A stretch of 46,824 bases of DNA from a virus, in the IMG/VR virus record IMGVR_UViG_3300020156_000003, positions 1 to 46,824 of that record, one strand, 5' to 3'. Both the position numbers and the translations under genes were made by a program. The notes beneath the pieces were generated by a model. It did not search any database and was not told the origin of the DNA. It was given only the letters and a program-made list of their open reading frames with translations. This document shows, one piece after another, positions 1-46,824 of the stretch (its first letter is position 1; each line of letters opens with the position of its first letter).

Positions 1-1
1 C

Positions 2-124
2 CCGCTGCTGGAGGCAGCGAAAAAGAAAGGCTACCGTCATGTCGATGACGGCATGAGCCTGGCCTACCACTTCTATCAATACCTGGAGAAGGGCGCCAAT
101 GCCGACAATCCTGAAGCTGACTGA
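2..124 (+). CDS. C-terminal fragment of an unknown protein (5' end outside window)
   Basis: An open frame runs from the window edge to a TGA at 122-124 and encodes the last 40 residues of a protein ending in NADNPEAD. Its stop overlaps the next gene by 26 bp, the tight packing expected of a phage early operon. The fragment is rich in Lys, His and Tyr and shows no recognisable motif. The start lies outside the window, so no function can be assigned. That it is coding is inferred from frame openness and overlap only. Confidence 0.5.
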   Translation, partial: PLLEAAKKKGYRHVDDGMSLAYHFYQYLEKGANADNPEAD

Positions 125-728
125 TCCGATGGTGAAGGAGGCCGCGCGCCACCCTGCACTCGATGGACTGAAGCGGATTGGCCGCGGTGCCTTCTGCGCC
201 GTGTATGACAAAGGCGACACGGTCGTGAAGATGACCTGCGATCCGATCCAGTATGCGTTCACCTGCGACGCCTGGAGTCCCGAAGGGCCGTTCTTCCCGC
301 GCCTGGTGGAGAACCACTTCTGCATCGGCGAAACCTGGAAGGGTGTGCCGATCTACCTGTTTGAAGTGGAAAAGCTGGCGCCGGTGCGCCGCGACTCGCC
401 GGCCCACATCAAGCGCTTGGCGCGTCGCCTGATCAAAGCGACAGCGGACTCGATGTGGTCGCAGGCAAGCCGGCACCGACGCGGCAGCTACGTGAATCAG
501 AAGCGGGATGCGTCCATGAGCGCGTTGCAGGAAGTGATTGACGAAGGCAAGCTGCCGGCCGATCTGCTGGAGGCGCTACAGGATGTCCACACCTTCGTGT
601 CCAACTACGACGCCATGATCGACTTCCACGGTAAGAACCTGATGCTGCGTGGCGAGCAGTTGATCCTGAATGATGTGGTGGCGGATCCGTTGCAGGTCAG
701 GGCGCTATGGGGGAAGGCTTACCTATAG
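99..728 (+). CDS. Small protein-kinase-like protein
   Basis: The 209-residue product has the landmarks of a compact kinase fold. There is a glycine loop GRGAFCAVY at residues 28-36, a candidate ATP-binding Lys44 in VVKMT, and a catalytic-loop-like DFHGKN at 175-180. The last matches the D-x-H-x-x-N pattern of APH/ABC1-type kinases, and a possible metal-binding Asp192 follows in LILNDVV. Known phage kinases (for example the T7 0.7 protein) modify host proteins early in infection; the target here is unknown. The protein is shorter than typical kinases (~250-300 aa), with a reduced C-lobe. The start overlaps the upstream gene, so both are probably translated from one message. Motif reading is by eye; a degenerate pseudokinase is possible. 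Confidence 0.6.
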   Translation: MPTILKLTDPMVKEAARHPALDGLKRIGRGAFCAVYDKGDTVVKMTCDPIQYAFTCDAWSPEGPFFPRLVENHFCIGETWKGVPIYLFEVEKLAPVRRDSPAHIKRLARRLIKATADSMWSQASRHRRGSYVNQKRDASMSALQEVIDEGKLPADLLEALQDVHTFVSNYDAMIDFHGKNLMLRGEQLILNDVVADPLQVRALWGKAYL

Positions 729-732
729 GAAT

Positions 733-775
733 CAGTCACGAATGACTTGCGGCGCCTATGTGCGCTTGCGATGAT
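733..775 (+). promoter_or_regulatory. Promoter with 18-bp-type dyad upstream
   Basis: The dyad CAGTCACGAATGACTT (733-748) overlaps the -35 box TTGCGG (747-752). A 17-bp spacer leads to GATGAT (770-775), a modest -10. The stretch CGCTTGCGATGAT (763-775) recurs at 4025-4037 beside another copy of the dyad. It would drive the gene at 808. Confidence 0.45.
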
Positions 776-807
776 CTTTCTACCGACAAATAACAGGGAG
801 AACTGGA

Positions 808-1062
808 ATGTCCGCAGTTGCAACCGAGCCGATTCGCGTAACGAACACGCAGCACGCCGACCTGATGCGCTTTGCCTTCAATCAGGTGTGCAACCAGGAG
901 GACTGGAAGGCGCCGATCGACTGCCTCGTCCCGTGGGAGCTGGCGAACGTCTACATCGACGCCATCACGTTCATGACCGGCGTGCGACCGAGCTATCTGA
1001 AGGACGGCAGCATGTGCCGCCTGACGTGCATCGGCTACCGCGCAGGGCCGGCAGGAGGATAA
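808..1062 (+). CDS. Hypothetical phage protein, 84 aa
   Basis: This 84-residue protein begins at ATG 808 behind a purine-rich ribosome site (AGGGAGAA). It has an aromatic, Cys-containing central region (NQVCNQEDWKAPIDCLVPW) and no domain I recognise. Its TAA sits inside the ribosome site of the next gene, so the two are probably translationally coupled. A candidate promoter with a dyad operator lies 30-75 bp upstream. Its function is unknown. Confidence 0.65.
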   Translation: MSAVATEPIRVTNTQHADLMRFAFNQVCNQEDWKAPIDCLVPWELANVYIDAITFMTGVRPSYLKDGSMCRLTCIGYRAGPAGG

Positions 1063-1064
1063 AC

Positions 1065-1553
1065 ATGAAGCTGAACAAACGAGAGATGGCACTGATCCTG
1101 GCAGGACTGCGCCTGCTGCAACAACAACTGACGAGCGGCGATGGTGCGCGCAGCCTGCCGCCTGGCATCGAGGACATTCTGACCGATTCGGACATGGAGA
1201 ACTGCCCGCCCGAGCGCATCGATCGCCTGTGCGAGAAGATCAACTTGGACGATGAGAAGGCGGAGACTGGCGATATGCCATTCGAGACACCGATTCGCAT
1301 TGAGGACGAGCGCTTCCTGGTGGCCGCCGACAACGAGCTGATTATCGAGGCATGGGCGCATGGGCCTGGCGAACTAGACGCAATCGTGAAGGCGGTCAAT
1401 TCGCACCAGCCGGCGGTGGACGCGCTGGCGAAGTGCTACAACGCGCTCGGCGATTGGGTGGACATCCAATCGAAGGGTGATGAGCGCGAGTCCGACCAAG
1501 AAGCGCTGCGTGAGGCCGCCCAAGTGTTGCGCGCGGCAGGGCGATTGGAATAG
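1065..1553 (+). CDS. Hypothetical phage protein, 162 aa
   Basis: The start is placed at ATG 1065 because AGGAGG (1053-1058) lies directly before it and the previous gene stops at 1062. The same frame is open back to 747, but that extension overlaps the 84-aa gene and lacks a ribosome site. The protein is acidic and probably mostly helical, with Leu-rich N-terminus MKLNKREMALILAGLRLL. The C-terminal half contains AVDALAKCYNALGDW and ends AAQVLRAAGRLE. No catalytic motif is seen. It probably shares a transcript with the gene at 808. Confidence 0.65.
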   Translation: MKLNKREMALILAGLRLLQQQLTSGDGARSLPPGIEDILTDSDMENCPPERIDRLCEKINLDDEKAETGDMPFETPIRIEDERFLVAADNELIIEAWAHGPGELDAIVKAVNSHQPAVDALAKCYNALGDWVDIQSKGDERESDQEALREAAQVLRAAGRLE

Positions 1554-1590
1554 GAGCGAACGTGAAACGAGGCTAACTTGGGGCAGATAA

Positions 1591-1619
1591 TTGCCGCAAA
1601 GTAAAGGCGCAGCTATGAT
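1591..1619 (+). promoter_or_regulatory. Sigma70-type promoter without the dyad
   Basis: TTGCCG (1591-1596), a 17-bp spacer and TATGAT (1614-1619) precede the gene at 1646. No dyad operator is present, which sets this promoter apart from most others in the window. Confidence 0.5.
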
Positions 1620-1645
1620 CTTGCCCTCACCATCAGGAGCAGAAC

Positions 1646-1957
1646 ATGAACAAGATCATCCTTGCCGCCGCCCTCATGACCGCGGCGTTCGCCAACGCGC
1701 AGACTGTCGTCATCCCGCCGGCCGGCTTCCAGGCTGAGAAGATGAACGCCTGCCGCAAGTTTGGCGAGGCCGCCATCGACACGTATAGCATCTACAAGGC
1801 GTCGCCGAAGATGCTACCGAAACTGCGCGGTGCGCATCCGGTGGATGACCGCGTGATCGACGCGATTGTGGCGGGAAGGGTGCATGATCAGCAGGCTGCG
1901 TACCAGCTCGGCGTCGCCTACTGTTACGACTACATTGATGAACAGGCGAGAAAATGA
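1646..1957 (+). CDS. Small exported protein with signal peptide
   Basis: The 103-residue product starts with a typical Sec signal peptide: MNK, the hydrophobic run IILAAALMTAAFA, and a probable cleavage after ANA before QTVV. The mature part has two Cys (in MNACRKFG and VAYCYDY), which could form a disulfide in the periplasm. Its ribosome site is AGGAGCAG. It has its own promoter (1591-1619) and overlaps the next gene by 4 bp (ATGA). Phage-encoded exported proteins often act on the envelope or on superinfection, but nothing here specifies that. Confidence 0.65.
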   Translation: MNKIILAAALMTAAFANAQTVVIPPAGFQAEKMNACRKFGEAAIDTYSIYKASPKMLPKLRGAHPVDDRVIDAIVAGRVHDQQAAYQLGVAYCYDYIDEQARK

Positions 1958-2325
1958 CAGCTAAAGGATCCCGCGCCGGACTGCCGGTGAAAACGATTGA
2001 GGTTGGTGAGGAGCCGACCACCTGCATCTACTGCGGCAGCCGGACGAACATGATCGGCATCGCACTGAACGGCAAGCGGCGCGAGGTCTGCATCCACTGT
2101 GAGCAGCAATACGATGTGGAAGACGAGATCGAGACGATCGCGGACGATTCTGAAGATGCAGAGGAGGGCGTCACGATCCCCGCGCCATTCCAAGAGACAC
2201 CGATCCTGGACAAGATCCTGGCCGAGTTCGAGGGCAAGCCGGCAACGCCTGAGGTGGGTCAGGAAGAACTGAACCACCTGTTCGGCATCAAGCCTAGTCC
2301 GTATCCCGATTTCGGGAGTTACTAA
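1954..2325 (+). CDS. Zinc-ribbon-like protein, 123 aa
   Basis: Two CxxC knuckles, CIYC (residues 24-27) and CIHC (46-49), form a probable treble-clef or zinc-ribbon domain. A long acidic linker and a proline-rich tail follow. The protein ends YPDFGSY, nearly the same as the HPDFGSF end of the next gene product. ATGA coupling joins it to the exported protein upstream and its TAA overlaps the ATG downstream, so all three genes form one operon. Zinc ribbons commonly bind nucleic acid or RNA polymerase; the partner here is unknown. Confidence 0.65.
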   Translation: MTAKGSRAGLPVKTIEVGEEPTTCIYCGSRTNMIGIALNGKRREVCIHCEQQYDVEDEIETIADDSEDAEEGVTIPAPFQETPILDKILAEFEGKPATPEVGQEELNHLFGIKPSPYPDFGSY

Positions 2326-2624
2326 TGAGTAGCCATTGGGAGTGGGAGGAGCGCGTGGTCAGGCGACATGAAGTGGACAAGCCATTTGCGCCTGAGAACG
2401 GGCGGCCGCTCAAGTTTGGCATCGGCGATAGCGTGATCTATACCAACGACGCCGGCATCGAGTTCTGCTGCCGGATTACCGGCTATTACCTGCCCGATCC
2501 AATCAACGCGATGTATGCGAAAGGCTCGCGGTATCTTGTGAACTCGTCCTCGCCGTGGTTTCCGGTGAAAGAGTCGGAGCTGCGTCTGGTGGCGTCAGCG
2601 CATCCCGATTTCGGTTCCTTTTAA
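2325..2624 (+). CDS. Hypothetical protein with PDFGSF tail
   Basis: The 99-residue protein starts at an ATG overlapping the previous TAA. The middle section (FGIGDSVIYTNDAGIEFCCRI) reads like a small beta-barrel of the kind found in short phage proteins. The end, HPDFGSF, matches the C-terminus of the upstream zinc-ribbon protein, although the bodies of the two proteins do not resemble each other. No enzyme motif is seen. Confidence 0.65.
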   Translation: MSSHWEWEERVVRRHEVDKPFAPENGRPLKFGIGDSVIYTNDAGIEFCCRITGYYLPDPINAMYAKGSRYLVNSSSPWFPVKESELRLVASAHPDFGSF

Positions 2625-2629
2625 CGCTC

Positions 2630-2658
2630 TTGCGGATAAGTCATCGCTGAACTACAAT
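2630..2658 (+). promoter_or_regulatory. Promoter with degenerate dyad in spacer
   Basis: TTGCGG (2630-2635), a 17-bp spacer and TACAAT (2653-2658) form a good sigma70 promoter. The spacer carries AAGTCATCGCTGAACT, an intact left half-site and a damaged right half-site of the recurrent dyad. The leader it would produce contains two hairpins, TCTCAAGC/GCTTGAGA (about 2666-2690) and GTCGCA/TGCGAC (about 2699-2712). Confidence 0.6.
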
Positions 2659-2732
2659 TGCCTGTCTCAAGCCTGCGTGCGCTTGAGACTATATGTCTGT
2701 CGCATGTGCGACGACACACAAGGGAAGCCACC

Positions 2733-3080
2733 ATGTTTTGGATTATCACGAAGGATCACATCAACAAAGGCAGTGATGACGGCGTTTTATCCCGCGTCGG
2801 CACCTACATGACGAGCGGCCACCGCCTGCTCGACGCTGCCGTCTTTGCCGCTCCGCGGGAAGCAAGGCCGCAGATTCTCGAAGGCTGCAAGCAGGTGTGC
2901 GACTACGAGTTCCGCCTGTATGACGACGACGGCGAGCTTTACTACGAAGGCTTGTGCTACCGGCTCGACAAGGCATCGGAGCAGGGCGCGTTCGAGCCGC
3001 TGGATTGGGCCGCCAACGAAGCCGGCTGCACCCGCATGGATTACCGCAAGAAAGGAGAGGCAGAATGGAAGACGCTGTGA
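2733..3080 (+). CDS. Hypothetical phage protein, 115 aa
   Basis: The ATG at 2733 follows AAGGGAAG at ordinary spacing, so the upstream in-frame extension to 2658, which crosses the promoter leader, is rejected. The sequence begins MFWIITKDHINKGSDDG and contains CDYEFRLYDDDGELYYEGLCY, a strand-rich acidic segment. It overlaps the next start by 16 bp. Its own promoter and hairpin-rich 5' leader suggest separate control. I do not recognise a function. Confidence 0.7.
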   Translation: MFWIITKDHINKGSDDGVLSRVGTYMTSGHRLLDAAVFAAPREARPQILEGCKQVCDYEFRLYDDDGELYYEGLCYRLDKASEQGAFEPLDWAANEAGCTRMDYRKKGEAEWKTL

Positions 3081-3295
3081 AAGGACACCTGTTCACGCCG
3101 CGCGTGAGCCATAGCTCCGATGACCGCATCCGGATGTCGCTCGGCGCGGCCGACTACGCCAAGATCAAGCGGGGCGGCCATTGGGGCGCCACCGTCACCG
3201 ATCAGAACACCGGCAAGACCTATCAGGTCGAAGGCGCCTCCTGCGGCCTGCCGCGGTGCTTCTGCGACGCCGTGATCGTCAAGGAGCTGACGTGA
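3065..3295 (+). CDS. Hypothetical protein, 76 aa, Cys-containing C-terminus
   Basis: Starts at ATG 3065 behind AAAGGAGAG. The tail EGASCGLPRCFCDAVIVKELT contains three closely spaced Cys (C-x5-C-x-C), which could bind metal or form disulfides. The central RGGHWGATVTDQNTGKTY is beta-like. It overlaps both neighbours (16 bp upstream; GTGA with the next gene), so it lies inside a translationally coupled string. Confidence 0.65.
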   Translation: MEDAVKGHLFTPRVSHSSDDRIRMSLGAADYAKIKRGGHWGATVTDQNTGKTYQVEGASCGLPRCFCDAVIVKELT

Positions 3296-3543
3296 CCACA
3301 CCCGCCTACAAGATCACTGAGGACATGCTGATGGCGGCCGCCAAGGTCGACGACCTGGATGACGCCGTGCGCGGTGTGATGGATCAGGTCGGCATCACCA
3401 CCGGCGATGTCGCCGGCATCGTGCTGACTTCCTACCAAGACGAATGGGCCGACCTCGATTATTGGGGCCGCCTGGCTGCTCTGCGTGAATGGCGTGACGT
3501 GGAGCAAGTCCGTAACATCGACTACGCCAACATTGAAATTTAA
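3292..3543 (+). CDS. Hypothetical protein, 83 aa (GTG start)
   Basis: The start GTG overlaps the previous stop as GTGA and AAGGAG lies just upstream, which outweighs the longer frame opening at 3181. The product is acidic and alpha-helical in appearance: ITEDMLMAAAKVDDLDDAV, then SYQDEWADLDYWGRLAALRE. No domain is recognised. Confidence 0.65.
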   Translation: MTTPAYKITEDMLMAAAKVDDLDDAVRGVMDQVGITTGDVAGIVLTSYQDEWADLDYWGRLAALREWRDVEQVRNIDYANIEI

Positions 3544-3548
3544 ACAAC

Positions 3549-3716
3549 ATGAACATCCTCGACTTCAACGACCCCGATCCGATGACCCGCGCACACTTCG
3601 AGGCGCCCGACATTGACCTGCTCGACCGGCTGCCCAGCCTGTTCCCGATCCCCGTTTCGGCACCGGAACTGACCTTCCACATGCTGCCGCAATACTGCGT
3701 CCAGGAGGGCGGTTAA
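3549..3716 (+). CDS. Small acidic protein, 55 aa
   Basis: A 55-codon frame starts at ATG 3549, five bases after the previous stop, and ends at TAA 3714-3716, just before a good terminator. The product begins MNILDFNDPDPMTRAHFEAP and contains LLDRLPSLFPIPVS. There is no clear ribosome site, so it may rely on reinitiation. It is kept because it fills the gap to the terminator and has native-like codon use. Confidence 0.45.
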   Translation: MNILDFNDPDPMTRAHFEAPDIDLLDRLPSLFPIPVSAPELTFHMLPQYCVQEGG

Positions 3717-3727
3717 ACCGCACGCAG

Positions 3728-3752
3728 AACAGGCTTGCACGCCTGTTTTCTT
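3728..3752 (+). terminator. Intrinsic terminator
   Basis: AACAGGC (3728-3734) pairs with GCCTGTT (3741-3747) around a TTGCAC loop, followed by a T-rich run. It closes the operon 2733-3716. Confidence 0.7.
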
Positions 3753-4037
3753 GCACGCAAAACAACGCCTTGGAAAAGCCAATAAATTCAATGACTTACA
3801 TCGCCTCGGATGCAGAGCTATTGCGGGAAGACTGCTGAACGCCTGACACGGTCAACTCAGCACTGAAGCAAAGCACCGGGAACCACGCGGAAGACGGGCA
3901 AAATCGCACTACAAGCGACCGGATCGACACCAGTCGATACCTGATGACACTGACCCTCTCCGACCGCTCAAAACGCGTTTAAAACGGTAGGAAACATGAA
4001 GCGCCAATTTGCCCGTCCAAAAACCGCTTGCGATGAT
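3753..4037. other. Intergenic stretch without a supported gene
   Basis: About 285 bp with no convincing gene. A 16-codon frame (ATG 3996, beginning MKRQFARPKTACDDKS) has a weak ribosome site and its TGA falls inside the dyad at 4038-4053; it could be a leader peptide but is unsupported. TTGCACGC sequences near 3735 and 3751 resemble the inverted repeat upstream of the RHH gene. TTGCCC (4012-4017), a 17-bp gap and GATGAT might form a weak promoter ending at about 4037. Confidence 0.4.
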
Positions 4038-4053
4038 AAGTCATGAATGACTT
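4038..4053. promoter_or_regulatory. Dyad operator AAGTCATGAATGACTT
   Basis: A perfect 6+4+6 copy of the recurrent dyad, 16 bp before the ATG of the gene at 4069. The preceding 13 bases CGCTTGCGATGAT also adjoin the dyad near 734. A TTGCGA at 4028-4033 sits at -35-like distance but no good -10 follows. Confidence 0.6.
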
Positions 4054-4068
4054 TCAAAAGGAAGGGGA

Positions 4069-4404
4069 ATGGAAATCAGACAAAGCATGATCCTGATGCG
4101 TCCGGCCAACGAGCTGGAATATCAGCTCTACCAGGAGCTAACGCAACCGCTCGCCGATTGGGCTAAAGCGCATCCTGGCGAGCGTCCCGATCCGGCAACC
4201 CGTAGGCGCTTCAAGACGATCATGGACAAGATCGAACACGTCGGACTGCGCCCATCCCCGCTGGGCCTGCTTGTGATCGACCGGCCGGACATTCTCGAAG
4301 GAGAACATCCGATCGAGACGGTCGATCTCGTCACCCGCATGTGGATTGAAGCCTGGCTGCAAACCACCGGACAGATGAGGAGGCGCCATGCTTACTTCCA
4401 ATGA
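4069..4404 (+). CDS. Hypothetical phage protein, 111 aa
   Basis: Starts at ATG 4069 after AAAAGGAAGGGGA. The protein is helical in look: ELEYQLYQELTQPLADWAKA, a basic TRRRFKTIMDKIEH stretch, then ETVDLVTRMWIEAWLQTTGQ and a basic end. It overlaps the next gene by 17 bp. The dyad operator directly upstream suggests it is one of the co-regulated transcription starts. Function unknown. Confidence 0.65.
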   Translation: MEIRQSMILMRPANELEYQLYQELTQPLADWAKAHPGERPDPATRRRFKTIMDKIEHVGLRPSPLGLLVIDRPDILEGEHPIETVDLVTRMWIEAWLQTTGQMRRRHAYFQ

Positions 4405-4537
4405 AAAGCGCCGACAGACCAATGAGGCCCGCCGGCGCTTCGCATGGATGTGGATAGAGGATCTGATGTTCCGGATTTTCGTGGTCAGTTATGTGGTTTG
4501 GCTGATCTGTGACGGATACAGGTGGATTGCTCCCTAG
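4388..4537 (+). CDS. Small single-pass membrane protein, 49 aa
   Basis: ATG 4388 follows a near-perfect AGGAGG (4377-4382). The first half is charged (NEKRRQTNEARRRFAWMW) and the second half is a membrane segment (MFRIFVVSYVVWLIC) followed by DGYRWIAP. The positive N-terminus suggests that end stays in the cytoplasm. Such peptides in phages can be holin-like or envelope effectors, but nothing selects between these. Confidence 0.6.
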   Translation: MLTSNEKRRQTNEARRRFAWMWIEDLMFRIFVVSYVVWLICDGYRWIAP

Positions 4538-4678
4538 AACGCGACCTACAGGCGCAACCAGATTGTAGTGAAGACCAGGCAAGCACCGTTGAGGCAAAGC
4601 AAAACCTTGGGTGCCGCCTGCATCTCCGAAAACTATAAGTAGGAGTGTTTTCAGAGTATGAAATACATATAGAGAACG

Positions 4679-4693
4679 CTTGGGACTCCCAAG
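4679..4693. promoter_or_regulatory. Dyad CTTGGGACTCCCAAG, copy 1
   Basis: A perfect 7+1+7 inverted repeat found twice more, at 19758 and 19842. It lies 18 bp before the GTG of the next gene. The AT-rich bases just upstream include GTATGAAATAC, a small dyad resembling AAGTATTTAATACTT at 19784. Confidence 0.6.
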
Positions 4694-4711
4694 GACGCGG
4701 AAAGGAGAAAC

Positions 4712-4948
4712 GTGACACCGGAGAAGCTGATCAAGGTGACGCTGAGACTGGCGTATCGGAACAAGATCCAAGAGATCAAACGTCGGAAAGCAATGAAGGC
4801 CAGGATTGCACGAATGATCGACCGGAACCGAGGCCAGGCCAACATGAGGCCGGAATGGGCAAGGACACTCGCAGGCCAGGCCATCACGGATGCCAGGCCA
4901 TCGGATAAGGAATGGATGAGGAGACTTGACCCGAGCTACGAGGAATAG
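4712..4948 (+). CDS. Basic hypothetical protein, 78 aa (GTG start)
   Basis: GTG 4712 follows AAAGGAGA closely. The product is strongly basic (RNKIQEIKRRKAMKARIARM) and ends EWMRRLDPSYEE, suggesting a nucleic-acid-binding helix. The coding DNA carries two copies of AGGCCAGGCCA (4831-4841, 4873-4883), which recur twice in the non-coding repeat region near 6250-6320. An overlapping frame from 4645 is rejected for lack of a ribosome site. Confidence 0.5.
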   Translation: MTPEKLIKVTLRLAYRNKIQEIKRRKAMKARIARMIDRNRGQANMRPEWARTLAGQAITDARPSDKEWMRRLDPSYEE

Positions 4949-5246
4949 GAGAGACGAAACACGCACAGAGACAGGACGATACGTGCGTAGAGGGAGAGAT
5001 CCTGTATGGGTAGGAGAGACGTATAGGGAGTGCGGCGGTATGTGTAAGGTTCGGTGCGGAACGTAATGCGTTCATCGTTCACCAAGGCTTTTCACCACAC
5101 CTTATACATTGCCTGCCGCCGATTCCCATGCCCATTCCACACAAAATCGTCCGCGGCGCCCCGAGGCAGGGTGAAACCATCCGGCCACACGCCTGGCCTC
5201 GCTCTCTACTATAAGACATCGACCACACAACTGTAAGAGGCAAATC
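4949..5246. other. Intergenic stretch, purine-rich, no gene seen
   Basis: About 300 bp without a supported gene. TAGGAGAGACG occurs twice (near 4946 and 5011) with no start codon behind either. CATCCGGCCACACGCC (5178-5193) is repeated exactly at 6325-6340. TATAAG near 5211 may be a -10 box for the gene at 5247, but its -35 is poor. Confidence 0.4.
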
Positions 5247-5423
5247 ATGAAGGTTTCCGAGGTAGCCCTCGCACTGCATAACGCCGGCATCCCGTTCGCG
5301 GATGTGGCAACGATCATCAATACGCTCGTCTATGTGAAGGATCGCGTGGATACGCTGCCGGAGTTCACGCAGCGGTGCGGCACGTTGGCGGTGGAGCGGA
5401 TTAAGGAGATGGATGTTGGCTGA
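5247..5423 (+). CDS. Hypothetical protein, 58 aa
   Basis: ATG 5247 follows AAGAGGCAAATC. The sequence MKVSEVALALHNAGIPFADV resembles the later 51-aa product (LRNRGIPFEQA) around the GIPF core, so the two may be distant relatives or share a small helical hairpin fold. It overlaps the next gene by 11 bp. Function unknown. Confidence 0.55.
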   Translation: MKVSEVALALHNAGIPFADVATIINTLVYVKDRVDTLPEFTQRCGTLAVERIKEMDVG

Positions 5424-5559
5424 AAAGATCACCGTGCCGATCCCCAAGCCGAAGAAACGCATCGGCGTGATGCCCACCAGGCGGGAAAAGGACAAATCCA
5501 AAGAGATCCCCAGGCGCGACAAGCACCGGCGTCGGAGTACGGCTGACGACCCGGTATAG
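5413..5559 (+). CDS. Basic small protein, 48 aa
   Basis: ATG 5413 is preceded by AAGGAG (5403-5408) inside the end of the previous gene. The product is Lys/Arg/Pro-rich (VPIPKPKKRIGVMPTRREKD, then RRDKHRRRS), probably disordered and nucleic-acid-binding. It ends at TAG 5557-5559, just before a long inverted repeat. No domain is recognised. Confidence 0.55.
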   Translation: MLAEKITVPIPKPKKRIGVMPTRREKDKSKEIPRRDKHRRRSTADDPV

Positions 5560-5796
5560 GCGCCGTGTACGGCGGGCAGCCTGGTAAGGCATGGCGGCTC
5601 GGCCCGCCGTATAAGAACGCCACGGCCATCCGTGGAAAATTTGGATCAGCCTCGGAACGCCTAGGAATAATCTTCGGAGCTATCCTAGGCAAAGCGAAAG
5701 GATGTTTGGTTGGCGACCGCAAGAAGCCAAATACATGCCTGGTTGCGGTTGAGATTATGACGGTGCAGCGACGTGCTGCGACCAACCTATAAGATC
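5560..5796. other. Structured non-coding stretch
   Basis: Three nested or consecutive inverted repeats are visible. TACGGCGGGC (5568-5577) pairs with GCCCGCCGTA (5602-5611). GCCTAGGA (5659-5666) pairs with TCCTAGGC (5683-5690). GGTTG (5741) with CAACC (5783) encloses GCAGC-GACGT-GCTGC (5765-5779). A 75-codon frame over the region lacks a ribosome site. It may be a structured RNA or a set of protein-binding sites. Confidence 0.4.
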
Positions 5797-6120
5797 ATGC
5801 AAACCACGACCCTGACCGGCATCGCCTACGAAGAACTGTACTGCGCACATCACGACAAGCGGACGATCCCGTTGCTCCTGCTGCGCAACCTGCACAAGCT
5901 GCCCGAGTGCAAATTCCACGCGAACGACGGCAACGACCACCTGATCCTGGACTACGACGGATGGTTCCGCTACATCCTGGTCAGCAACCAGATCATCACG
6001 GTCGGCGAGCACCGCATCGAGAACGGAATGGGCGACGTGCTGACCTGCGCGTCCTACAGCACGTACCAGGACGCGCTGCGCGCGTGCATGAACGTCCTGA
6101 CGACCGACAACGACCTGTAA
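5797..6120 (+). CDS. Hypothetical protein, 107 aa
   Basis: The frame is native-like and encodes KFHANDGNDHLILDYDGWFRY and a C-terminal SYSTYQDALRACMNVL. The start at ATG 5797 is chosen because it is the first ATG after the hairpin; GTG 5773 is possible. No Shine-Dalgarno is present, and CCTATAAGATC directly precedes the start, as at the gene starting at 14368 (CTATAAGT-ATG). Its product has no motif I recognise. Confidence 0.6.
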   Translation: MQTTTLTGIAYEELYCAHHDKRTIPLLLLRNLHKLPECKFHANDGNDHLILDYDGWFRYILVSNQIITVGEHRIENGMGDVLTCASYSTYQDALRACMNVLTTDNDL

Positions 6121-6410
6121 GGTTTCCTGACCACCGCACCGAAAACCCAGGCCGAAGGCGAACACAAGACCGGCGGGGAGAATAGGCTGCGACTGGTCAG
6201 CTACCAGGCCATTTCCTAGGCCATCCACGGCATTCCACCACGCTCAGGCCAGGCCACGGCATTCCTCGGCCATCCACGGTACCAGGCCACTGACCGGCCA
6301 GGATCGAGGCCAGGCCACATCACCCATCCGGCCACACGCCACAGTGCGGTTGCGACCATACGTCTACTGCATCACGTCGATGCAGCAACCGACCTACAGG
6401 AGTGACATTC
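6121..6410. repeat. Non-coding region of short GGCC-rich repeats
   Basis: This gap holds exact repeats: GGCCATCCACGG (6219, 6268), CCACGGCATTCC (6225, 6254), AGGCCAGGCCA (6246, 6307; also 4831 and 4873) and CATCCGGCCACACGCC (6325; also 5178). Its right end carries a nested stem, CGGTTGC (6347)/GCAACCG (6385) around TGCATC/GATGCA, in the leader of the next gene. No gene is supported. Confidence 0.6.
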
Positions 6411-6566
6411 ATGAGCGCCATCGACCTCGCCTACTACCGTCGCAAGATCAAGCAGATCGGCACCTGGACGGGCGTGCGGTACCTGCGCAACCGCGGCATC
6501 CCGTTCGAGCAAGCCTACTTCGTCATCTTCGGACGCGCACCGCGCAACATCACCGTCACCCTGTAA
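6411..6566 (+). CDS. Small basic protein with GIPF motif, 51 aa
   Basis: ATG 6411 follows AGGAGT. The product reads as two short helices (AIDLAYYRRKIKQIG and RNRGIPFEQAYFVIFG) with a basic end. The GIPF centre recalls the 58-aa product of 5247-5423, and both genes follow the repeated CATCCGGCCACACGCC sequence. Such short helix-pair proteins are common in phage early regions; function unknown. Confidence 0.6.
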   Translation: MSAIDLAYYRRKIKQIGTWTGVRYLRNRGIPFEQAYFVIFGRAPRNITVTL

Positions 6567-6592
6567 TCCACATCGACCAGGAGAACTATGTC

Positions 6593-6844
6593 ATGAATGC
6601 CACCCTGATTGCCGCCGGACTGTCGCGCGCGGCTGACGCCATGCTGACGATGGAGCCGGAACCGGAAGTGAAGCTGCCGCCGGTCGACCACGCCATGAAC
6701 GCCGCCTGCGCCCAGCGCTTCCCTGAGCCTGCTGATGCGCCGCTGGTGTCCGACGACGAGATCGCCTACTGGGAAAGCCTGGCTGACGAGCTGGAAGCGG
6801 AGCGCAATCCGGTCAAGGTGCGGAAGATGAAGCGGCACTGGTAA
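6593..6844 (+). CDS. Hypothetical protein, 83 aa
   Basis: The start ATG 6593 sits behind CAGGAGAAC; the longer frame from 6344 runs through the previous gene and is rejected. The N-terminus is hydrophobic and alanine-rich, the middle proline-rich (MEPEPEVKLPPVD), and the end a charged helix (WESLADELEAERNPVKVRKM). A hairpin terminator follows immediately. No function recognised. Confidence 0.6.
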   Translation: MNATLIAAGLSRAADAMLTMEPEPEVKLPPVDHAMNAACAQRFPEPADAPLVSDDEIAYWESLADELEAERNPVKVRKMKRHW

Positions 6845-6852
6845 GTGCGCCT

Positions 6853-6878
6853 GCGAGCCGTCTGGATACGGCTCGCTT
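6853..6878 (+). terminator. Probable terminator hairpin
   Basis: GCGAGCCGT (6853-6861) pairs perfectly with ACGGCTCGC (6868-6876) around CTGGAT. Only a short T stretch follows, so efficiency is uncertain. Its right part belongs to the first of three degenerate repeats. Confidence 0.5.
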
Positions 6879-7025
6879 CCTGGTCATGGCGCTTGCCTTG
6901 GAAGCGCCTGGCGTTCTGGATACGGCTGACGAACTGGTTGCCTCGGCGTGCCTCGGAGCGCCGCGCGCTGCGCCGCGGAATACGGCAGCGCTCCTGGTAA
7001 CGCTGGAGTGCCTAGGAAAAGGGCG
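6862..7025. repeat. Three degenerate ~55-bp tandem repeats
   Basis: Three units share the order GGATACGGC (or GAATACGGC), then CTGGT six bases later, then TGCCTNGGA after 9-10 bases. They start near 6862, 6915 and 6975. Non-coding is favoured: the 84-codon frame across it has no ribosome site. Confidence 0.5.
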
Positions 7026-7042
7026 AGCGCGTCGATGCGGAT

Positions 7043-7145
7043 CGTCCTTGTTTGAGAACCGTCCTCAACTGCGAACCGTCCGCATTCGCACTCCATCCTC
7101 AAATGACAGCGCTCCTCATGTGCGAACCCTCCTCATTTGACAGTC
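7043..7145. repeat. Iteron-like array, six 17-18-bp units
   Basis: Six head-to-tail units start at 7043, 7060, 7077, 7094, 7112 and 7129. Examples are CGTCCTCAACTGCGAAC, CTCCTCATGTGCGAACC and CTCCTCATTTGACAGTC; the common core is TCCTCA followed by TGCGAAC or TGACAG. Regular 17-bp spacing and non-coding context resemble iterons or a cluster of binding sites. Confidence 0.6.
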
Positions 7146-7230
7146 ATTCGCATTTTGCGTGCAAAAAGCTATATGCACGCTTTATATGAAAAGAACGCAG
7201 TTTATACGAGTCCATATTACAACTCCATAG

Positions 7231-7259
7231 TTCACTAAGCACTGACTTAGAACGATAAT
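7231..7259 (+). promoter_or_regulatory. Promoter of the AT-rich gene pair
   Basis: TTCACT (7231-7236), a 17-bp spacer and GATAAT (7254-7259). The spacer includes AAGCACTGACTTAG, which looks like a shortened copy of the recurrent dyad. A ~150-nt leader would follow before the ATG at 7416. Surrounding DNA (7146-7415) is AT-rich with no other gene. Confidence 0.5.
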
Positions 7260-7415
7260 CTCTACATACCACGACGCACACAACGATGCAGCGCGGTGCA
7301 GCAGACCCGATCTTTAAACCTGACAGAACCTGTATTCGCAATAGGGAAGCTCATAGCTATCTGAGTGTAACGCAGGTAAAGCAAACACTTTCTTAACTCT
7401 CAAAAGGGAAACATC

Positions 7416-8099
7416 ATGAAAAACTTTAAAGCAGAAACGATCGTTGCAAAACTCTTTAACGCAGTGACCGCACGCGTTCAAGCGCTGCGCGATGCTGAAC
7501 TGGTCGTTTCGTCTGAGTTCAAGAAGATTCTTGAGCACTACGCGCCCGACGGTAAGCATTACCGTTCATTCGTCGCGTGCGTCGAAACGGTGCGCGACGT
7601 GATTGATTTTGAAATGATGCTTAAGATCATTCAAAAGCATAAGCCCGCAGGTGCAAATGACGCGCAGTACATGCAAGCAAAGACCATTGAAAAGGTCAAC
7701 AAGTTTATCGTTGGTCTGGGTCAGAAAGACTTTCGCTTGCTCGATAACCATACGCGTTCACTCGTTGTTAATGCGATGTTGAACGACAAGCGCTTGACCA
7801 GTCGCGCAGCGTTCGCGTCACTGGTGAAGGTTGAATGGTCTGAAGAAATCAGCGAAGTTTTGCGCGCTCGTAATAACTACACTGCGGGCACTGGTAGCAC
7901 GCAACTCTCTAGCACGAAAGAGATGATGCGCACGCTGAAGCTGTCAGACGGTATCAAGGGCAGCAAGAACGCAGACTTCACCTTTAGCGCTGAAGCTGAA
8001 GCGCTCTTTGTTGAGCGCTTCGAGCAGGTCGCAAAGCTGGTCAAGACTAGCGAAGAAATCAGCGCAGAGATTGACGAGAACGACGAAATCGAAGCGTAA
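7416..8099 (+). CDS. Unknown 227-aa protein of AT-richer composition
   Basis: ATG 7416 follows AAAAGGGAAAC. The protein is mostly helical and soluble, with a basic N-terminal half (AKLFNAVTARVQALRDAEL, MLKIIQKHKPAG), a Ser/Thr-rich linker (TAGTGSTQLSSTKEM) and an acidic tail ending SAEIDENDEIEA. Codon use (many TTT, AAA, GTT, CGT) is AT-richer than neighbours, suggesting separate origin or high expression. It follows the iteron-like array and precedes a perfect 14-bp hairpin, forming an isolated transcription unit with the next peptide. A replication or DNA-binding role is conceivable from position only; no family is recognised. Confidence 0.7.
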   Translation: MKNFKAETIVAKLFNAVTARVQALRDAELVVSSEFKKILEHYAPDGKHYRSFVACVETVRDVIDFEMMLKIIQKHKPAGANDAQYMQAKTIEKVNKFIVGLGQKDFRLLDNHTRSLVVNAMLNDKRLTSRAAFASLVKVEWSEEISEVLRARNNYTAGTGSTQLSSTKEMMRTLKLSDGIKGSKNADFTFSAEAEALFVERFEQVAKLVKTSEEISAEIDENDEIEA

Positions 8100-8108
8100 T
8101 CTTTAACC

Positions 8109-8140
8109 TGCTGCATCAGTCATGCGTGACTGATGCAGCA
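8109..8140. terminator. Perfect 14-bp hairpin containing the dyad core
   Basis: TGCTGCATCAGTCA (8109-8122) pairs with TGACTGATGCAGCA (8127-8140) around TGCG. It lies between two same-strand genes, lacks a T tract and contains AGTCA-N4-TGACT, the core of the recurrent dyad. It may act as an RNA hairpin, an operator, or both. Confidence 0.5.
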
Positions 8141-8159
8141 TTCACACAAGGGATGCACA

Positions 8160-8291
8160 ATGCATGAATTCGCAAAGCAGCGCGAACAAGCAAAGCGCGA
8201 ACAAAGGGACTTTTTCATCAATGGTTTGTTGTGCGCTGGTCTGCTGTTTGCGTGCATGTACGCGTTCGCATACGCGTTGCAATCTGCTTAA
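8160..8291 (+). CDS. Small membrane protein, 43 aa
   Basis: ATG 8160 follows AAGGGA. A charged N-terminus (KQREQAKREQRDFF) precedes one membrane segment, GLLCAGLLFACMYAFAYAL. It shares the AT-richer composition of the gene before it. Topology would place the charged end in the cytoplasm. Its stop lies in a small hairpin (TCTGCT 8283/AGCAGA 8298). Function unknown. Confidence 0.55.
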   Translation: MHEFAKQREQAKREQRDFFINGLLCAGLLFACMYAFAYALQSA

Positions 8292-8451
8292 TTTTTGAGC
8301 AGACGCCCGAAGTCTTAGACGGATTGGACGGGCGGGATGGCCCTGCCTTCCTCAACTTCCGACCTCCGCAGACCCTTCCTTATAGAATCCGGCCGAGCCA
8401 GGATCCACATCCTTATACTTTCCCACTGCGAGGATCCGCCACCAGGCGCCC

Positions 8452-8475
8452 ATTGCCCAATTGCCCAATTGCCCA
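8452..8475. repeat. Three exact tandem copies of ATTGCCCA
   Basis: An 8-bp unit is repeated three times in the 200-bp gap between convergent genes. The same gap (8292-8491) also holds GGATCC-centred repeats (AGGATCCRC near 8400, 8430 and 8494). No gene is seen there. Confidence 0.7.
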
Positions 8476-8491
8476 AAGCCCCGCGCCCCGA

Positions 8492-8863
8492 TTAGGATCC
8501 GCCATGAGATCCGCCAAATTTCCAGGATTCCAGAACAGGAACCGCGGCCTCCCTGGCTATCGAACACATATGCCGGGTGCCAACGCCGCCGGCGAACGCC
8601 GCGACCATGTCAGGCTTCGCTTCGCGAAGCATCCGACAGTTGCGCACGCGCCCCGCGTGGCCGCCATACCGATCCCACTCTGCCTCGAAGGTCTTGAACG
8701 AAATCCGGCGGGCTTGCGCCCATTGACGAGCGAACGTGTCCGCGCCCGAGGCGCCGCCTTCGACCAGGAGGGTGATGGTGCGCTTGGCGTGGATCGCGTC
8801 CAGGATCCGGAACACGAATGCCCGATCCTTATAGTCCCGGCCGCCCGTGACGAGAACAATCAC
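8492..8863 (-). CDS. SLOG-fold (YspA/DUF2493-type) protein
   Basis: The 123-residue product shows the cpYpsA-related SLOG pattern in order: VLVTGGRDYKD at the N-terminus, LLVEGGASGADTFARQWA in the middle, then EWDRYGGHAGRVRNCRML and AAFAGGVGTRHM. SLOG domains bind nucleotides or nucleotide-derived ligands; many sit in phages or defence systems with unproven roles. Its GTG start overlaps the stop of the paralogue upstream (GTGA). It is the last gene of the leftward operon 10432-8492 and is full length for the family. Confidence 0.85.
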   Translation of the reverse strand: MIVLVTGGRDYKDRAFVFRILDAIHAKRTITLLVEGGASGADTFARQWAQARRISFKTFEAEWDRYGGHAGRVRNCRMLREAKPDMVAAFAGGVGTRHMCSIAREAAVPVLESWKFGGSHGGS

Positions 8864-9099
8864 CAGGCGTCTCCATAGTCGTGCATGACGTGATCGCCTG
8901 GCGGCCCGTCAGGGAACACTTCCACCCACGCCCCATCTTCGACCATTTTCTCAATGCCCTCCGTGGTGTGCGGGAGGGCAAGTGGCTGGTCCATCGGATC
9001 GCCATTGCTGTGGTTCGTCTTCACGCAACGACCCGTCTCCGTGTCCAGCTCGACCAGCCAGTCGATCGACGCATACTTGGACTTGAAGTAGCGCTTCAC
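8860..9099 (-). CDS. Tandem paralogue E, C-terminal YGDAW
   Basis: This 79-residue protein starts at a GTG overlapping the previous stop (GTGA). The beginning VKRYFKSKY and the core EKMVEDGAWVEVFPDG align with the four upstream products, and it ends HDYGDAW. A longer frame from 9210 is rejected because it runs into the upstream gene and lacks a ribosome site. The family is unknown to me; conserved Trp residues suggest a small binding module. Confidence 0.65.
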   Translation of the reverse strand: MKRYFKSKYASIDWLVELDTETGRCVKTNHSNGDPMDQPLALPHTTEGIEKMVEDGAWVEVFPDGPPGDHVMHDYGDAW

Positions 9100-9371
9100 C
9101 AGGCGTCTCCGTATTCCCAGGCCGCCGAAGCCGCGGTCACTTCCGGATAGATCGCCGTGCGCAGTTGCGGGAACAGAGCAAAAGCTTCTTCCTCCGTGAT
9201 CTCTACCCACTCCGAGTTGGAGGCGAGCAGGGCGCGAGCAGACTCGGCGTTGTTGCCGTGAAACGTCTTGATCACGTCATCTCGTTCGGCGCGCGTGACG
9301 GTGCTAGTGTGGTCGTGGCGCGTTACCCAGACATTGTGGCGCTTGTGCTTGATGTAGATCGGCTTCACCAT
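9096..9371 (-). CDS. Tandem paralogue D, C-terminal YGDAW
   Basis: The 91-residue product begins MVKPIYIKHKRHN, carries ALLASNSEWVEITEEEAFALF, and ends WEYGDAW. The central xxSEWVEI and the final DAW match its neighbours, supporting origin by tandem duplication despite strong divergence. ATG 9371 lies seven bases inside the end of the upstream gene (TGGTGA overlap), so translation is probably coupled. Confidence 0.65.
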   Translation of the reverse strand: MVKPIYIKHKRHNVWVTRHDHTSTVTRAERDDVIKTFHGNNAESARALLASNSEWVEITEEEAFALFPQLRTAIYPEVTAASAAWEYGDAW

Positions 9372-9613
9372 GCATCGACCTCCGATTGTGGCCTGTCCAG
9401 CAGCTCGGGCGTCAGCACGTATTGTTCCGTGACCTCGATCCAGTGACCTTTGGCGACATGATTGTGCGCATCTTGGAGGTTCCAGAACTTGCAGGCGACC
9501 AAGGTGCGTTCGGCGTCGTTTTTCACGAACCACACGCGGCCGTTCTCCTCGAACTTGAGCGCCAGGGCGTCCTTGAACTTGCCGCTCTTGTCGGTGAAGT
9601 AGCGCGCAGTCAT
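9365..9613 (-). CDS. Tandem paralogue C, C-terminal EVDAW
   Basis: The 82-residue product begins MTARYFTDKSGKFKD, contains AHNHVAKGHWIEVTEQ and ends QSEVDAW. HVAKGHWIEV is very close to HVAKGRWREI of paralogue A, the clearest sign that these genes are related. Its ATG overlaps the upstream stop (TAATG). No catalytic residues are evident. Confidence 0.65.
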   Translation of the reverse strand: MTARYFTDKSGKFKDALALKFEENGRVWFVKNDAERTLVACKFWNLQDAHNHVAKGHWIEVTEQYVLTPELLDRPQSEVDAW

Positions 9614-9903
9614 TACCAGTGATCCCCGTAGCAGGGCGCGGGAACGTCTGCGACGACGACGTAGCGCCTGCCATTCTCGTCAAACGCGATCTCGACCCAA
9701 TTGCCCTGTTGGACGTACCTCATGCACGCTTCGAGCGCGGGAACCCTTAGTTGATCCGTCGACTCGTAGACGGATCCGTCCTTGAGATGGGTCAGCAGCC
9801 GGCCATCATTCGTGACCTCCTTGTAGTCGGGACTGGTGGGGCGAGCGTCATCCGGCTGAAAGCGCAGCTCCGGATTGTTGTAGACGAAATAGCGGCTCAC
9901 CAT
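9613..9903 (-). CDS. Tandem paralogue B, C-terminal YGDHW
   Basis: The 96-residue product begins MVSRYFVYNN, has CMRYVQQGNWVEIAFDENG and ends PCYGDHW. The RYF start and xxGNWVEI core match paralogues A, C and E. It overlaps the upstream gene by 7 bp. The array is packed with no intergenic DNA, so all members should be made from one transcript. Confidence 0.65.
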   Translation of the reverse strand: MVSRYFVYNNPELRFQPDDARPTSPDYKEVTNDGRLLTHLKDGSVYESTDQLRVPALEACMRYVQQGNWVEIAFDENGRRYVVVADVPAPCYGDHW

Positions 9904-10151
9904 ACCAGCTCCGCTGCGGTGGCTGGCGCATCGGGCATGAGCTTGCCCTCAAACAGCGTGTGCAGCTCGCCGGCCGGGATTTCGCGCCACCGACCTTTGG
10001 CGACATGCTCCATTGCGCACGCCATCGTGATGTGGTTGATAGACGGGTTTTCGCCATTACGCTTGTGAGCGACGGCACCGCGGTCGTCGATCGCCACGTA
10101 TAGCGTGCCGTCGCTGAATCCCTCCACATGGCTGAAAAAGCGTGGCCTCAT
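9897..10151 (-). CDS. Tandem paralogue A, C-terminal AELVW
   Basis: This is the first of five related genes, 84 residues. It begins MRPRFFSHVEG, carries CAMEHVAKGRWREIPAGELH and ends TAAELVW, the most diverged of the shared C-termini. Its ATG overlaps the stop of the RHH gene (ATGA). The N-terminal part GTLYVAIDDRGAVAHKRNG is strand-rich. Confidence 0.65.
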   Translation of the reverse strand: MRPRFFSHVEGFSDGTLYVAIDDRGAVAHKRNGENPSINHITMACAMEHVAKGRWREIPAGELHTLFEGKLMPDAPATAAELVW

Positions 10152-10432
10152 TGCTTCACCTGTTCGGCGGCCTTCAGCGCGGCTTCGAGCTGCGCCGGCG
10201 TCAGCCCCTTGAATTTCTGATACAGCGCGTTCTTCGGCTTGCGTGCCGCCACCTTGGCCTCGCGCTTGGCGACAAACAGCGGCTTGATGCCGTCGTCCTC
10301 ACCGGCGTAGTCCAGCAGGGTTTCGATGACCTCGCCCTGACTGAGCTTATATGCCTTGGCGATCGCGGCCAGTTGCTCCCGATGCGGGCCGTCGATGTCG
10401 ATGGAGTAGCGCGTGCGTTGTGTAGTTTCCAT
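10148..10432 (-). CDS. Ribbon-helix-helix-like DNA-binding protein
   Basis: The start is set at ATG 10432, after the promoter; the longer frame to 10543 runs through the promoter region. The N-terminus has a CopG/Arc-like layout: a short strand RYSIDID, a helix REQLAAIAKAYK and a second helix QGEVIETLLDYA. A basic, Ala/Lys-rich tail follows (94 aa in all). RHH proteins bind DNA as dimers and often repress their own operon. It heads the leftward operon of five paralogues and the SLOG gene. An inverted repeat GCGTGCAA/TTGCACGC flanks its -10 and is a candidate operator. Confidence 0.65.
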   Translation of the reverse strand: METTQRTRYSIDIDGPHREQLAAIAKAYKLSQGEVIETLLDYAGEDDGIKPLFVAKREAKVAARKPKNALYQKFKGLTPAQLEAALKAAEQVKQ

Positions 10433-10465
10433 GATTTTGTGCCTTCGTGCGTTTGTTGAAATGCG

Positions 10466-10504
10466 TGCAAACTGATTATAGCGCTCGATCAAAATTGCAC
10501 GCGC
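10466..10504 (-). promoter_or_regulatory. Leftward promoter flanked by GCGTGCAA repeat
   Basis: On the minus strand a perfect TATAAT lies near 10485-10480; the -35 is weak. The inverted pair GCGTGCAA (near 10470) and TTGCACGC (near 10500) flanks it, as expected for a repressor-controlled promoter of the RHH operon. Confidence 0.5.
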
Positions 10505-10528
10505 AATAAAAAGGCGCCCGAAGGCGCC
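10505..10528 (-). terminator. Leftward intrinsic terminator
   Basis: On the minus strand GGCGCC-TTCG-GGCGCC is followed by TTTTTATT, a textbook UUCG-loop terminator. It separates the membrane-peptide gene from the RHH operon promoter. Confidence 0.85.
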
Positions 10529-10554
10529 AAAGGAGACACACATGAAAACTGCCG

Positions 10555-10764
10555 CTATCGCACGTCAGCGGTGAAGCCCATCGGCGTTTCTTCGTCCTCG
10601 CCTGCTTCCTCCTGGCCGCCAAAGCCAGGCATGAACATCGGATGCGCCTGCGGTGGGGGTTGCAGAACGAGCAGGGCCAAAAGCGCGAGCGGGTTTTGCA
10701 GGACGACCATGCACACGATGACGGCGGCGATGATCAGGACGTTGACGGCGAGGGTGGGATTCAT
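10555..10764 (-). CDS. Single-pass membrane protein, 69 aa
   Basis: The product has one long hydrophobic segment, TLAVNVLIIAAVIVCMVVLQ, continuing through LALLALLVL, then a proline-rich and acidic tail (EEAGEDEETPMGF). The hydrophobic run could span twice as a hairpin or once. It is a separate leftward unit, bounded by the terminator at 10505-10528. AAGTCAGTAGTGAGG, a degenerate dyad, lies just upstream (10778). Holin-like architecture is possible but not supported by neighbours. Confidence 0.55.
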   Translation of the reverse strand: MNPTLAVNVLIIAAVIVCMVVLQNPLALLALLVLQPPPQAHPMFMPGFGGQEEAGEDEETPMGFTADVR

Positions 10765-10777
10765 CTGGTCGCTTCCT

Positions 10778-10793
10778 AAGTCAGTAGTGAGGG
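10778..10793. promoter_or_regulatory. Degenerate dyad AAGTCAGTAGTGAGGG
   Basis: The left half-site is intact and the right half is altered. It lies 14 bp upstream of the leftward gene at 10764. A TATAAG on the minus strand near 10815 might be its -10 box, but no good -35 is seen. Confidence 0.35.
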
Positions 10794-10841
10794 ATTCTAG
10801 GCTATCACGGCCTTATAGATTCGACCAAGAAGTTCCGGACG

Positions 10842-10870
10842 TTGCCATCGGGTAGGATCTCGCGTAACAT
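10842..10870 (+). promoter_or_regulatory. Rightward promoter before a structured leader
   Basis: TTGCCA (10842-10847), a 17-bp spacer and TAACAT (10865-10870). The ~250-nt leader to the gene at 11127 contains hairpin GCCCTT/AAGGGC (near 10880-10892), a 10-codon frame with GAGGAAAGAGA before ATG 10918, a GGGCACGC...GCGTGTGTCCC stem, AAGACTTC/GAAGTCTT (near 11003-11025) and a nine-T run before 11109. Confidence 0.45.
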
Positions 10871-10917
10871 GGCGAGGCCCTTTTACCAAGGGCATTACCT
10901 ACTGACGAGGAAAGAGA

Positions 10918-10950
10918 ATGTTTGGATGGTCTGCACCCGATCTAGGCTAG
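10918..10950 (+). CDS. Possible 10-codon leader peptide
   Basis: ATG 10918 has a good ribosome site (GAGGAAAGAGA) and reads MFGWSAPDLG to TAG 10948-10950. It lies between a promoter and several hairpins ahead of a gene, the layout of a translated leader. It could be chance or a remnant of a longer gene. Confidence 0.25.
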   Translation: MFGWSAPDLG

Positions 10951-11126
10951 GGCACGCGCAATTTGCGTGTGTCCCGAATCTAGCGTCCACGATGAGATAA
11001 GAAGACTTCACATCAGGAAGTCTTTGCTGGAACGTCTTTATCGAAAACTCTTAATTGAGTTAGGACGAGTTTTGATACTTAGGTGCGGATCGCTAAATTT
11101 TTTTTTACTTGAAGAAAGGTAAGTCG

Positions 11127-11303
11127 ATGATTTATAAGATTTTGTGTGGTTCCACCACTCTGGAAGCTTCGGATAAGTTTGAAACTAAGCTCCAAATTGA
11201 CCCCAAGGTCGTCGCCAATCACTTGAAGGCGCTATATGAGGGGGCGGGAATCGAAGTTATGGGTGTGGTGCAGATGTCAGAGTTTGAAATCGACATCCAT
11301 TAG
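11127..11303 (+). CDS. Small protein flanking the LuxR gene, paralogue 1
   Basis: The 58-residue product starts at ATG 11127 behind AAGAAAGGTAAG. It is clearly related to the 60-aa product at 12339: both begin MI[YF]K[IV]LC, share LYEG followed by [IV]EV[MI]GVV, and end SE-x-x-IDIH. Its third-position AT content is higher than the paralogue's. Together they bracket the LuxR-type gene, which lies on the other strand. A strong terminator follows. No family is recognised; the size suits a modulator peptide, but that is inference. Confidence 0.7.
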   Translation: MIYKILCGSTTLEASDKFETKLQIDPKVVANHLKALYEGAGIEVMGVVQMSEFEIDIH

Positions 11304-11312
11304 CGCAAGCAA

Positions 11313-11333
11313 GGGGCCAATCGGCCCCTTTTT
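11313..11333 (+). terminator. Intrinsic terminator
   Basis: GGGGCC-AATC-GGCCCC followed by TTTTT, 10 bp after the stop of the gene at 11127. It also separates that gene from the convergent LuxR-type gene. Confidence 0.85.
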
Positions 11334-11341
11334 GTTGGCCG

Positions 11342-12067
11342 CTACTGAAGCAGTCCGAGCCGATACGCGAAGAAGGCGGTCGGATAGATGCCGGCGCGGT
11401 CGAATTGCGGCGGCAGGGTGCGCTGCATGTACTTGATCCGCGACGCCTTAATCCCCATGATGGTGGCAATCACGTCAGAAGTCTTGCCATCCAATACCCA
11501 CCGCAGATACTGGCGCTCCTGGGCGTTCAACTCGATGAAGAACTGCGGCAGGTTCTTCCGCAACAGACGCAACTCCATTGCCTCGACCACCGCCTGAATC
11601 AACGCGTGCGTCTTGTGTCTGACCTGCCAGCCGTCGTCAGGATTCCGCGACAGACCGACCATTGCCGTGGTGCCGCCCCGACCATCAATTACCTCCAGCC
11701 ATTTCAGGTGTACGCCGGCCGCGCGCGCCTCGCGCAGAAAGTCGCGGCGCGTCCAATAGTAGTCGCTGCCGCCAGCGACCGGCGCGCTGATGCGCTTGCC
11801 GTAGCAGACCTTGGAGCCGTGGTTTGTGGCTGACGGGTTCAGGAACTTTTCTTGCCAGTCGTCCCTGAAGTTACAGAAGAAGGAAAAGTGCGGCTCGGCC
11901 AAGGATGACGGGTACTCCAGCCCGTAGGCGACATAGCGATAGCCAAGCGCATTGGCAAGCGAAACGAATTTGCGAAAGACTTCGCTCTCATGTTCAACCG
12001 CCAGCTCCCGGCAGCAGTCGTCCTCCCACTGCTCCACGCTGGCTTCAAATGAATCTGTGCTGCACAT
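11342..12067 (-). CDS. LuxR-type autoinducer-receptor transcription factor
   Basis: The 241-residue product (from ATG 12067; a GTG 12 bp upstream is possible, but GGAG fits the ATG) has the two-domain plan and length of quorum-sensing receptors. The N-terminal half has ANALGYRYVAYGLEY, a Trp in DDWQEKFLNP, a second aromatic SDYYWTRRDF, and VIDGRGGTTAMVGLSR, as in acyl-homoserine-lactone binding domains. The C-terminus is a LuxR HTH: LNAQERQYLRWVLDGKTSDV, then IMGIKASRIKYMQRTL and YRLGLL. The Asp-Pro usually contacting the ligand amide appears replaced (NHGS), so ligand preference may be unusual. No LuxI-type synthase is visible. It would let the phage sense host or community density; function is inferred from family. 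Confidence 0.85.
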   Translation of the reverse strand: MCSTDSFEASVEQWEDDCCRELAVEHESEVFRKFVSLANALGYRYVAYGLEYPSSLAEPHFSFFCNFRDDWQEKFLNPSATNHGSKVCYGKRISAPVAGGSDYYWTRRDFLREARAAGVHLKWLEVIDGRGGTTAMVGLSRNPDDGWQVRHKTHALIQAVVEAMELRLLRKNLPQFFIELNAQERQYLRWVLDGKTSDVIATIMGIKASRIKYMQRTLPPQFDRAGIYPTAFFAYRLGLLQ

Positions 12068-12075
12068 ACCACGCT

Positions 12076-12119
12076 CCACGCGAACTGTCTACAGCACCTT
12101 TGTGCTTTGATCCGCGTGG
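12076..12119 (-). promoter_or_regulatory. Nested inverted repeat in the luxR-type leader
   Basis: Outer arms CCACGCG (12076-12082) and CGCGTGG (12113-12119) enclose AGCAC-CTTT-GTGCT (12093-12106). It lies just upstream of the GGAG and ATG at 12067. A TATAGC -10-like box on the minus strand is near 12130. It could be an operator or an RNA stem controlling translation. Confidence 0.5.
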
Positions 12120-12338
12120 CGTCTTGCTATAGAGTTCGCACCTGCTTTCATTTCTCCGATGCAACACATTCTGGCATACGTCGAATGGGAATGGCAGGGA
12201 GAAGGCGTTTAGCGCAAGGAAATACCGTTCTGGTGTGAGAAATCACCAACAAAGTTCTCTTTGATGCCGCTGTCATGGAGGTCAACTGCCTGGCAGGTCG
12301 ACCGCGGCTCCATTTTTCATCACTACAAAGGAAGGATC

Positions 12339-12521
12339 ATGATTTTCAAAGTGCTATGTGCGCAGCAAAACGGAGAGGTCAGGGCGGACAGGTTCGAGAC
12401 GCAGCATCTTCTCAGCAACCCGCGCCATATTGCCGACCGCATCCGGCAACTGTACGAAGGTTCGGATGTGGAAGTCATCGGCGTTGTGCGCGTGTCCGAA
12501 GTGGACATCGACATTCACTGA
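12339..12521 (+). CDS. Small protein flanking the LuxR gene, paralogue 2
   Basis: The 60-residue product begins at ATG 12339 behind AAAGGAAGG. It aligns along its length with the 58-aa product at 11127: MIFKVLC, a variable middle, DRFET, IRQLYEGSDVEVIGVV and the identical end IDIH. A GC-rich hairpin follows the stop. The surrounding gap (12120-12338) has a small hairpin (TGGTG/CACCA) but no clear promoter. Its function is unknown; shared synteny with the receptor is the only clue. Confidence 0.7.
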   Translation: MIFKVLCAQQNGEVRADRFETQHLLSNPRHIADRIRQLYEGSDVEVIGVVRVSEVDIDIH

Positions 12522-12528
12522 CCCTTCG

Positions 12529-12548
12529 GGGCCGGCGCTCGCCGGCCC
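12529..12548. terminator. GC-rich hairpin between convergent genes
   Basis: GGGCCGGC-GCTC-GCCGGCCC lies between the stop at 12521 and the convergent helicase stop at 12552. There is no T tract on either side, so it may be a rho-assisted or weak bidirectional terminator. Confidence 0.5.
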
Positions 12549-12551
12549 AAC

Positions 12552-14294
12552 TTACGCCGCCAGCGTCGCGCGCGCAAACCCCAACTGTTCCATGTCGAAG
12601 TCCCGGCCGCCTTCGTAGATGAAGCGGTCAAATCCCGGTGTACCCTTGATGATCGCCTGACGCTGCTTGGCGTGCGTGACCAAATGGTCATTGAATGCGT
12701 CGGCAAAGTCGATGATGAAGCACAGGTTTGGCATTCCATTCTTCTTTTCGCGCAGCCCGCGACCGATGCGCTGGCGCAGCGCGACCTCGGCCTTCCCGCC
12801 GCCGGCCAGAATCACGTAGCCGACCGCCGGCACGTCCACGCCCACGTCAAGAATGGTGGTGCCGATCAGGACGTCAATGTCGCCGCGCGCCAGGCGTCCC
12901 AACGCGCGCTTACGGCCCTCCTGGTCATCCTCACCCTGGATGAACTCCACCCGCAGACCGGCTTCGGCGATCGCCTTTTTCAGCTTGTCACCGTGCGCAG
13001 TCTGCTGCACCAGGATCATGCCGTTTAGGCCGTAGCGTGACATGCGCACGCATTCCTCGACGATCAGTCCGTTGCGGTAGTCGTTGTCCACGATCCCCAG
13101 GCGGTACGCGGCCTGCCAGCCAGTGCCGCGCATGAGCTTTTGCGGCTTGAACTTGAGTGGCACGAACTTGAAATGCGGCTGCGCCAGGATGCCGCGGTCG
13201 ATCAGGGTTTCCTCGCTGACCTTGATGGCGATCGGCCCCGCGCACGCCATCAGGCGCATGTTCGATTCCTCGTTCTCCTTCATGAACGGGGTGGCGGTGA
13301 GCGCCAGGCGGTAGTGCGCGTTCTTGCAGTGGCGCAGGATCTCGTAGTAGCTGTTGCCGGACGCTTCGTGCGCTTCCTCCAGGATCACCAGCCCAAACAT
13401 GGACAGCAACTGGATGGTGCGAGCGCGGTCGCGCATGTGCTCCGCGACTTTCACCGCGGCTTCCGCGCGCATCTTGCCCACTAGCGCCTTGCGTTGGGCG
13501 ACCTGGCGCGCGTCAAGCGCTTCGAGCTGGCGCTTGCGCTCGGCCGGTTTGACGCCGGCGGCCAAAAGCCGATTCTCCAGCGCCCTGTGTTCCTTCAGCT
13601 CGGCCTTGACGCGGGCGTCCGTCATTTTGTCCAGCTCGCCGTCGATCGTCTTTTCCTCCAGGCGCGAGATCAAGGTCTGCACCATGCCCACGCACATTTT
13701 CTTGACCGCTTGCCGCGTGTTCCCGTGCTCGTCAACGATGGTGTGACCGAATTGGCCGTCGCCCAGCACCGATACGGGCACCCCGAGGTCTTTCTCGAAC
13801 GCGTCTTTCATCTGGTACATCAGAATGCCGCGCGTGGTCAGAAACAGCGTGGGCATGTTGATCGAGGCGAAGGCCATGCGGGCGATGCGGCTCTTGCCGC
13901 CGCCGGTGGCAACCTGCGCGATGATCGCGCCGTGCTTGCGCAGCCGACGGATGACCTCCGGCTGGTAGTCGTAGCGACCCTCGTAGCCGAAGCTGTCGAT
14001 CACCGGCAGCTCCGGCCCCTGCGGCTCGGGCAGCGGCTTGCGCGCCAGGCGTACTTCGTAGCCCTTGTGCCGCAGCTTGGCGGCGACGAAATGCACGAAG
14101 CCGGCGGGGAAGGTGCCAAGCTTGAAATCCAGGAAGGAGCTGCGGCCATCCCAATTGCCGCGCTTGAAGGCAATAGTGTGCTCGGCGCCATCCACCGCAT
14201 ACGACAGGATGGACTGGACTTCAAGCTTCACGTCTCGCGTCGGCTCATGGAGCTTGGCGACGGTGGCGTTGGAGGCGATGGTGACGACGGTCAT
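12552..14294 (-). CDS. SF2 DEAD/DEAH-box helicase (UvsW-like)
   Basis: The 580-residue protein carries the SF2 set in order: motif I QVATGGGKSR (about residue 127), motif II LEEAHEA (about 305), motif III LTATPF (about 332) and motif VI QRIGRGLR (508-515). A ~85-residue charged, probably coiled-coil insertion (about 211-296) separates motifs Ia and II. Phage helicases of this type (T4 UvsW is the model) unwind branched DNA in recombination and replication. The Walker B core is EEAH rather than DEAH. Start ATG 14294 is preferred over TTG 14306 because the promoter at 14354-14326 leaves a ~25-nt leader; no good ribosome site is seen for either. Confidence 0.88.
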   Translation of the reverse strand: MTVVTIASNATVAKLHEPTRDVKLEVQSILSYAVDGAEHTIAFKRGNWDGRSSFLDFKLGTFPAGFVHFVAAKLRHKGYEVRLARKPLPEPQGPELPVIDSFGYEGRYDYQPEVIRRLRKHGAIIAQVATGGGKSRIARMAFASINMPTLFLTTRGILMYQMKDAFEKDLGVPVSVLGDGQFGHTIVDEHGNTRQAVKKMCVGMVQTLISRLEEKTIDGELDKMTDARVKAELKEHRALENRLLAAGVKPAERKRQLEALDARQVAQRKALVGKMRAEAAVKVAEHMRDRARTIQLLSMFGLVILEEAHEASGNSYYEILRHCKNAHYRLALTATPFMKENEESNMRLMACAGPIAIKVSEETLIDRGILAQPHFKFVPLKFKPQKLMRGTGWQAAYRLGIVDNDYRNGLIVEECVRMSRYGLNGMILVQQTAHGDKLKKAIAEAGLRVEFIQGEDDQEGRKRALGRLARGDIDVLIGTTILDVGVDVPAVGYVILAGGGKAEVALRQRIGRGLREKKNGMPNLCFIIDFADAFNDHLVTHAKQRQAIIKGTPGFDRFIYEGGRDFDMEQLGFARATLAA

Positions 14295-14325
14295 AGGGCT
14301 TGCCAAGGTGTTTTCGTTGGAGTAA

Positions 14326-14354
14326 AGTATAAGTCACCAATGACTTAGACGCAA
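14326..14354 (-). promoter_or_regulatory. Leftward promoter with perfect dyad in spacer
   Basis: On the minus strand TTGCGT (14354-14349), a 17-bp spacer and TATACT (14331-14326). The spacer holds the dyad AAGTCATTGGTGACTT. It would drive the helicase. The same dyad lies 22 bp before the divergent gene at 14368, so one bound protein could affect both directions. Confidence 0.7.
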
Positions 14355-14367
14355 CGATTCTATAAGT

Positions 14368-15018
14368 ATGCAAACGACACAACTGCTGGAATGCGATCCG
14401 CGCACTCTTCAGCCCAATCCCTGGAACACGAATGTCGTGAGTCCGGACAACGAGGCCAAGATCGATGAATCGATCAAGCGGCTCGGCATGTTCAAGCCGA
14501 TCGTGGTGCGCACACTGGACGATGGCGCGCTACAAATCCTGGGCGGCGCGCACCGCCGTGACTCTGCGATCCGGCTCGGCATGAAGAAGGTTCCGGTCAT
14601 CAATCTCGGCTCCATCGACGATAAGAAGGCCAAGGAGATCGGGCTGGTGGACAACGGCCGCTACGGCGCCGACGACACGCTGCAACTGGCCGAATTGCTC
14701 GACTCCCTCGGCGCACCCGAAGACCTCGCGAAGTTCATGCCGTACACCGATGCGGATTTCGCGTCGATCTTCTCAAGTGTGAATATAGCGCTCGACGATC
14801 TTGATCTGCCCGATGACGACGGCGCAGCCCCAAGCGCGCCCGCCCCCAAACCCGCGCAGACCCACGCGGTCATGCGCTTCAAAGTGCCGCTGGGCGACGA
14901 CCAGATGATTTCGGAAGCTGTCGCCAGGGTGATGAAGCAGCAAGGCTTCACCGAGGCCGACGAGCTGACCAACGCCGGCGACGCTCTCGTCCACATTTTC
15001 AAGAAGGCAGGGTACTGA
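14368..15018 (+). CDS. ParB/Srx-fold protein 1
   Basis: The 216-residue product has the ParB N-terminal nuclease-fold signature: LQPNPWNTN, IDESIKRLGMFKPIVVR, then ILGGAHRRDSAIRLGM with the GGAHRR motif at 59-64. It lacks the ParB central HTH; an acidic, proline-rich linker and a C-terminal helical domain follow. Phage members of this fold often act on DNA or regulate modification enzymes. The start follows CTATAAGT with no Shine-Dalgarno. It leads a long rightward operon ending at 19739. Confidence 0.8.
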   Translation: MQTTQLLECDPRTLQPNPWNTNVVSPDNEAKIDESIKRLGMFKPIVVRTLDDGALQILGGAHRRDSAIRLGMKKVPVINLGSIDDKKAKEIGLVDNGRYGADDTLQLAELLDSLGAPEDLAKFMPYTDADFASIFSSVNIALDDLDLPDDDGAAPSAPAPKPAQTHAVMRFKVPLGDDQMISEAVARVMKQQGFTEADELTNAGDALVHIFKKAGY

Positions 15019-15019
15019 C

Positions 15020-15190
15020 ATGGCACGTTGCGACGGCGGCTATCCCTTTTGCGAGGACTGCGTCCACTACGGTAATCCCACCGGCGAGTGCGACGAGTGC
15101 GAGGACGGCTCCATGTATGAGGAGGCTGACAGCGTCGAGGAGCTGTCGGTTCACGAACTCAAATTCATGATTTTGAAGGAGGCGGCATGA
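15020..15190 (+). CDS. Cys-rich small protein, probable zinc binder
   Basis: The 56-residue product begins two bases after the previous stop and has Cys at residues 4, 11, 14, 24 and 27, including two CxxC pairs (CEDC, CDEC). An acidic helix follows (SVEELSVHELKFMILKEA). Zinc binding is likely from spacing. It overlaps the next gene as ATGA. Confidence 0.6.
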   Translation: MARCDGGYPFCEDCVHYGNPTGECDECEDGSMYEEADSVEELSVHELKFMILKEAA

Positions 15191-15294
15191 GTCCGGCTGT
15201 GTTTGTGACTTGGGTGCTGGCCGTCGCCTTCAGCTTCCTGATCTTTGGCACTCTTTTCGCGGGCGCCTACGTCTGCTGGAAGGACATCAAATGA
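15187..15294 (+). CDS. Single-pass membrane peptide, 35 aa
   Basis: An ATGA-overlap start gives a 35-residue peptide, almost all one membrane segment (VFVTWVLAVAFSFLIFGTLF) ending CWKDIK. AAGGAGGCGGC before the start is a strong ribosome site. It is coupled to a two-span peptide directly downstream. Together they could form a membrane complex; a lysis role is possible, but no endolysin is nearby. Confidence 0.6.
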   Translation: MSPAVFVTWVLAVAFSFLIFGTLFAGAYVCWKDIK

Positions 15295-15473
15295 TCGACT
15301 GGTGGATTGTTCCGACCATCATCACGCTGCTTGGTATCGCCGGCATGGTTGGCAGCCTGTTCGGGCGTGACTGGTTCGAGGCGGGTCTGATCGGCATGGT
15401 CGGGGCCGTCATTCTCTTTTGCCTGGCGCCGATCACCTGGATCGTGTGTCTTTTGTTGAAAGTGTTCTCATGA
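15291..15473 (+). CDS. Two-span membrane protein, 60 aa
   Basis: The ATG overlaps the previous stop. Two hydrophobic helices (WWIVPTIITLLGIAGMVGSLF and MVGAVILFCLAPITWIVCLLL) flank a short charged turn GRDWFEAG. Size and topology resemble small holins, yet the location inside a ParB/ABC/GNAT operon argues for another role. Its TGA overlaps the next ATG. Confidence 0.6.
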   Translation: MIDWWIVPTIITLLGIAGMVGSLFGRDWFEAGLIGMVGAVILFCLAPITWIVCLLLKVFS

Positions 15474-16114
15474 AGATCCAGAAATGGGGCATCGAGCGCG
15501 TCATCCCCTACGAACTGAACGCGAAAATCCATGATCCCGAGCAGGTCAAGCGTATCGCCAAGTCGATCGCCGAGCTTGGATGGGATCAGCCCATCGTGGT
15601 GGACAAGAACGGCGTGATCATCAAGGGTCACGGCCGGCGCCTGGCCGCCATCTCGCTCGGTTACAAGGAAGTGCCGGTCTTGGTGCGTGACGACCTGACG
15701 CCGGATCAGGTGAAGGCCGCGCGCCTGGCGGACAACCGCGTTGCCATCGGCAACATCGACGCCGAGCTGCTTGCCAAAGACCTGGCCGATCTCGAATTCG
15801 ACCTGACCGGCATTTTCGACGCCAAGGAGCTGGAGTTCGTCACGGCCGATCTGGGCGAGCTGAACCAGGATGCCTTCGTTGCCGACCTGGACGCGGAGAT
15901 TGCCGCGCAGGCCGACGAGACGACCAACGCGATCGCCGCGGCGGCCGACAAGGCGGTGCCGATCCAGAAGGCGCTGGGCTTTAAGGCGATCAAGGGTTCC
16001 GACGAGCGCGCAGTTGCCATGTTCATGGCGCAGTTGGAGGCCGAGTCCGGATTGACCGGCGCAGAAGCCTTCATGGAATTCATTCGCGCTTTCGCTCCTG
16101 CGAGTAAGTCATGA
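15470..16114 (+). CDS. ParB/Srx-fold protein 2
   Basis: The 214-residue product has KIQKWGIERVIPYELNAKIH, SIAELGWDQPIVVDKNGV and IIKGHGRRLAAISLGYKEV, the ParB-like nuclease fold with KGHGRR at 52-57. A conserved RLADNRVA follows, typical of phage members. The C-terminal third is alanine-rich and helical. It is distinct in sequence from the ParB-like protein at 14368, not a recent duplicate. Its stop lies inside the dyad copy at 16106. Confidence 0.8.
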   Translation: MKIQKWGIERVIPYELNAKIHDPEQVKRIAKSIAELGWDQPIVVDKNGVIIKGHGRRLAAISLGYKEVPVLVRDDLTPDQVKAARLADNRVAIGNIDAELLAKDLADLEFDLTGIFDAKELEFVTADLGELNQDAFVADLDAEIAAQADETTNAIAAAADKAVPIQKALGFKAIKGSDERAVAMFMAQLEAESGLTGAEAFMEFIRAFAPASKS

Positions 16115-16122
16115 GTGACTGC
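16105..16122. promoter_or_regulatory. Dyad copy at a gene junction
   Basis: TAAGTCATGAGTGACTGC contains the stop of the ParB-like gene and the ATG of the SGNH gene. No promoter boxes fit around it. It is the only copy embedded in overlapping coding ends. Confidence 0.45.
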
Positions 16123-16719
16123 ATTCGCGTCGCAGTTGTCGCGTTTGTGACGGCCGTGTTGCTCGCCTGCGGCGGAGGAGGCGAGGGCGGCGCATCGCCG
16201 CGCACGGTCGTTGAGCTGTACGGCGAATCGACCATGACCGGCTACGGCGCGACCACCAGTCTGCCCGCCGAGCTGCAAAAGCTGCGCCCCGACCTGGAGG
16301 TTATCGGGCGCGGCGTCAACAGCACGACAGCCAGCGACCAACTGAAGACCTGGAACCCGCAAGCGTCGCCGGCACGGCTCGTCGTCATCAACCGCGGCAT
16401 CAATGAGCCGTACCGGGGCGTGCCGCCCGAACAGTTCCGCGCCGATCTCGCCCTGCTGGTGCGGCAGGCGCGCGACGCCGGCAAGCACGTCATCCTCCAG
16501 ACCCCAAACCCCGTGACCGGCGAGCTGGCCGCCGGCGTGCAGACAAGCGCGCAGGTAGTGCGGGAGGTCGCGTCCGCGATGAATGTGCCGCTGTCGGACG
16601 CCAACGCCATCCCAAACGCTGCCTCCCTGCTCGTCGACCCGCTGCACCCGAGCAACGCGCTGATCGGCCTGATGGCGTCCGATCTGGCGCGACTCATTCC
16701 CACCGAAAGGAGCAAGTAA
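16111..16719 (+). CDS. SGNH-hydrolase-like lipoprotein
   Basis: The 202-residue product opens with a lipoprotein signal (VAVVAFVTAVLLAC, lipobox Cys20) and a Gly-rich linker. SGNH blocks follow in order: YGESTMTGYG (nucleophile Ser40), GRGVNSTTA, NRGINEP in place of GxND, and DPLHPSN with Asp176 and His179. It is probably an esterase or lipase-like enzyme anchored in the envelope. Phage-encoded esterases can alter surface polysaccharide or cell-wall acetyl groups, and phage lipoproteins can block superinfection; which applies is unknown. It overlaps both neighbours. Confidence 0.78.
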   Translation: MSDCIRVAVVAFVTAVLLACGGGGEGGASPRTVVELYGESTMTGYGATTSLPAELQKLRPDLEVIGRGVNSTTASDQLKTWNPQASPARLVVINRGINEPYRGVPPEQFRADLALLVRQARDAGKHVILQTPNPVTGELAAGVQTSAQVVREVASAMNVPLSDANAIPNAASLLVDPLHPSNALIGLMASDLARLIPTERSK

Positions 16720-16883
16720 TGGACAAATTTTGGATGTGGTTGGCCTGGCGCCTGCCGCGACGTGCCGCGTATTGGGCGGCGTGCCGCGTGATGGCCCACG
16801 CCACGGTCGTTTATTCGACCAAAACCGCTTGCGAGCTATCGCCGGCCGACTGCCTGAAGGCATGGAGCGAAAAAGCGAAATGA
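16719..16883 (+). CDS. Small conserved-type phage protein, 54 aa
   Basis: Starts at an ATG overlapping the TAA before it, with AAAGGAGCAAG as ribosome site. The sequence MDKFWMWLAWRLPRRAAYWA then AHATVV and LSPADCLKAW resembles short WLPxxxVYW-type proteins I associate with tailed phages near structural operons. Amphipathic, Trp-rich helices suggest membrane association. Function unknown. Confidence 0.6.
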   Translation: MDKFWMWLAWRLPRRAAYWAACRVMAHATVVYSTKTACELSPADCLKAWSEKAK

Positions 16884-17536
16884 CCATTTACACCGTAGAC
16901 AAACGCTTCCACACGGAAGTTGAGCGCACGCCGCGCGTACTGGAGATCGCCGAAGCCTTCGGCCTGGGCCTGGACGACAAGGAGTTCGTCGTCTTCGATA
17001 ACCAGCCGATCGAGATCGAGCAGGGCGACGTGGTGTATGTGACCGGCCAGTCCGGCGCCGGCAAGTCGACCGTGCTGCGCGAGCTGAAAAGCCAGATGGA
17101 AGCGGCCGGTCACCAGATCGCCGACATCGACGCTATCCCGATGGTCAATTCGCCGCTGATCGACCAGATCGGCAAGAACACCACCGAGGCGCTGAACTTC
17201 CTGTCGATCGCCGGCCTGAACGACGCCTACCTGTTCATCCGGAAGCCCCATGAGCTGTCCGACGGCCAGCGCTACCGCTTCAAGCTCGCCAAGATCATCG
17301 AATCCGGCGCGAAGGTCTGGGTCGCCGACGAGTTCCTGGCCGTCCTCGACCGCACCACGGCCAAGGTGATCGCCTTCAACTTGCAGAAGGTCGCGCGCAA
17401 GCTCGGCGCCACGCTGATGGTCGCCACCACCCATACCGACATGGTCGCCGACCTGGCGCCCACCGTCTACATCGAGAAACGCTACCGCGAGAAGATCCAG
17501 ATCGTTCGCGCACCGGAAGGACTGAAGAATGCATAA
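16880..17536 (+). CDS. ABC-type ATPase (COG2401-like, stand-alone)
   Basis: The 218-residue product has all ABC ATPase motifs: Walker A GQSGAGKST (56-64), signature LSDGQ (126-130), Walker B VWVADEF (146-152) and a switch His in TTHTD (185). The nucleotide-binding domain is small, and no membrane partner is encoded nearby, so transport is unlikely. Start ATG 16880 overlaps the previous stop; the longer frame from 16730 is rejected. In COG2401 proteins an ABC ATPase is fused to an acetyltransferase; here a GNAT gene sits 0.9 kb downstream in the same operon. Confidence 0.82.
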   Translation: MTIYTVDKRFHTEVERTPRVLEIAEAFGLGLDDKEFVVFDNQPIEIEQGDVVYVTGQSGAGKSTVLRELKSQMEAAGHQIADIDAIPMVNSPLIDQIGKNTTEALNFLSIAGLNDAYLFIRKPHELSDGQRYRFKLAKIIESGAKVWVADEFLAVLDRTTAKVIAFNLQKVARKLGATLMVATTHTDMVADLAPTVYIEKRYREKIQIVRAPEGLKNA

Positions 17537-17858
17537 CACCGACGACGCCAAGTTCATGGATGACGTACTGAAGCGCTCCTACGGCGCCCCGGTGGTGGTC
17601 ATGTTCCATTCGCCCACCTGCGGCCCCTGCGCCTCCATGAAGCCGATGATCGAGCGCCTGGCGACTGAGTTGGGCTTTTTGCTGGTTGGCGTGGACGCCT
17701 CGCGCAACCGCGGTCTGGTCACGTCCGAGTCCGTACGTGCGGTGCCAACCATGATGATCTACAAGAACGGCAAGCAGCACGGATCTTCCCTGGCCGGCGC
17801 CAAGACGGAGCCGGTGGTTCGCTCCTACCTGCACGCCCACGGCGTCGCTGGAGCCTAA
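17529..17858 (+). CDS. Thioredoxin-like protein
   Basis: The 109-residue product shows the thioredoxin fold: VVVMFHSPTCGPC with the CGPC redox motif at 31-34 and the cis-proline in RAVPTMMIY (Pro73). Length is standard. It would reduce disulfides in the cytoplasm. It overlaps the ABC ATPase gene by 8 bp. Its place between the ATPase and GNAT genes suggests it may keep a Cys-dependent partner reduced, though phage thioredoxins also serve polymerases or reductases. Confidence 0.88.
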   Translation: MHNTDDAKFMDDVLKRSYGAPVVVMFHSPTCGPCASMKPMIERLATELGFLLVGVDASRNRGLVTSESVRAVPTMMIYKNGKQHGSSLAGAKTEPVVRSYLHAHGVAGA

Positions 17859-17859
17859 C

Positions 17860-17982
17860 GTGGGCGCATTCGTCCTTGACCTGCTTGGCACCTTCACGCT
17901 TCTGGGCCTGATCTGGGGCGTGTGCGCCATCTTCGACTACTTCGACAACGACAACGACGACGATCCGTGGAGCTACGCATGA
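17860..17982 (+). CDS. Membrane peptide with acidic tail, 40 aa (GTG start)
   Basis: GTG 17860 begins one base after the previous stop. One membrane segment (AFVLDLLGTFTLLGLIWGVC) is followed by an Asp/Asn-rich tail (DYFDNDNDDDPW). It overlaps the next gene as ATGA. No ribosome site is obvious, so coupling is likely. Function unknown. Confidence 0.5.
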   Translation: MGAFVLDLLGTFTLLGLIWGVCAIFDYFDNDNDDDPWSYA

Positions 17983-18440
17983 CACACGAACAATTTTCCT
18001 TCTGGCTGGAAGGCTACCTGGCCGCGGGCGGCACCGACATCGCGGTGATCCGCGCCAAGCTGGCTGAGATCCGCCTGCCGAACCCGCACATGCCCCACGT
18101 CGGCATTCGCACGCCACAAAAGTGGCCTGAAAAGACGCCCATCTTTGGGCCGGACAACACAATGACGCGCACCCTGGAGCTGCGGCCGAGCGGCTTCCCG
18201 ACCGGGCCGGTCGTAACCAGTTACCTTGCCGGGAATGACCGCGTCCTGCTGTGCGACGCTGTCGCCAAAGGGGCGGGCGCTGACAACGCCGGCACCTGGG
18301 TGGGCGGCCACATCGATGACCAGCGCGAAGCCCTCCATGCCGCACGCTCGCGCACTGCGGCGCAAGCGTATGCCGAGCAGGAGGAGATCGACACCCAGAA
18401 TGCCCTGCACACGCTGCGCCGGTCCTCGGAGGCGCACTGA
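17979..18440 (+). CDS. Hypothetical phage protein, 153 aa
   Basis: The N-terminus MTHEQFSFWLEGYLAAGG resembles a short module seen in many small phage proteins (FxxWLEGYL). The rest is unlike anything I know: a proline-rich stretch, LRPSGFPTGPVVTSYLAG, and a charged C-terminal helix (QAYAEQEEIDTQNALHTLRR). TGATG overlaps the GNAT gene. It may be an accessory subunit for its neighbours. Confidence 0.65.
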   Translation: MTHEQFSFWLEGYLAAGGTDIAVIRAKLAEIRLPNPHMPHVGIRTPQKWPEKTPIFGPDNTMTRTLELRPSGFPTGPVVTSYLAGNDRVLLCDAVAKGAGADNAGTWVGGHIDDQREALHAARSRTAAQAYAEQEEIDTQNALHTLRRSSEAH

Positions 18441-19429
18441 TGATCGTCGCCGACAACGCCGACATCCTGATCGAGCGCCGACAGGTTCCCGCCGGCCACG
18501 CGCTGTCGCTGCTGTCGCAGATTTACGTCGAGCGCGGCACCAAAGCCGATTGGGATCTGCTGCATGAACTGCACTACAAGGCGGAGAACCTGGGGATCGG
18601 GCCGAAAATCTACCGCTGCGTGCTGGACGGGCAGGTGATCGGCGTGGGCGTCATGACGGTGCCCAAGATGCTGCTGTCGGGCCGCAACGAAGCGATGCCC
18701 CACATGCGCCCGAACACCAATGGACGCGACAGCAAGCTGATCAACCGTCACCGCGCCCTGTGGTTGAACGCGCACTCCTGCACGAACTCGCGACTGGTGC
18801 TGGATACCATGTACCGCGGCGCCGGCATTGCGTACCGGATGCAGAACCTCATGATGCGCATGACGGGCTGCCGCTTCGTGGAGTTCCAGTCGAGCATGAG
18901 CAAGTTCAACCCGTTCGCGGCCAAGGCCGGCATGAAGTTCACCAAGCCGCGTCGCTCGGGCAATTACGAGAAGGGGCTGGCATTCTTTCGGCGCTGGTTC
19001 ACGTCCATGCCGATGGATTACGTGGGCGTCAAGGCCGAGATCGAGGCGTTTCCGCCGGCCGTCCGCGACAAGTGCATCGCCGAGATGCGCAAGTTCTACT
19101 ACACCTGCTCCAGCATGGAAAAGTCGGGCGACAACCGCGCCAACGGCACATCGCGCGTCGAGGCGATGGAGGTCGGCTACCTGCTCAAGTCCCTGCAACA
19201 GCTCGTCCTGGCGAGTCCGCTGTACGGCATTTTTGAGAATCCCGACTTCGGCCAAGCGCTGCCGGCACGTCTGCCGCTGGTGGCGTTCGACAACCAACCC
19301 CTGACCGCGCCGCTGGATGTTGCCGCGGCCAACGAACAAATGAGCCGAGTCGAATGCCGCGAGGCGATCGCGTCGGCCATGCAAGCCTTTGATGAGGATG
19401 AAGATGCACCTGACGGCCAAGCAGATTGA
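18440..19429 (+). CDS. GNAT-fold acyltransferase (COG2401/Mom-like group)
   Basis: The 329-residue product has a GNAT core in its first half: VLDGQVIGVGVM, then RLVLDTMYRGAGIAYRMQ with the acyl-CoA-binding R-G-x-G/A turn at 126-130, and FVEFQSSMSKFNPFAAKAGM (146-165). The latter strings recall the acetyltransferase half of ABC-ATPase/acetyltransferase fusions and, more loosely, the phage Mu Mom DNA-modification acyltransferase. The C-terminal 150 residues are helical and unassigned. It ends an operon holding the ABC ATPase. The substrate, whether DNA, protein or small molecule, cannot be told from sequence. Confidence 0.75.
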   Translation: MIVADNADILIERRQVPAGHALSLLSQIYVERGTKADWDLLHELHYKAENLGIGPKIYRCVLDGQVIGVGVMTVPKMLLSGRNEAMPHMRPNTNGRDSKLINRHRALWLNAHSCTNSRLVLDTMYRGAGIAYRMQNLMMRMTGCRFVEFQSSMSKFNPFAAKAGMKFTKPRRSGNYEKGLAFFRRWFTSMPMDYVGVKAEIEAFPPAVRDKCIAEMRKFYYTCSSMEKSGDNRANGTSRVEAMEVGYLLKSLQQLVLASPLYGIFENPDFGQALPARLPLVAFDNQPLTAPLDVAAANEQMSRVECREAIASAMQAFDEDEDAPDGQAD

Positions 19430-19739
19430 ACTGCTGCGCGTGATCGCTGCCGGCAACGGGCCGGGCGAGCCGTGCGACCTGGACGAAATCCTGGAGCGCG
19501 TGCGCTATGAAACGACCAAGGCGAGCCTTCAGTTCTCGATCCGCGCGCTGATCCAACGCGGCCTGATCGAGAAGAAGGACGTGGAGAAGCGGCGCGGCCG
19601 GCAGCGGCGACCGATCGCCATCACGACCTTGGGACTTGGGTATGTCGGCGGGCCGAAGACAACGGCCCCCGCGAACCCCATCATTTCCACGGTCGAGGAC
19701 GATGCACTGGATGCCGCCCTGGAGCTTCTGGAGCCGTAG
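19404..19739 (+). CDS. Winged-helix DNA-binding protein
   Basis: From ATG 19404 (111 aa; in-frame ATGs at 19392 and 19398 are alternatives) the product reads as a winged helix: LTAKQIELLRVIAAG, DEILERVRYETTKASLQFSI and RALIQRGLIEKKDVEKRRGR, with a basic wing. It resembles MarR/DNA-replication-type wHTH proteins. It lies at the end of the operon and directly before two copies of the CTTGGGACTCCCAAG dyad, which makes it a candidate binder of them; that is inference. It overlaps the GNAT gene by 26 bp. Confidence 0.65.
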   Translation: MHLTAKQIELLRVIAAGNGPGEPCDLDEILERVRYETTKASLQFSIRALIQRGLIEKKDVEKRRGRQRRPIAITTLGLGYVGGPKTTAPANPIISTVEDDALDAALELLEP

Positions 19740-19757
19740 AGGTAATGGAAGCCTTTA

Positions 19758-19856
19758 CTTGGGACTCCCAAGCCGTTTCTATAAAGTATTTAATACTTAG
19801 AGAAAGTAAATAAGTAATGAAGAAAGTATTTGCGGAAAACGCTTGGGACTCCCAAG
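19758..19856. promoter_or_regulatory. Two CTTGGGACTCCCAAG dyads around an AT-rich promoter
   Basis: Copies at 19758-19772 and 19842-19856 are exact, 84 bp apart. Between them are TATAAA (near 19780) as a possible -10, with TTGGGA in the first dyad as -35 (spacer 15 bp), and AAGTATTTAATACTT (19784-19798), a perfect 7+1+7 dyad. The block lies between the wHTH gene and the terminase genes and holds no supported gene. Confidence 0.6.
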
Positions 19857-19944
19857 CCACGGAACCAGAAGTAGAGGTCTGCGGAGAGGGATTTGACGCC
19901 GGAAAGAAAAGCAACGCGGCTGCCCCGTTCCTTGCGTTAGAAGG

Positions 19945-19988
19945 TAAGTCACGAATGACTTGACAAAGTTGCGGAGATGGAATAAAGT
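19945..19988 (+). promoter_or_regulatory. Strong promoter overlapping dyad
   Basis: Dyad AAGTCACGAATGACTT (19946-19961) overlaps TTGACA (19960-19965); a 17-bp spacer and TAAAGT (19983-19988) follow. Transcription would start near 19995, only ~20 nt before a terminator hairpin. Confidence 0.7.
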
Positions 19989-20011
19989 TCGCCCTAGATT
20001 GTTCCTCCTAC

Positions 20012-20039
20012 GGGCGCCCTCCCTGCGCCCATTTTTTTT
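20012..20039 (+). terminator. Intrinsic terminator just after a promoter
   Basis: GGGCGC (20012-20017) pairs with GCGCCC (20025-20030), followed by A and eight T. It stands between the 19960 promoter and the terminase operon, so terminase transcription would need read-through or antitermination. Confidence 0.8.
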
Positions 20040-20057
20040 GCCTGAAGGAAACATGAA

Positions 20058-20714
20058 GTGACAAAAGCAGCAACGAAAGCGCCGACCGCAAAACGCCTGA
20101 CCCCGAAGCAGTGGGCCGAGGCGGAAGCGCTTTGGGAGTCCGGCGCCGTCACCTACGAAGACCTGCGCAAGAAGTTCGGGCTGGCTCAGTCCTCCTTCGA
20201 GCGCCATTTCAAGAAGAAGGGCATCGTCAAGGGCGCCAAGGCTGCCGCGACCAAGAAGAAGGTTGAGGAAAAGCTGGAAGCCGCGGCGATCGACGAAGCG
20301 ACGGTGCTGGCCGCCCGTATCCGCGAGACGAAAGAGCAGCACTACACGATGGCGAACAACATCGGCAAGCTGATCTGGAGCGAGATCCTGGAGGCCAAGC
20401 GCAACAGCCACCCGATTGCAGTCGCCATGAACAACATCAAGACGCTGCGCGAGGCTGCGGCGTCCCTGGCGATTGTGCGCGCCGAGAAGTGGAGCGTGCT
20501 GGGCCTGGACAAGCCCGACGCCGTGGATCCGGATGAGCTGCCAGAACTGGTGATCTCGGAACTGACGGCCGAGCAGATCGAGGAGCTGCGCCGCCGCGAC
20601 GAAGCCGATCTGGACGACCTGGAGAGCGCGCCGAACCAGAACGCGGTGCAGCCCGACGAGGAGGGCGCCGATCCTGACGAAGACGACGAGAACGACATCG
20701 TCGTGGAGAGCTGA
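20058..20714 (+). CDS. Probable small terminase subunit
   Basis: GTG 20058 is preceded by GAAGGAAAC; the ATG five bases upstream hits a stop after two codons. The 218-residue protein has a basic N-terminus with an HTH-like segment (LTPKQWAEAEALWESGAV, YEDLRKKFGLAQSSFERHF), a long helical oligomerisation region and a very acidic tail. This matches DNA-recognising small terminase subunits, and the gene directly precedes the large subunit. The assignment rests on position and layout. Confidence 0.75.
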   Translation: MTKAATKAPTAKRLTPKQWAEAEALWESGAVTYEDLRKKFGLAQSSFERHFKKKGIVKGAKAAATKKKVEEKLEAAAIDEATVLAARIRETKEQHYTMANNIGKLIWSEILEAKRNSHPIAVAMNNIKTLREAAASLAIVRAEKWSVLGLDKPDAVDPDELPELVISELTAEQIEELRRRDEADLDDLESAPNQNAVQPDEEGADPDEDDENDIVVES

Positions 20715-20716
20715 TC

Positions 20717-21982
20717 ATGGCGATGAAGGCGTCGCTGAAGCTCCATCCCAAGCAGATGCTCGTCTTCCGGTCGCCCAAGCGCTTTCGCGTGGTGGTGGCC
20801 GGTCGCCGTTGGGGCAAGACCGCGCTTTCACGCGTCCTGATCATCACCCGCGCCAAGAAACGCAAGTCGAAGATTTGGTATGTGGCGCCGACCTACAAGA
20901 TGGCAAAGCAGATCATGTGGAACGACCTGCTGGAAGCCATCCCAAAGCGCTGGATCAAGAAGGTCAATGAGACGCGTCTGGAAATCTCGCTGGTCAACGG
21001 CACCATCATCGAGCTGAAGGGCGCCGACAAGGGCGACTCGCTGCGCGGCGTTGGCGTGGACTTCCTCGTCCTTGACGAGTTCCAGGACATCGATCCGGAA
21101 ACCTGGACGAAGGTCTTGCGCCCGACCCTGGCAGACCGCCGCGGCGACGCGATCTTCATCGGCACCCCGAAGGCGTACAACTACCTCTACACGCTCTACA
21201 AATACGGACAGCGCGGCGAAACCTATGTCGATGACAAGGGCAGGACGCGGCGCAATAACTGGGAGAGCTGGCAGTTCCCGACCATCACATCGCCGTTCAT
21301 CCCGATCTCCGAGATTGAGGCTGCGCGCAACGACATGGACGAGAAGTCGTTCAAGCAGGAGTTCGAGGCGTCCTTCGAGACGATGTCCGGCCGCGTCTAC
21401 TACCCGTTCGACCGCAACGATCACGTCGGCCAGTATCCGTTCAACCCGAAGCTGCCGATCTGGGTGGGCATGGACTTCAACATCGACCCGATGTCCACCG
21501 TGATCTTCCAGCCGCAGAAGAACGGCGAGTTGTGGGCGGTGGACGAGATCGTGCTGTTTTCCTCGAACACCGAGGAAATCTGCGAGGAACTGGAGAAGCG
21601 CTACTGGCGCCATCAGGTGCAGATCGTGGTCTACCCCGACCCGGCCGGCGGCCAGCGCCAGCACGCGCGCGGCGAAACCGACCTGGACATCCTGCGCGAG
21701 AAGGGCTTTAAGCGCCTGAAGTTTCGCAAGAAGCATCCTGCGGTGGCCGACCGCGTCAACGCCGTCAACCGGATGCTGCGCGCGGCCGACGGCACCATTC
21801 GCCTGCGTGTGGACGAACGCTGCACGCACTTCATCAACGCCTTGGAGCAGACCATCTACAAGCCTGGCAGCCGCGACGTGGACAAGTCCGGCGGCACCGA
21901 GCACAGCGCCGACGCAGGCGGTTACTGCATCGAGCTGGAATTCCCGGTGCGTAAGGTTGAGATTGGCGGCCTGTCTCGATAG
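20717..21982 (+). CDS. terL: Large terminase subunit (packaging ATPase/nuclease)
   Basis: The 421-residue protein has a Walker A variant GRRWGKT (29-35), Walker B DFLVLDEF (115-122, Asp120-Glu121) and a C-terminal RNase H-like nuclease with acidic residues in GMDFNID (Asp253), YPDPAG (Asp308) and HSADAGGY (Asp399). It pumps DNA into the prohead and cuts concatemers. The length is normal for the family. It begins two bases after the small subunit. A promoter with the dyad follows its stop. Confidence 0.95.
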   Translation: MAMKASLKLHPKQMLVFRSPKRFRVVVAGRRWGKTALSRVLIITRAKKRKSKIWYVAPTYKMAKQIMWNDLLEAIPKRWIKKVNETRLEISLVNGTIIELKGADKGDSLRGVGVDFLVLDEFQDIDPETWTKVLRPTLADRRGDAIFIGTPKAYNYLYTLYKYGQRGETYVDDKGRTRRNNWESWQFPTITSPFIPISEIEAARNDMDEKSFKQEFEASFETMSGRVYYPFDRNDHVGQYPFNPKLPIWVGMDFNIDPMSTVIFQPQKNGELWAVDEIVLFSSNTEEICEELEKRYWRHQVQIVVYPDPAGGQRQHARGETDLDILREKGFKRLKFRKKHPAVADRVNAVNRMLRAADGTIRLRVDERCTHFINALEQTIYKPGSRDVDKSGGTEHSADAGGYCIELEFPVRKVEIGGLSR

Positions 21983-21984
21983 GC

Positions 21985-22013
21985 TTGACATATAAGTCAC
22001 CACTGAGTTACGA
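21985..22013 (+). promoter_or_regulatory. Portal promoter with dyad in spacer
   Basis: TTGACA (21985-21990), 17 bp containing AAGTCACCACTGAG, and TTACGA (22008-22013). The predicted start is near 22020, leaving almost no leader before ATG 22023, which has no Shine-Dalgarno. Confidence 0.6.
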
Positions 22014-22022
22014 TCCAACGCT

Positions 22023-23660
22023 ATGAAAATCCAAAAGCCAGGCAACACCGCCGTCATCGACCCCAAGGACGCCACCGTCACGACGGCGGGCGCGCCTGCT
22101 ACGGACGAGCAAAAGCGGCTCAAGCACCTGATCTCCCGCCGCCACCCGAAATACGCCGACTTCCTGGAGCACTGGAGCTTCCTGGAGCAGACCTACGAGG
22201 GTGGCCGCGAGTGGTTCAAGGATCATATCTTCCGTTACATCAAGGAAGGCGATCAGGAATTCAAGGAGCGGCGTCAGCGGGCCTACCGCTTCAACCACAC
22301 CCGCGAAGTGGTCGACCTCCTGAACAAATACCTGTTCAAGCAGCACATCACCCGCAACGAGACAGACGCTCCCGAAAGCGTCAAACGCTTCTGGGCGCAG
22401 TCCACCAAGAATGGTCTGGGTATCCGCGACTTCGCGCGTCAGGCAAGCAAGAAAGCGTCGGTTGCGGGACGCATCGGCGTGGTGGTCGACAACAATGCCG
22501 CGCCTGGCGCGGTCATCTCCAAGGCTGATGAGAAGAAGGCCGGCGTGCGCACCTACGCCTACATCGTCGGCCCCAAGCAACTGCTGGACTACTCCTTCGA
22601 CGAGAACGGCGAGCTGAATTGGGCGCTGATTCTGGAGTCGGCGCGCGATGACGCCGATCCGATGGAGTCCTCCGGCGACGAGCGCCCGCGCTACCGCCTG
22701 TGGACGAAGACCGACTGGCTGCTGCTGGAGGAGTCCGGCAAGGGCGGCAAGAAACAGGTCAAGATCGTCGGCCGCGGCGCACACAAGCTCGATGAAGTGC
22801 CGGTCATCCTGCACGACAACATCATCTCCGACGAGGATTACATCGTGCCGTCGCTGATCGACGACATCGCCTATCTGGATCGCGCCACCGCGAACTACCT
22901 GTCCAACCTGGACGCGATCATCCAGGATCAGACCTTCTCGCAACTGGCGATGCCGGCGCAGAACGTCATGCCTGGTGATGACAACTACAACACGTTGCTG
23001 AACATGGGCACCAAGCGCGTGTTCCTGTATGACGGTGAGAGCGGCGTGCAGCCGCACTACCTGTCGCCGGATCCGAAGCAGGCGCAGATGATCCTGGCGG
23101 TCATCAACAAGATCATCAACGAGATTTATCACACCGTCGGCCTGGCCGGCGAGCGCACCAAACAGGATAACGCGGTGGGCATCGACAACAGCTCCGGCGT
23201 CGCCAAAGCCTACGATTTCGAGCGCGTCAACGCCCTCCTGCAAGCGAAAGCGGACAGCCTGGAAGCGTTCGAGAACAAGTTGGCGCGGCTGGTTGCGAAG
23301 TGGAACGGCGAGGACGGCAAGATCACAAAGGATCTCGTTACCTATCCGGACGACTTCGACACCCGCGGCCTGTATGACGAGTTCGACATTGCCGCCCGTC
23401 TGATGCTGGTGCAGGCGCCCGACGCAGTGCGTCGTCATCAGATGGAGACGGTGATCGACAAGCTGTTCCCACAACTGGCGGAAGACCTGAAGAAGACCAT
23501 GCTGGATGAACTTAAGGGCTGGCCGATCGACCCGATCGAGCAGGCCGCCGAGATGGCGAAGGCCACCGCGGTGGCGGCGCCCAAGGCGGGTGACCAACCC
23601 GCGAAGTCGCCGGCAGGGCAGGGGTCGGTAAAGAAGGACACGCCGGCCAAGAAAGATTAA
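22023..23660 (+). CDS. Portal protein
   Basis: The 545-residue product follows the large terminase and precedes the scaffold and capsid genes, the standard portal position and size. It has an aromatic N-terminal region (YADFLEHWSFLEQTYEGG), IVGPKQLLDYSFDENGELNW, DIAYLDRATANYLSNLDAII and a long helical C-terminal crown (FERVNALLQAKADSLEAFEN). It forms the dodecameric DNA channel at one capsid vertex. The C-terminal tail is Lys/Ala/Pro-rich. No maturation motif is seen. Confidence 0.88.
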   Translation: MKIQKPGNTAVIDPKDATVTTAGAPATDEQKRLKHLISRRHPKYADFLEHWSFLEQTYEGGREWFKDHIFRYIKEGDQEFKERRQRAYRFNHTREVVDLLNKYLFKQHITRNETDAPESVKRFWAQSTKNGLGIRDFARQASKKASVAGRIGVVVDNNAAPGAVISKADEKKAGVRTYAYIVGPKQLLDYSFDENGELNWALILESARDDADPMESSGDERPRYRLWTKTDWLLLEESGKGGKKQVKIVGRGAHKLDEVPVILHDNIISDEDYIVPSLIDDIAYLDRATANYLSNLDAIIQDQTFSQLAMPAQNVMPGDDNYNTLLNMGTKRVFLYDGESGVQPHYLSPDPKQAQMILAVINKIINEIYHTVGLAGERTKQDNAVGIDNSSGVAKAYDFERVNALLQAKADSLEAFENKLARLVAKWNGEDGKITKDLVTYPDDFDTRGLYDEFDIAARLMLVQAPDAVRRHQMETVIDKLFPQLAEDLKKTMLDELKGWPIDPIEQAAEMAKATAVAAPKAGDQPAKSPAGQGSVKKDTPAKKD

Positions 23661-23667
23661 CCAACCC

Positions 23668-23694
23668 GCCCGCCCAGAGAACCGGCGGGCATTT
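23668..23694 (+). terminator. Intrinsic terminator after portal gene
   Basis: GCCCGCC (23668-23674) pairs with GGCGGGC (23684-23690), then ATTT. It probably attenuates transcription between the portal and scaffold genes. Confidence 0.65.
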
Positions 23695-23733
23695 CAACTC
23701 TGATGACCAAGAGAATGGTCGGAAAGGCAAGCG

Positions 23734-24603
23734 ATGCATAAGTGGTGGATGTTCAAGATGAATTCCTGGGGTCTGCAAGATCAAGCCAAGGGCGATGGCG
23801 ACCCCGGCGGCTCCGGCGGTGGTGGCGGTGGCGGTGATGACGACGCGGCAGCCAAGGCCAAAGCGGAAGCTGAAGCGGCGGCCGCAGCCGCGGCAGCCAA
23901 GAAGCCGACCGACGAGGAGGCCAAGCTGCTCAAGGAAGTGATGCAGAAGAAGGAGGCGCTGCAAAAGACGCAGGCCGACCTGACCGCGGCACAGGAGCGC
24001 CTGAAGGAATTCGACGGCATCGATCCGGCCGAGATCAAGAAGCTGCTCCAGGCGCAGAAGGACGCCGAAACCGCGCAGCTCGAAGCCAAGGGCGAATACG
24101 AGCGCGTCAAGCAGCGCATGGCCGAAGAACACGCCAACCAGACCAAGTCGCTCCAGGAGCAGATCGACGCCCTGAAGGCCCAGCTCGGCCAGAAGGACGG
24201 CGCCATCAATGAATTGTCCATTGGTGCGCAGTTTGCTCAATCGACCTTCATTGCCGAGGAGCTGACGCTGACCCCGTCCAAGGCGCGCGTGGTCTACGGC
24301 GAGCACTTCGATGTGGTTGACGGCAAGGTCGTTGCGTTTGACAAGCCGCGCGGCGCCACCAACCGCACCGCGCTGGTTGACCAGTACGGCAACAACGTTG
24401 GCTTCGACGAGGCGCTGCGCAAGATCGTGGACGCCGACCCCGACAAGGACGCTCTGTTGCGCAGCAAGGTCAAACCCGGCGCCGGCAGTGACAGCAAGAA
24501 GGCCGATCCGAAGCCCAAGCAGGAGATTGCGGACACGTCCACTGGCAAGATCGCCAACGGTCTGAAGTCGCTGAACCTGCTGAACACTGGCAAGATCGCT
24601 TAA
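23734..24603 (+). CDS. Scaffold protein
   Basis: The 289-residue product starts at ATG 23734 behind GGAAAGG. It has a Gly/Ala-rich N-terminal region, then a long coiled coil (KLLKEVMQKKEALQKTQADL through DALKAQLGQKDGAINEL) and a C-terminal segment containing LTLTPSKARVVYGEHFDVVD. This is the usual design of internal scaffolds, and it directly precedes the capsid gene. No protease domain is apparent. Confidence 0.8.
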   Translation: MHKWWMFKMNSWGLQDQAKGDGDPGGSGGGGGGGDDDAAAKAKAEAEAAAAAAAAKKPTDEEAKLLKEVMQKKEALQKTQADLTAAQERLKEFDGIDPAEIKKLLQAQKDAETAQLEAKGEYERVKQRMAEEHANQTKSLQEQIDALKAQLGQKDGAINELSIGAQFAQSTFIAEELTLTPSKARVVYGEHFDVVDGKVVAFDKPRGATNRTALVDQYGNNVGFDEALRKIVDADPDKDALLRSKVKPGAGSDSKKADPKPKQEIADTSTGKIANGLKSLNLLNTGKIA

Positions 24604-24614
24604 CGGCGTCACAT

Positions 24615-24674
24615 AAGTCACTGGTGACTTGACAGTAGCCAAAAAATCGGTTATTGTTCCGTCATCGGTGACTT
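24615..24674 (+). promoter_or_regulatory. Capsid promoter with two dyads
   Basis: Dyad 1 AAGTCACTGGTGACTT (24615-24630) overlaps TTGACA (24629-24634). A 17-bp spacer leads to TATTGT (24652-24657). Dyad 2, CCGTCATCGGTGACTT (24659-24674), covers the start region. Two sites fit tight control of the most abundant protein. A ~120-nt leader follows with no gene. Confidence 0.7.
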
Positions 24675-24793
24675 AGAGCGACTTAGGCTCCGAACAACTC
24701 TTTAACCAAGAGTGGGTATTGCCTAAGTCGACACCTGATACGCGACTAGGCGGCACCAACTCCATTCGTGCATTTTCTGAAAGGAATTGAGCA

Positions 24794-25705
24794 ATGCCTC
24801 TGTTGCGACAAGAAGCTGAACACCTGTCGAACAACCAGCTCATTGCTGGCGTAATCGACGAAATCATCGACCGCGATGATCTCTTTGCCATCCTGCCGTT
24901 CGTGAAAACCGAAGGCAAGGCATATGTCTACAACCGTGAAGATTCCCTGGGTGGCGTCGACTGGCTGGATCCGAACGATCCGATCAACGAGTCCGCCGCT
25001 ACGTTCACCGAGCATGTCGCCAAGCTGCGCATTCTCGCTGGTGACGTGGACATCGACAAGTTCCTGGCGCAGACCATGAGCGACACCAACGACCAGATGG
25101 CGATCCAGATCGCCAAGAAGGCGAAGGTGATCGGCCGTGCGTTCCACCAGGCGCTCGCGACCGGCGACTCGACTGCCAACCCCAAGCAATTCGACGGCCT
25201 GGCGAAGATCGCATCGACCCTCGGCGCGACCCAACAAGTGTCTGCCGGCACCAACGGTAACGCACTGACCCTGACCATGCTGGACGAACTCGTTGACGCT
25301 GTGCCGAACGGCGCCGACGTGATCGTGATGCGTCGTGGCACCATCCGCGCGTATCGCGCGCTCCTGCGCGCTACCTACGGCACCGACGCTGTCATGCAGC
25401 AGCTCGAAAACTTCGGTCGTCCGATGCTGACTCACAACGGCATCCCGATCATCATGAACGAGTTCCTGGCTGGCAACGAAGTCAAGGGCAGCAACGCCAA
25501 CACCGCTTCGGTCTACGCTCTGCGTCTGAACGAAATGGACGGTCTGCATGGCCTGTATGGCGGCGACAACGCCGGCATCGTGGTCGAGAACATCGGCACG
25601 GTGCAAAACAAGGACGCGACCCGCATCCGTCTGAAGTGGTACTCCGGCCTCGCGCTGAAGTCCACTCGCTCGGTGGCTCGTCTGTCCGGCGTGACCAACA
25701 TCTAA
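24794..25705 (+). CDS. Major capsid protein
   Basis: The 303-residue product has a strong ribosome site (GAAAGGAATTGAG). Features are ELSNNQL-like N-terminus (EAEHLSNNQLIAGVIDEIID), the central ADVIVMRRGTIRAYRALLRA and the C-terminal LKWYSGLALKSTRSVARLSG, as in HK97-fold capsid proteins that recognise a repetitive shell contact. There is no N-terminal delta domain, consistent with the separate scaffold. It has its own two-dyad promoter and a downstream terminator. Confidence 0.88.
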   Translation: MPLLRQEAEHLSNNQLIAGVIDEIIDRDDLFAILPFVKTEGKAYVYNREDSLGGVDWLDPNDPINESAATFTEHVAKLRILAGDVDIDKFLAQTMSDTNDQMAIQIAKKAKVIGRAFHQALATGDSTANPKQFDGLAKIASTLGATQQVSAGTNGNALTLTMLDELVDAVPNGADVIVMRRGTIRAYRALLRATYGTDAVMQQLENFGRPMLTHNGIPIIMNEFLAGNEVKGSNANTASVYALRLNEMDGLHGLYGGDNAGIVVENIGTVQNKDATRIRLKWYSGLALKSTRSVARLSGVTNI

Positions 25706-25706
25706 A

Positions 25707-25761
25707 CCTTGCGACTCAGTCACAAGTGACTTAGAATAGAGGCGGGCTTCGGCCCGCCTTT
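25707..25761 (+). promoter_or_regulatory. Promoter-dyad cassette fused to a terminator
   Basis: TTGCGA (25707-25712), a 17-bp spacer consisting of CTCAGTCACAAGTGACT, and TAGAAT (25730-25735). The predicted start (~25742) falls inside the 5' arm of the following terminator, so new transcripts would lack that arm and escape it. The same 29-bp cassette recurs at 30060. Confidence 0.75.
25739..25761 (+). terminator. Intrinsic terminator after capsid gene
   Basis: GGCGGGC-TTCG-GCCCGCC followed by TTTTT. It ends transcripts from the capsid promoter. Confidence 0.9.
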
Positions 25762-25781
25762 TTCATATCTGAAAGGAAAAC

Positions 25782-25976
25782 ATGAAGCTCAAGATTGTGC
25801 AGGCCGGCTATGAAAACTTCACCGGCGAAATGGGCCATATCGAGTTCAAGGACGGCGTGTCGGTGCTGGACGTGCATCCCGATTTTGCCCGCGCCATCGG
25901 CACCATCGTCCAGGTGGAGCAGGTCGTCGAGGCAGTCGAGGCGGTCGAGCAAACCGAAGAAGCCGACGAGGAGTAA
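25782..25976 (+). CDS. Small head-region protein, N-terminal paralogue of next gene
   Basis: The 64-residue product (ribosome site GAAAGGAAAAC) begins MKLKIVQAGYENFTGEMGHI and has IEFKDGVSVLDVHP. This parallels MRLKLTQPGFETYSGQMGVI and INFTDGLSDNHVRP in the next gene. A valine/glutamate-rich tail follows (VEQVVEAVEAVEQTEEADEE). Its place right after the capsid gene suggests a head-associated or decoration role, but no family is recognised. Confidence 0.65.
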   Translation: MKLKIVQAGYENFTGEMGHIEFKDGVSVLDVHPDFARAIGTIVQVEQVVEAVEAVEQTEEADEE

Positions 25977-25979
25977 TCC

Positions 25980-26456
25980 ATGCGCTTGAAGCTGACTCAA
26001 CCAGGCTTTGAAACCTACTCCGGACAGATGGGCGTGATTAACTTCACCGACGGCCTGTCCGACAACCATGTGCGCCCGCAGGATGCGATCCGCATGGCGG
26101 CCACCATGCTGTGCGAGTGGGAAGACGGTACGCCGGCCAATGTCGCGCAGGCCATCATCGACAACGCGCACACCGCGGCCACCGTCGAGGTTTTCAACGA
26201 GCTGACCGCCGACGCCGCGATCCGCGCGCAGCAGGCTGAAGCCAACGGCCAGAGCGACGCGCCGGCCACGCCGACGCCGGAGTGGGGCACGCTCGGGCAG
26301 ACCGTCGTCTACACGCAGGCGGAACTCGAAGCGATCGCCGACAAGGATGGCATCAAGGGCCTGCGCGCAATCGCGACGCCGCTGAACGTGCGCGGCAACT
26401 CGATCAACGAGCTGATCCGCGGCATTGTCGCGGCCAACGCCGTGACCAAGGAGTAA
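25980..26456 (+). CDS. Head-region protein, 158 aa
   Basis: The first ~45 residues are paralogous to the preceding 64-aa product. The remainder is alanine-rich helix followed by a small domain, VVYTQAELEAIADKDGIKGL and NVRGNSINELIRGIV, which reads like a helix-extension-helix (LEM/SAP-like) binding module. ATG 25980 is four bases after the previous stop. A role at the head or connector is inferred from position. Confidence 0.65.
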   Translation: MRLKLTQPGFETYSGQMGVINFTDGLSDNHVRPQDAIRMAATMLCEWEDGTPANVAQAIIDNAHTAATVEVFNELTADAAIRAQQAEANGQSDAPATPTPEWGTLGQTVVYTQAELEAIADKDGIKGLRAIATPLNVRGNSINELIRGIVAANAVTKE

Positions 26457-26459
26457 GCA

Positions 26460-27290
26460 ATGGACGTTTTTCTCGCAGGCACCAATGTCACGCTCGTTGT
26501 GCCGCTGACCGACCGCAACGGCAACCCGTTGACGGTGTCGGCGATCGAATATCGCGTGATTGACCAGGACGGCGCGGAAGTGCTGCCTCGGGCATCCTTG
26601 ACTGGCTTTGCATCGGGCGACGCATCGGCGTCGGTCGCGGTGCCTGCCGAGAAAAACACCCTGGCTGAAGGCGTCCTGCGTGCGATGCGCACCGTGGAGC
26701 TGTATTGCACCGTGGCCGGCAATCAGATGATGCTGCACGGCCATTACGTAATCGAGACGGCAAACGTGCTGGTGGCGGGCGTCAACTCGTTCCAGAACTA
26801 CGCGCAGGCCGAGTTCACCGCACTGTCGATCCCCGGCATCCCTGGCTGGACGACAGCGCCCGAGGCTGACCGCATTGTTGCGCTGATCGAGGCCAGGCGC
26901 CGGATCCTGAAGCTGTCGTTCACCGCGCTCGCCGATACGCGCGATCAGTCCAGCCTGTTCTATGTGGCCGAGGGCAGCTACAAGACCAGCGTACCCGGCG
27001 GCATCATGGGGCTGGCCGGCGACATGGAGGAGTTAAGCGAGGCGCAGTTCAACGCGCTGCCGCCGCGCTTTCTCGAAGCGCTACGCCTGGCGCAAGTGGC
27101 CGAGGCGGACGCGATCCTCAACGGCGACCCCATCGAGCAGCGGCGCCAGAAGGGCTTGATCCTGGACGCCATCGGCGAATCCCGCCAGATGTTTCGAGAC
27201 GGAAAGCCGCTGGAGCTGCCGGTGTCCAAGCGCGCACTCGGCTACCTGGCGAAATACACGACCTTCAACAAGCGGATCGGGCGGGGCTGA
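26460..27290 (+). CDS. Head-tail connector-region protein with Ig-like N-terminus
   Basis: The 276-residue protein begins with a strand-rich ~100-residue domain (VFLAGTNVTLVVPLTDRNGN, SAIEYRVIDQDGAEV), resembling a bacterial Ig-like fold. The second part is helical (EADRIVALIEARRRILKLSF, RFLEALRLAQVAEADAIL, QRRQKGLILDAIGESRQMF), as in gp6-type adaptor proteins. Position between capsid and tail genes supports a connector role; an exact match is uncertain. Confidence 0.6.
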   Translation: MDVFLAGTNVTLVVPLTDRNGNPLTVSAIEYRVIDQDGAEVLPRASLTGFASGDASASVAVPAEKNTLAEGVLRAMRTVELYCTVAGNQMMLHGHYVIETANVLVAGVNSFQNYAQAEFTALSIPGIPGWTTAPEADRIVALIEARRRILKLSFTALADTRDQSSLFYVAEGSYKTSVPGGIMGLAGDMEELSEAQFNALPPRFLEALRLAQVAEADAILNGDPIEQRRQKGLILDAIGESRQMFRDGKPLELPVSKRALGYLAKYTTFNKRIGRG

Positions 27291-27934
27291 TGGACTTTGA
27301 ACTGTATGCCTCGGAAACGGCAGTCGACTACGCGGGCTTTGCGGCCGGTTTGACTGCGCGCTACTTGACGGTGCGCGCCGGCCGCGAGATCACCCCGAGC
27401 GCAGTGCATGAGTTGCGCATGAGTGGGCTGGCCGCGGTCGTATCGTTCGTCAGCCGTGCCAGCGAGCGCGCAGACCGATACCTGTATAACCTCACCAATG
27501 GCGACGCCCTGATTGCGCGTGAGCGTCACGTCAACGAGTTGCGCAGCATCGCAGTCGGGAACGCGAACGATCTCGCGACCCGGCTCATGGCCGGCACCCC
27601 GCGGCTGGCGTCGTTGCTCAACCGTGAGGCTGGCGCCATCGGGCAACTGCTGGCGGCCAAGGTTGAGACGGTCGAGCTGACCGCGACCGACCGCTCCGGA
27701 CGCCGCTGGCCGGCGGACAAGCTGGTCGCGCTGGTGGCGCGCGAGTTCGCCTATAACGCATTCATCGATCAACAGCTCGCCACCATCGGCACGGACATGG
27801 TCGAGGTCATCCATCCGGATCCCAGCCACGCCCACAACGGTGTGAAGCTTTACAAGCATGAGTTGGGCGCCTACCGGCGCGCTATCTTCCATCCGAATTC
27901 CCAGGCACAAGTGAGGGCGTATGTTCCTGCCTAA
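27290..27934 (+). CDS. Possible minor head protein
   Basis: This 214-residue protein (TGATG overlap with the gene before) is helical for most of its length, then has VEVIHPDPSHAHNG and ends RAIFHPNSQAQVRAYVPA. The closing HPN...AYVP pattern recalls the C-terminus of Mu F-like minor head proteins, but the usual Cys residues are absent and the protein is short. The connector region makes a head-assembly role plausible. It overlaps the next gene by 14 bp. Confidence 0.5.
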   Translation: MDFELYASETAVDYAGFAAGLTARYLTVRAGREITPSAVHELRMSGLAAVVSFVSRASERADRYLYNLTNGDALIARERHVNELRSIAVGNANDLATRLMAGTPRLASLLNREAGAIGQLLAAKVETVELTATDRSGRRWPADKLVALVAREFAYNAFIDQQLATIGTDMVEVIHPDPSHAHNGVKLYKHELGAYRRAIFHPNSQAQVRAYVPA

Positions 27935-28268
27935 CAAAACCTGTCGCATCCAGCTCTCGGCCGGCAAGGATGTCTACGGCCAGCCCAAGCCGGGGCGCTA
28001 CGTCACCGAGCGCTGCGCCATCGTCAAGCTTGTCATCACGTCCGACAAGACATCTGTGCGCGCTGACAGCAGTGCCTCGCGCGGCAACTCCAAGGAGACG
28101 GAGGCCAACTCGGTGATTCTGTTGGCGCCGACCACCGAGGCCAAGATCGACGACATCATCGACGTCGCTGGCGCCCGCCTGCAAATCGTGGGCAAGTCGC
28201 CGCAGCATGACGTGACCGGCCGCCTGGATCACTACGAGGTCATCGCGCAAATCTGGAGCAAGAAATGA
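27921..28268 (+). CDS. Head-tail adaptor-like protein
   Basis: The 115-residue product looks like a compact beta-barrel adaptor: CRIQLSAGKDVYGQPKPGRY, a Ser-rich loop and DDIIDVAGARLQIVGKSP, ending HYEVIAQIWSKK. Size and order match head-closure proteins. It begins inside the previous gene and overlaps the next by 4 bp. Confidence 0.6.
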   Translation: MFLPNKTCRIQLSAGKDVYGQPKPGRYVTERCAIVKLVITSDKTSVRADSSASRGNSKETEANSVILLAPTTEAKIDDIIDVAGARLQIVGKSPQHDVTGRLDHYEVIAQIWSKK

Positions 28269-28648
28269 ATTTGATGCCACTTGCTGACCGCCTGGAGGCC
28301 GCCGGCCTTGGCACCAAGGGCGTAGACCTGTTTCTAAACATGATGCCGGCCGACGTGACCACGGCCATCATGATGCGCCCGCCGCTGCGCGGCACGCCGA
28401 TCGATTGGGAGCTTCCCGGCTTCTACAAGGCCGAGTTCCAGTTGATCGTGCGCAGTCCGTCCTACGAGGACGGCCTGGCGTTGACCAATCAGGTGGTCGA
28501 CGCGCTGACGATCATCCAGGAGGAGGTTGTCGGCCCGCTCGCCTTCAACTACTGCCGCCCGCGCACCGAGCCGGTCGCGTTTCCGATCTCCGAGGGCAAC
28601 CTCTTGGAGTTCAATGTCTATTTCGACGCCTGCTACGTGAAGGGCTGA
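28265..28648 (+). CDS. Tail terminator / minor capsid-like protein
   Basis: The 127-residue product has MNLMPLADRLEAAGLGTKGV, a conserved-looking PLRGTPIDWELPGFYKAEFQ and the ring-forming strand FQLIVRSPSYEDGLALTNQV. This layout matches small tail-completion proteins that cap the tail tube at the head joint. Position just before the gp10-like gene agrees. Confidence 0.65.
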   Translation: MNLMPLADRLEAAGLGTKGVDLFLNMMPADVTTAIMMRPPLRGTPIDWELPGFYKAEFQLIVRSPSYEDGLALTNQVVDALTIIQEEVVGPLAFNYCRPRTEPVAFPISEGNLLEFNVYFDACYVKG

Positions 28649-28649
28649 T

Positions 28650-29123
28650 ATGCCGATGGTCGTCAACGGCGTCCTGTCCGTGCAGGAGATGCTGCTCAAC
28701 CTGGATCACGAAGGCGCGCGCCGCGTGGTGCGCGAGCTATACAAGCAGGCGCTCAAGACGCGCGACCTGGCGCGCAAGTTTGCGCCGGTGGACGAGGGCA
28801 ATCTGGAGGAGGCCATCAAGGTGCATCCGGACGAACTCGGCGTCAAGCGCGACGCCTTCGGTCGCTTCGCGCGCACCGAGGTCGAGGTCTACATCGACAT
28901 GGACATGCCGATCGACGGCCGCGACGGCAAGACCGTGGGCGACTATGCCTACATCCAGCATGAATGGCTGACTCCGTACGGGCCGTGGAAGCTCGGCGAG
29001 AAGTCGGTCAGGAAGCAGAATGGGCAATCCGAGCAGGTCGGCGGCGGTTTTCTGGAGCGCGCCGCGCAGGCGATCGAAGATGAAATTGAAGACGCCCTAC
29101 TGGACATCCTGAACGATTTGTAG
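28650..29123 (+). CDS. HK97 gp10-like tail-completion protein
   Basis: The 157-residue protein has RRVVRELYKQALKTRDLARK, FAPVDEGNLEEAIKV and the family-typical DYAYIQHEW before GGGFLERAAQAIEDEIED. HK97 gp10-type proteins connect the head-closure ring and tail. It is the last gene before the tail-tube promoter, 2 bp after its neighbour. Confidence 0.75.
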   Translation: MPMVVNGVLSVQEMLLNLDHEGARRVVRELYKQALKTRDLARKFAPVDEGNLEEAIKVHPDELGVKRDAFGRFARTEVEVYIDMDMPIDGRDGKTVGDYAYIQHEWLTPYGPWKLGEKSVRKQNGQSEQVGGGFLERAAQAIEDEIEDALLDILNDL

Positions 29124-29126
29124 TAG

Positions 29127-29178
29127 TGGAAATAAAAGGCGTTTTGTGCTATAGTCGCCGCTCAGTCACAAGTGACTT
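29127..29178 (+). promoter_or_regulatory. Tail-tube promoter with downstream dyad
   Basis: An extended -10, TGC-TATAGT (29147-29155), has a weak -35 TGGAAA (29127-29132). The dyad CAGTCACAAGTGACTT (29163-29178) covers the predicted start. Alternatively TCGCCG then the same 17-bp spacer as at 25713 and TAACAA would align with the cassettes at 25707 and 30060. Confidence 0.6.
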
Positions 29179-29206
29179 AACAACCTCTTTGCAAAGGAGT
29201 TTTTGA

Positions 29207-30058
29207 ATGAGTGATACCAAAAACGTCAAGCTGGGCGTTTGCAAGGCATTCTTCGACGGGAATGACCTTGGCTACACCAAGGGCGGCGTGGAAGTGACGG
29301 TTACGACCGAAACCCACAAAGTCGAAATCGACCAGTTCGGCAAGACCCCGATCAACGAATACATCATGGGCCGCAGCGTCCAGGCGAAGGTTCCGCTGGC
29401 CGAAACCACGCTGGACAACATGGTGCGCATCATGCCTGGCGCGACCCTGACCGAAACCGGCGGCAGCAAGGCGACCGGTACGATCACCATCGCCACCAAT
29501 CCGGCCGACGGCGAAACCATCCTGGTCAACGGCGCCACCTTCACCTTCAAGACCGTTGCGGCCGGCGCCAATGACGTCGCCATCGGCGGCACATCGAACG
29601 TCACCGCTACCAACCTGGCGGCCAAGTTGAATTCGTCCGTCATCGCCTCCGTCGCGAAGGCCGATTACACCGCGGCGACCAACGTCGTGACCGTCACCTA
29701 CGGCAGCAAGTCCGTCGCCGGTAACGGCTTTACCCTGGCAACCGGCACCGCCGGCGTCAAGGTCACGATGTCGGGCGCAACCCTGGCCGGCGGCGCCGAC
29801 GTGACCGAGGCGTATGTCGAAGTGACCTCCGGCGTTGGCACTGACCTGCTTTCGATCGCCAAGGAGCTGCGCCTGCACCCGGTCGCGCTGCCGGACAACG
29901 ACTACTCGGAAGACTTCGTCATTCCGCTGACCGCGACTGCCGGCGCGCTGAACTTCGCCTACAAGCTGGAAGATGAGCGCGTCTACAACGTGGAGTTCAA
30001 CGGCTACCCGGATCCGGTGACGAACAAGCTGTTCTACGTCGGCAAGGCTCCCGTGTAA
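29207..30058 (+). CDS. Major tail tube protein with inserted Ig-like domain
   Basis: The 283-residue product has a tube-type N-terminus (CKAFFDGNDLGYTKGGVEVT, VEIDQFGKTPINEYI) and ends AYKLEDERVYNVEFNGYPDP, typical of siphophage tube subunits. Between about residues 85 and 200 lies GTITIATNPADGETILVNGA through GTAGVKVTMSGATLAGGAD, a Thr/Ala/Gly-rich Ig-like domain found in many phage structural proteins and probably displayed on the tube surface. The ribosome site is AAAGGAG. It has its own promoter and is followed by a second promoter. Confidence 0.85.
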   Translation: MSDTKNVKLGVCKAFFDGNDLGYTKGGVEVTVTTETHKVEIDQFGKTPINEYIMGRSVQAKVPLAETTLDNMVRIMPGATLTETGGSKATGTITIATNPADGETILVNGATFTFKTVAAGANDVAIGGTSNVTATNLAAKLNSSVIASVAKADYTAATNVVTVTYGSKSVAGNGFTLATGTAGVKVTMSGATLAGGADVTEAYVEVTSGVGTDLLSIAKELRLHPVALPDNDYSEDFVIPLTATAGALNFAYKLEDERVYNVEFNGYPDPVTNKLFYVGKAPV

Positions 30059-30059
30059 C

Positions 30060-30088
30060 TTGCGACTCAGTCACAAGTGACTTAGAAT
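30060..30088 (+). promoter_or_regulatory. Second copy of the promoter-dyad cassette
   Basis: TTGCGA, spacer CTCAGTCACAAGTGACT and TAGAAT are base-for-base the same as at 25707-25735. Transcription would begin near 30095, about 17 nt before a terminator hairpin. Confidence 0.75.
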
Positions 30089-30111
30089 AGAACTTCCGAA
30101 ACCTAGACCAA

Positions 30112-30140
30112 GGCCGGCTGCCATTAAGCCGGCCTGTTTT
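30112..30140 (+). terminator. Intrinsic terminator
   Basis: GGCCGGCT (30112-30119) pairs with AGCCGGCC (30127-30134), then TGTTTT. It follows the tail-tube gene and the promoter at 30060. Confidence 0.8.
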
Positions 30141-30158
30141 ACAAGAAGGAGCTGTGAA

Positions 30159-30500
30159 ATGGCAAAGATTCTGAACGTCGACAAGCTGTCCGCCAAGTCC
30201 GACAAGGCGCGCGAACTGCGCATGAACGGCGTGGCGTACCCGGTCGTGGAAATGACCGTCGACAACTTCCTCGCCACCACCAAGACCGCCATCGCTCTGA
30301 CCAAGGATGCCGAGGCGACGATGGACATGGCCGTTGAAGCCACCATCGACGCCATTCTGCGCAGCGTCCCGAGCCTGCCGCGTGCCGAACTCGGCGGCCT
30401 GTCGCTGGCGCAGTTGAACGTCATTGCCGCCTTCGTGCGCGGCGACGAAATCGACGAAGCCGAAGATGCGCCGGAAGGCGAGGGCGAAGCGGGAAAGTAA
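30159..30500 (+). CDS. Tail assembly chaperone gpG-like
   Basis: The 113-residue product starts at ATG 30159 behind AAGGAG. It is helical with an acidic end (DEIDEAEDAPEGEGEAGK). It lies between tube and tape-measure genes, the fixed place of gpG-type chaperones, which coat the tape measure during tail assembly. The last codons hold the slippery heptamer GGGAAAG (30491-30497) in the correct phase, immediately before TAA, so some ribosomes should shift to make the longer product. Confidence 0.85.
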   Translation: MAKILNVDKLSAKSDKARELRMNGVAYPVVEMTVDNFLATTKTAIALTKDAEATMDMAVEATIDAILRSVPSLPRAELGGLSLAQLNVIAAFVRGDEIDEAEDAPEGEGEAGK

Positions 30501-30832
30501 GTCGCCCGAAGATTGAGGAGATCGACTTCGGTTTCTTCTTCTGTCGGGTGATGCACTTCTACGGACAGACCTACGAGGCGATGCTCGCGTTGCCTCTCAA
30601 AACCTTCTGGCTCCTGAACGAAAACATCGATCGGATCCAGGCGCAGAAGGACGCACGCTCGCTTGACCTGGCGCGGATTTCCCAAGCCGTCGGCGACGCA
30701 CCACAGCAATTCCGGCAGCAGCTCGTCATCGAGGCCGGAACGATCGTCAAGGTGGCCGAGGAAAGCCCTCTGGCGGCCAGGCGTGACGAGGCGGGATTTG
30801 CGGAGCTGAAACGGATGGCAAAGTTGATGTAA
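30159..30832 (+). CDS. Tail assembly chaperone gpGT-like (-1 frameshift product)
   Basis: A -1 shift at G-GGA-AAG (30491-30497), the same heptamer and phase as in phage lambda G-T, joins the 113-aa G part to 111 further residues read from 30497. The extension begins VSRPKIEEIDFGFFFCRVMH and is open to 30832, with no stop in between. The extension frame has no good independent start (the GTG at 30548 lacks a ribosome site). The fusion, about 224 aa, would recruit the tube protein to the tape measure. Frameshifting is inferred from sequence, not shown. Confidence 0.88.
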
Positions 30833-30837
30833 ACGCC

Positions 30838-30855
30838 TAAGTCACCAGTGACTTT
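30838..30855. promoter_or_regulatory. Dyad operator before tape-measure gene
   Basis: TAAGTCACCAGTGACTTT is a perfect dyad 25 bp upstream of ATG 30880. No convincing -35/-10 pair surrounds it, so it may be an isolated site. Confidence 0.65.
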
Positions 30856-30879
30856 GGCACCAAGCATGAGGTCTTGAGC

Positions 30880-33800
30880 ATGGCAATTGGTAAGGAAATC
30901 AAGGTTGTTCTGAGTCTGGACAAGGACGGGTTCTCCGTCGGACTGCGGGACGCCAACGGCCAGCTCAAGACGATCGCCAAGCAGATGGAGCAGACATCCG
31001 GCTCCGTCAAACGCATGGAAGACCACATGCACTCGTTCGGGCAGAAGATGCACCGGACGGTCATGACGCTCGGCATGGCGCGTTTTGCGCTCATGGACGT
31101 GCATGACATTTTCCTGGCCTTCCCGAAGGCGGTCTTGAAGACCGGCGGGGAGGTCGAGCGCCTGACCAAGCTGATGGAGGGGTTGTCCTCCGAAACTGAC
31201 AAGGTCAAGAAAAAGGCCGAGGCGCTGGCAAACACCAAGTTCCTGTTCAACATGGCGCAGAACGCGCCGTTCGAGGTCAAGGCCATCGGCGACGCGTTCG
31301 TGAAGCTGAAGACTGGCGGCCTCGATCCGACCAACGGCTCGCTGCAAGCGCTCATTGACGGCGTCTCCCGATTCGGCGGAACGTCCGATCACCTGCACCG
31401 CGCTTCCATTGCGATTCAGCAGATGGGCGGCAAGGGCAAGATTTCGATGGAAGAACTGCGCCAGCAGATCGGTGAAGCTGTGCCGAACGCGATGGAGGCG
31501 ATGGCGCAGGGTTTCGACATGACCGTTGCCGAGCTGGACAAGGCGGTGTCGAAGGGCACCGTGTCGGCCGCGCAGGGCTTGAAGAAGATGCTGACCGTCA
31601 TGGGAATCCAGAATGCCGGCGCCGCCGCCGAAATGATGGGCACCTGGACGGGTATGCTGGAGCAGTTGAAGACCAAGTGGGAACTGTTCAAGCTCGACAT
31701 CGGCGGTTCGGGCATGTTCGACACGTCCAAGGCTGCGCTGCAAGAGCTGCTTGACGCCTTCAACGGTGAGCAGTCGGGCGACTTTGCGCGGTCGATTGGC
31801 CGCACTATGAACGACATTGCGCTGTCGATCATCAACGCGACCAAGACGGTCGTCGAATTCCGCGAAGAAATCGGGTCGGCTGCCAAAATGTTCGTGATCT
31901 ATTGGGGCGCGGCTAAGGCTGCCGGCGCCCTGGCGGCAATCAAAGGGCAGTTTGACAGCCTGCGCGCAACGCAGGCGATGTCGGCCGCCTGGACGCAGGC
32001 GTATGCGGAGAATCAGGCGCGCAGCAAGGCCGCCTGGGCGGCCGCCAATGCCGCCGGCGTCAACAAGGTCATTGTTGAGAACCAGCGCGAGATCGCTGCC
32101 GAGAAGGCGAAGACCGCCGCGCTGCACACCGAGCAACTGCGCCAGTTGCGCAACCAGATCGCGACCAACGAGGCGATTCTGGCCGCCAACCGCAAGCGCA
32201 TTCTCGAAGCGCAACTGCTGGAGCAGGAAGTCGCGCGTAGTGCCGCGGTGCGCGCGGTCGCCGCCGGCACCGCCAATGCCGCACAGGACTTGGAGGCGCA
32301 GGTATTGATGCGCAAGGCCGAGCAGGCGCGCAACGCCGCCGACCAGGCGGGTGAATACAGCAAGAGGCTGGCGGAGCAGACCGTGGCGCTCCAGAACCAG
32401 AGGGCGGCACTGGAAAACTCCAAGCGCGCCATCTCCGACAAGGCCCGCGCACTGATGGGCCTGAACGGCCACCTGCGGATGGCCGTCGAGGCGCACAAGG
32501 AGCAGGCCGCCGCCATCACCAAGGCCAACACTGCAATGGGGCTGATGGGCAGCGCTGCGCAGACCGTCATTGGCGGCATTCGCAACATGCTGTCCGGTAT
32601 GAACGGGCTGATCATTGCCATCATGGCGGTCGCCTACGCCTGGGACTTCTTCAGTAGCAAGGCGAAGAAGGCTGCGGAGGATGCGCAGTACGCCCTGAAC
32701 ATCAAGGACATGGCCGAGCGCCAGCAGACCAACAAGGAATCGATCGAGGGTACCGAGCGCCAGATCGCCAAGGATCGCTCGAAGGTCGACGCCAACAACG
32801 TCGAGATCGCGCTGGAAAAATCCAATCCGCTCTACCATCACAAGAAAGAGGGCGCGGCCATGCGCGCGCGTGTGGAGGCGCTGGAGGCGGACAACAAGAA
32901 GCTGCTGAAGGCGATCAGTGACGCGGAGCAGGGGCTGGCTGCCGGCAAGAAGGACTTTGAGGAGCGCACCGTACAGTCGCGCGCCTACGAGTTGCAGACG
33001 GCTGCCGACACCAAGGCGCTCAAGGCGATCGACAAGCTGCAAGGCGACCGCAGCAAGATCGTCGAGGAATTCAAGAAGAAGACCGCGCCAAGCACGGCAG
33101 AAACCGAAGCCTACAAGAAATCGCTGCGTGCCAAGGATGTGGAGATCCTGGAGGCGCAGCGCACGTCGCTGCTGGCATCGGCCGAGGAATATCGCAAGCT
33201 GGCCCAGGATGCCGAGAAGACTGAGATTCAGAAGCAGTCCTACCTGGCGGCGGCCGCCGGCCTGGACAAGCGCCGCGCCGACCTGGCGGAAAACATCAAG
33301 TCCCGCACGGAAGATTTCAACCCGATGGCGGGCAAGGACGATAAGGACAAGGGCAAGGGGCTGACCCCTACTGACGACCTGCTGTCGGCGATCGCGCGCG
33401 ACAAGCGCAAGCTAACCGACGCGACGCAGGAGATGGACAAGCTCAACGGCGAGATCGTCGACGTGGCGGCACTGCGCAAGCAGGCTAACGAGCAGGTCGC
33501 GCAGATCGTCGAGCTGGATCGGCACCGTAAGATCGTTCACAAGCCGGAAGACGTGGCGCTGGCCGAGAAGCTGCGTTTTGAAAACCTGATGATCGAGGAC
33601 GCTCTCAAGCTGCAAAGCGCCATCGTGCCGAAGGTGGAGGAGCAGCGTGAGCGTCTGCGCCAGTTGCAGGAGCGGATCGCTTCGGGCGATTACCGCGAGC
33701 GCCCGGTCAGTGAGGACGAAAAGATGCTCGCGATGCTGGAGCGGCGCAAGGCGTCGCTCGCGGACGCCGCCGCGGCGATGGATCCGGTCATCGCCAAGCA

Positions 33801-35058
33801 ACGCGAGCTGCTGGAAGTGGGGCGTTCGGTCGACGTTGCCGTGGGCATCATCGGCAATGAGCGAAACCTCCAAGACCTGCGCATCGCCACAATTCGCAAT
33901 GCCCGCGAGAGGATCGGCGCCGAACATCAGCGCGAGATTGCTGACGTACAGGCGAAATACAGCTTCTTGATCAGCAAGGCAAAGGAGAATTCGGCCGAGC
34001 GCGTCCGCCTTGAGCAGCAGATGGCCGAGGAGATTCGCCTTACCAATGAGCGTCTGGTGATTGCGTTGGAGTCGCCGCTGGACAGAATGTCGCGCGATTG
34101 GGAGGACACCTACGAGGCGATCTCCCAGGCGCAGGCAAATTGGGGCGAGGGCTTCGTCGACATGCTGACCGCCAATCTCGGCAAGGGCCGAATGGAGGTC
34201 GGCGCGTTCGTACGCGGCGTGCTGCAAGACATCGTCAACGCCAAGCTGAAAGAGCAATTGGCGCTTCCGTTGAACAACATCCTGTCGAGCGCCGGCGGCG
34301 CGCTGATGGGCGGACTGTTTGCGCCGCCTGTCAAGGCGGCTACCGACGAGACGGTTGCCGAGTCGGCCCGTTTGCTGGCGATGAACGCCGCCGCGGAGAA
34401 GGCGACCGAAGGGCTGGCTGACGTTGCCAGCAAGGGCGCGGCCGAGGCGGTCAAGGGCGCGGTGATGTCGGGCATGTCTGACGCTAAGGCGGCCGGCACT
34501 GCGGAAGTGCTGTCGATGTCCTTCATGAAGACGACCTCGGCGGCCGAAATGCTGGCACTGGCGCTGCAACAGGCGGCATCGGCCGCGGGCGGCAACGCGG
34601 GCGGCAGCCTGGTCAGCGGCCTGCTAGGCGGCATGGGCGCGGCCGACTATGTTAGCGGCGGCACCGCCGGCGCAAGCTGGACGTCCGGCTTTGACCTGAC
34701 CGGCTTTGCCAATGGCGGGATCATGACCGGCCTGGGGCCGGTGCAGTTGCGCAAGTACGCCAATGGCGGCATCGCCAACTCCCCGCAACTGGCACTGTAT
34801 GGCGAAGGCTCGATGCATGAAGCGTATGTGCCGCTGCCGGACGGCCGCTCGATTCCCGTGACCATGCGGGGCGGGCAGCAAGCGCCCGAGGCACCCTCTG
34901 TAACGGTCAACGTGATCAACCAGAGCGGCCAACAGGTCAACGCGCAGCAGGGCAACCTGCGCTTCGATGGCAAGGGCTATATTCTCGACGTGGTGATGAC
35001 CGCGGCCAACGCCCCCGGCCCGTTTCGCGACAACCTGAAGAATGCTGTGAAAGGATAA
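30880..35058 (+). CDS. Tape measure protein
   Basis: ATG 30880 is chosen over TTG 30874 because GAGG lies 8 bp before it. The 1392-residue protein has the tape-measure N-terminal domain (QNAPFEVKAIGDAFVKLKTG, QQMGGKGKISMEELRQQIGE), long coiled coils, a membrane helix near residue 575 (GLIIAIMAVAYAWDFF) and a lambda H-like C-terminal region (NWGEGFVDMLTANLGKGRME, LKEQLALPLNNILSSAGGAL). It sets tail length; at the usual ~1.5 angstrom per residue the tail would be about 200 nm. A large open frame on the opposite strand is a codon-bias shadow. Confidence 0.93.
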   Translation: MAIGKEIKVVLSLDKDGFSVGLRDANGQLKTIAKQMEQTSGSVKRMEDHMHSFGQKMHRTVMTLGMARFALMDVHDIFLAFPKAVLKTGGEVERLTKLMEGLSSETDKVKKKAEALANTKFLFNMAQNAPFEVKAIGDAFVKLKTGGLDPTNGSLQALIDGVSRFGGTSDHLHRASIAIQQMGGKGKISMEELRQQIGEAVPNAMEAMAQGFDMTVAELDKAVSKGTVSAAQGLKKMLTVMGIQNAGAAAEMMGTWTGMLEQLKTKWELFKLDIGGSGMFDTSKAALQELLDAFNGEQSGDFARSIGRTMNDIALSIINATKTVVEFREEIGSAAKMFVIYWGAAKAAGALAAIKGQFDSLRATQAMSAAWTQAYAENQARSKAAWAAANAAGVNKVIVENQREIAAEKAKTAALHTEQLRQLRNQIATNEAILAANRKRILEAQLLEQEVARSAAVRAVAAGTANAAQDLEAQVLMRKAEQARNAADQAGEYSKRLAEQTVALQNQRAALENSKRAISDKARALMGLNGHLRMAVEAHKEQAAAITKANTAMGLMGSAAQTVIGGIRNMLSGMNGLIIAIMAVAYAWDFFSSKAKKAAEDAQYALNIKDMAERQQTNKESIEGTERQIAKDRSKVDANNVEIALEKSNPLYHHKKEGAAMRARVEALEADNKKLLKAISDAEQGLAAGKKDFEERTVQSRAYELQTAADTKALKAIDKLQGDRSKIVEEFKKKTAPSTAETEAYKKSLRAKDVEILEAQRTSLLASAEEYRKLAQDAEKTEIQKQSYLAAAAGLDKRRADLAENIKSRTEDFNPMAGKDDKDKGKGLTPTDDLLSAIARDKRKLTDATQEMDKLNGEIVDVAALRKQANEQVAQIVELDRHRKIVHKPEDVALAEKLRFENLMIEDALKLQSAIVPKVEEQRERLRQLQERIASGDYRERPVSEDEKMLAMLERRKASLADAAAAMDPVIAKQRELLEVGRSVDVAVGIIGNERNLQDLRIATIRNARERIGAEHQREIADVQAKYSFLISKAKENSAERVRLEQQMAEEIRLTNERLVIALESPLDRMSRDWEDTYEAISQAQANWGEGFVDMLTANLGKGRMEVGAFVRGVLQDIVNAKLKEQLALPLNNILSSAGGALMGGLFAPPVKAATDETVAESARLLAMNAAAEKATEGLADVASKGAAEAVKGAVMSGMSDAKAAGTAEVLSMSFMKTTSAAEMLALALQQAASAAGGNAGGSLVSGLLGGMGAADYVSGGTAGASWTSGFDLTGFANGGIMTGLGPVQLRKYANGGIANSPQLALYGEGSMHEAYVPLPDGRSIPVTMRGGQQAPEAPSVTVNVINQSGQQVNAQQGNLRFDGKGYILDVVMTAANAPGPFRDNLKNAVKG

Positions 35059-35061
35059 CTG

Positions 35062-35433
35062 ATGCCGAACCCCGTTTTCCCGACCCTGGCCCTGACCAAC
35101 GGCGGCCAGGACTCGAAGGTCTACAACGTCGAGCAGGAGGATCCCGCGCTCAAGTCCGACCTGGAGGGTGGCTACGTGGTGTCGCGGGCAAAACATACCC
35201 GCAAGCCGCGCAAGACCTTCACCACCGGCTACCGCGCCGTCTCGGACGCAGACCGCAAGATGCTCCAAAACTTCTACGATACCGTGCGCGGCGGCGCCGT
35301 CATCTTCGATTGGACGGATCCGGTGGACGGCATCGTCTATCAAGTGCGCTTCGTGGAAAAGTTGCAATGGAAATATGTCGGCATTGGCGAGGCGAAGCTG
35401 TGGGACGTGCAATTCCGCGTCCAGCAGGCGTGA
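35062..35433 (+). CDS. Minor tail protein, gpM-like
   Basis: The 123-residue product has RKPRKTFTTGYRAVSDADRK, GGAVIFDWTDPVDGIVYQVR and a closing KLWDVQFRVQQA, the strand pattern of lambda gpM-type tail-tip proteins. It lies between the tape measure and the gpL-like gene, as in lambda. Its ribosome site is AAAGGATAAC. Confidence 0.75.
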   Translation: MPNPVFPTLALTNGGQDSKVYNVEQEDPALKSDLEGGYVVSRAKHTRKPRKTFTTGYRAVSDADRKMLQNFYDTVRGGAVIFDWTDPVDGIVYQVRFVEKLQWKYVGIGEAKLWDVQFRVQQA

Positions 35434-35437
35434 TCGG

Positions 35438-35466
35438 TTGATAAGTCATAAGTGACTTAGTATAAT
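35438..35466 (+). promoter_or_regulatory. Promoter with dyad filling the spacer
   Basis: TTGATA (35438-35443), a 17-bp spacer and a perfect TATAAT (35461-35466). The dyad AAGTCATAAGTGACTT (35443-35458) occupies the spacer. The predicted start near 35473 leaves about 5 nt before ATG 35478, with no Shine-Dalgarno. Confidence 0.8.
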
Positions 35467-35477
35467 CCACAGTCACT

Positions 35478-36110
35478 ATGAGCAAATCCCTATCCGTCGC
35501 AAGCGTCATCGAGAAGAACCGGCTGTCCTCGGACACGCCCTGGCTGATCACGCTCGACATCGACGTAATTGATCCCGCCACCGGCGACAAGGTCGAGACG
35601 ATCTACTTGGTGCGCAACACCGAGCCGATTACCTTCAACGGCCACGCCTACCAGCCCGCATCCTTCGACATCGAACTGAAGGAGGAGAGCGGCAGCCAGC
35701 AGACCGTCAAGCTGTCCATCAAGGATTACAGCAAGGCGGTGCAGGCCAAGATGCAGCAGTACGCCGGCGGCGTCGGGTTTCATGTCGCGGTCATGGTGGT
35801 CAACGCCGGCAACCTCGACGCGCCGCCGGAGATCGTCGAGAACTTCGAGGTCATCGGCGCCTCGTCGGCCAATTACGTCTGCTCGTTCTCCCTCGGCGCG
35901 GAGAACGCGCTGACCAAGACCTTTCCGCGCCGCCGGCAGACCCGCGACTTTTGTCAGTGGCGCTACAAGGGCGAGCAGTGCGGCTATAGCGGCCCGATGC
36001 AGTCCTGCGACCTGACGCTGGCTGGCCCGAACGGCTGCAAGGCGCACAACAACACGATTCGCTTTGGCGCCTTCCCCGGTATCAATACGCGGGATGTCAA
36101 CTATGGCTGA
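35478..36110 (+). CDS. Tail-tip protein, gpL-like Fe-S protein
   Basis: The 210-residue product ends with the gpL signature: Cys159 in RDFCQWRYKGEQCGY, then Cys168, Cys177 and Cys187, followed by NNTIRFGAFPGIN. In lambda gpL these four Cys bind an iron-sulfur cluster. The N-terminal part (PWLITLDIDVIDPATGDKVE, IELKEESGSQQTVKLSIKDY) is strand-rich as in tail hub proteins. It overlaps the next gene by 8 bp. Confidence 0.87.
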   Translation: MSKSLSVASVIEKNRLSSDTPWLITLDIDVIDPATGDKVETIYLVRNTEPITFNGHAYQPASFDIELKEESGSQQTVKLSIKDYSKAVQAKMQQYAGGVGFHVAVMVVNAGNLDAPPEIVENFEVIGASSANYVCSFSLGAENALTKTFPRRRQTRDFCQWRYKGEQCGYSGPMQSCDLTLAGPNGCKAHNNTIRFGAFPGINTRDVNYG

Positions 36111-36495
36111 TTTTGCCGATTTGATCGGTGTGCCGTTTGAGTACGGGGGCCGCGGCCCCGACACGTTCGATTGCTATGGGCTGGTGCTGGAGATGGCGCG
36201 GCGCGACGGCAAGGCGCTGCCGGACTTCGGTGACGGCGCTGACTGGATGCTGCCCGGTAAGCAGAACCGGGTGGCGGCCATGATGGGCGCCTCGATGCCG
36301 CAATGGAAACAGATTGAAAGCCGACCTGGCGCCGTGGTGCTGATTCGCATCGGGCGCTTCGTGTCGCATGTGGCCTATCAGATCGACCACTACCGCATGA
36401 TCCACGCGTGGGATCAGAGCAACGGCGTGTCGATCGTGAAGATTGATGAATGGCGGCACCGGATTGTGGGGTTCTACGAGTATGTCGGAAACTAA
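36103..36495 (+). CDS. NlpC/P60 peptidase, tail-tip gpK-like
   Basis: The 130-residue product has GVPFEYGGRGPDTFDCYGLV with catalytic Cys24, VSHVAYQIDHYR with probable catalytic His89, and IHAW downstream, matching the NlpC/P60 fold. gpK-type peptidases sit in the tail tip and are thought to open peptidoglycan during DNA entry. It lacks the JAB domain of lambda gpK. ATG 36103 overlaps the gpL-like gene. Confidence 0.85.
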   Translation: MADFADLIGVPFEYGGRGPDTFDCYGLVLEMARRDGKALPDFGDGADWMLPGKQNRVAAMMGASMPQWKQIESRPGAVVLIRIGRFVSHVAYQIDHYRMIHAWDQSNGVSIVKIDEWRHRIVGFYEYVGN

Positions 36496-39400
36496 GAAGC
36501 GGCGCAGCAAGCGCAACACGATGGATGGCACGTCGCGCAGTCTCGCGCAGCGTCACATGATTCCGGTCATCCGTGTTACCAATCCGTTCGATCCGCGTCA
36601 ATTCGTGCGCGAGGAGCTGGCCTGGTCGCCGACCAAGACGCTGGCGGAATACTTCCCGCTGTCGCCGACTTCGCTGGTGATTTCGGTCAACGGAAAAATC
36701 ATTCCGAAAGAGCGGCAGGCTGTCACCTATCTGGACAAGACCGACAATGTGGTCGCTTGTCCGGTGCCGGCCGGCGGCGATGACGACGGCAAGGGTATTT
36801 TGTCGATGGTGGCGATGATCGCGGTAGCGGTGTTCGCTCCGTACGCGGCCGGCTCGATCGCCAGCACAATGGGCGTCTCATCCACGATTGGCGTCGGCTT
36901 GATCAAGGCTGGCGTCATCATGGCGGGCAGCCTGCTGGTGCATTCGATCTTTGCCCCCTCCAAGAAGTCCGACACCAAGGATTCGCAGACCTACGGCATC
37001 GACGGCGCCAAGAACACTGCGCTGGAGGGCATTCCGGTGCCACTGTGCTACGGCCGGTTCCGCATGGCCGGCAACATCGTCGGTTTGTACATCGAAAACG
37101 ATGGCGATACCCAACACGCCTACATGCTGATCAATGCTGGCGAGGGGCCGATCGCGTCCATTTCCGACATCGAGATCAACGACAATCCGCTATCCGACTA
37201 CAAGGACGTCGAGATCGAGACGCGCCTTGGTACGGCAAACCAGACGCCGATCCCTTGGTTTGCCGACACTGTCGTTCCGAACAACCTGAACCTGAAGCTG
37301 ACGACCGACTGGATCCATTACACGACGGCGGGCAGCGTGGACAAGGTGCGCATTGACATTGTCGCCCCGATGGGACTGGCCTCGATCGACAAGAAGAAGG
37401 GCGGCACGCGCGAGCGTCACGTCGATCTGGAGATGGAGTACCGCGCAGCCGGCAGCAACGCCACCTGGGCGCCGATCCCCAAAGTGTCGGAAGTGATCAA
37501 TTCGCGGACGGTGCGGGTGCTAGGTGTCGCCGATGAGTTTGCGGACACCCATATCTTCTCCGAGGGGCGCGTTTATCGCCTGGTCAACAACGGCGCCGGC
37601 GAGACATCCTGGCTGCCGGAAACCGCGCCGATCAAACTCAAGTACGCCTACGACGACACTGGCGTTGTGGTGTCGGATACCTCGGAGCTGGAGTATCTGC
37701 GGGAGCATGTCAGCTCGCTGACGACTGCCTGGACAGGCGGGGCGGACGCCGGACAGTCCACGACTTACGGCACGATTCCGGTGTACGGCGCCGTGACACG
37801 CATCTCCGGCAATAGTCGCAATCCTGTGCGTAAGTCCTTTTCGTCCGGGGTTTTGGCGAAGGGCAAGTACGAGTTCCGGATCCGCCGGCCGCAGCCGCCC
37901 GAAAGCAAGACCGATCCGAACGTGCTTGACGAGCTGGCGGTGACGGACATCAACGAGATCACGCTGGATGATGTCGCCTACGCCAACACGGCGCTCGTCG
38001 GCGTCAAGATTCGGCTCACCGACCAGCTCAACGGCATCCCCAAGGTCACGTTTATCAACGGCGGCAAGATCGTCAAGATTTACGGCAAGCCGACGCCGGC
38101 CGCTGCGGAGCAGTGGTACGAGGGGCCGAGCGACAGTCCCGCCTGGGTGACGTGGGACATGCTCACGCACTCCCGCTACGGTGGCGGTATGGCCGAAGCC
38201 CGCATGGATTTCCGCGCCTGGAAGAATTGGGCGCAGCATTGCGTGGACAAGAACCTGACCTTCAACGGCGTGCTCGATACCGAGCAGACGGTATGGGACG
38301 CCACGCAGCCGGTCTTGCGCTGCGGTCATGCGCAGATCGTCAACGTCGGAACCCGCTTTTCGGTGGTCGTGGAAAAGGCGACCGATCCGGTGATGATGTT
38401 CTCGGTCGCCAACATGATCGAGGGCAGCTATAAGGAAACCTGGCTTGGCACCGCCGATCGCGCCAACGAGGTCGATGTCACCTTCTACGACAAGACCGAC
38501 AAGTACAAGGCGCGCACCATCAAGGTCTACGACCCGGCCGTGATCGCCTCGGGCGCCAAGCAGCGCACGTCTGCTGTCACGCTGCTTGGCGTGGACAATC
38601 ACGAAACGGCGCTGAAGGAAGGGCAGTTCCTACTTAACCTGAACCGCAAGATCCTCAAGACGGTCGAGTTCTCGGCGCCGCTCGAAGCGGTCGCCTGCAC
38701 CGTGGGCGATGTCGTGCTGGTGCAGAACGACATGACCGATTGGGCGGTCGCAGGACGCTTCGAGGCCGGCTCCACTAGCTCGCAGGTCAAGCTCGACCGC
38801 GATGTGACGATGGAAGCGGGCAAGCAGTACAAGCTGCTGGCGATGATGGATGCGGTACAGCGCTTCTCTGGCGTGGTGTCACAGGTCATTGGCACGTCCG
38901 TATTTCTGCCTGGCTTCACCGGCCAGCAAACGGTCAAGCGCCTGCAAGCGAACGGACGCGACGTGCGCGTCACGGACACGTTCCAGGGCGGCGTGATCGT
39001 CGAGGATGCTACCGGCCTCGCTGCCGGCACGGCGGTGAGTCTGTGGGATACCGACGTGATCGAGGAGCGCGGGGTGGTCAACGCCGGCGGGACTTCGTCC
39101 GTCCTCACGCTTCAGTCGCCGCTGACTTATGCGCCGGAGCAGTTTGCGAATTGGATGTTCGGCGAGACGACTAAGGTCAAGTCGCCATTCCGCATTAAAT
39201 CGATCACCGGCAGTCACGAATATAAGCGCGACATCACGGCCCTGCAATACGACCCCGAGGTCTATGACTTCGACCGCTACGGCAGCGGCGCGCTGCCTAT
39301 CTTCACGCCGACGACCGCGGCCATCGGTCATGTCGGCAATCTGAGCGCCTACGAGGAGACGTACGTCGCCGGCGAGCAGATCGTGTCGAAGGTGTCGGTC

Positions 39401-41362
39401 GGCTGGATGGCTCCGCTGGTGGGCAACTACGGCGGGGCGGACGTACTGGTCAGGCGCACGGAGGCTGATGGTTTCGAGAAGGTCGCCAGCGTCTCGTTCC
39501 GTACGTCGACCACCATTGCCGCGCAGCGCGACGAGACACTGGCGATCAAGGTGGTCGCCTTCGATGTGTACGGCAAGCGGGCCAGCGCGGAAACGGCGCC
39601 GGTGGTTTCTATTACGGTCAAGGGTGAAGTGCCCGACCTGGACGTGGGCGATGTTACCGGCGCTGATTTGTACTGGAGCGGCCGTGACTGCAAGATTTCC
39701 TGGCGCTACAACGCGACCACGCACGCCTACGAGTTCGGCTCCGAACCGACCGGCGGTGATGCTGGCGCCCTGGATCCGCACTTCAAAGACTACGAAATCC
39801 GCGTCTACAATCAGGACAAAACGGTGCTGCGCCGTACCGAATACACCACGGACAGCAGCTACACCTATACCTACGACAAGAACCACGCCGACGGCCTGGC
39901 GCGCTACCTGACGTTTGAAGTCCGGATGCGCGACAAATTTAACAACCTCGGCAAGCCGGCCGAGCTGGACGCCTACAATCCGCCGCCGCAGGTGACGGCC
40001 GTTCTCGCTCAGTCCTCGTTCGACTCGGTCAATGTCGCATACTCGCACGATAATGCGGCCGACTTTGCCGGCGCGATCATCTGGATCTCCGACCTGGCGT
40101 CGGATCTGGCGAACGCGAACAGTATCGACGCGGCATTCAAGCGCTATGAGGGGCCGGACACATCGGTGCCGATTGGCGGCCTGGCCGCCAACAAGGATTA
40201 CTTCTACCGCATCGCCGCCTACGACGCCTTCGGCCCGACCGAGCTGCTGCCGACGCCGGTACAAACCTTCAAGACGACCTTCCTCGACATCGAGGCTATC
40301 GCCGACGGCGTGCTTGGCGACTCCAAGCTGATTCCGGCGCTGAAGGAGCGCATTGACCTGATCGATGCCGACGAGTTCGTCGCCGACAGCGTCAACGCCC
40401 GCATCAACCATCTGCGCGAAGACGTGTTTGAGGGCGAGAACGGACTGCCGGCGGCAATGGCGAAGATCATCGCGATCGACGACGTGTCGGCAACCAGTAC
40501 ATCTGCCAACGCCAAGTCCCTGTATGAGCTGAAGGCGCAGGTGAACGATCCTGAGACGGGTCTGCCGGTGGCGCTCGCGCAGATCGACGAACTGAACAAC
40601 ACCAGCGCCAGCAGCACGTCCGCCCTGGCCCAATATGCGCGCCAGTTGCGCTCGCGCATGGATAACGTGGGCGGCGTCACGCTTGAGCAGGCAATGGAGA
40701 CGCAGGCCGACATCAACGGCACGCTGGGCGGGCAGTACACGGTCAAGATGGAAACCGACGCCGGCGGCACCACTTACGCCGCGGGCTTTGGCCTTGCCAT
40801 GAACTCGGACGGCACACCGGGCGGCACGTCCTCCGAATTCATCGTGCGGGTGGACAAATTTGCCGTCATTCACCCGCTGCACCAAAACCTGCGCCCGTTC
40901 ACCATCGGCACGGTCAACGGCCAGCCTGGCAAGGTGATCATCGACAGCGCCATCATCGGCGACGCCAATATCGGCACGCTCAAGATCAACGGCGACGCCG
41001 TCACGGTGCCGATCACCGCGACGCAGTCGTGGCTGCCCAACCGCCTGGGCGGCACTGGCGTGAACAACTGGCAGCAGATCAACAAGGTCAAGATTGTGCT
41101 GGATCAGCCAGGCATCGTGTATGCGATGGCGACGATTTCCCAAAACTTTGGCACTGGCGTGCGCCATTGGGAGGCGCAATTGCTGATCGACGGCGTGCTC
41201 GGGCCACACATCGGCGGCGAAGTGGTTGAAACCGGCCCCGCGCTATCGATGTCGCGCATGTGCGCGGCCGGCACGCACGAAGTAACGGTGAAGTGGTTTG
41301 GCAAAGACGAAGGGGTGGGTGTGTATTCCTGTGAACTGTTTGTGATGGGGGCGAAGCGATGA
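36482..41362 (+). CDS. Central tail-tip protein: gpI-like domain fused to gpJ-like
   Basis: From ATG 36482 (14-bp overlap with the peptidase gene) this 1626-residue protein starts with a gpI-like part. This has a beta-grasp segment (VTNPFDPRQFVREELAWSPT, LVISVNGKIIPKERQAVTYL) and two membrane helices (ILSMVAMIAVAVFAPYAAGS, GVGLIKAGVIMAGSLLVHSI). The gpJ core follows (LEGIPVPLCYGRFRMAGNIV), then hub and fibronectin-like domains, and a C-terminal DUF1983-like region (GTVNGQPGKVIIDSAIIGDA). gpJ contacts the host receptor. In lambda, I and J are separate genes; fusion saves a gene. Confidence 0.9.
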   Translation: MSETKKRRSKRNTMDGTSRSLAQRHMIPVIRVTNPFDPRQFVREELAWSPTKTLAEYFPLSPTSLVISVNGKIIPKERQAVTYLDKTDNVVACPVPAGGDDDGKGILSMVAMIAVAVFAPYAAGSIASTMGVSSTIGVGLIKAGVIMAGSLLVHSIFAPSKKSDTKDSQTYGIDGAKNTALEGIPVPLCYGRFRMAGNIVGLYIENDGDTQHAYMLINAGEGPIASISDIEINDNPLSDYKDVEIETRLGTANQTPIPWFADTVVPNNLNLKLTTDWIHYTTAGSVDKVRIDIVAPMGLASIDKKKGGTRERHVDLEMEYRAAGSNATWAPIPKVSEVINSRTVRVLGVADEFADTHIFSEGRVYRLVNNGAGETSWLPETAPIKLKYAYDDTGVVVSDTSELEYLREHVSSLTTAWTGGADAGQSTTYGTIPVYGAVTRISGNSRNPVRKSFSSGVLAKGKYEFRIRRPQPPESKTDPNVLDELAVTDINEITLDDVAYANTALVGVKIRLTDQLNGIPKVTFINGGKIVKIYGKPTPAAAEQWYEGPSDSPAWVTWDMLTHSRYGGGMAEARMDFRAWKNWAQHCVDKNLTFNGVLDTEQTVWDATQPVLRCGHAQIVNVGTRFSVVVEKATDPVMMFSVANMIEGSYKETWLGTADRANEVDVTFYDKTDKYKARTIKVYDPAVIASGAKQRTSAVTLLGVDNHETALKEGQFLLNLNRKILKTVEFSAPLEAVACTVGDVVLVQNDMTDWAVAGRFEAGSTSSQVKLDRDVTMEAGKQYKLLAMMDAVQRFSGVVSQVIGTSVFLPGFTGQQTVKRLQANGRDVRVTDTFQGGVIVEDATGLAAGTAVSLWDTDVIEERGVVNAGGTSSVLTLQSPLTYAPEQFANWMFGETTKVKSPFRIKSITGSHEYKRDITALQYDPEVYDFDRYGSGALPIFTPTTAAIGHVGNLSAYEETYVAGEQIVSKVSVGWMAPLVGNYGGADVLVRRTEADGFEKVASVSFRTSTTIAAQRDETLAIKVVAFDVYGKRASAETAPVVSITVKGEVPDLDVGDVTGADLYWSGRDCKISWRYNATTHAYEFGSEPTGGDAGALDPHFKDYEIRVYNQDKTVLRRTEYTTDSSYTYTYDKNHADGLARYLTFEVRMRDKFNNLGKPAELDAYNPPPQVTAVLAQSSFDSVNVAYSHDNAADFAGAIIWISDLASDLANANSIDAAFKRYEGPDTSVPIGGLAANKDYFYRIAAYDAFGPTELLPTPVQTFKTTFLDIEAIADGVLGDSKLIPALKERIDLIDADEFVADSVNARINHLREDVFEGENGLPAAMAKIIAIDDVSATSTSANAKSLYELKAQVNDPETGLPVALAQIDELNNTSASSTSALAQYARQLRSRMDNVGGVTLEQAMETQADINGTLGGQYTVKMETDAGGTTYAAGFGLAMNSDGTPGGTSSEFIVRVDKFAVIHPLHQNLRPFTIGTVNGQPGKVIIDSAIIGDANIGTLKINGDAVTVPITATQSWLPNRLGGTGVNNWQQINKVKIVLDQPGIVYAMATISQNFGTGVRHWEAQLLIDGVLGPHIGGEVVETGPALSMSRMCAAGTHEVTVKWFGKDEGVGVYSCELFVMGAKR

Positions 41363-41778
41363 TTCAGTGGACGCTTTATAACACGGCAACCGGCGCGGTA
41401 ATTCGCACCGGCAGCGCGATGACGGTCGAGCAGGCGAACGCGCAGGTCGAGCCAGGAACGAACATCGTAATGCAGAACCTCAACCCTGCCACGCAGGTTG
41501 TGACGGGCACCACCCCGACGCCACGACAGACGCAGTCGTGCGTGGCGAACAAGACGACCTTTACGGCCAACGGCACCGATTTCGTGTCGATTTCGCCGGT
41601 TGAGGCGGGCGCACTGGTGACGATCACGCCGCCGACGGGTGTCGGCATTGAGCCGATTCCGACACAGGCGATCAATGATGGCGTGCTGGAAATCACGACG
41701 ACGGTGGCCGGCACCTACAAGGTGGTGATTTCCAAATTCCCGAAACAAGACTTTGTGGTGAACCTGAATGCGAATTAA
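41359..41778 (+). CDS. Small tail protein with Ig-like C-terminus
   Basis: The 139-residue product overlaps the gpJ-like gene as ATGA. Its first half has MIQWTLYNTATGAVIRTGSA; the second half reads as a beta-sandwich (TTFTANGTDFVSISPVEAGA, ITTTVAGTYKVVISKFPKQD). It is probably a tip or fibre-associated accessory; no lysis or chaperone motif is seen. Confidence 0.65.
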   Translation: MIQWTLYNTATGAVIRTGSAMTVEQANAQVEPGTNIVMQNLNPATQVVTGTTPTPRQTQSCVANKTTFTANGTDFVSISPVEAGALVTITPPTGVGIEPIPTQAINDGVLEITTTVAGTYKVVISKFPKQDFVVNLNAN

Positions 41779-43309
41779 CATCCGCCCCGTATCAGCTCCT
41801 GACATCACTGGGGTAACAGCTTCGTCCGGCATTCGCCTGGTCACCTTGCGCTGGACGGTGCCGGCGACGAACGTGGATCATGCGAAAACCGAAATCTGGT
41901 GGTCGAACGTCAACAATCGCGCTGGCGCTACCAAGATCGGCGAGGCGGCAGCTAACGTCTTCGTCCATAACAATGCCGACCCTGCGCAGGTTCATTACTA
42001 CTGGCTGCGTTCGGTCAACGGCTACGGTCGGGCCGATGGCAACTGGACGGCGGCGGTCAGCGCCACGCCCTTGCAGGCGGGGCAGTATGACATCCAGGCC
42101 GGGGCGATCAAGACCAGCCACATGAGCGCCGACTATGTGTACGCCGGCCGCATCAGCGTTGAGCAACTTGATGCCGGGGTAATCACGGCGACCGTCTCAA
42201 TCAACAGCAATGGCTACATCAGGGCGTCCGGCTCCAATACCACGGGTAACTCCGAGGCGGGTGCGGCGTCCGTCTTCGGCAACGCCAACGGCACTGCGAC
42301 GGGAGTGTTCGGTCATAGCGGCACCGGCATGGGGGTGTTCGGCCTGACCGCGGGCGGCAGCTCCCCTGGCACCAAACCGATCGGCGTGCGCGGCGTGGCG
42401 ACAGGAGGAATCTACGGGGTAGGGGTGCAGGGCGAATCGGTCACCGGCTATGGCGTGATCGGCATTACCTCCAATGGCCGCGGCGTGTACGGCGAATCGC
42501 TCTCTACCGGCTATGCAATCTACAGTAACGGCCCCGCGTATGTGTCCGGCCCCTTGACGGTCACAGGTACCATCAACGGCACCGTGTCGTACGCGTCTTC
42601 CGCGGGATCTGCAAGCACGGCGGGGACGGCCACCAATGCGAGCTACGCAACCACGGCAGGTAACTCCATCTCCACATCGAGTCTTTCGGGTGGTCGTTGC
42701 CTGGCTGCTACGAGTAATTCCGGAGAGACGGCGGGCACCTTCACCAACTATGGTTCTGGCAAGGAGCTTCTGTGCGCAGGCGGCAGCCATGCAGCCTATG
42801 CGTTCGCCGGCAAGGGCAAGATTTATGCCGCTGACGGATTCACGGCCTTCACCGGCGCCCACGAATCGCTCATCGACAAAAATAGCGCCTGGGAACCGGG
42901 CGACATCGTCATCGACAAGGCGATCATCCACGCGCCCGATGTCAATAACGCCACGTCGGAGATCGAGCTGTCTTTTGTACCGTGCCAGAAAGGCGCCTTC
43001 GGCGTGATCACTGAGTCGCGCCCGCTTGACCAGTATGTCCTCGTTGGCTACGCCGACTGGTGGCACTATGAGCCGACGCATCTGGTAGCGACCGTCAACG
43101 GGGTAGGCGAGGGCAAGATCAACGTCTGCGGCGAGGCCGGAGCAATAGAAAAGGGCGACCTGATCGTGACATCGTCCATGCCTGGCAAGGGCATGAGGCA
43201 GTCTGACGATCTGGTGCGCTCCTACACGGTCGCCAGGGCGCGGGAATCCGTACAGTTTGACGACCCAACTCAGGTGCGGCAGATCGCCTGCGTATATCTT
43301 TGCGGCTAG
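41768..43309 (+). CDS. Tail fibre protein with C-terminal self-cleaving-type domain
   Basis: The 513-residue product has an N-terminal fibronectin-like domain (RLVTLRWTVPATNVDHAKTE), a gpJ-tail-like segment (GAIKTSHMSADYVYAGRISV) and Gly-rich repeats suggesting a triple beta-structure (GVFGHSGTGMGVFGLTAGG, GVGVQGESVTGYGVIGITSN). It ends INVCGEAGAIEKGDLIVTSS, RSYTVARARESVQF and IACVYLCG. That ending resembles the G2-type intramolecular chaperone domains of phage fibres, which cleave themselves after folding. Cleavage is inferred. Confidence 0.72.
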   Translation: MRINIRPVSAPDITGVTASSGIRLVTLRWTVPATNVDHAKTEIWWSNVNNRAGATKIGEAAANVFVHNNADPAQVHYYWLRSVNGYGRADGNWTAAVSATPLQAGQYDIQAGAIKTSHMSADYVYAGRISVEQLDAGVITATVSINSNGYIRASGSNTTGNSEAGAASVFGNANGTATGVFGHSGTGMGVFGLTAGGSSPGTKPIGVRGVATGGIYGVGVQGESVTGYGVIGITSNGRGVYGESLSTGYAIYSNGPAYVSGPLTVTGTINGTVSYASSAGSASTAGTATNASYATTAGNSISTSSLSGGRCLAATSNSGETAGTFTNYGSGKELLCAGGSHAAYAFAGKGKIYAADGFTAFTGAHESLIDKNSAWEPGDIVIDKAIIHAPDVNNATSEIELSFVPCQKGAFGVITESRPLDQYVLVGYADWWHYEPTHLVATVNGVGEGKINVCGEAGAIEKGDLIVTSSMPGKGMRQSDDLVRSYTVARARESVQFDDPTQVRQIACVYLCG

Positions 43310-43339
43310 TTGTAAGTCACAGATGACTTATGTTAAGAT
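43310..43339 (+). promoter_or_regulatory. Fibre promoter with dyad in spacer
   Basis: TTGTAA (43310-43315), an 18-bp spacer and TAAGAT (43334-43339). The full 18-bp dyad TAAGTCACAGATGACTTA (43313-43330) overlaps it. It precedes the long fibre gene. Confidence 0.65.
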
Positions 43340-43367
43340 GCGGCCAATATTTCGATAGGTGGCGTAC

Positions 43368-46300
43368 ATGGCGCAGCTCAAGCAAGTCGTATCGGTTACA
43401 CAAGGCAGTCAGCAGGTCGTCATCTCCGGTGTCGACCTGGCTTCCCGCATCAAGAAGAACCATATCTTCATGGTGGAGGGGGCGCTCGTACCTTATACCG
43501 TGGCCGATGACGCGACCTACAACGGCGCCAACACGCTAGTGACGCTGACCGGCGCATACGCGCAGTTGACGAACGCAAGCGCCTCGGGCGTCTTCGTGAC
43601 CGACTACACCTATCCGGATCTGATTCCGACGATCTCGCAAGGGGATGTAGGTACCGCCGCGATCTTCACGAAGGCGATGTACCGGATCCAGGACATGATC
43701 AAGGTCGTCAGTCCCACAGGATTGCAGGAGTACGTCGACTTGGCGAACCAAGTGGCCGCAGATCGCACGGCAGTGGCGACACTTAAGACGCAGGTGGAGA
43801 CGGATCGGGCGGCAGTTGAAGTGGCCGCGTCGGTTGTTGAGGCTGCACAGGCAGCGGCGACGACCGCCAAGAATGACGCACAGGCGGCAAACACTGCTGC
43901 GCAGGCTGCCAAGACCGCTGCCGAGGCGGCGTCGTCCAGCGCCCAATCCGCAAAGACAGACACCGAGGCGGCCGCAGCCGGCGTCATCAACAGCGCCACC
44001 CTCGCGACAAGCGCCAAGACGGCGGCGGAGACAGCTCGCGACGCGGCTGTGGTGGCGAAAACGGCCGCCGAGACTGCCCGCGACGAGACGCAAACCTATC
44101 GGGGCGATGCGCAGGCGGCAGTCGCGCAGGTGCAGACCGACAAGGAAACCGTGACGTCCGCGGCATCCCAGGCGCTCGCGTCGGCAAATAACGCGTGGAC
44201 GTATCGCGGCGAGGCGCTTGCGGCGCGCGCAGATGCGGTCGGCGCAGCGGAAGACGCTGTGGATGCGAGTGCGGAAGCGCTCACGTATCGCAACGACGCT
44301 CAGGCGGCGAAGACCGCCGCAGAAGCGGCGAACACAAATGCGCAGACGGCCAAGGGGGCAACGGAAGCTGCCCGCGACACTGCTGTGGCGGCAAAGACGG
44401 CCGCAGAGACGGCGAAGACCGATCTGGAGGCGGCGCGCGATGCCGCTGTGGCAGCAAAGACAGCGTCGGAGACGGCGAAGTCGGCGGCGGAAATCGCAAA
44501 GACTGCCGCCGAGACGGCAAAGACGGGCGCCGAAACCGCAGCAAGCAACGCCGCCAACAGCGCAAGTGCAACACAGACGATTGTTGCCGCCCTCGACGCG
44601 GCGCTGATCTCAATCCGCGCCCGCTCGCTTGGCGCATTTTCGACCGCGACCGAGCCGGTGGTAGACGGCAACGGCAACGCGCTCACGGAAGGCGATGAAT
44701 ACTTCAACACCGACACGAACAAGTGGCGTGTGTGGATTGATCCGACGGGATGGGAAGATCAGGACGCAGACGCCCAGGCGGCAATGCAGAACGCGCAGGC
44801 GTCTGCCGCCAACGCTGCCGCTTCCGAGGCGTCTGCGCTAACTTACAAGAACAACGCGCAGTCCTTCGCGGCGACGGCAGAAGGGCATAAGAATGCCGCG
44901 GCCGAAAGCGCGACGAGCGCAGGGACGGCCGCGAATGCGGCGGGCGGCCACGCGGACGCTGCCTCGGCCAAGGCTGGCGAGGCGTCCGCCTCCGCAACGC
45001 TCGCCCAGGATTGGGCAACCAAGACGACCGGCCCCGTCTCGGGCGCCGAGTATAGTGCGAAGAAGCACGCCCTGGATGCTGCGGCCAGTGCCGCAGCAGC
45101 AGCGGCTTCCGCAGGACAGGCGGCGTCGGGCCAGGTGAATGCAGATTGGACTGAGGCCAATCCGGCCTCGAAAGCCTACATTCAGAACAAGCCTGCCCTT
45201 GCGGCGGTCGCTACGAGCGGAGCGATGGCTGATGTGACTGGACTGGCTGATGCCCTTGCAGGGAAAGCAGATGATGCCCATGCCCACACCATCTCTGATG
45301 TGACTGGACTGGTTGACGCCCTTGGTCTGAAGGCTGACAAGTCGAACACCTACACCAAGGATGAGACGGATGCGGCTATTGCCGGTGTACTTGATGCCGC
45401 TCCTGAAACGCTCAACACGTTGAATGAGTTGGCGGCTGCTCTTGGTGATGATCCGAACTTCGCTACCACTGTAGCGAATCAAATCGGCACCAAGATGGAC
45501 AAGTCGGGTGGCACCTTCACCGGCCCCGTCACCCTGGCTAATGGAAGGCTGCGGTCGACGGGTACGTTCAATGTGGACGGAAGCGCCCCGAACGCATCCG
45601 GACACGATGACGGATTGTATGTTGCTGACCTTGGCACCACTTCGGGTACAACTGGCAACCCCACTTATGTGCCTGCTATTGTCGGTCGGCTTAGCAGCAC
45701 TCGCAACATCGCTCTTTCCTTCGATGACCAGGGTTACTTGTGGGGGTTCCGCAGCCACACCACTGGCACAGAATGGAAGTGGCAATCCAAGGCGAAGTAT
45801 GCCGACCGATTGACATCGGCTCGCACAATCAATGGCGTAACCTTCGACGGCAGCGCCAATATCACGCTTTCCAAAGCAAACATTGGACTTGGCAATGTCG
45901 ATAACACCAGCGATGCGGACAAGCCAGTATCGACTGCGATGCAAACAGCCTTGAACGGCAAAGCTGATAAGTCAGAATCCGCTACATTCCTTGCTTTGTC
46001 GTTGGCTACTACTAGTGGGCAGACGTACACTGTGACCGGCAGCGACGAGACACTTGAGCAGTACCGCAACAAGTTCATTGTTATTGGCAACAACACGCTC
46101 AATCTCAACGGGGTAGGTTTCCCTGACGGGTGGAAGTGCCGCGTCTTCCTTAACACTAATTCGGCCAACTCCAAGCTGCAAATTGCTGGAGTCGATCAAC
46201 TTGCCACGCGCACACAACCTGCACATGTGGAGGTCGTATCACGGAATGGAACTTTGACGCTGTACCGTCTTATGCATGACAGTACGTTGTTTGGTACCTC

Positions 46301-46577
46301 TAATCCCGCCGCCCTCGGCGCGGCTGCACCTGGAACTTCGATCTATGCCGCCAGGGCAGACCATGTACATGCGATGCCGACTGCGGCAGACCTGGGAACC
46401 TATACGGCTTCCGAGGTTGACGGGGTGCTTGGCGCAATCTCTGGCCCTCTCACCGAGACTCAGTTGCAGAACCTCTCTGCGATTTCTTCGGCCATCAATG
46501 ATGACCCGAACTTCGCCGCCAACATTACGGCACAACTCGGTGACATCGAAGCCGCACTCGCAGCTATTCTCGCCTAA
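43368..46577 (+). CDS. Long tail fibre with alanine-rich coiled coils
   Basis: ATG 43368 is preferred over GTG 43359 because AGGTGG lies before it. The 1069-residue protein has a compact N-terminal domain, an Ala/Thr/Lys coiled coil (about residues 125-405, repeats such as AKTAAETARDAAV), a small domain (FNTDTNKWRVWIDPTGWEDQ), a second Ala-rich coil (about 465-590), and a C-terminal part with paired DVTGLxDAL repeats, ELAAALGDDPNFATTV (echoed by ISSAINDDPNFAANI) and KANIGLGNVDNTSDADKPVS. These are hallmarks of modular host-range fibres. The last ~450 codons are less GC-rich than the rest, suggesting exchange of the receptor-binding end. Confidence 0.85.
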   Translation: MAQLKQVVSVTQGSQQVVISGVDLASRIKKNHIFMVEGALVPYTVADDATYNGANTLVTLTGAYAQLTNASASGVFVTDYTYPDLIPTISQGDVGTAAIFTKAMYRIQDMIKVVSPTGLQEYVDLANQVAADRTAVATLKTQVETDRAAVEVAASVVEAAQAAATTAKNDAQAANTAAQAAKTAAEAASSSAQSAKTDTEAAAAGVINSATLATSAKTAAETARDAAVVAKTAAETARDETQTYRGDAQAAVAQVQTDKETVTSAASQALASANNAWTYRGEALAARADAVGAAEDAVDASAEALTYRNDAQAAKTAAEAANTNAQTAKGATEAARDTAVAAKTAAETAKTDLEAARDAAVAAKTASETAKSAAEIAKTAAETAKTGAETAASNAANSASATQTIVAALDAALISIRARSLGAFSTATEPVVDGNGNALTEGDEYFNTDTNKWRVWIDPTGWEDQDADAQAAMQNAQASAANAAASEASALTYKNNAQSFAATAEGHKNAAAESATSAGTAANAAGGHADAASAKAGEASASATLAQDWATKTTGPVSGAEYSAKKHALDAAASAAAAAASAGQAASGQVNADWTEANPASKAYIQNKPALAAVATSGAMADVTGLADALAGKADDAHAHTISDVTGLVDALGLKADKSNTYTKDETDAAIAGVLDAAPETLNTLNELAAALGDDPNFATTVANQIGTKMDKSGGTFTGPVTLANGRLRSTGTFNVDGSAPNASGHDDGLYVADLGTTSGTTGNPTYVPAIVGRLSSTRNIALSFDDQGYLWGFRSHTTGTEWKWQSKAKYADRLTSARTINGVTFDGSANITLSKANIGLGNVDNTSDADKPVSTAMQTALNGKADKSESATFLALSLATTSGQTYTVTGSDETLEQYRNKFIVIGNNTLNLNGVGFPDGWKCRVFLNTNSANSKLQIAGVDQLATRTQPAHVEVVSRNGTLTLYRLMHDSTLFGTSNPAALGAAAPGTSIYAARADHVHAMPTAADLGTYTASEVDGVLGAISGPLTETQLQNLSAISSAINDDPNFAANITAQLGDIEAALAAILA

Positions 46578-46588
46578 AGGAATTACAC

Positions 46589-46824
46589 ATGACCATCGCT
46601 GATCAACTGCTCGCACTGAACACTGTCAAGCAGAACATCAAGACTGCTATCGAAGCAAAGGGAGTGACTGTTGGCGCTGCTCCCTTCACTGACTATCCGA
46701 CGAAAATCTCCGAGATCCCCGTTGGCGATCCGGCAGAAGCTATACCGACAGTTACCCCTTGGGCAAGACCAGCGGATTGGCTGGCTTTGCCTGCCATAAC
46801 GCAAGCGGAGAGCAAGTTCGTTGG
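46589..46824 (+). CDS. Fibre-associated protein, 3' end outside window
   Basis: ATG 46589 follows AAAGGAATTAC. The visible 78 residues begin MTIADQLLALNTVKQNIKTA and contain GVTVGAAPFTDYPTKISEIP, a pattern I associate with short repeats in phage tail and fibre proteins. It continues past the window end. Its place after the long fibre suggests a second fibre or receptor-binding subunit. Confidence 0.65.
   Translation, partial: MTIADQLLALNTVKQNIKTAIEAKGVTVGAAPFTDYPTKISEIPVGDPAEAIPTVTPWARPADWLALPAITQAESKFV

Follow-up and report, generated by a model that had tools for sequence, protein, structure and literature searches.

A divergent LuxR-type gene with a replaced acyl-homoserine lactone pocket motif on a phage record

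The window analysed here (46,824 nucleotides, positions 1 to 46,824 of the IMG/VR virus record IMGVR_UViG_3300020156_000003) is part of a 110,824-bp record, labelled linear, that we call G000. Its luxR-type gene lies in a variable slot between two phage-native genes, one for a small protein (g027) and one for a DNA helicase. In relatives the helicase adjoins g027, with only small ORFs between them; in the window the gap is filled by luxR and two paralogous small ORFs of 58 and 60 aa. The features of the slot are as follows:

10555..10764, minus strand: g027, a small protein of 69 aa; left-hand border of the slot and native to the phage, with homologues in the related loci L010, L011 and others
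11127..11303, plus strand: small ORF g028, 58 aa; convergent with luxR and 47% identical to g030
11311..11330, plus strand: terminator-like perfect 8-bp GC-rich stem and T run, between g028 and luxR
11342..12067, minus strand: luxR-type regulator gene, 241 aa; Autoind_bind domain at about aa 27-163 (divergent) and LuxR HTH at about aa 180-241
12068..12338, no strand: 271-bp divergent intergenic region common to luxR (minus) and g030 (plus)
about 12066-12130: hairpin or dyad immediately 5′ of the luxR start codon; DNA fold z -3.7, RNA fold z -2.1, the dyad not significant against shuffles
12339..12521, plus strand: small ORF g030, 60 aa; divergent from luxR, paralogue of g028, smORF-like, candidate target
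12552..14294, minus strand: phrog_16 DNA helicase; right-hand border of the slot and native to the phage, with homologues in SSU5-like phage-plasmids

The luxR ORF runs on the minus strand from an ATG at 12067 to a stop at 11342 (241 codons), with a Shine-Dalgarno-like GGAG 6 nt 5′ of the ATG; an in-frame GTG at 12079 is an alternative start that would give 245 aa. Among Pfam models the product matches Autoind_bind (PF03472) above the cut-off (E 1.1e-7; 31.9 bits, cut-off 23) and GerE (PF00196) below it (E 0.0011; 19.0 bits, cut-off 23.5), the latter over profile positions 3-36 of 57 only, so that specific DNA binding is not assured. The conserved LuxR HTH residues E184, L188 and G194 are retained. 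In phmmer searches of PDB, residues 12-240 matched a designed RhlR (E 9e-15), 14-240 the natural RhlR (E 2e-10) and 25-240 QscR (E 6e-14); the acyl-homoserine lactone (AHL) receptors of the RhlR/AbaR/QscR type have full-length, two-domain homology with the window protein. These end-to-end matches confirm a full-length LuxR-family protein; this and its phage-borne location are as claimed in an earlier note on this DNA. NCBIfam and PHROGs gave no over-threshold assignment. At 106 bits (Autoind_bind) and 54.8 bits (GerE), the receptor of phage phiARM81ld scores far above the window LuxR, which is therefore a very divergent member of the family. Its AlphaFold model, built on a three-sequence alignment, reached a pLDDT of 44.7, too poor for a fold search or a judgement of the pocket.

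Judging by its packaging and helicase genes and its size, G000 is related to the SSU5/AB_1-type phage-plasmids, with which it has terminase, portal, helicase and ParB-like genes and a length of ~110 kb in common. Neither a ParA nor a replication initiator gene was identified on it. The TerL protein is 73% identical to that of Acinetobacter phage-plasmids, with 977 matching plasmid records, and the helicase matches those of SSU5 and of Klebsiella, Pseudomonas syringae and Rhizobium phages. G000 also encodes a tyrosine integrase (64849-66015; phrog_1, E 4e-33) and an XRE-type gene (66679-67137; HTH matches weak). Counting G000, the integrase is found in 15 of 19 records and the XRE-type gene in 18, and the two together support a temperate phage. 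Phage-plasmids are described as typically integrase-free (PMC12977533), whereas G000 and 14 of the 18 relatives searched have an integrase. CobT- and CobS-like genes and a B12-type ribonucleotide reductase were observed at 67777-71188 and 89496-91982 of G000.

No LuxI gene (PF00765) was found anywhere on the 110,824-bp record, which widens the earlier observation that no synthase was in view, nor was one found in a set of 20 records comprising G000, its LuxR-bearing relatives G007 and G047 (described below) and others. The same model detects LuxI in a Paracoccus genome, so the search works. With no cognate LuxI gene on its replicon, the window protein is a LuxR solo.

Only a small number of LuxR receptors from phages have been studied, in linear plasmid-like Aeromonas phages and in Roseobacter prophages. 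Roseophage CRP-810 carries a gene reported as ‘LuxR’ (PMC11288001). Three LuxR matches in phage databases look like host DNA because of their synthase or host-type neighbour genes, and were rejected as phage LuxRs. The ‘sdiA’ of Acinetobacter phage MD-2021a (two records, one of them CAKLQH020000009, L002) adjoins a LuxI-type synthase and acyl-CoA, peptide synthase and metabolic genes, and in Pseudomonas phage Y5 (OQ572407, L003) a gene identical to RhlR lies within a glycosyltransferase-RhlR-synthase stretch.

The pocket motif WYDPWG reads WFGSGK in the window LuxR (W71, F75, G84, S85, G99 and K122), with one of six residues kept; F67 and L111 occupy additional pocket positions. A 44-residue gapless alignment with RhlR sets G84-S85 opposite RhlR D81-P82. 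The replacement of Asp-Pro by NHGS that the earlier note had pointed out is therefore real, and part of a wider loss than it described. All six motif positions, and likewise RhlR Y64 and W108, are invariant in 22 of 22 LuxR relatives, a set made up of the G007 protein, six proteins from named records and 15 genome loci from the order searched, which we take to be Burkholderiales from the taxonomy of Parasutterella (L093). The divergent proteins of phiARM81ld and G047 (Magnetospirillum) also have the complete motif. When a column is called conserved if at least 21 of the 22 relatives have the same residue, the window LuxR keeps 20 of 43 conserved columns, and for relatives scored alike the figures are 39 to 43 kept out of 43 to 48. 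Pocket positions are kept at 1/8 or 1/9, against 10/17 or 10/18 in the rest of the domain (one-sided p 0.05 to 0.02), an enrichment of losses that is suggestive only, since p is 0.17 with the six motif residues alone.

With nearly all pocket residues lost, the window LuxR is probably not eavesdropping in the usual way. The residues speak against the usual AHL chemistry and give no support to the earlier label of ‘quorum-sensing receptor’ if AHL sensing is meant. A true eavesdropper of another kind must still be weighed: the remodelled pocket would bind a host signal, be it an atypical AHL or some other small molecule, and switch lysis-lysogeny at high host density, like the phiARM81ld LuxR. 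Phage LuxRs with such a job exist (PMC6456758, PMC10432266, PMC9894119). The fold of the ligand-binding domain is kept by sequence, as is the equivalent of Trp68, and the plasmid-phage context, the divergent small ORF and the presence of another LuxR of the group inside a lysogeny module (G007) fit this explanation. Several of the pocket substitutions shrink side chains (Trp to Gly or Leu, Asp to Gly), so that a larger or different ligand would fit as well as no ligand, and an altered ligand range is possible. However, five of six pocket residues are gone, though the motif is complete in other divergent phage LuxRs. PluR and PauR, LuxR solos for signals other than AHLs, also have a changed WYDPWG motif, but they keep its Tyr and Asp where the window LuxR has Phe and Gly, and replacing this Asp strongly impairs sensing even in them (PMC4414361). 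On balance we consider an eavesdropper unlikely, if still a serious contender. Action without ligand is possible as well: F67 falls at the position of RhlR Y64, and the Y64F change alone gives RhlR 37-fold ligand-free activity (PMC6564026).

The second concentration of losses is in the DNA-binding domain, where the recognition helix keeps none of seven conserved positions and the first half of the HTH keeps 7/8 (p 0.0014). Compared with RhlR, AbaR and QscR, then, the window LuxR differs at five of the six pocket residues and at the recognition-helix positions. A protein with its scaffold retained and its ligand- and DNA-contact positions lost could be a decoy, forming dead heterodimers with LuxR-type receptors of the host and so damping host quorum sensing. 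Interference of this sort is known for LuxR proteins, with TrlR acting on TraR and QscR on LasR and RhlR, and for one phage protein, Aqs1, acting on LasR (PMC13043044), so that interference with host LuxR proteins is a possible activity. TrlR, however, has no HTH, whereas the window LuxR keeps most of the first HTH half, and identities of ~25-30% imply a long divergence that lowers the chance of its pairing with receptors of the host. We judge a decoy improbable.

Extreme divergence is also what a captured gene would show if it were decaying, or of little use and drifting in a variable slot. The branch leading to the window LuxR in the tree is saturated: it carries 7.5-10 changes per column where the median is 0.66, too many for the protein's origin to be placed exactly. 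Its nearest relatives are Burkholderiales LuxR proteins at 25-30% identity, with matches concentrated in this order rather than spread over the phylum at large. Searches of phage, plasmid and viral sequences, of genomes and of the phylum gave no close homologue, and the gene is missing from the 49 relatives searched, two unrelated LuxRs elsewhere excepted. These points fit decay, but the ORF is an intact 241 codons; its GC3 (0.78) is phage-like, five of six tested phage genes having 0.78-0.88; and in neutral simulations an ORF stays stop-free at such divergence with P < 0.2%. The composition and the open frame argue against a pseudogene and for constraint at the protein level. The losses are moreover heaviest in the pocket and recognition helix, not evenly spread, and decay or drift seems very improbable to us. 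An assembly error may instead have placed luxR in the record, although both its GC3 and its phage-native flanking genes speak against this.

LuxR-type genes were sought with PF03472 in the 49 related records, which vary in completeness. Two more were found, both elsewhere than the helicase slot. In G007 (IMGVR_UViG_3300012001_000006; 81 kb) a single ORF (L102:9584-10705) encodes a DUF4902-Autoind_bind-GerE fusion with intact pocket, between an XRE-type gene and an integrase; DUF4902 is also annotated beside LuxR in other loci compared. When viral contigs were scanned by alignment, this LuxR was the only match. In G047, a Magnetospirillum molischianum DSM 120 contig of 112-113 kb from the same phage group, the fusion (L096:1057-2400) is of Trans_reg_C, an OmpR-type winged helix, with Autoind_bind; the pocket is again intact, and the C-terminal GerE region is not recognised by Pfam. 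No LuxI was found in the M. molischianum DSM 120 genome. Both records, like the window, have an Autoind_bind protein on a related phage and no LuxI, but theirs are fusions with intact pockets. The occurrence of LuxR-type genes elsewhere in two other records of the group indicates that acquisition recurred, and three LuxR layouts in the 50 records searched point to separate acquisitions. At the terminase, luxR was found in 0/80 related viral loci.

The arrangement around luxR resembles lysis modules known from experiments. In these circuits of plasmid-like phages a transcription factor switches on a smORF of opposite orientation, and the smORF product inactivates a repressor; the version in Aeromonas phage combines LuxR, XRE and C4-HSL (PMC10432266; PMC9894119). 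The window has the same TF-smORF layout, with luxR (minus) and g030 (plus) counter-oriented and 271 bp apart on a plasmid-like phage. As in phiARM81ld/Apop, a LuxR without LuxI is found on a plasmid-like temperate phage with a counter-oriented ORF of ~60 aa adjoining it. The two systems differ in several ways. The phiARM81ld LuxR is ~23% identical to that of the window, keeps WYDPWG and binds C4-HSL; it requires an XRE partner encoded in its own operon, and none lies beside the window luxR; and its 59-aa ORF, p38, has no similarity to g030. A role for the window LuxR in steering lysis-lysogeny, as the earlier note raised, might be proposed by analogy with phiARM81ld.

The small ORFs belong to a family of 58-67-aa proteins found beside the helicase, sometimes in two copies, in the window, in L011 (1591-1788 and 2381-2581) and in L019 (710-904). 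The matches to L011 and L019, which have no luxR, are marginal (E 0.02-0.05), and they suggest that the small ORFs need no LuxR; they also weaken the idea that g028 and g030 arrived with luxR as its partners. Searched against the phage collection, g030 had no match.

Candidate DNA elements were also evaluated. Lux-box-like dyads near luxR and g028 were no better than shuffles, and no significant operator dyad was found. The hairpin at 12066-12130 may represent an operator or, alternatively, an RNA element. A 13-nt direct repeat bracketing luxR is at about chance expectation, and Rfam gave no matches over 10.4-14.5 kb. A perfect 8-7-8 dyad, AAGACTTC..GAAGTCTT (11002-11024), precedes a promoter-like site that lies in front of g028 and is not repeated in the window.

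The pocket losses and the Phe at the RhlR Y64 position, taken with the TF-smORF layout, the absence of an operon XRE, the lack of similarity to p38 and the occurrence of similar small ORFs without luxR, favour a regulator of nearby genes that works by something other than ordinary AHL chemistry. This LuxR-derived regulator is our preferred explanation, held tentatively. The gene would be a single addition to a temperate SSU5/AB_1-like phage or phage-plasmid, presumably descended from a bacterial receptor of RhlR/AbaR type, closest in Burkholderiales, with the overall scaffold kept. It would subsequently have lost its AHL-holding residues and changed its DNA-reading helix. Its likeliest mode of action would be to fold and work with no conventional AHL, whether free of ligand or bound to some other small molecule, and to regulate nearby phage genes, first of all the divergent 60-aa g030, and so influence the lysogeny programme. 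The data show membership of the family, an intact frame, a phage context with a temperate gene set, no LuxI, and loss of residues in the pocket and the recognition helix; we infer the missing AHL response, the target genes and the effect on lysogeny.

LuxR-type genes are now placed on another large group of phages. It is conceivable, and we offer this more cautiously than the preferred reading of the window gene, that LuxRs on SSU5-like phages can abandon AHL sensing in the course of evolution, becoming either receptors of other signals or regulators that need no ligand, and in either form govern neighbouring small phage ORFs and the choice of lysogeny. A luxR that has lost the AHL motif and is yet open would allow testing of whether phages keep LuxR for uses beyond hearing the AHLs of their hosts.
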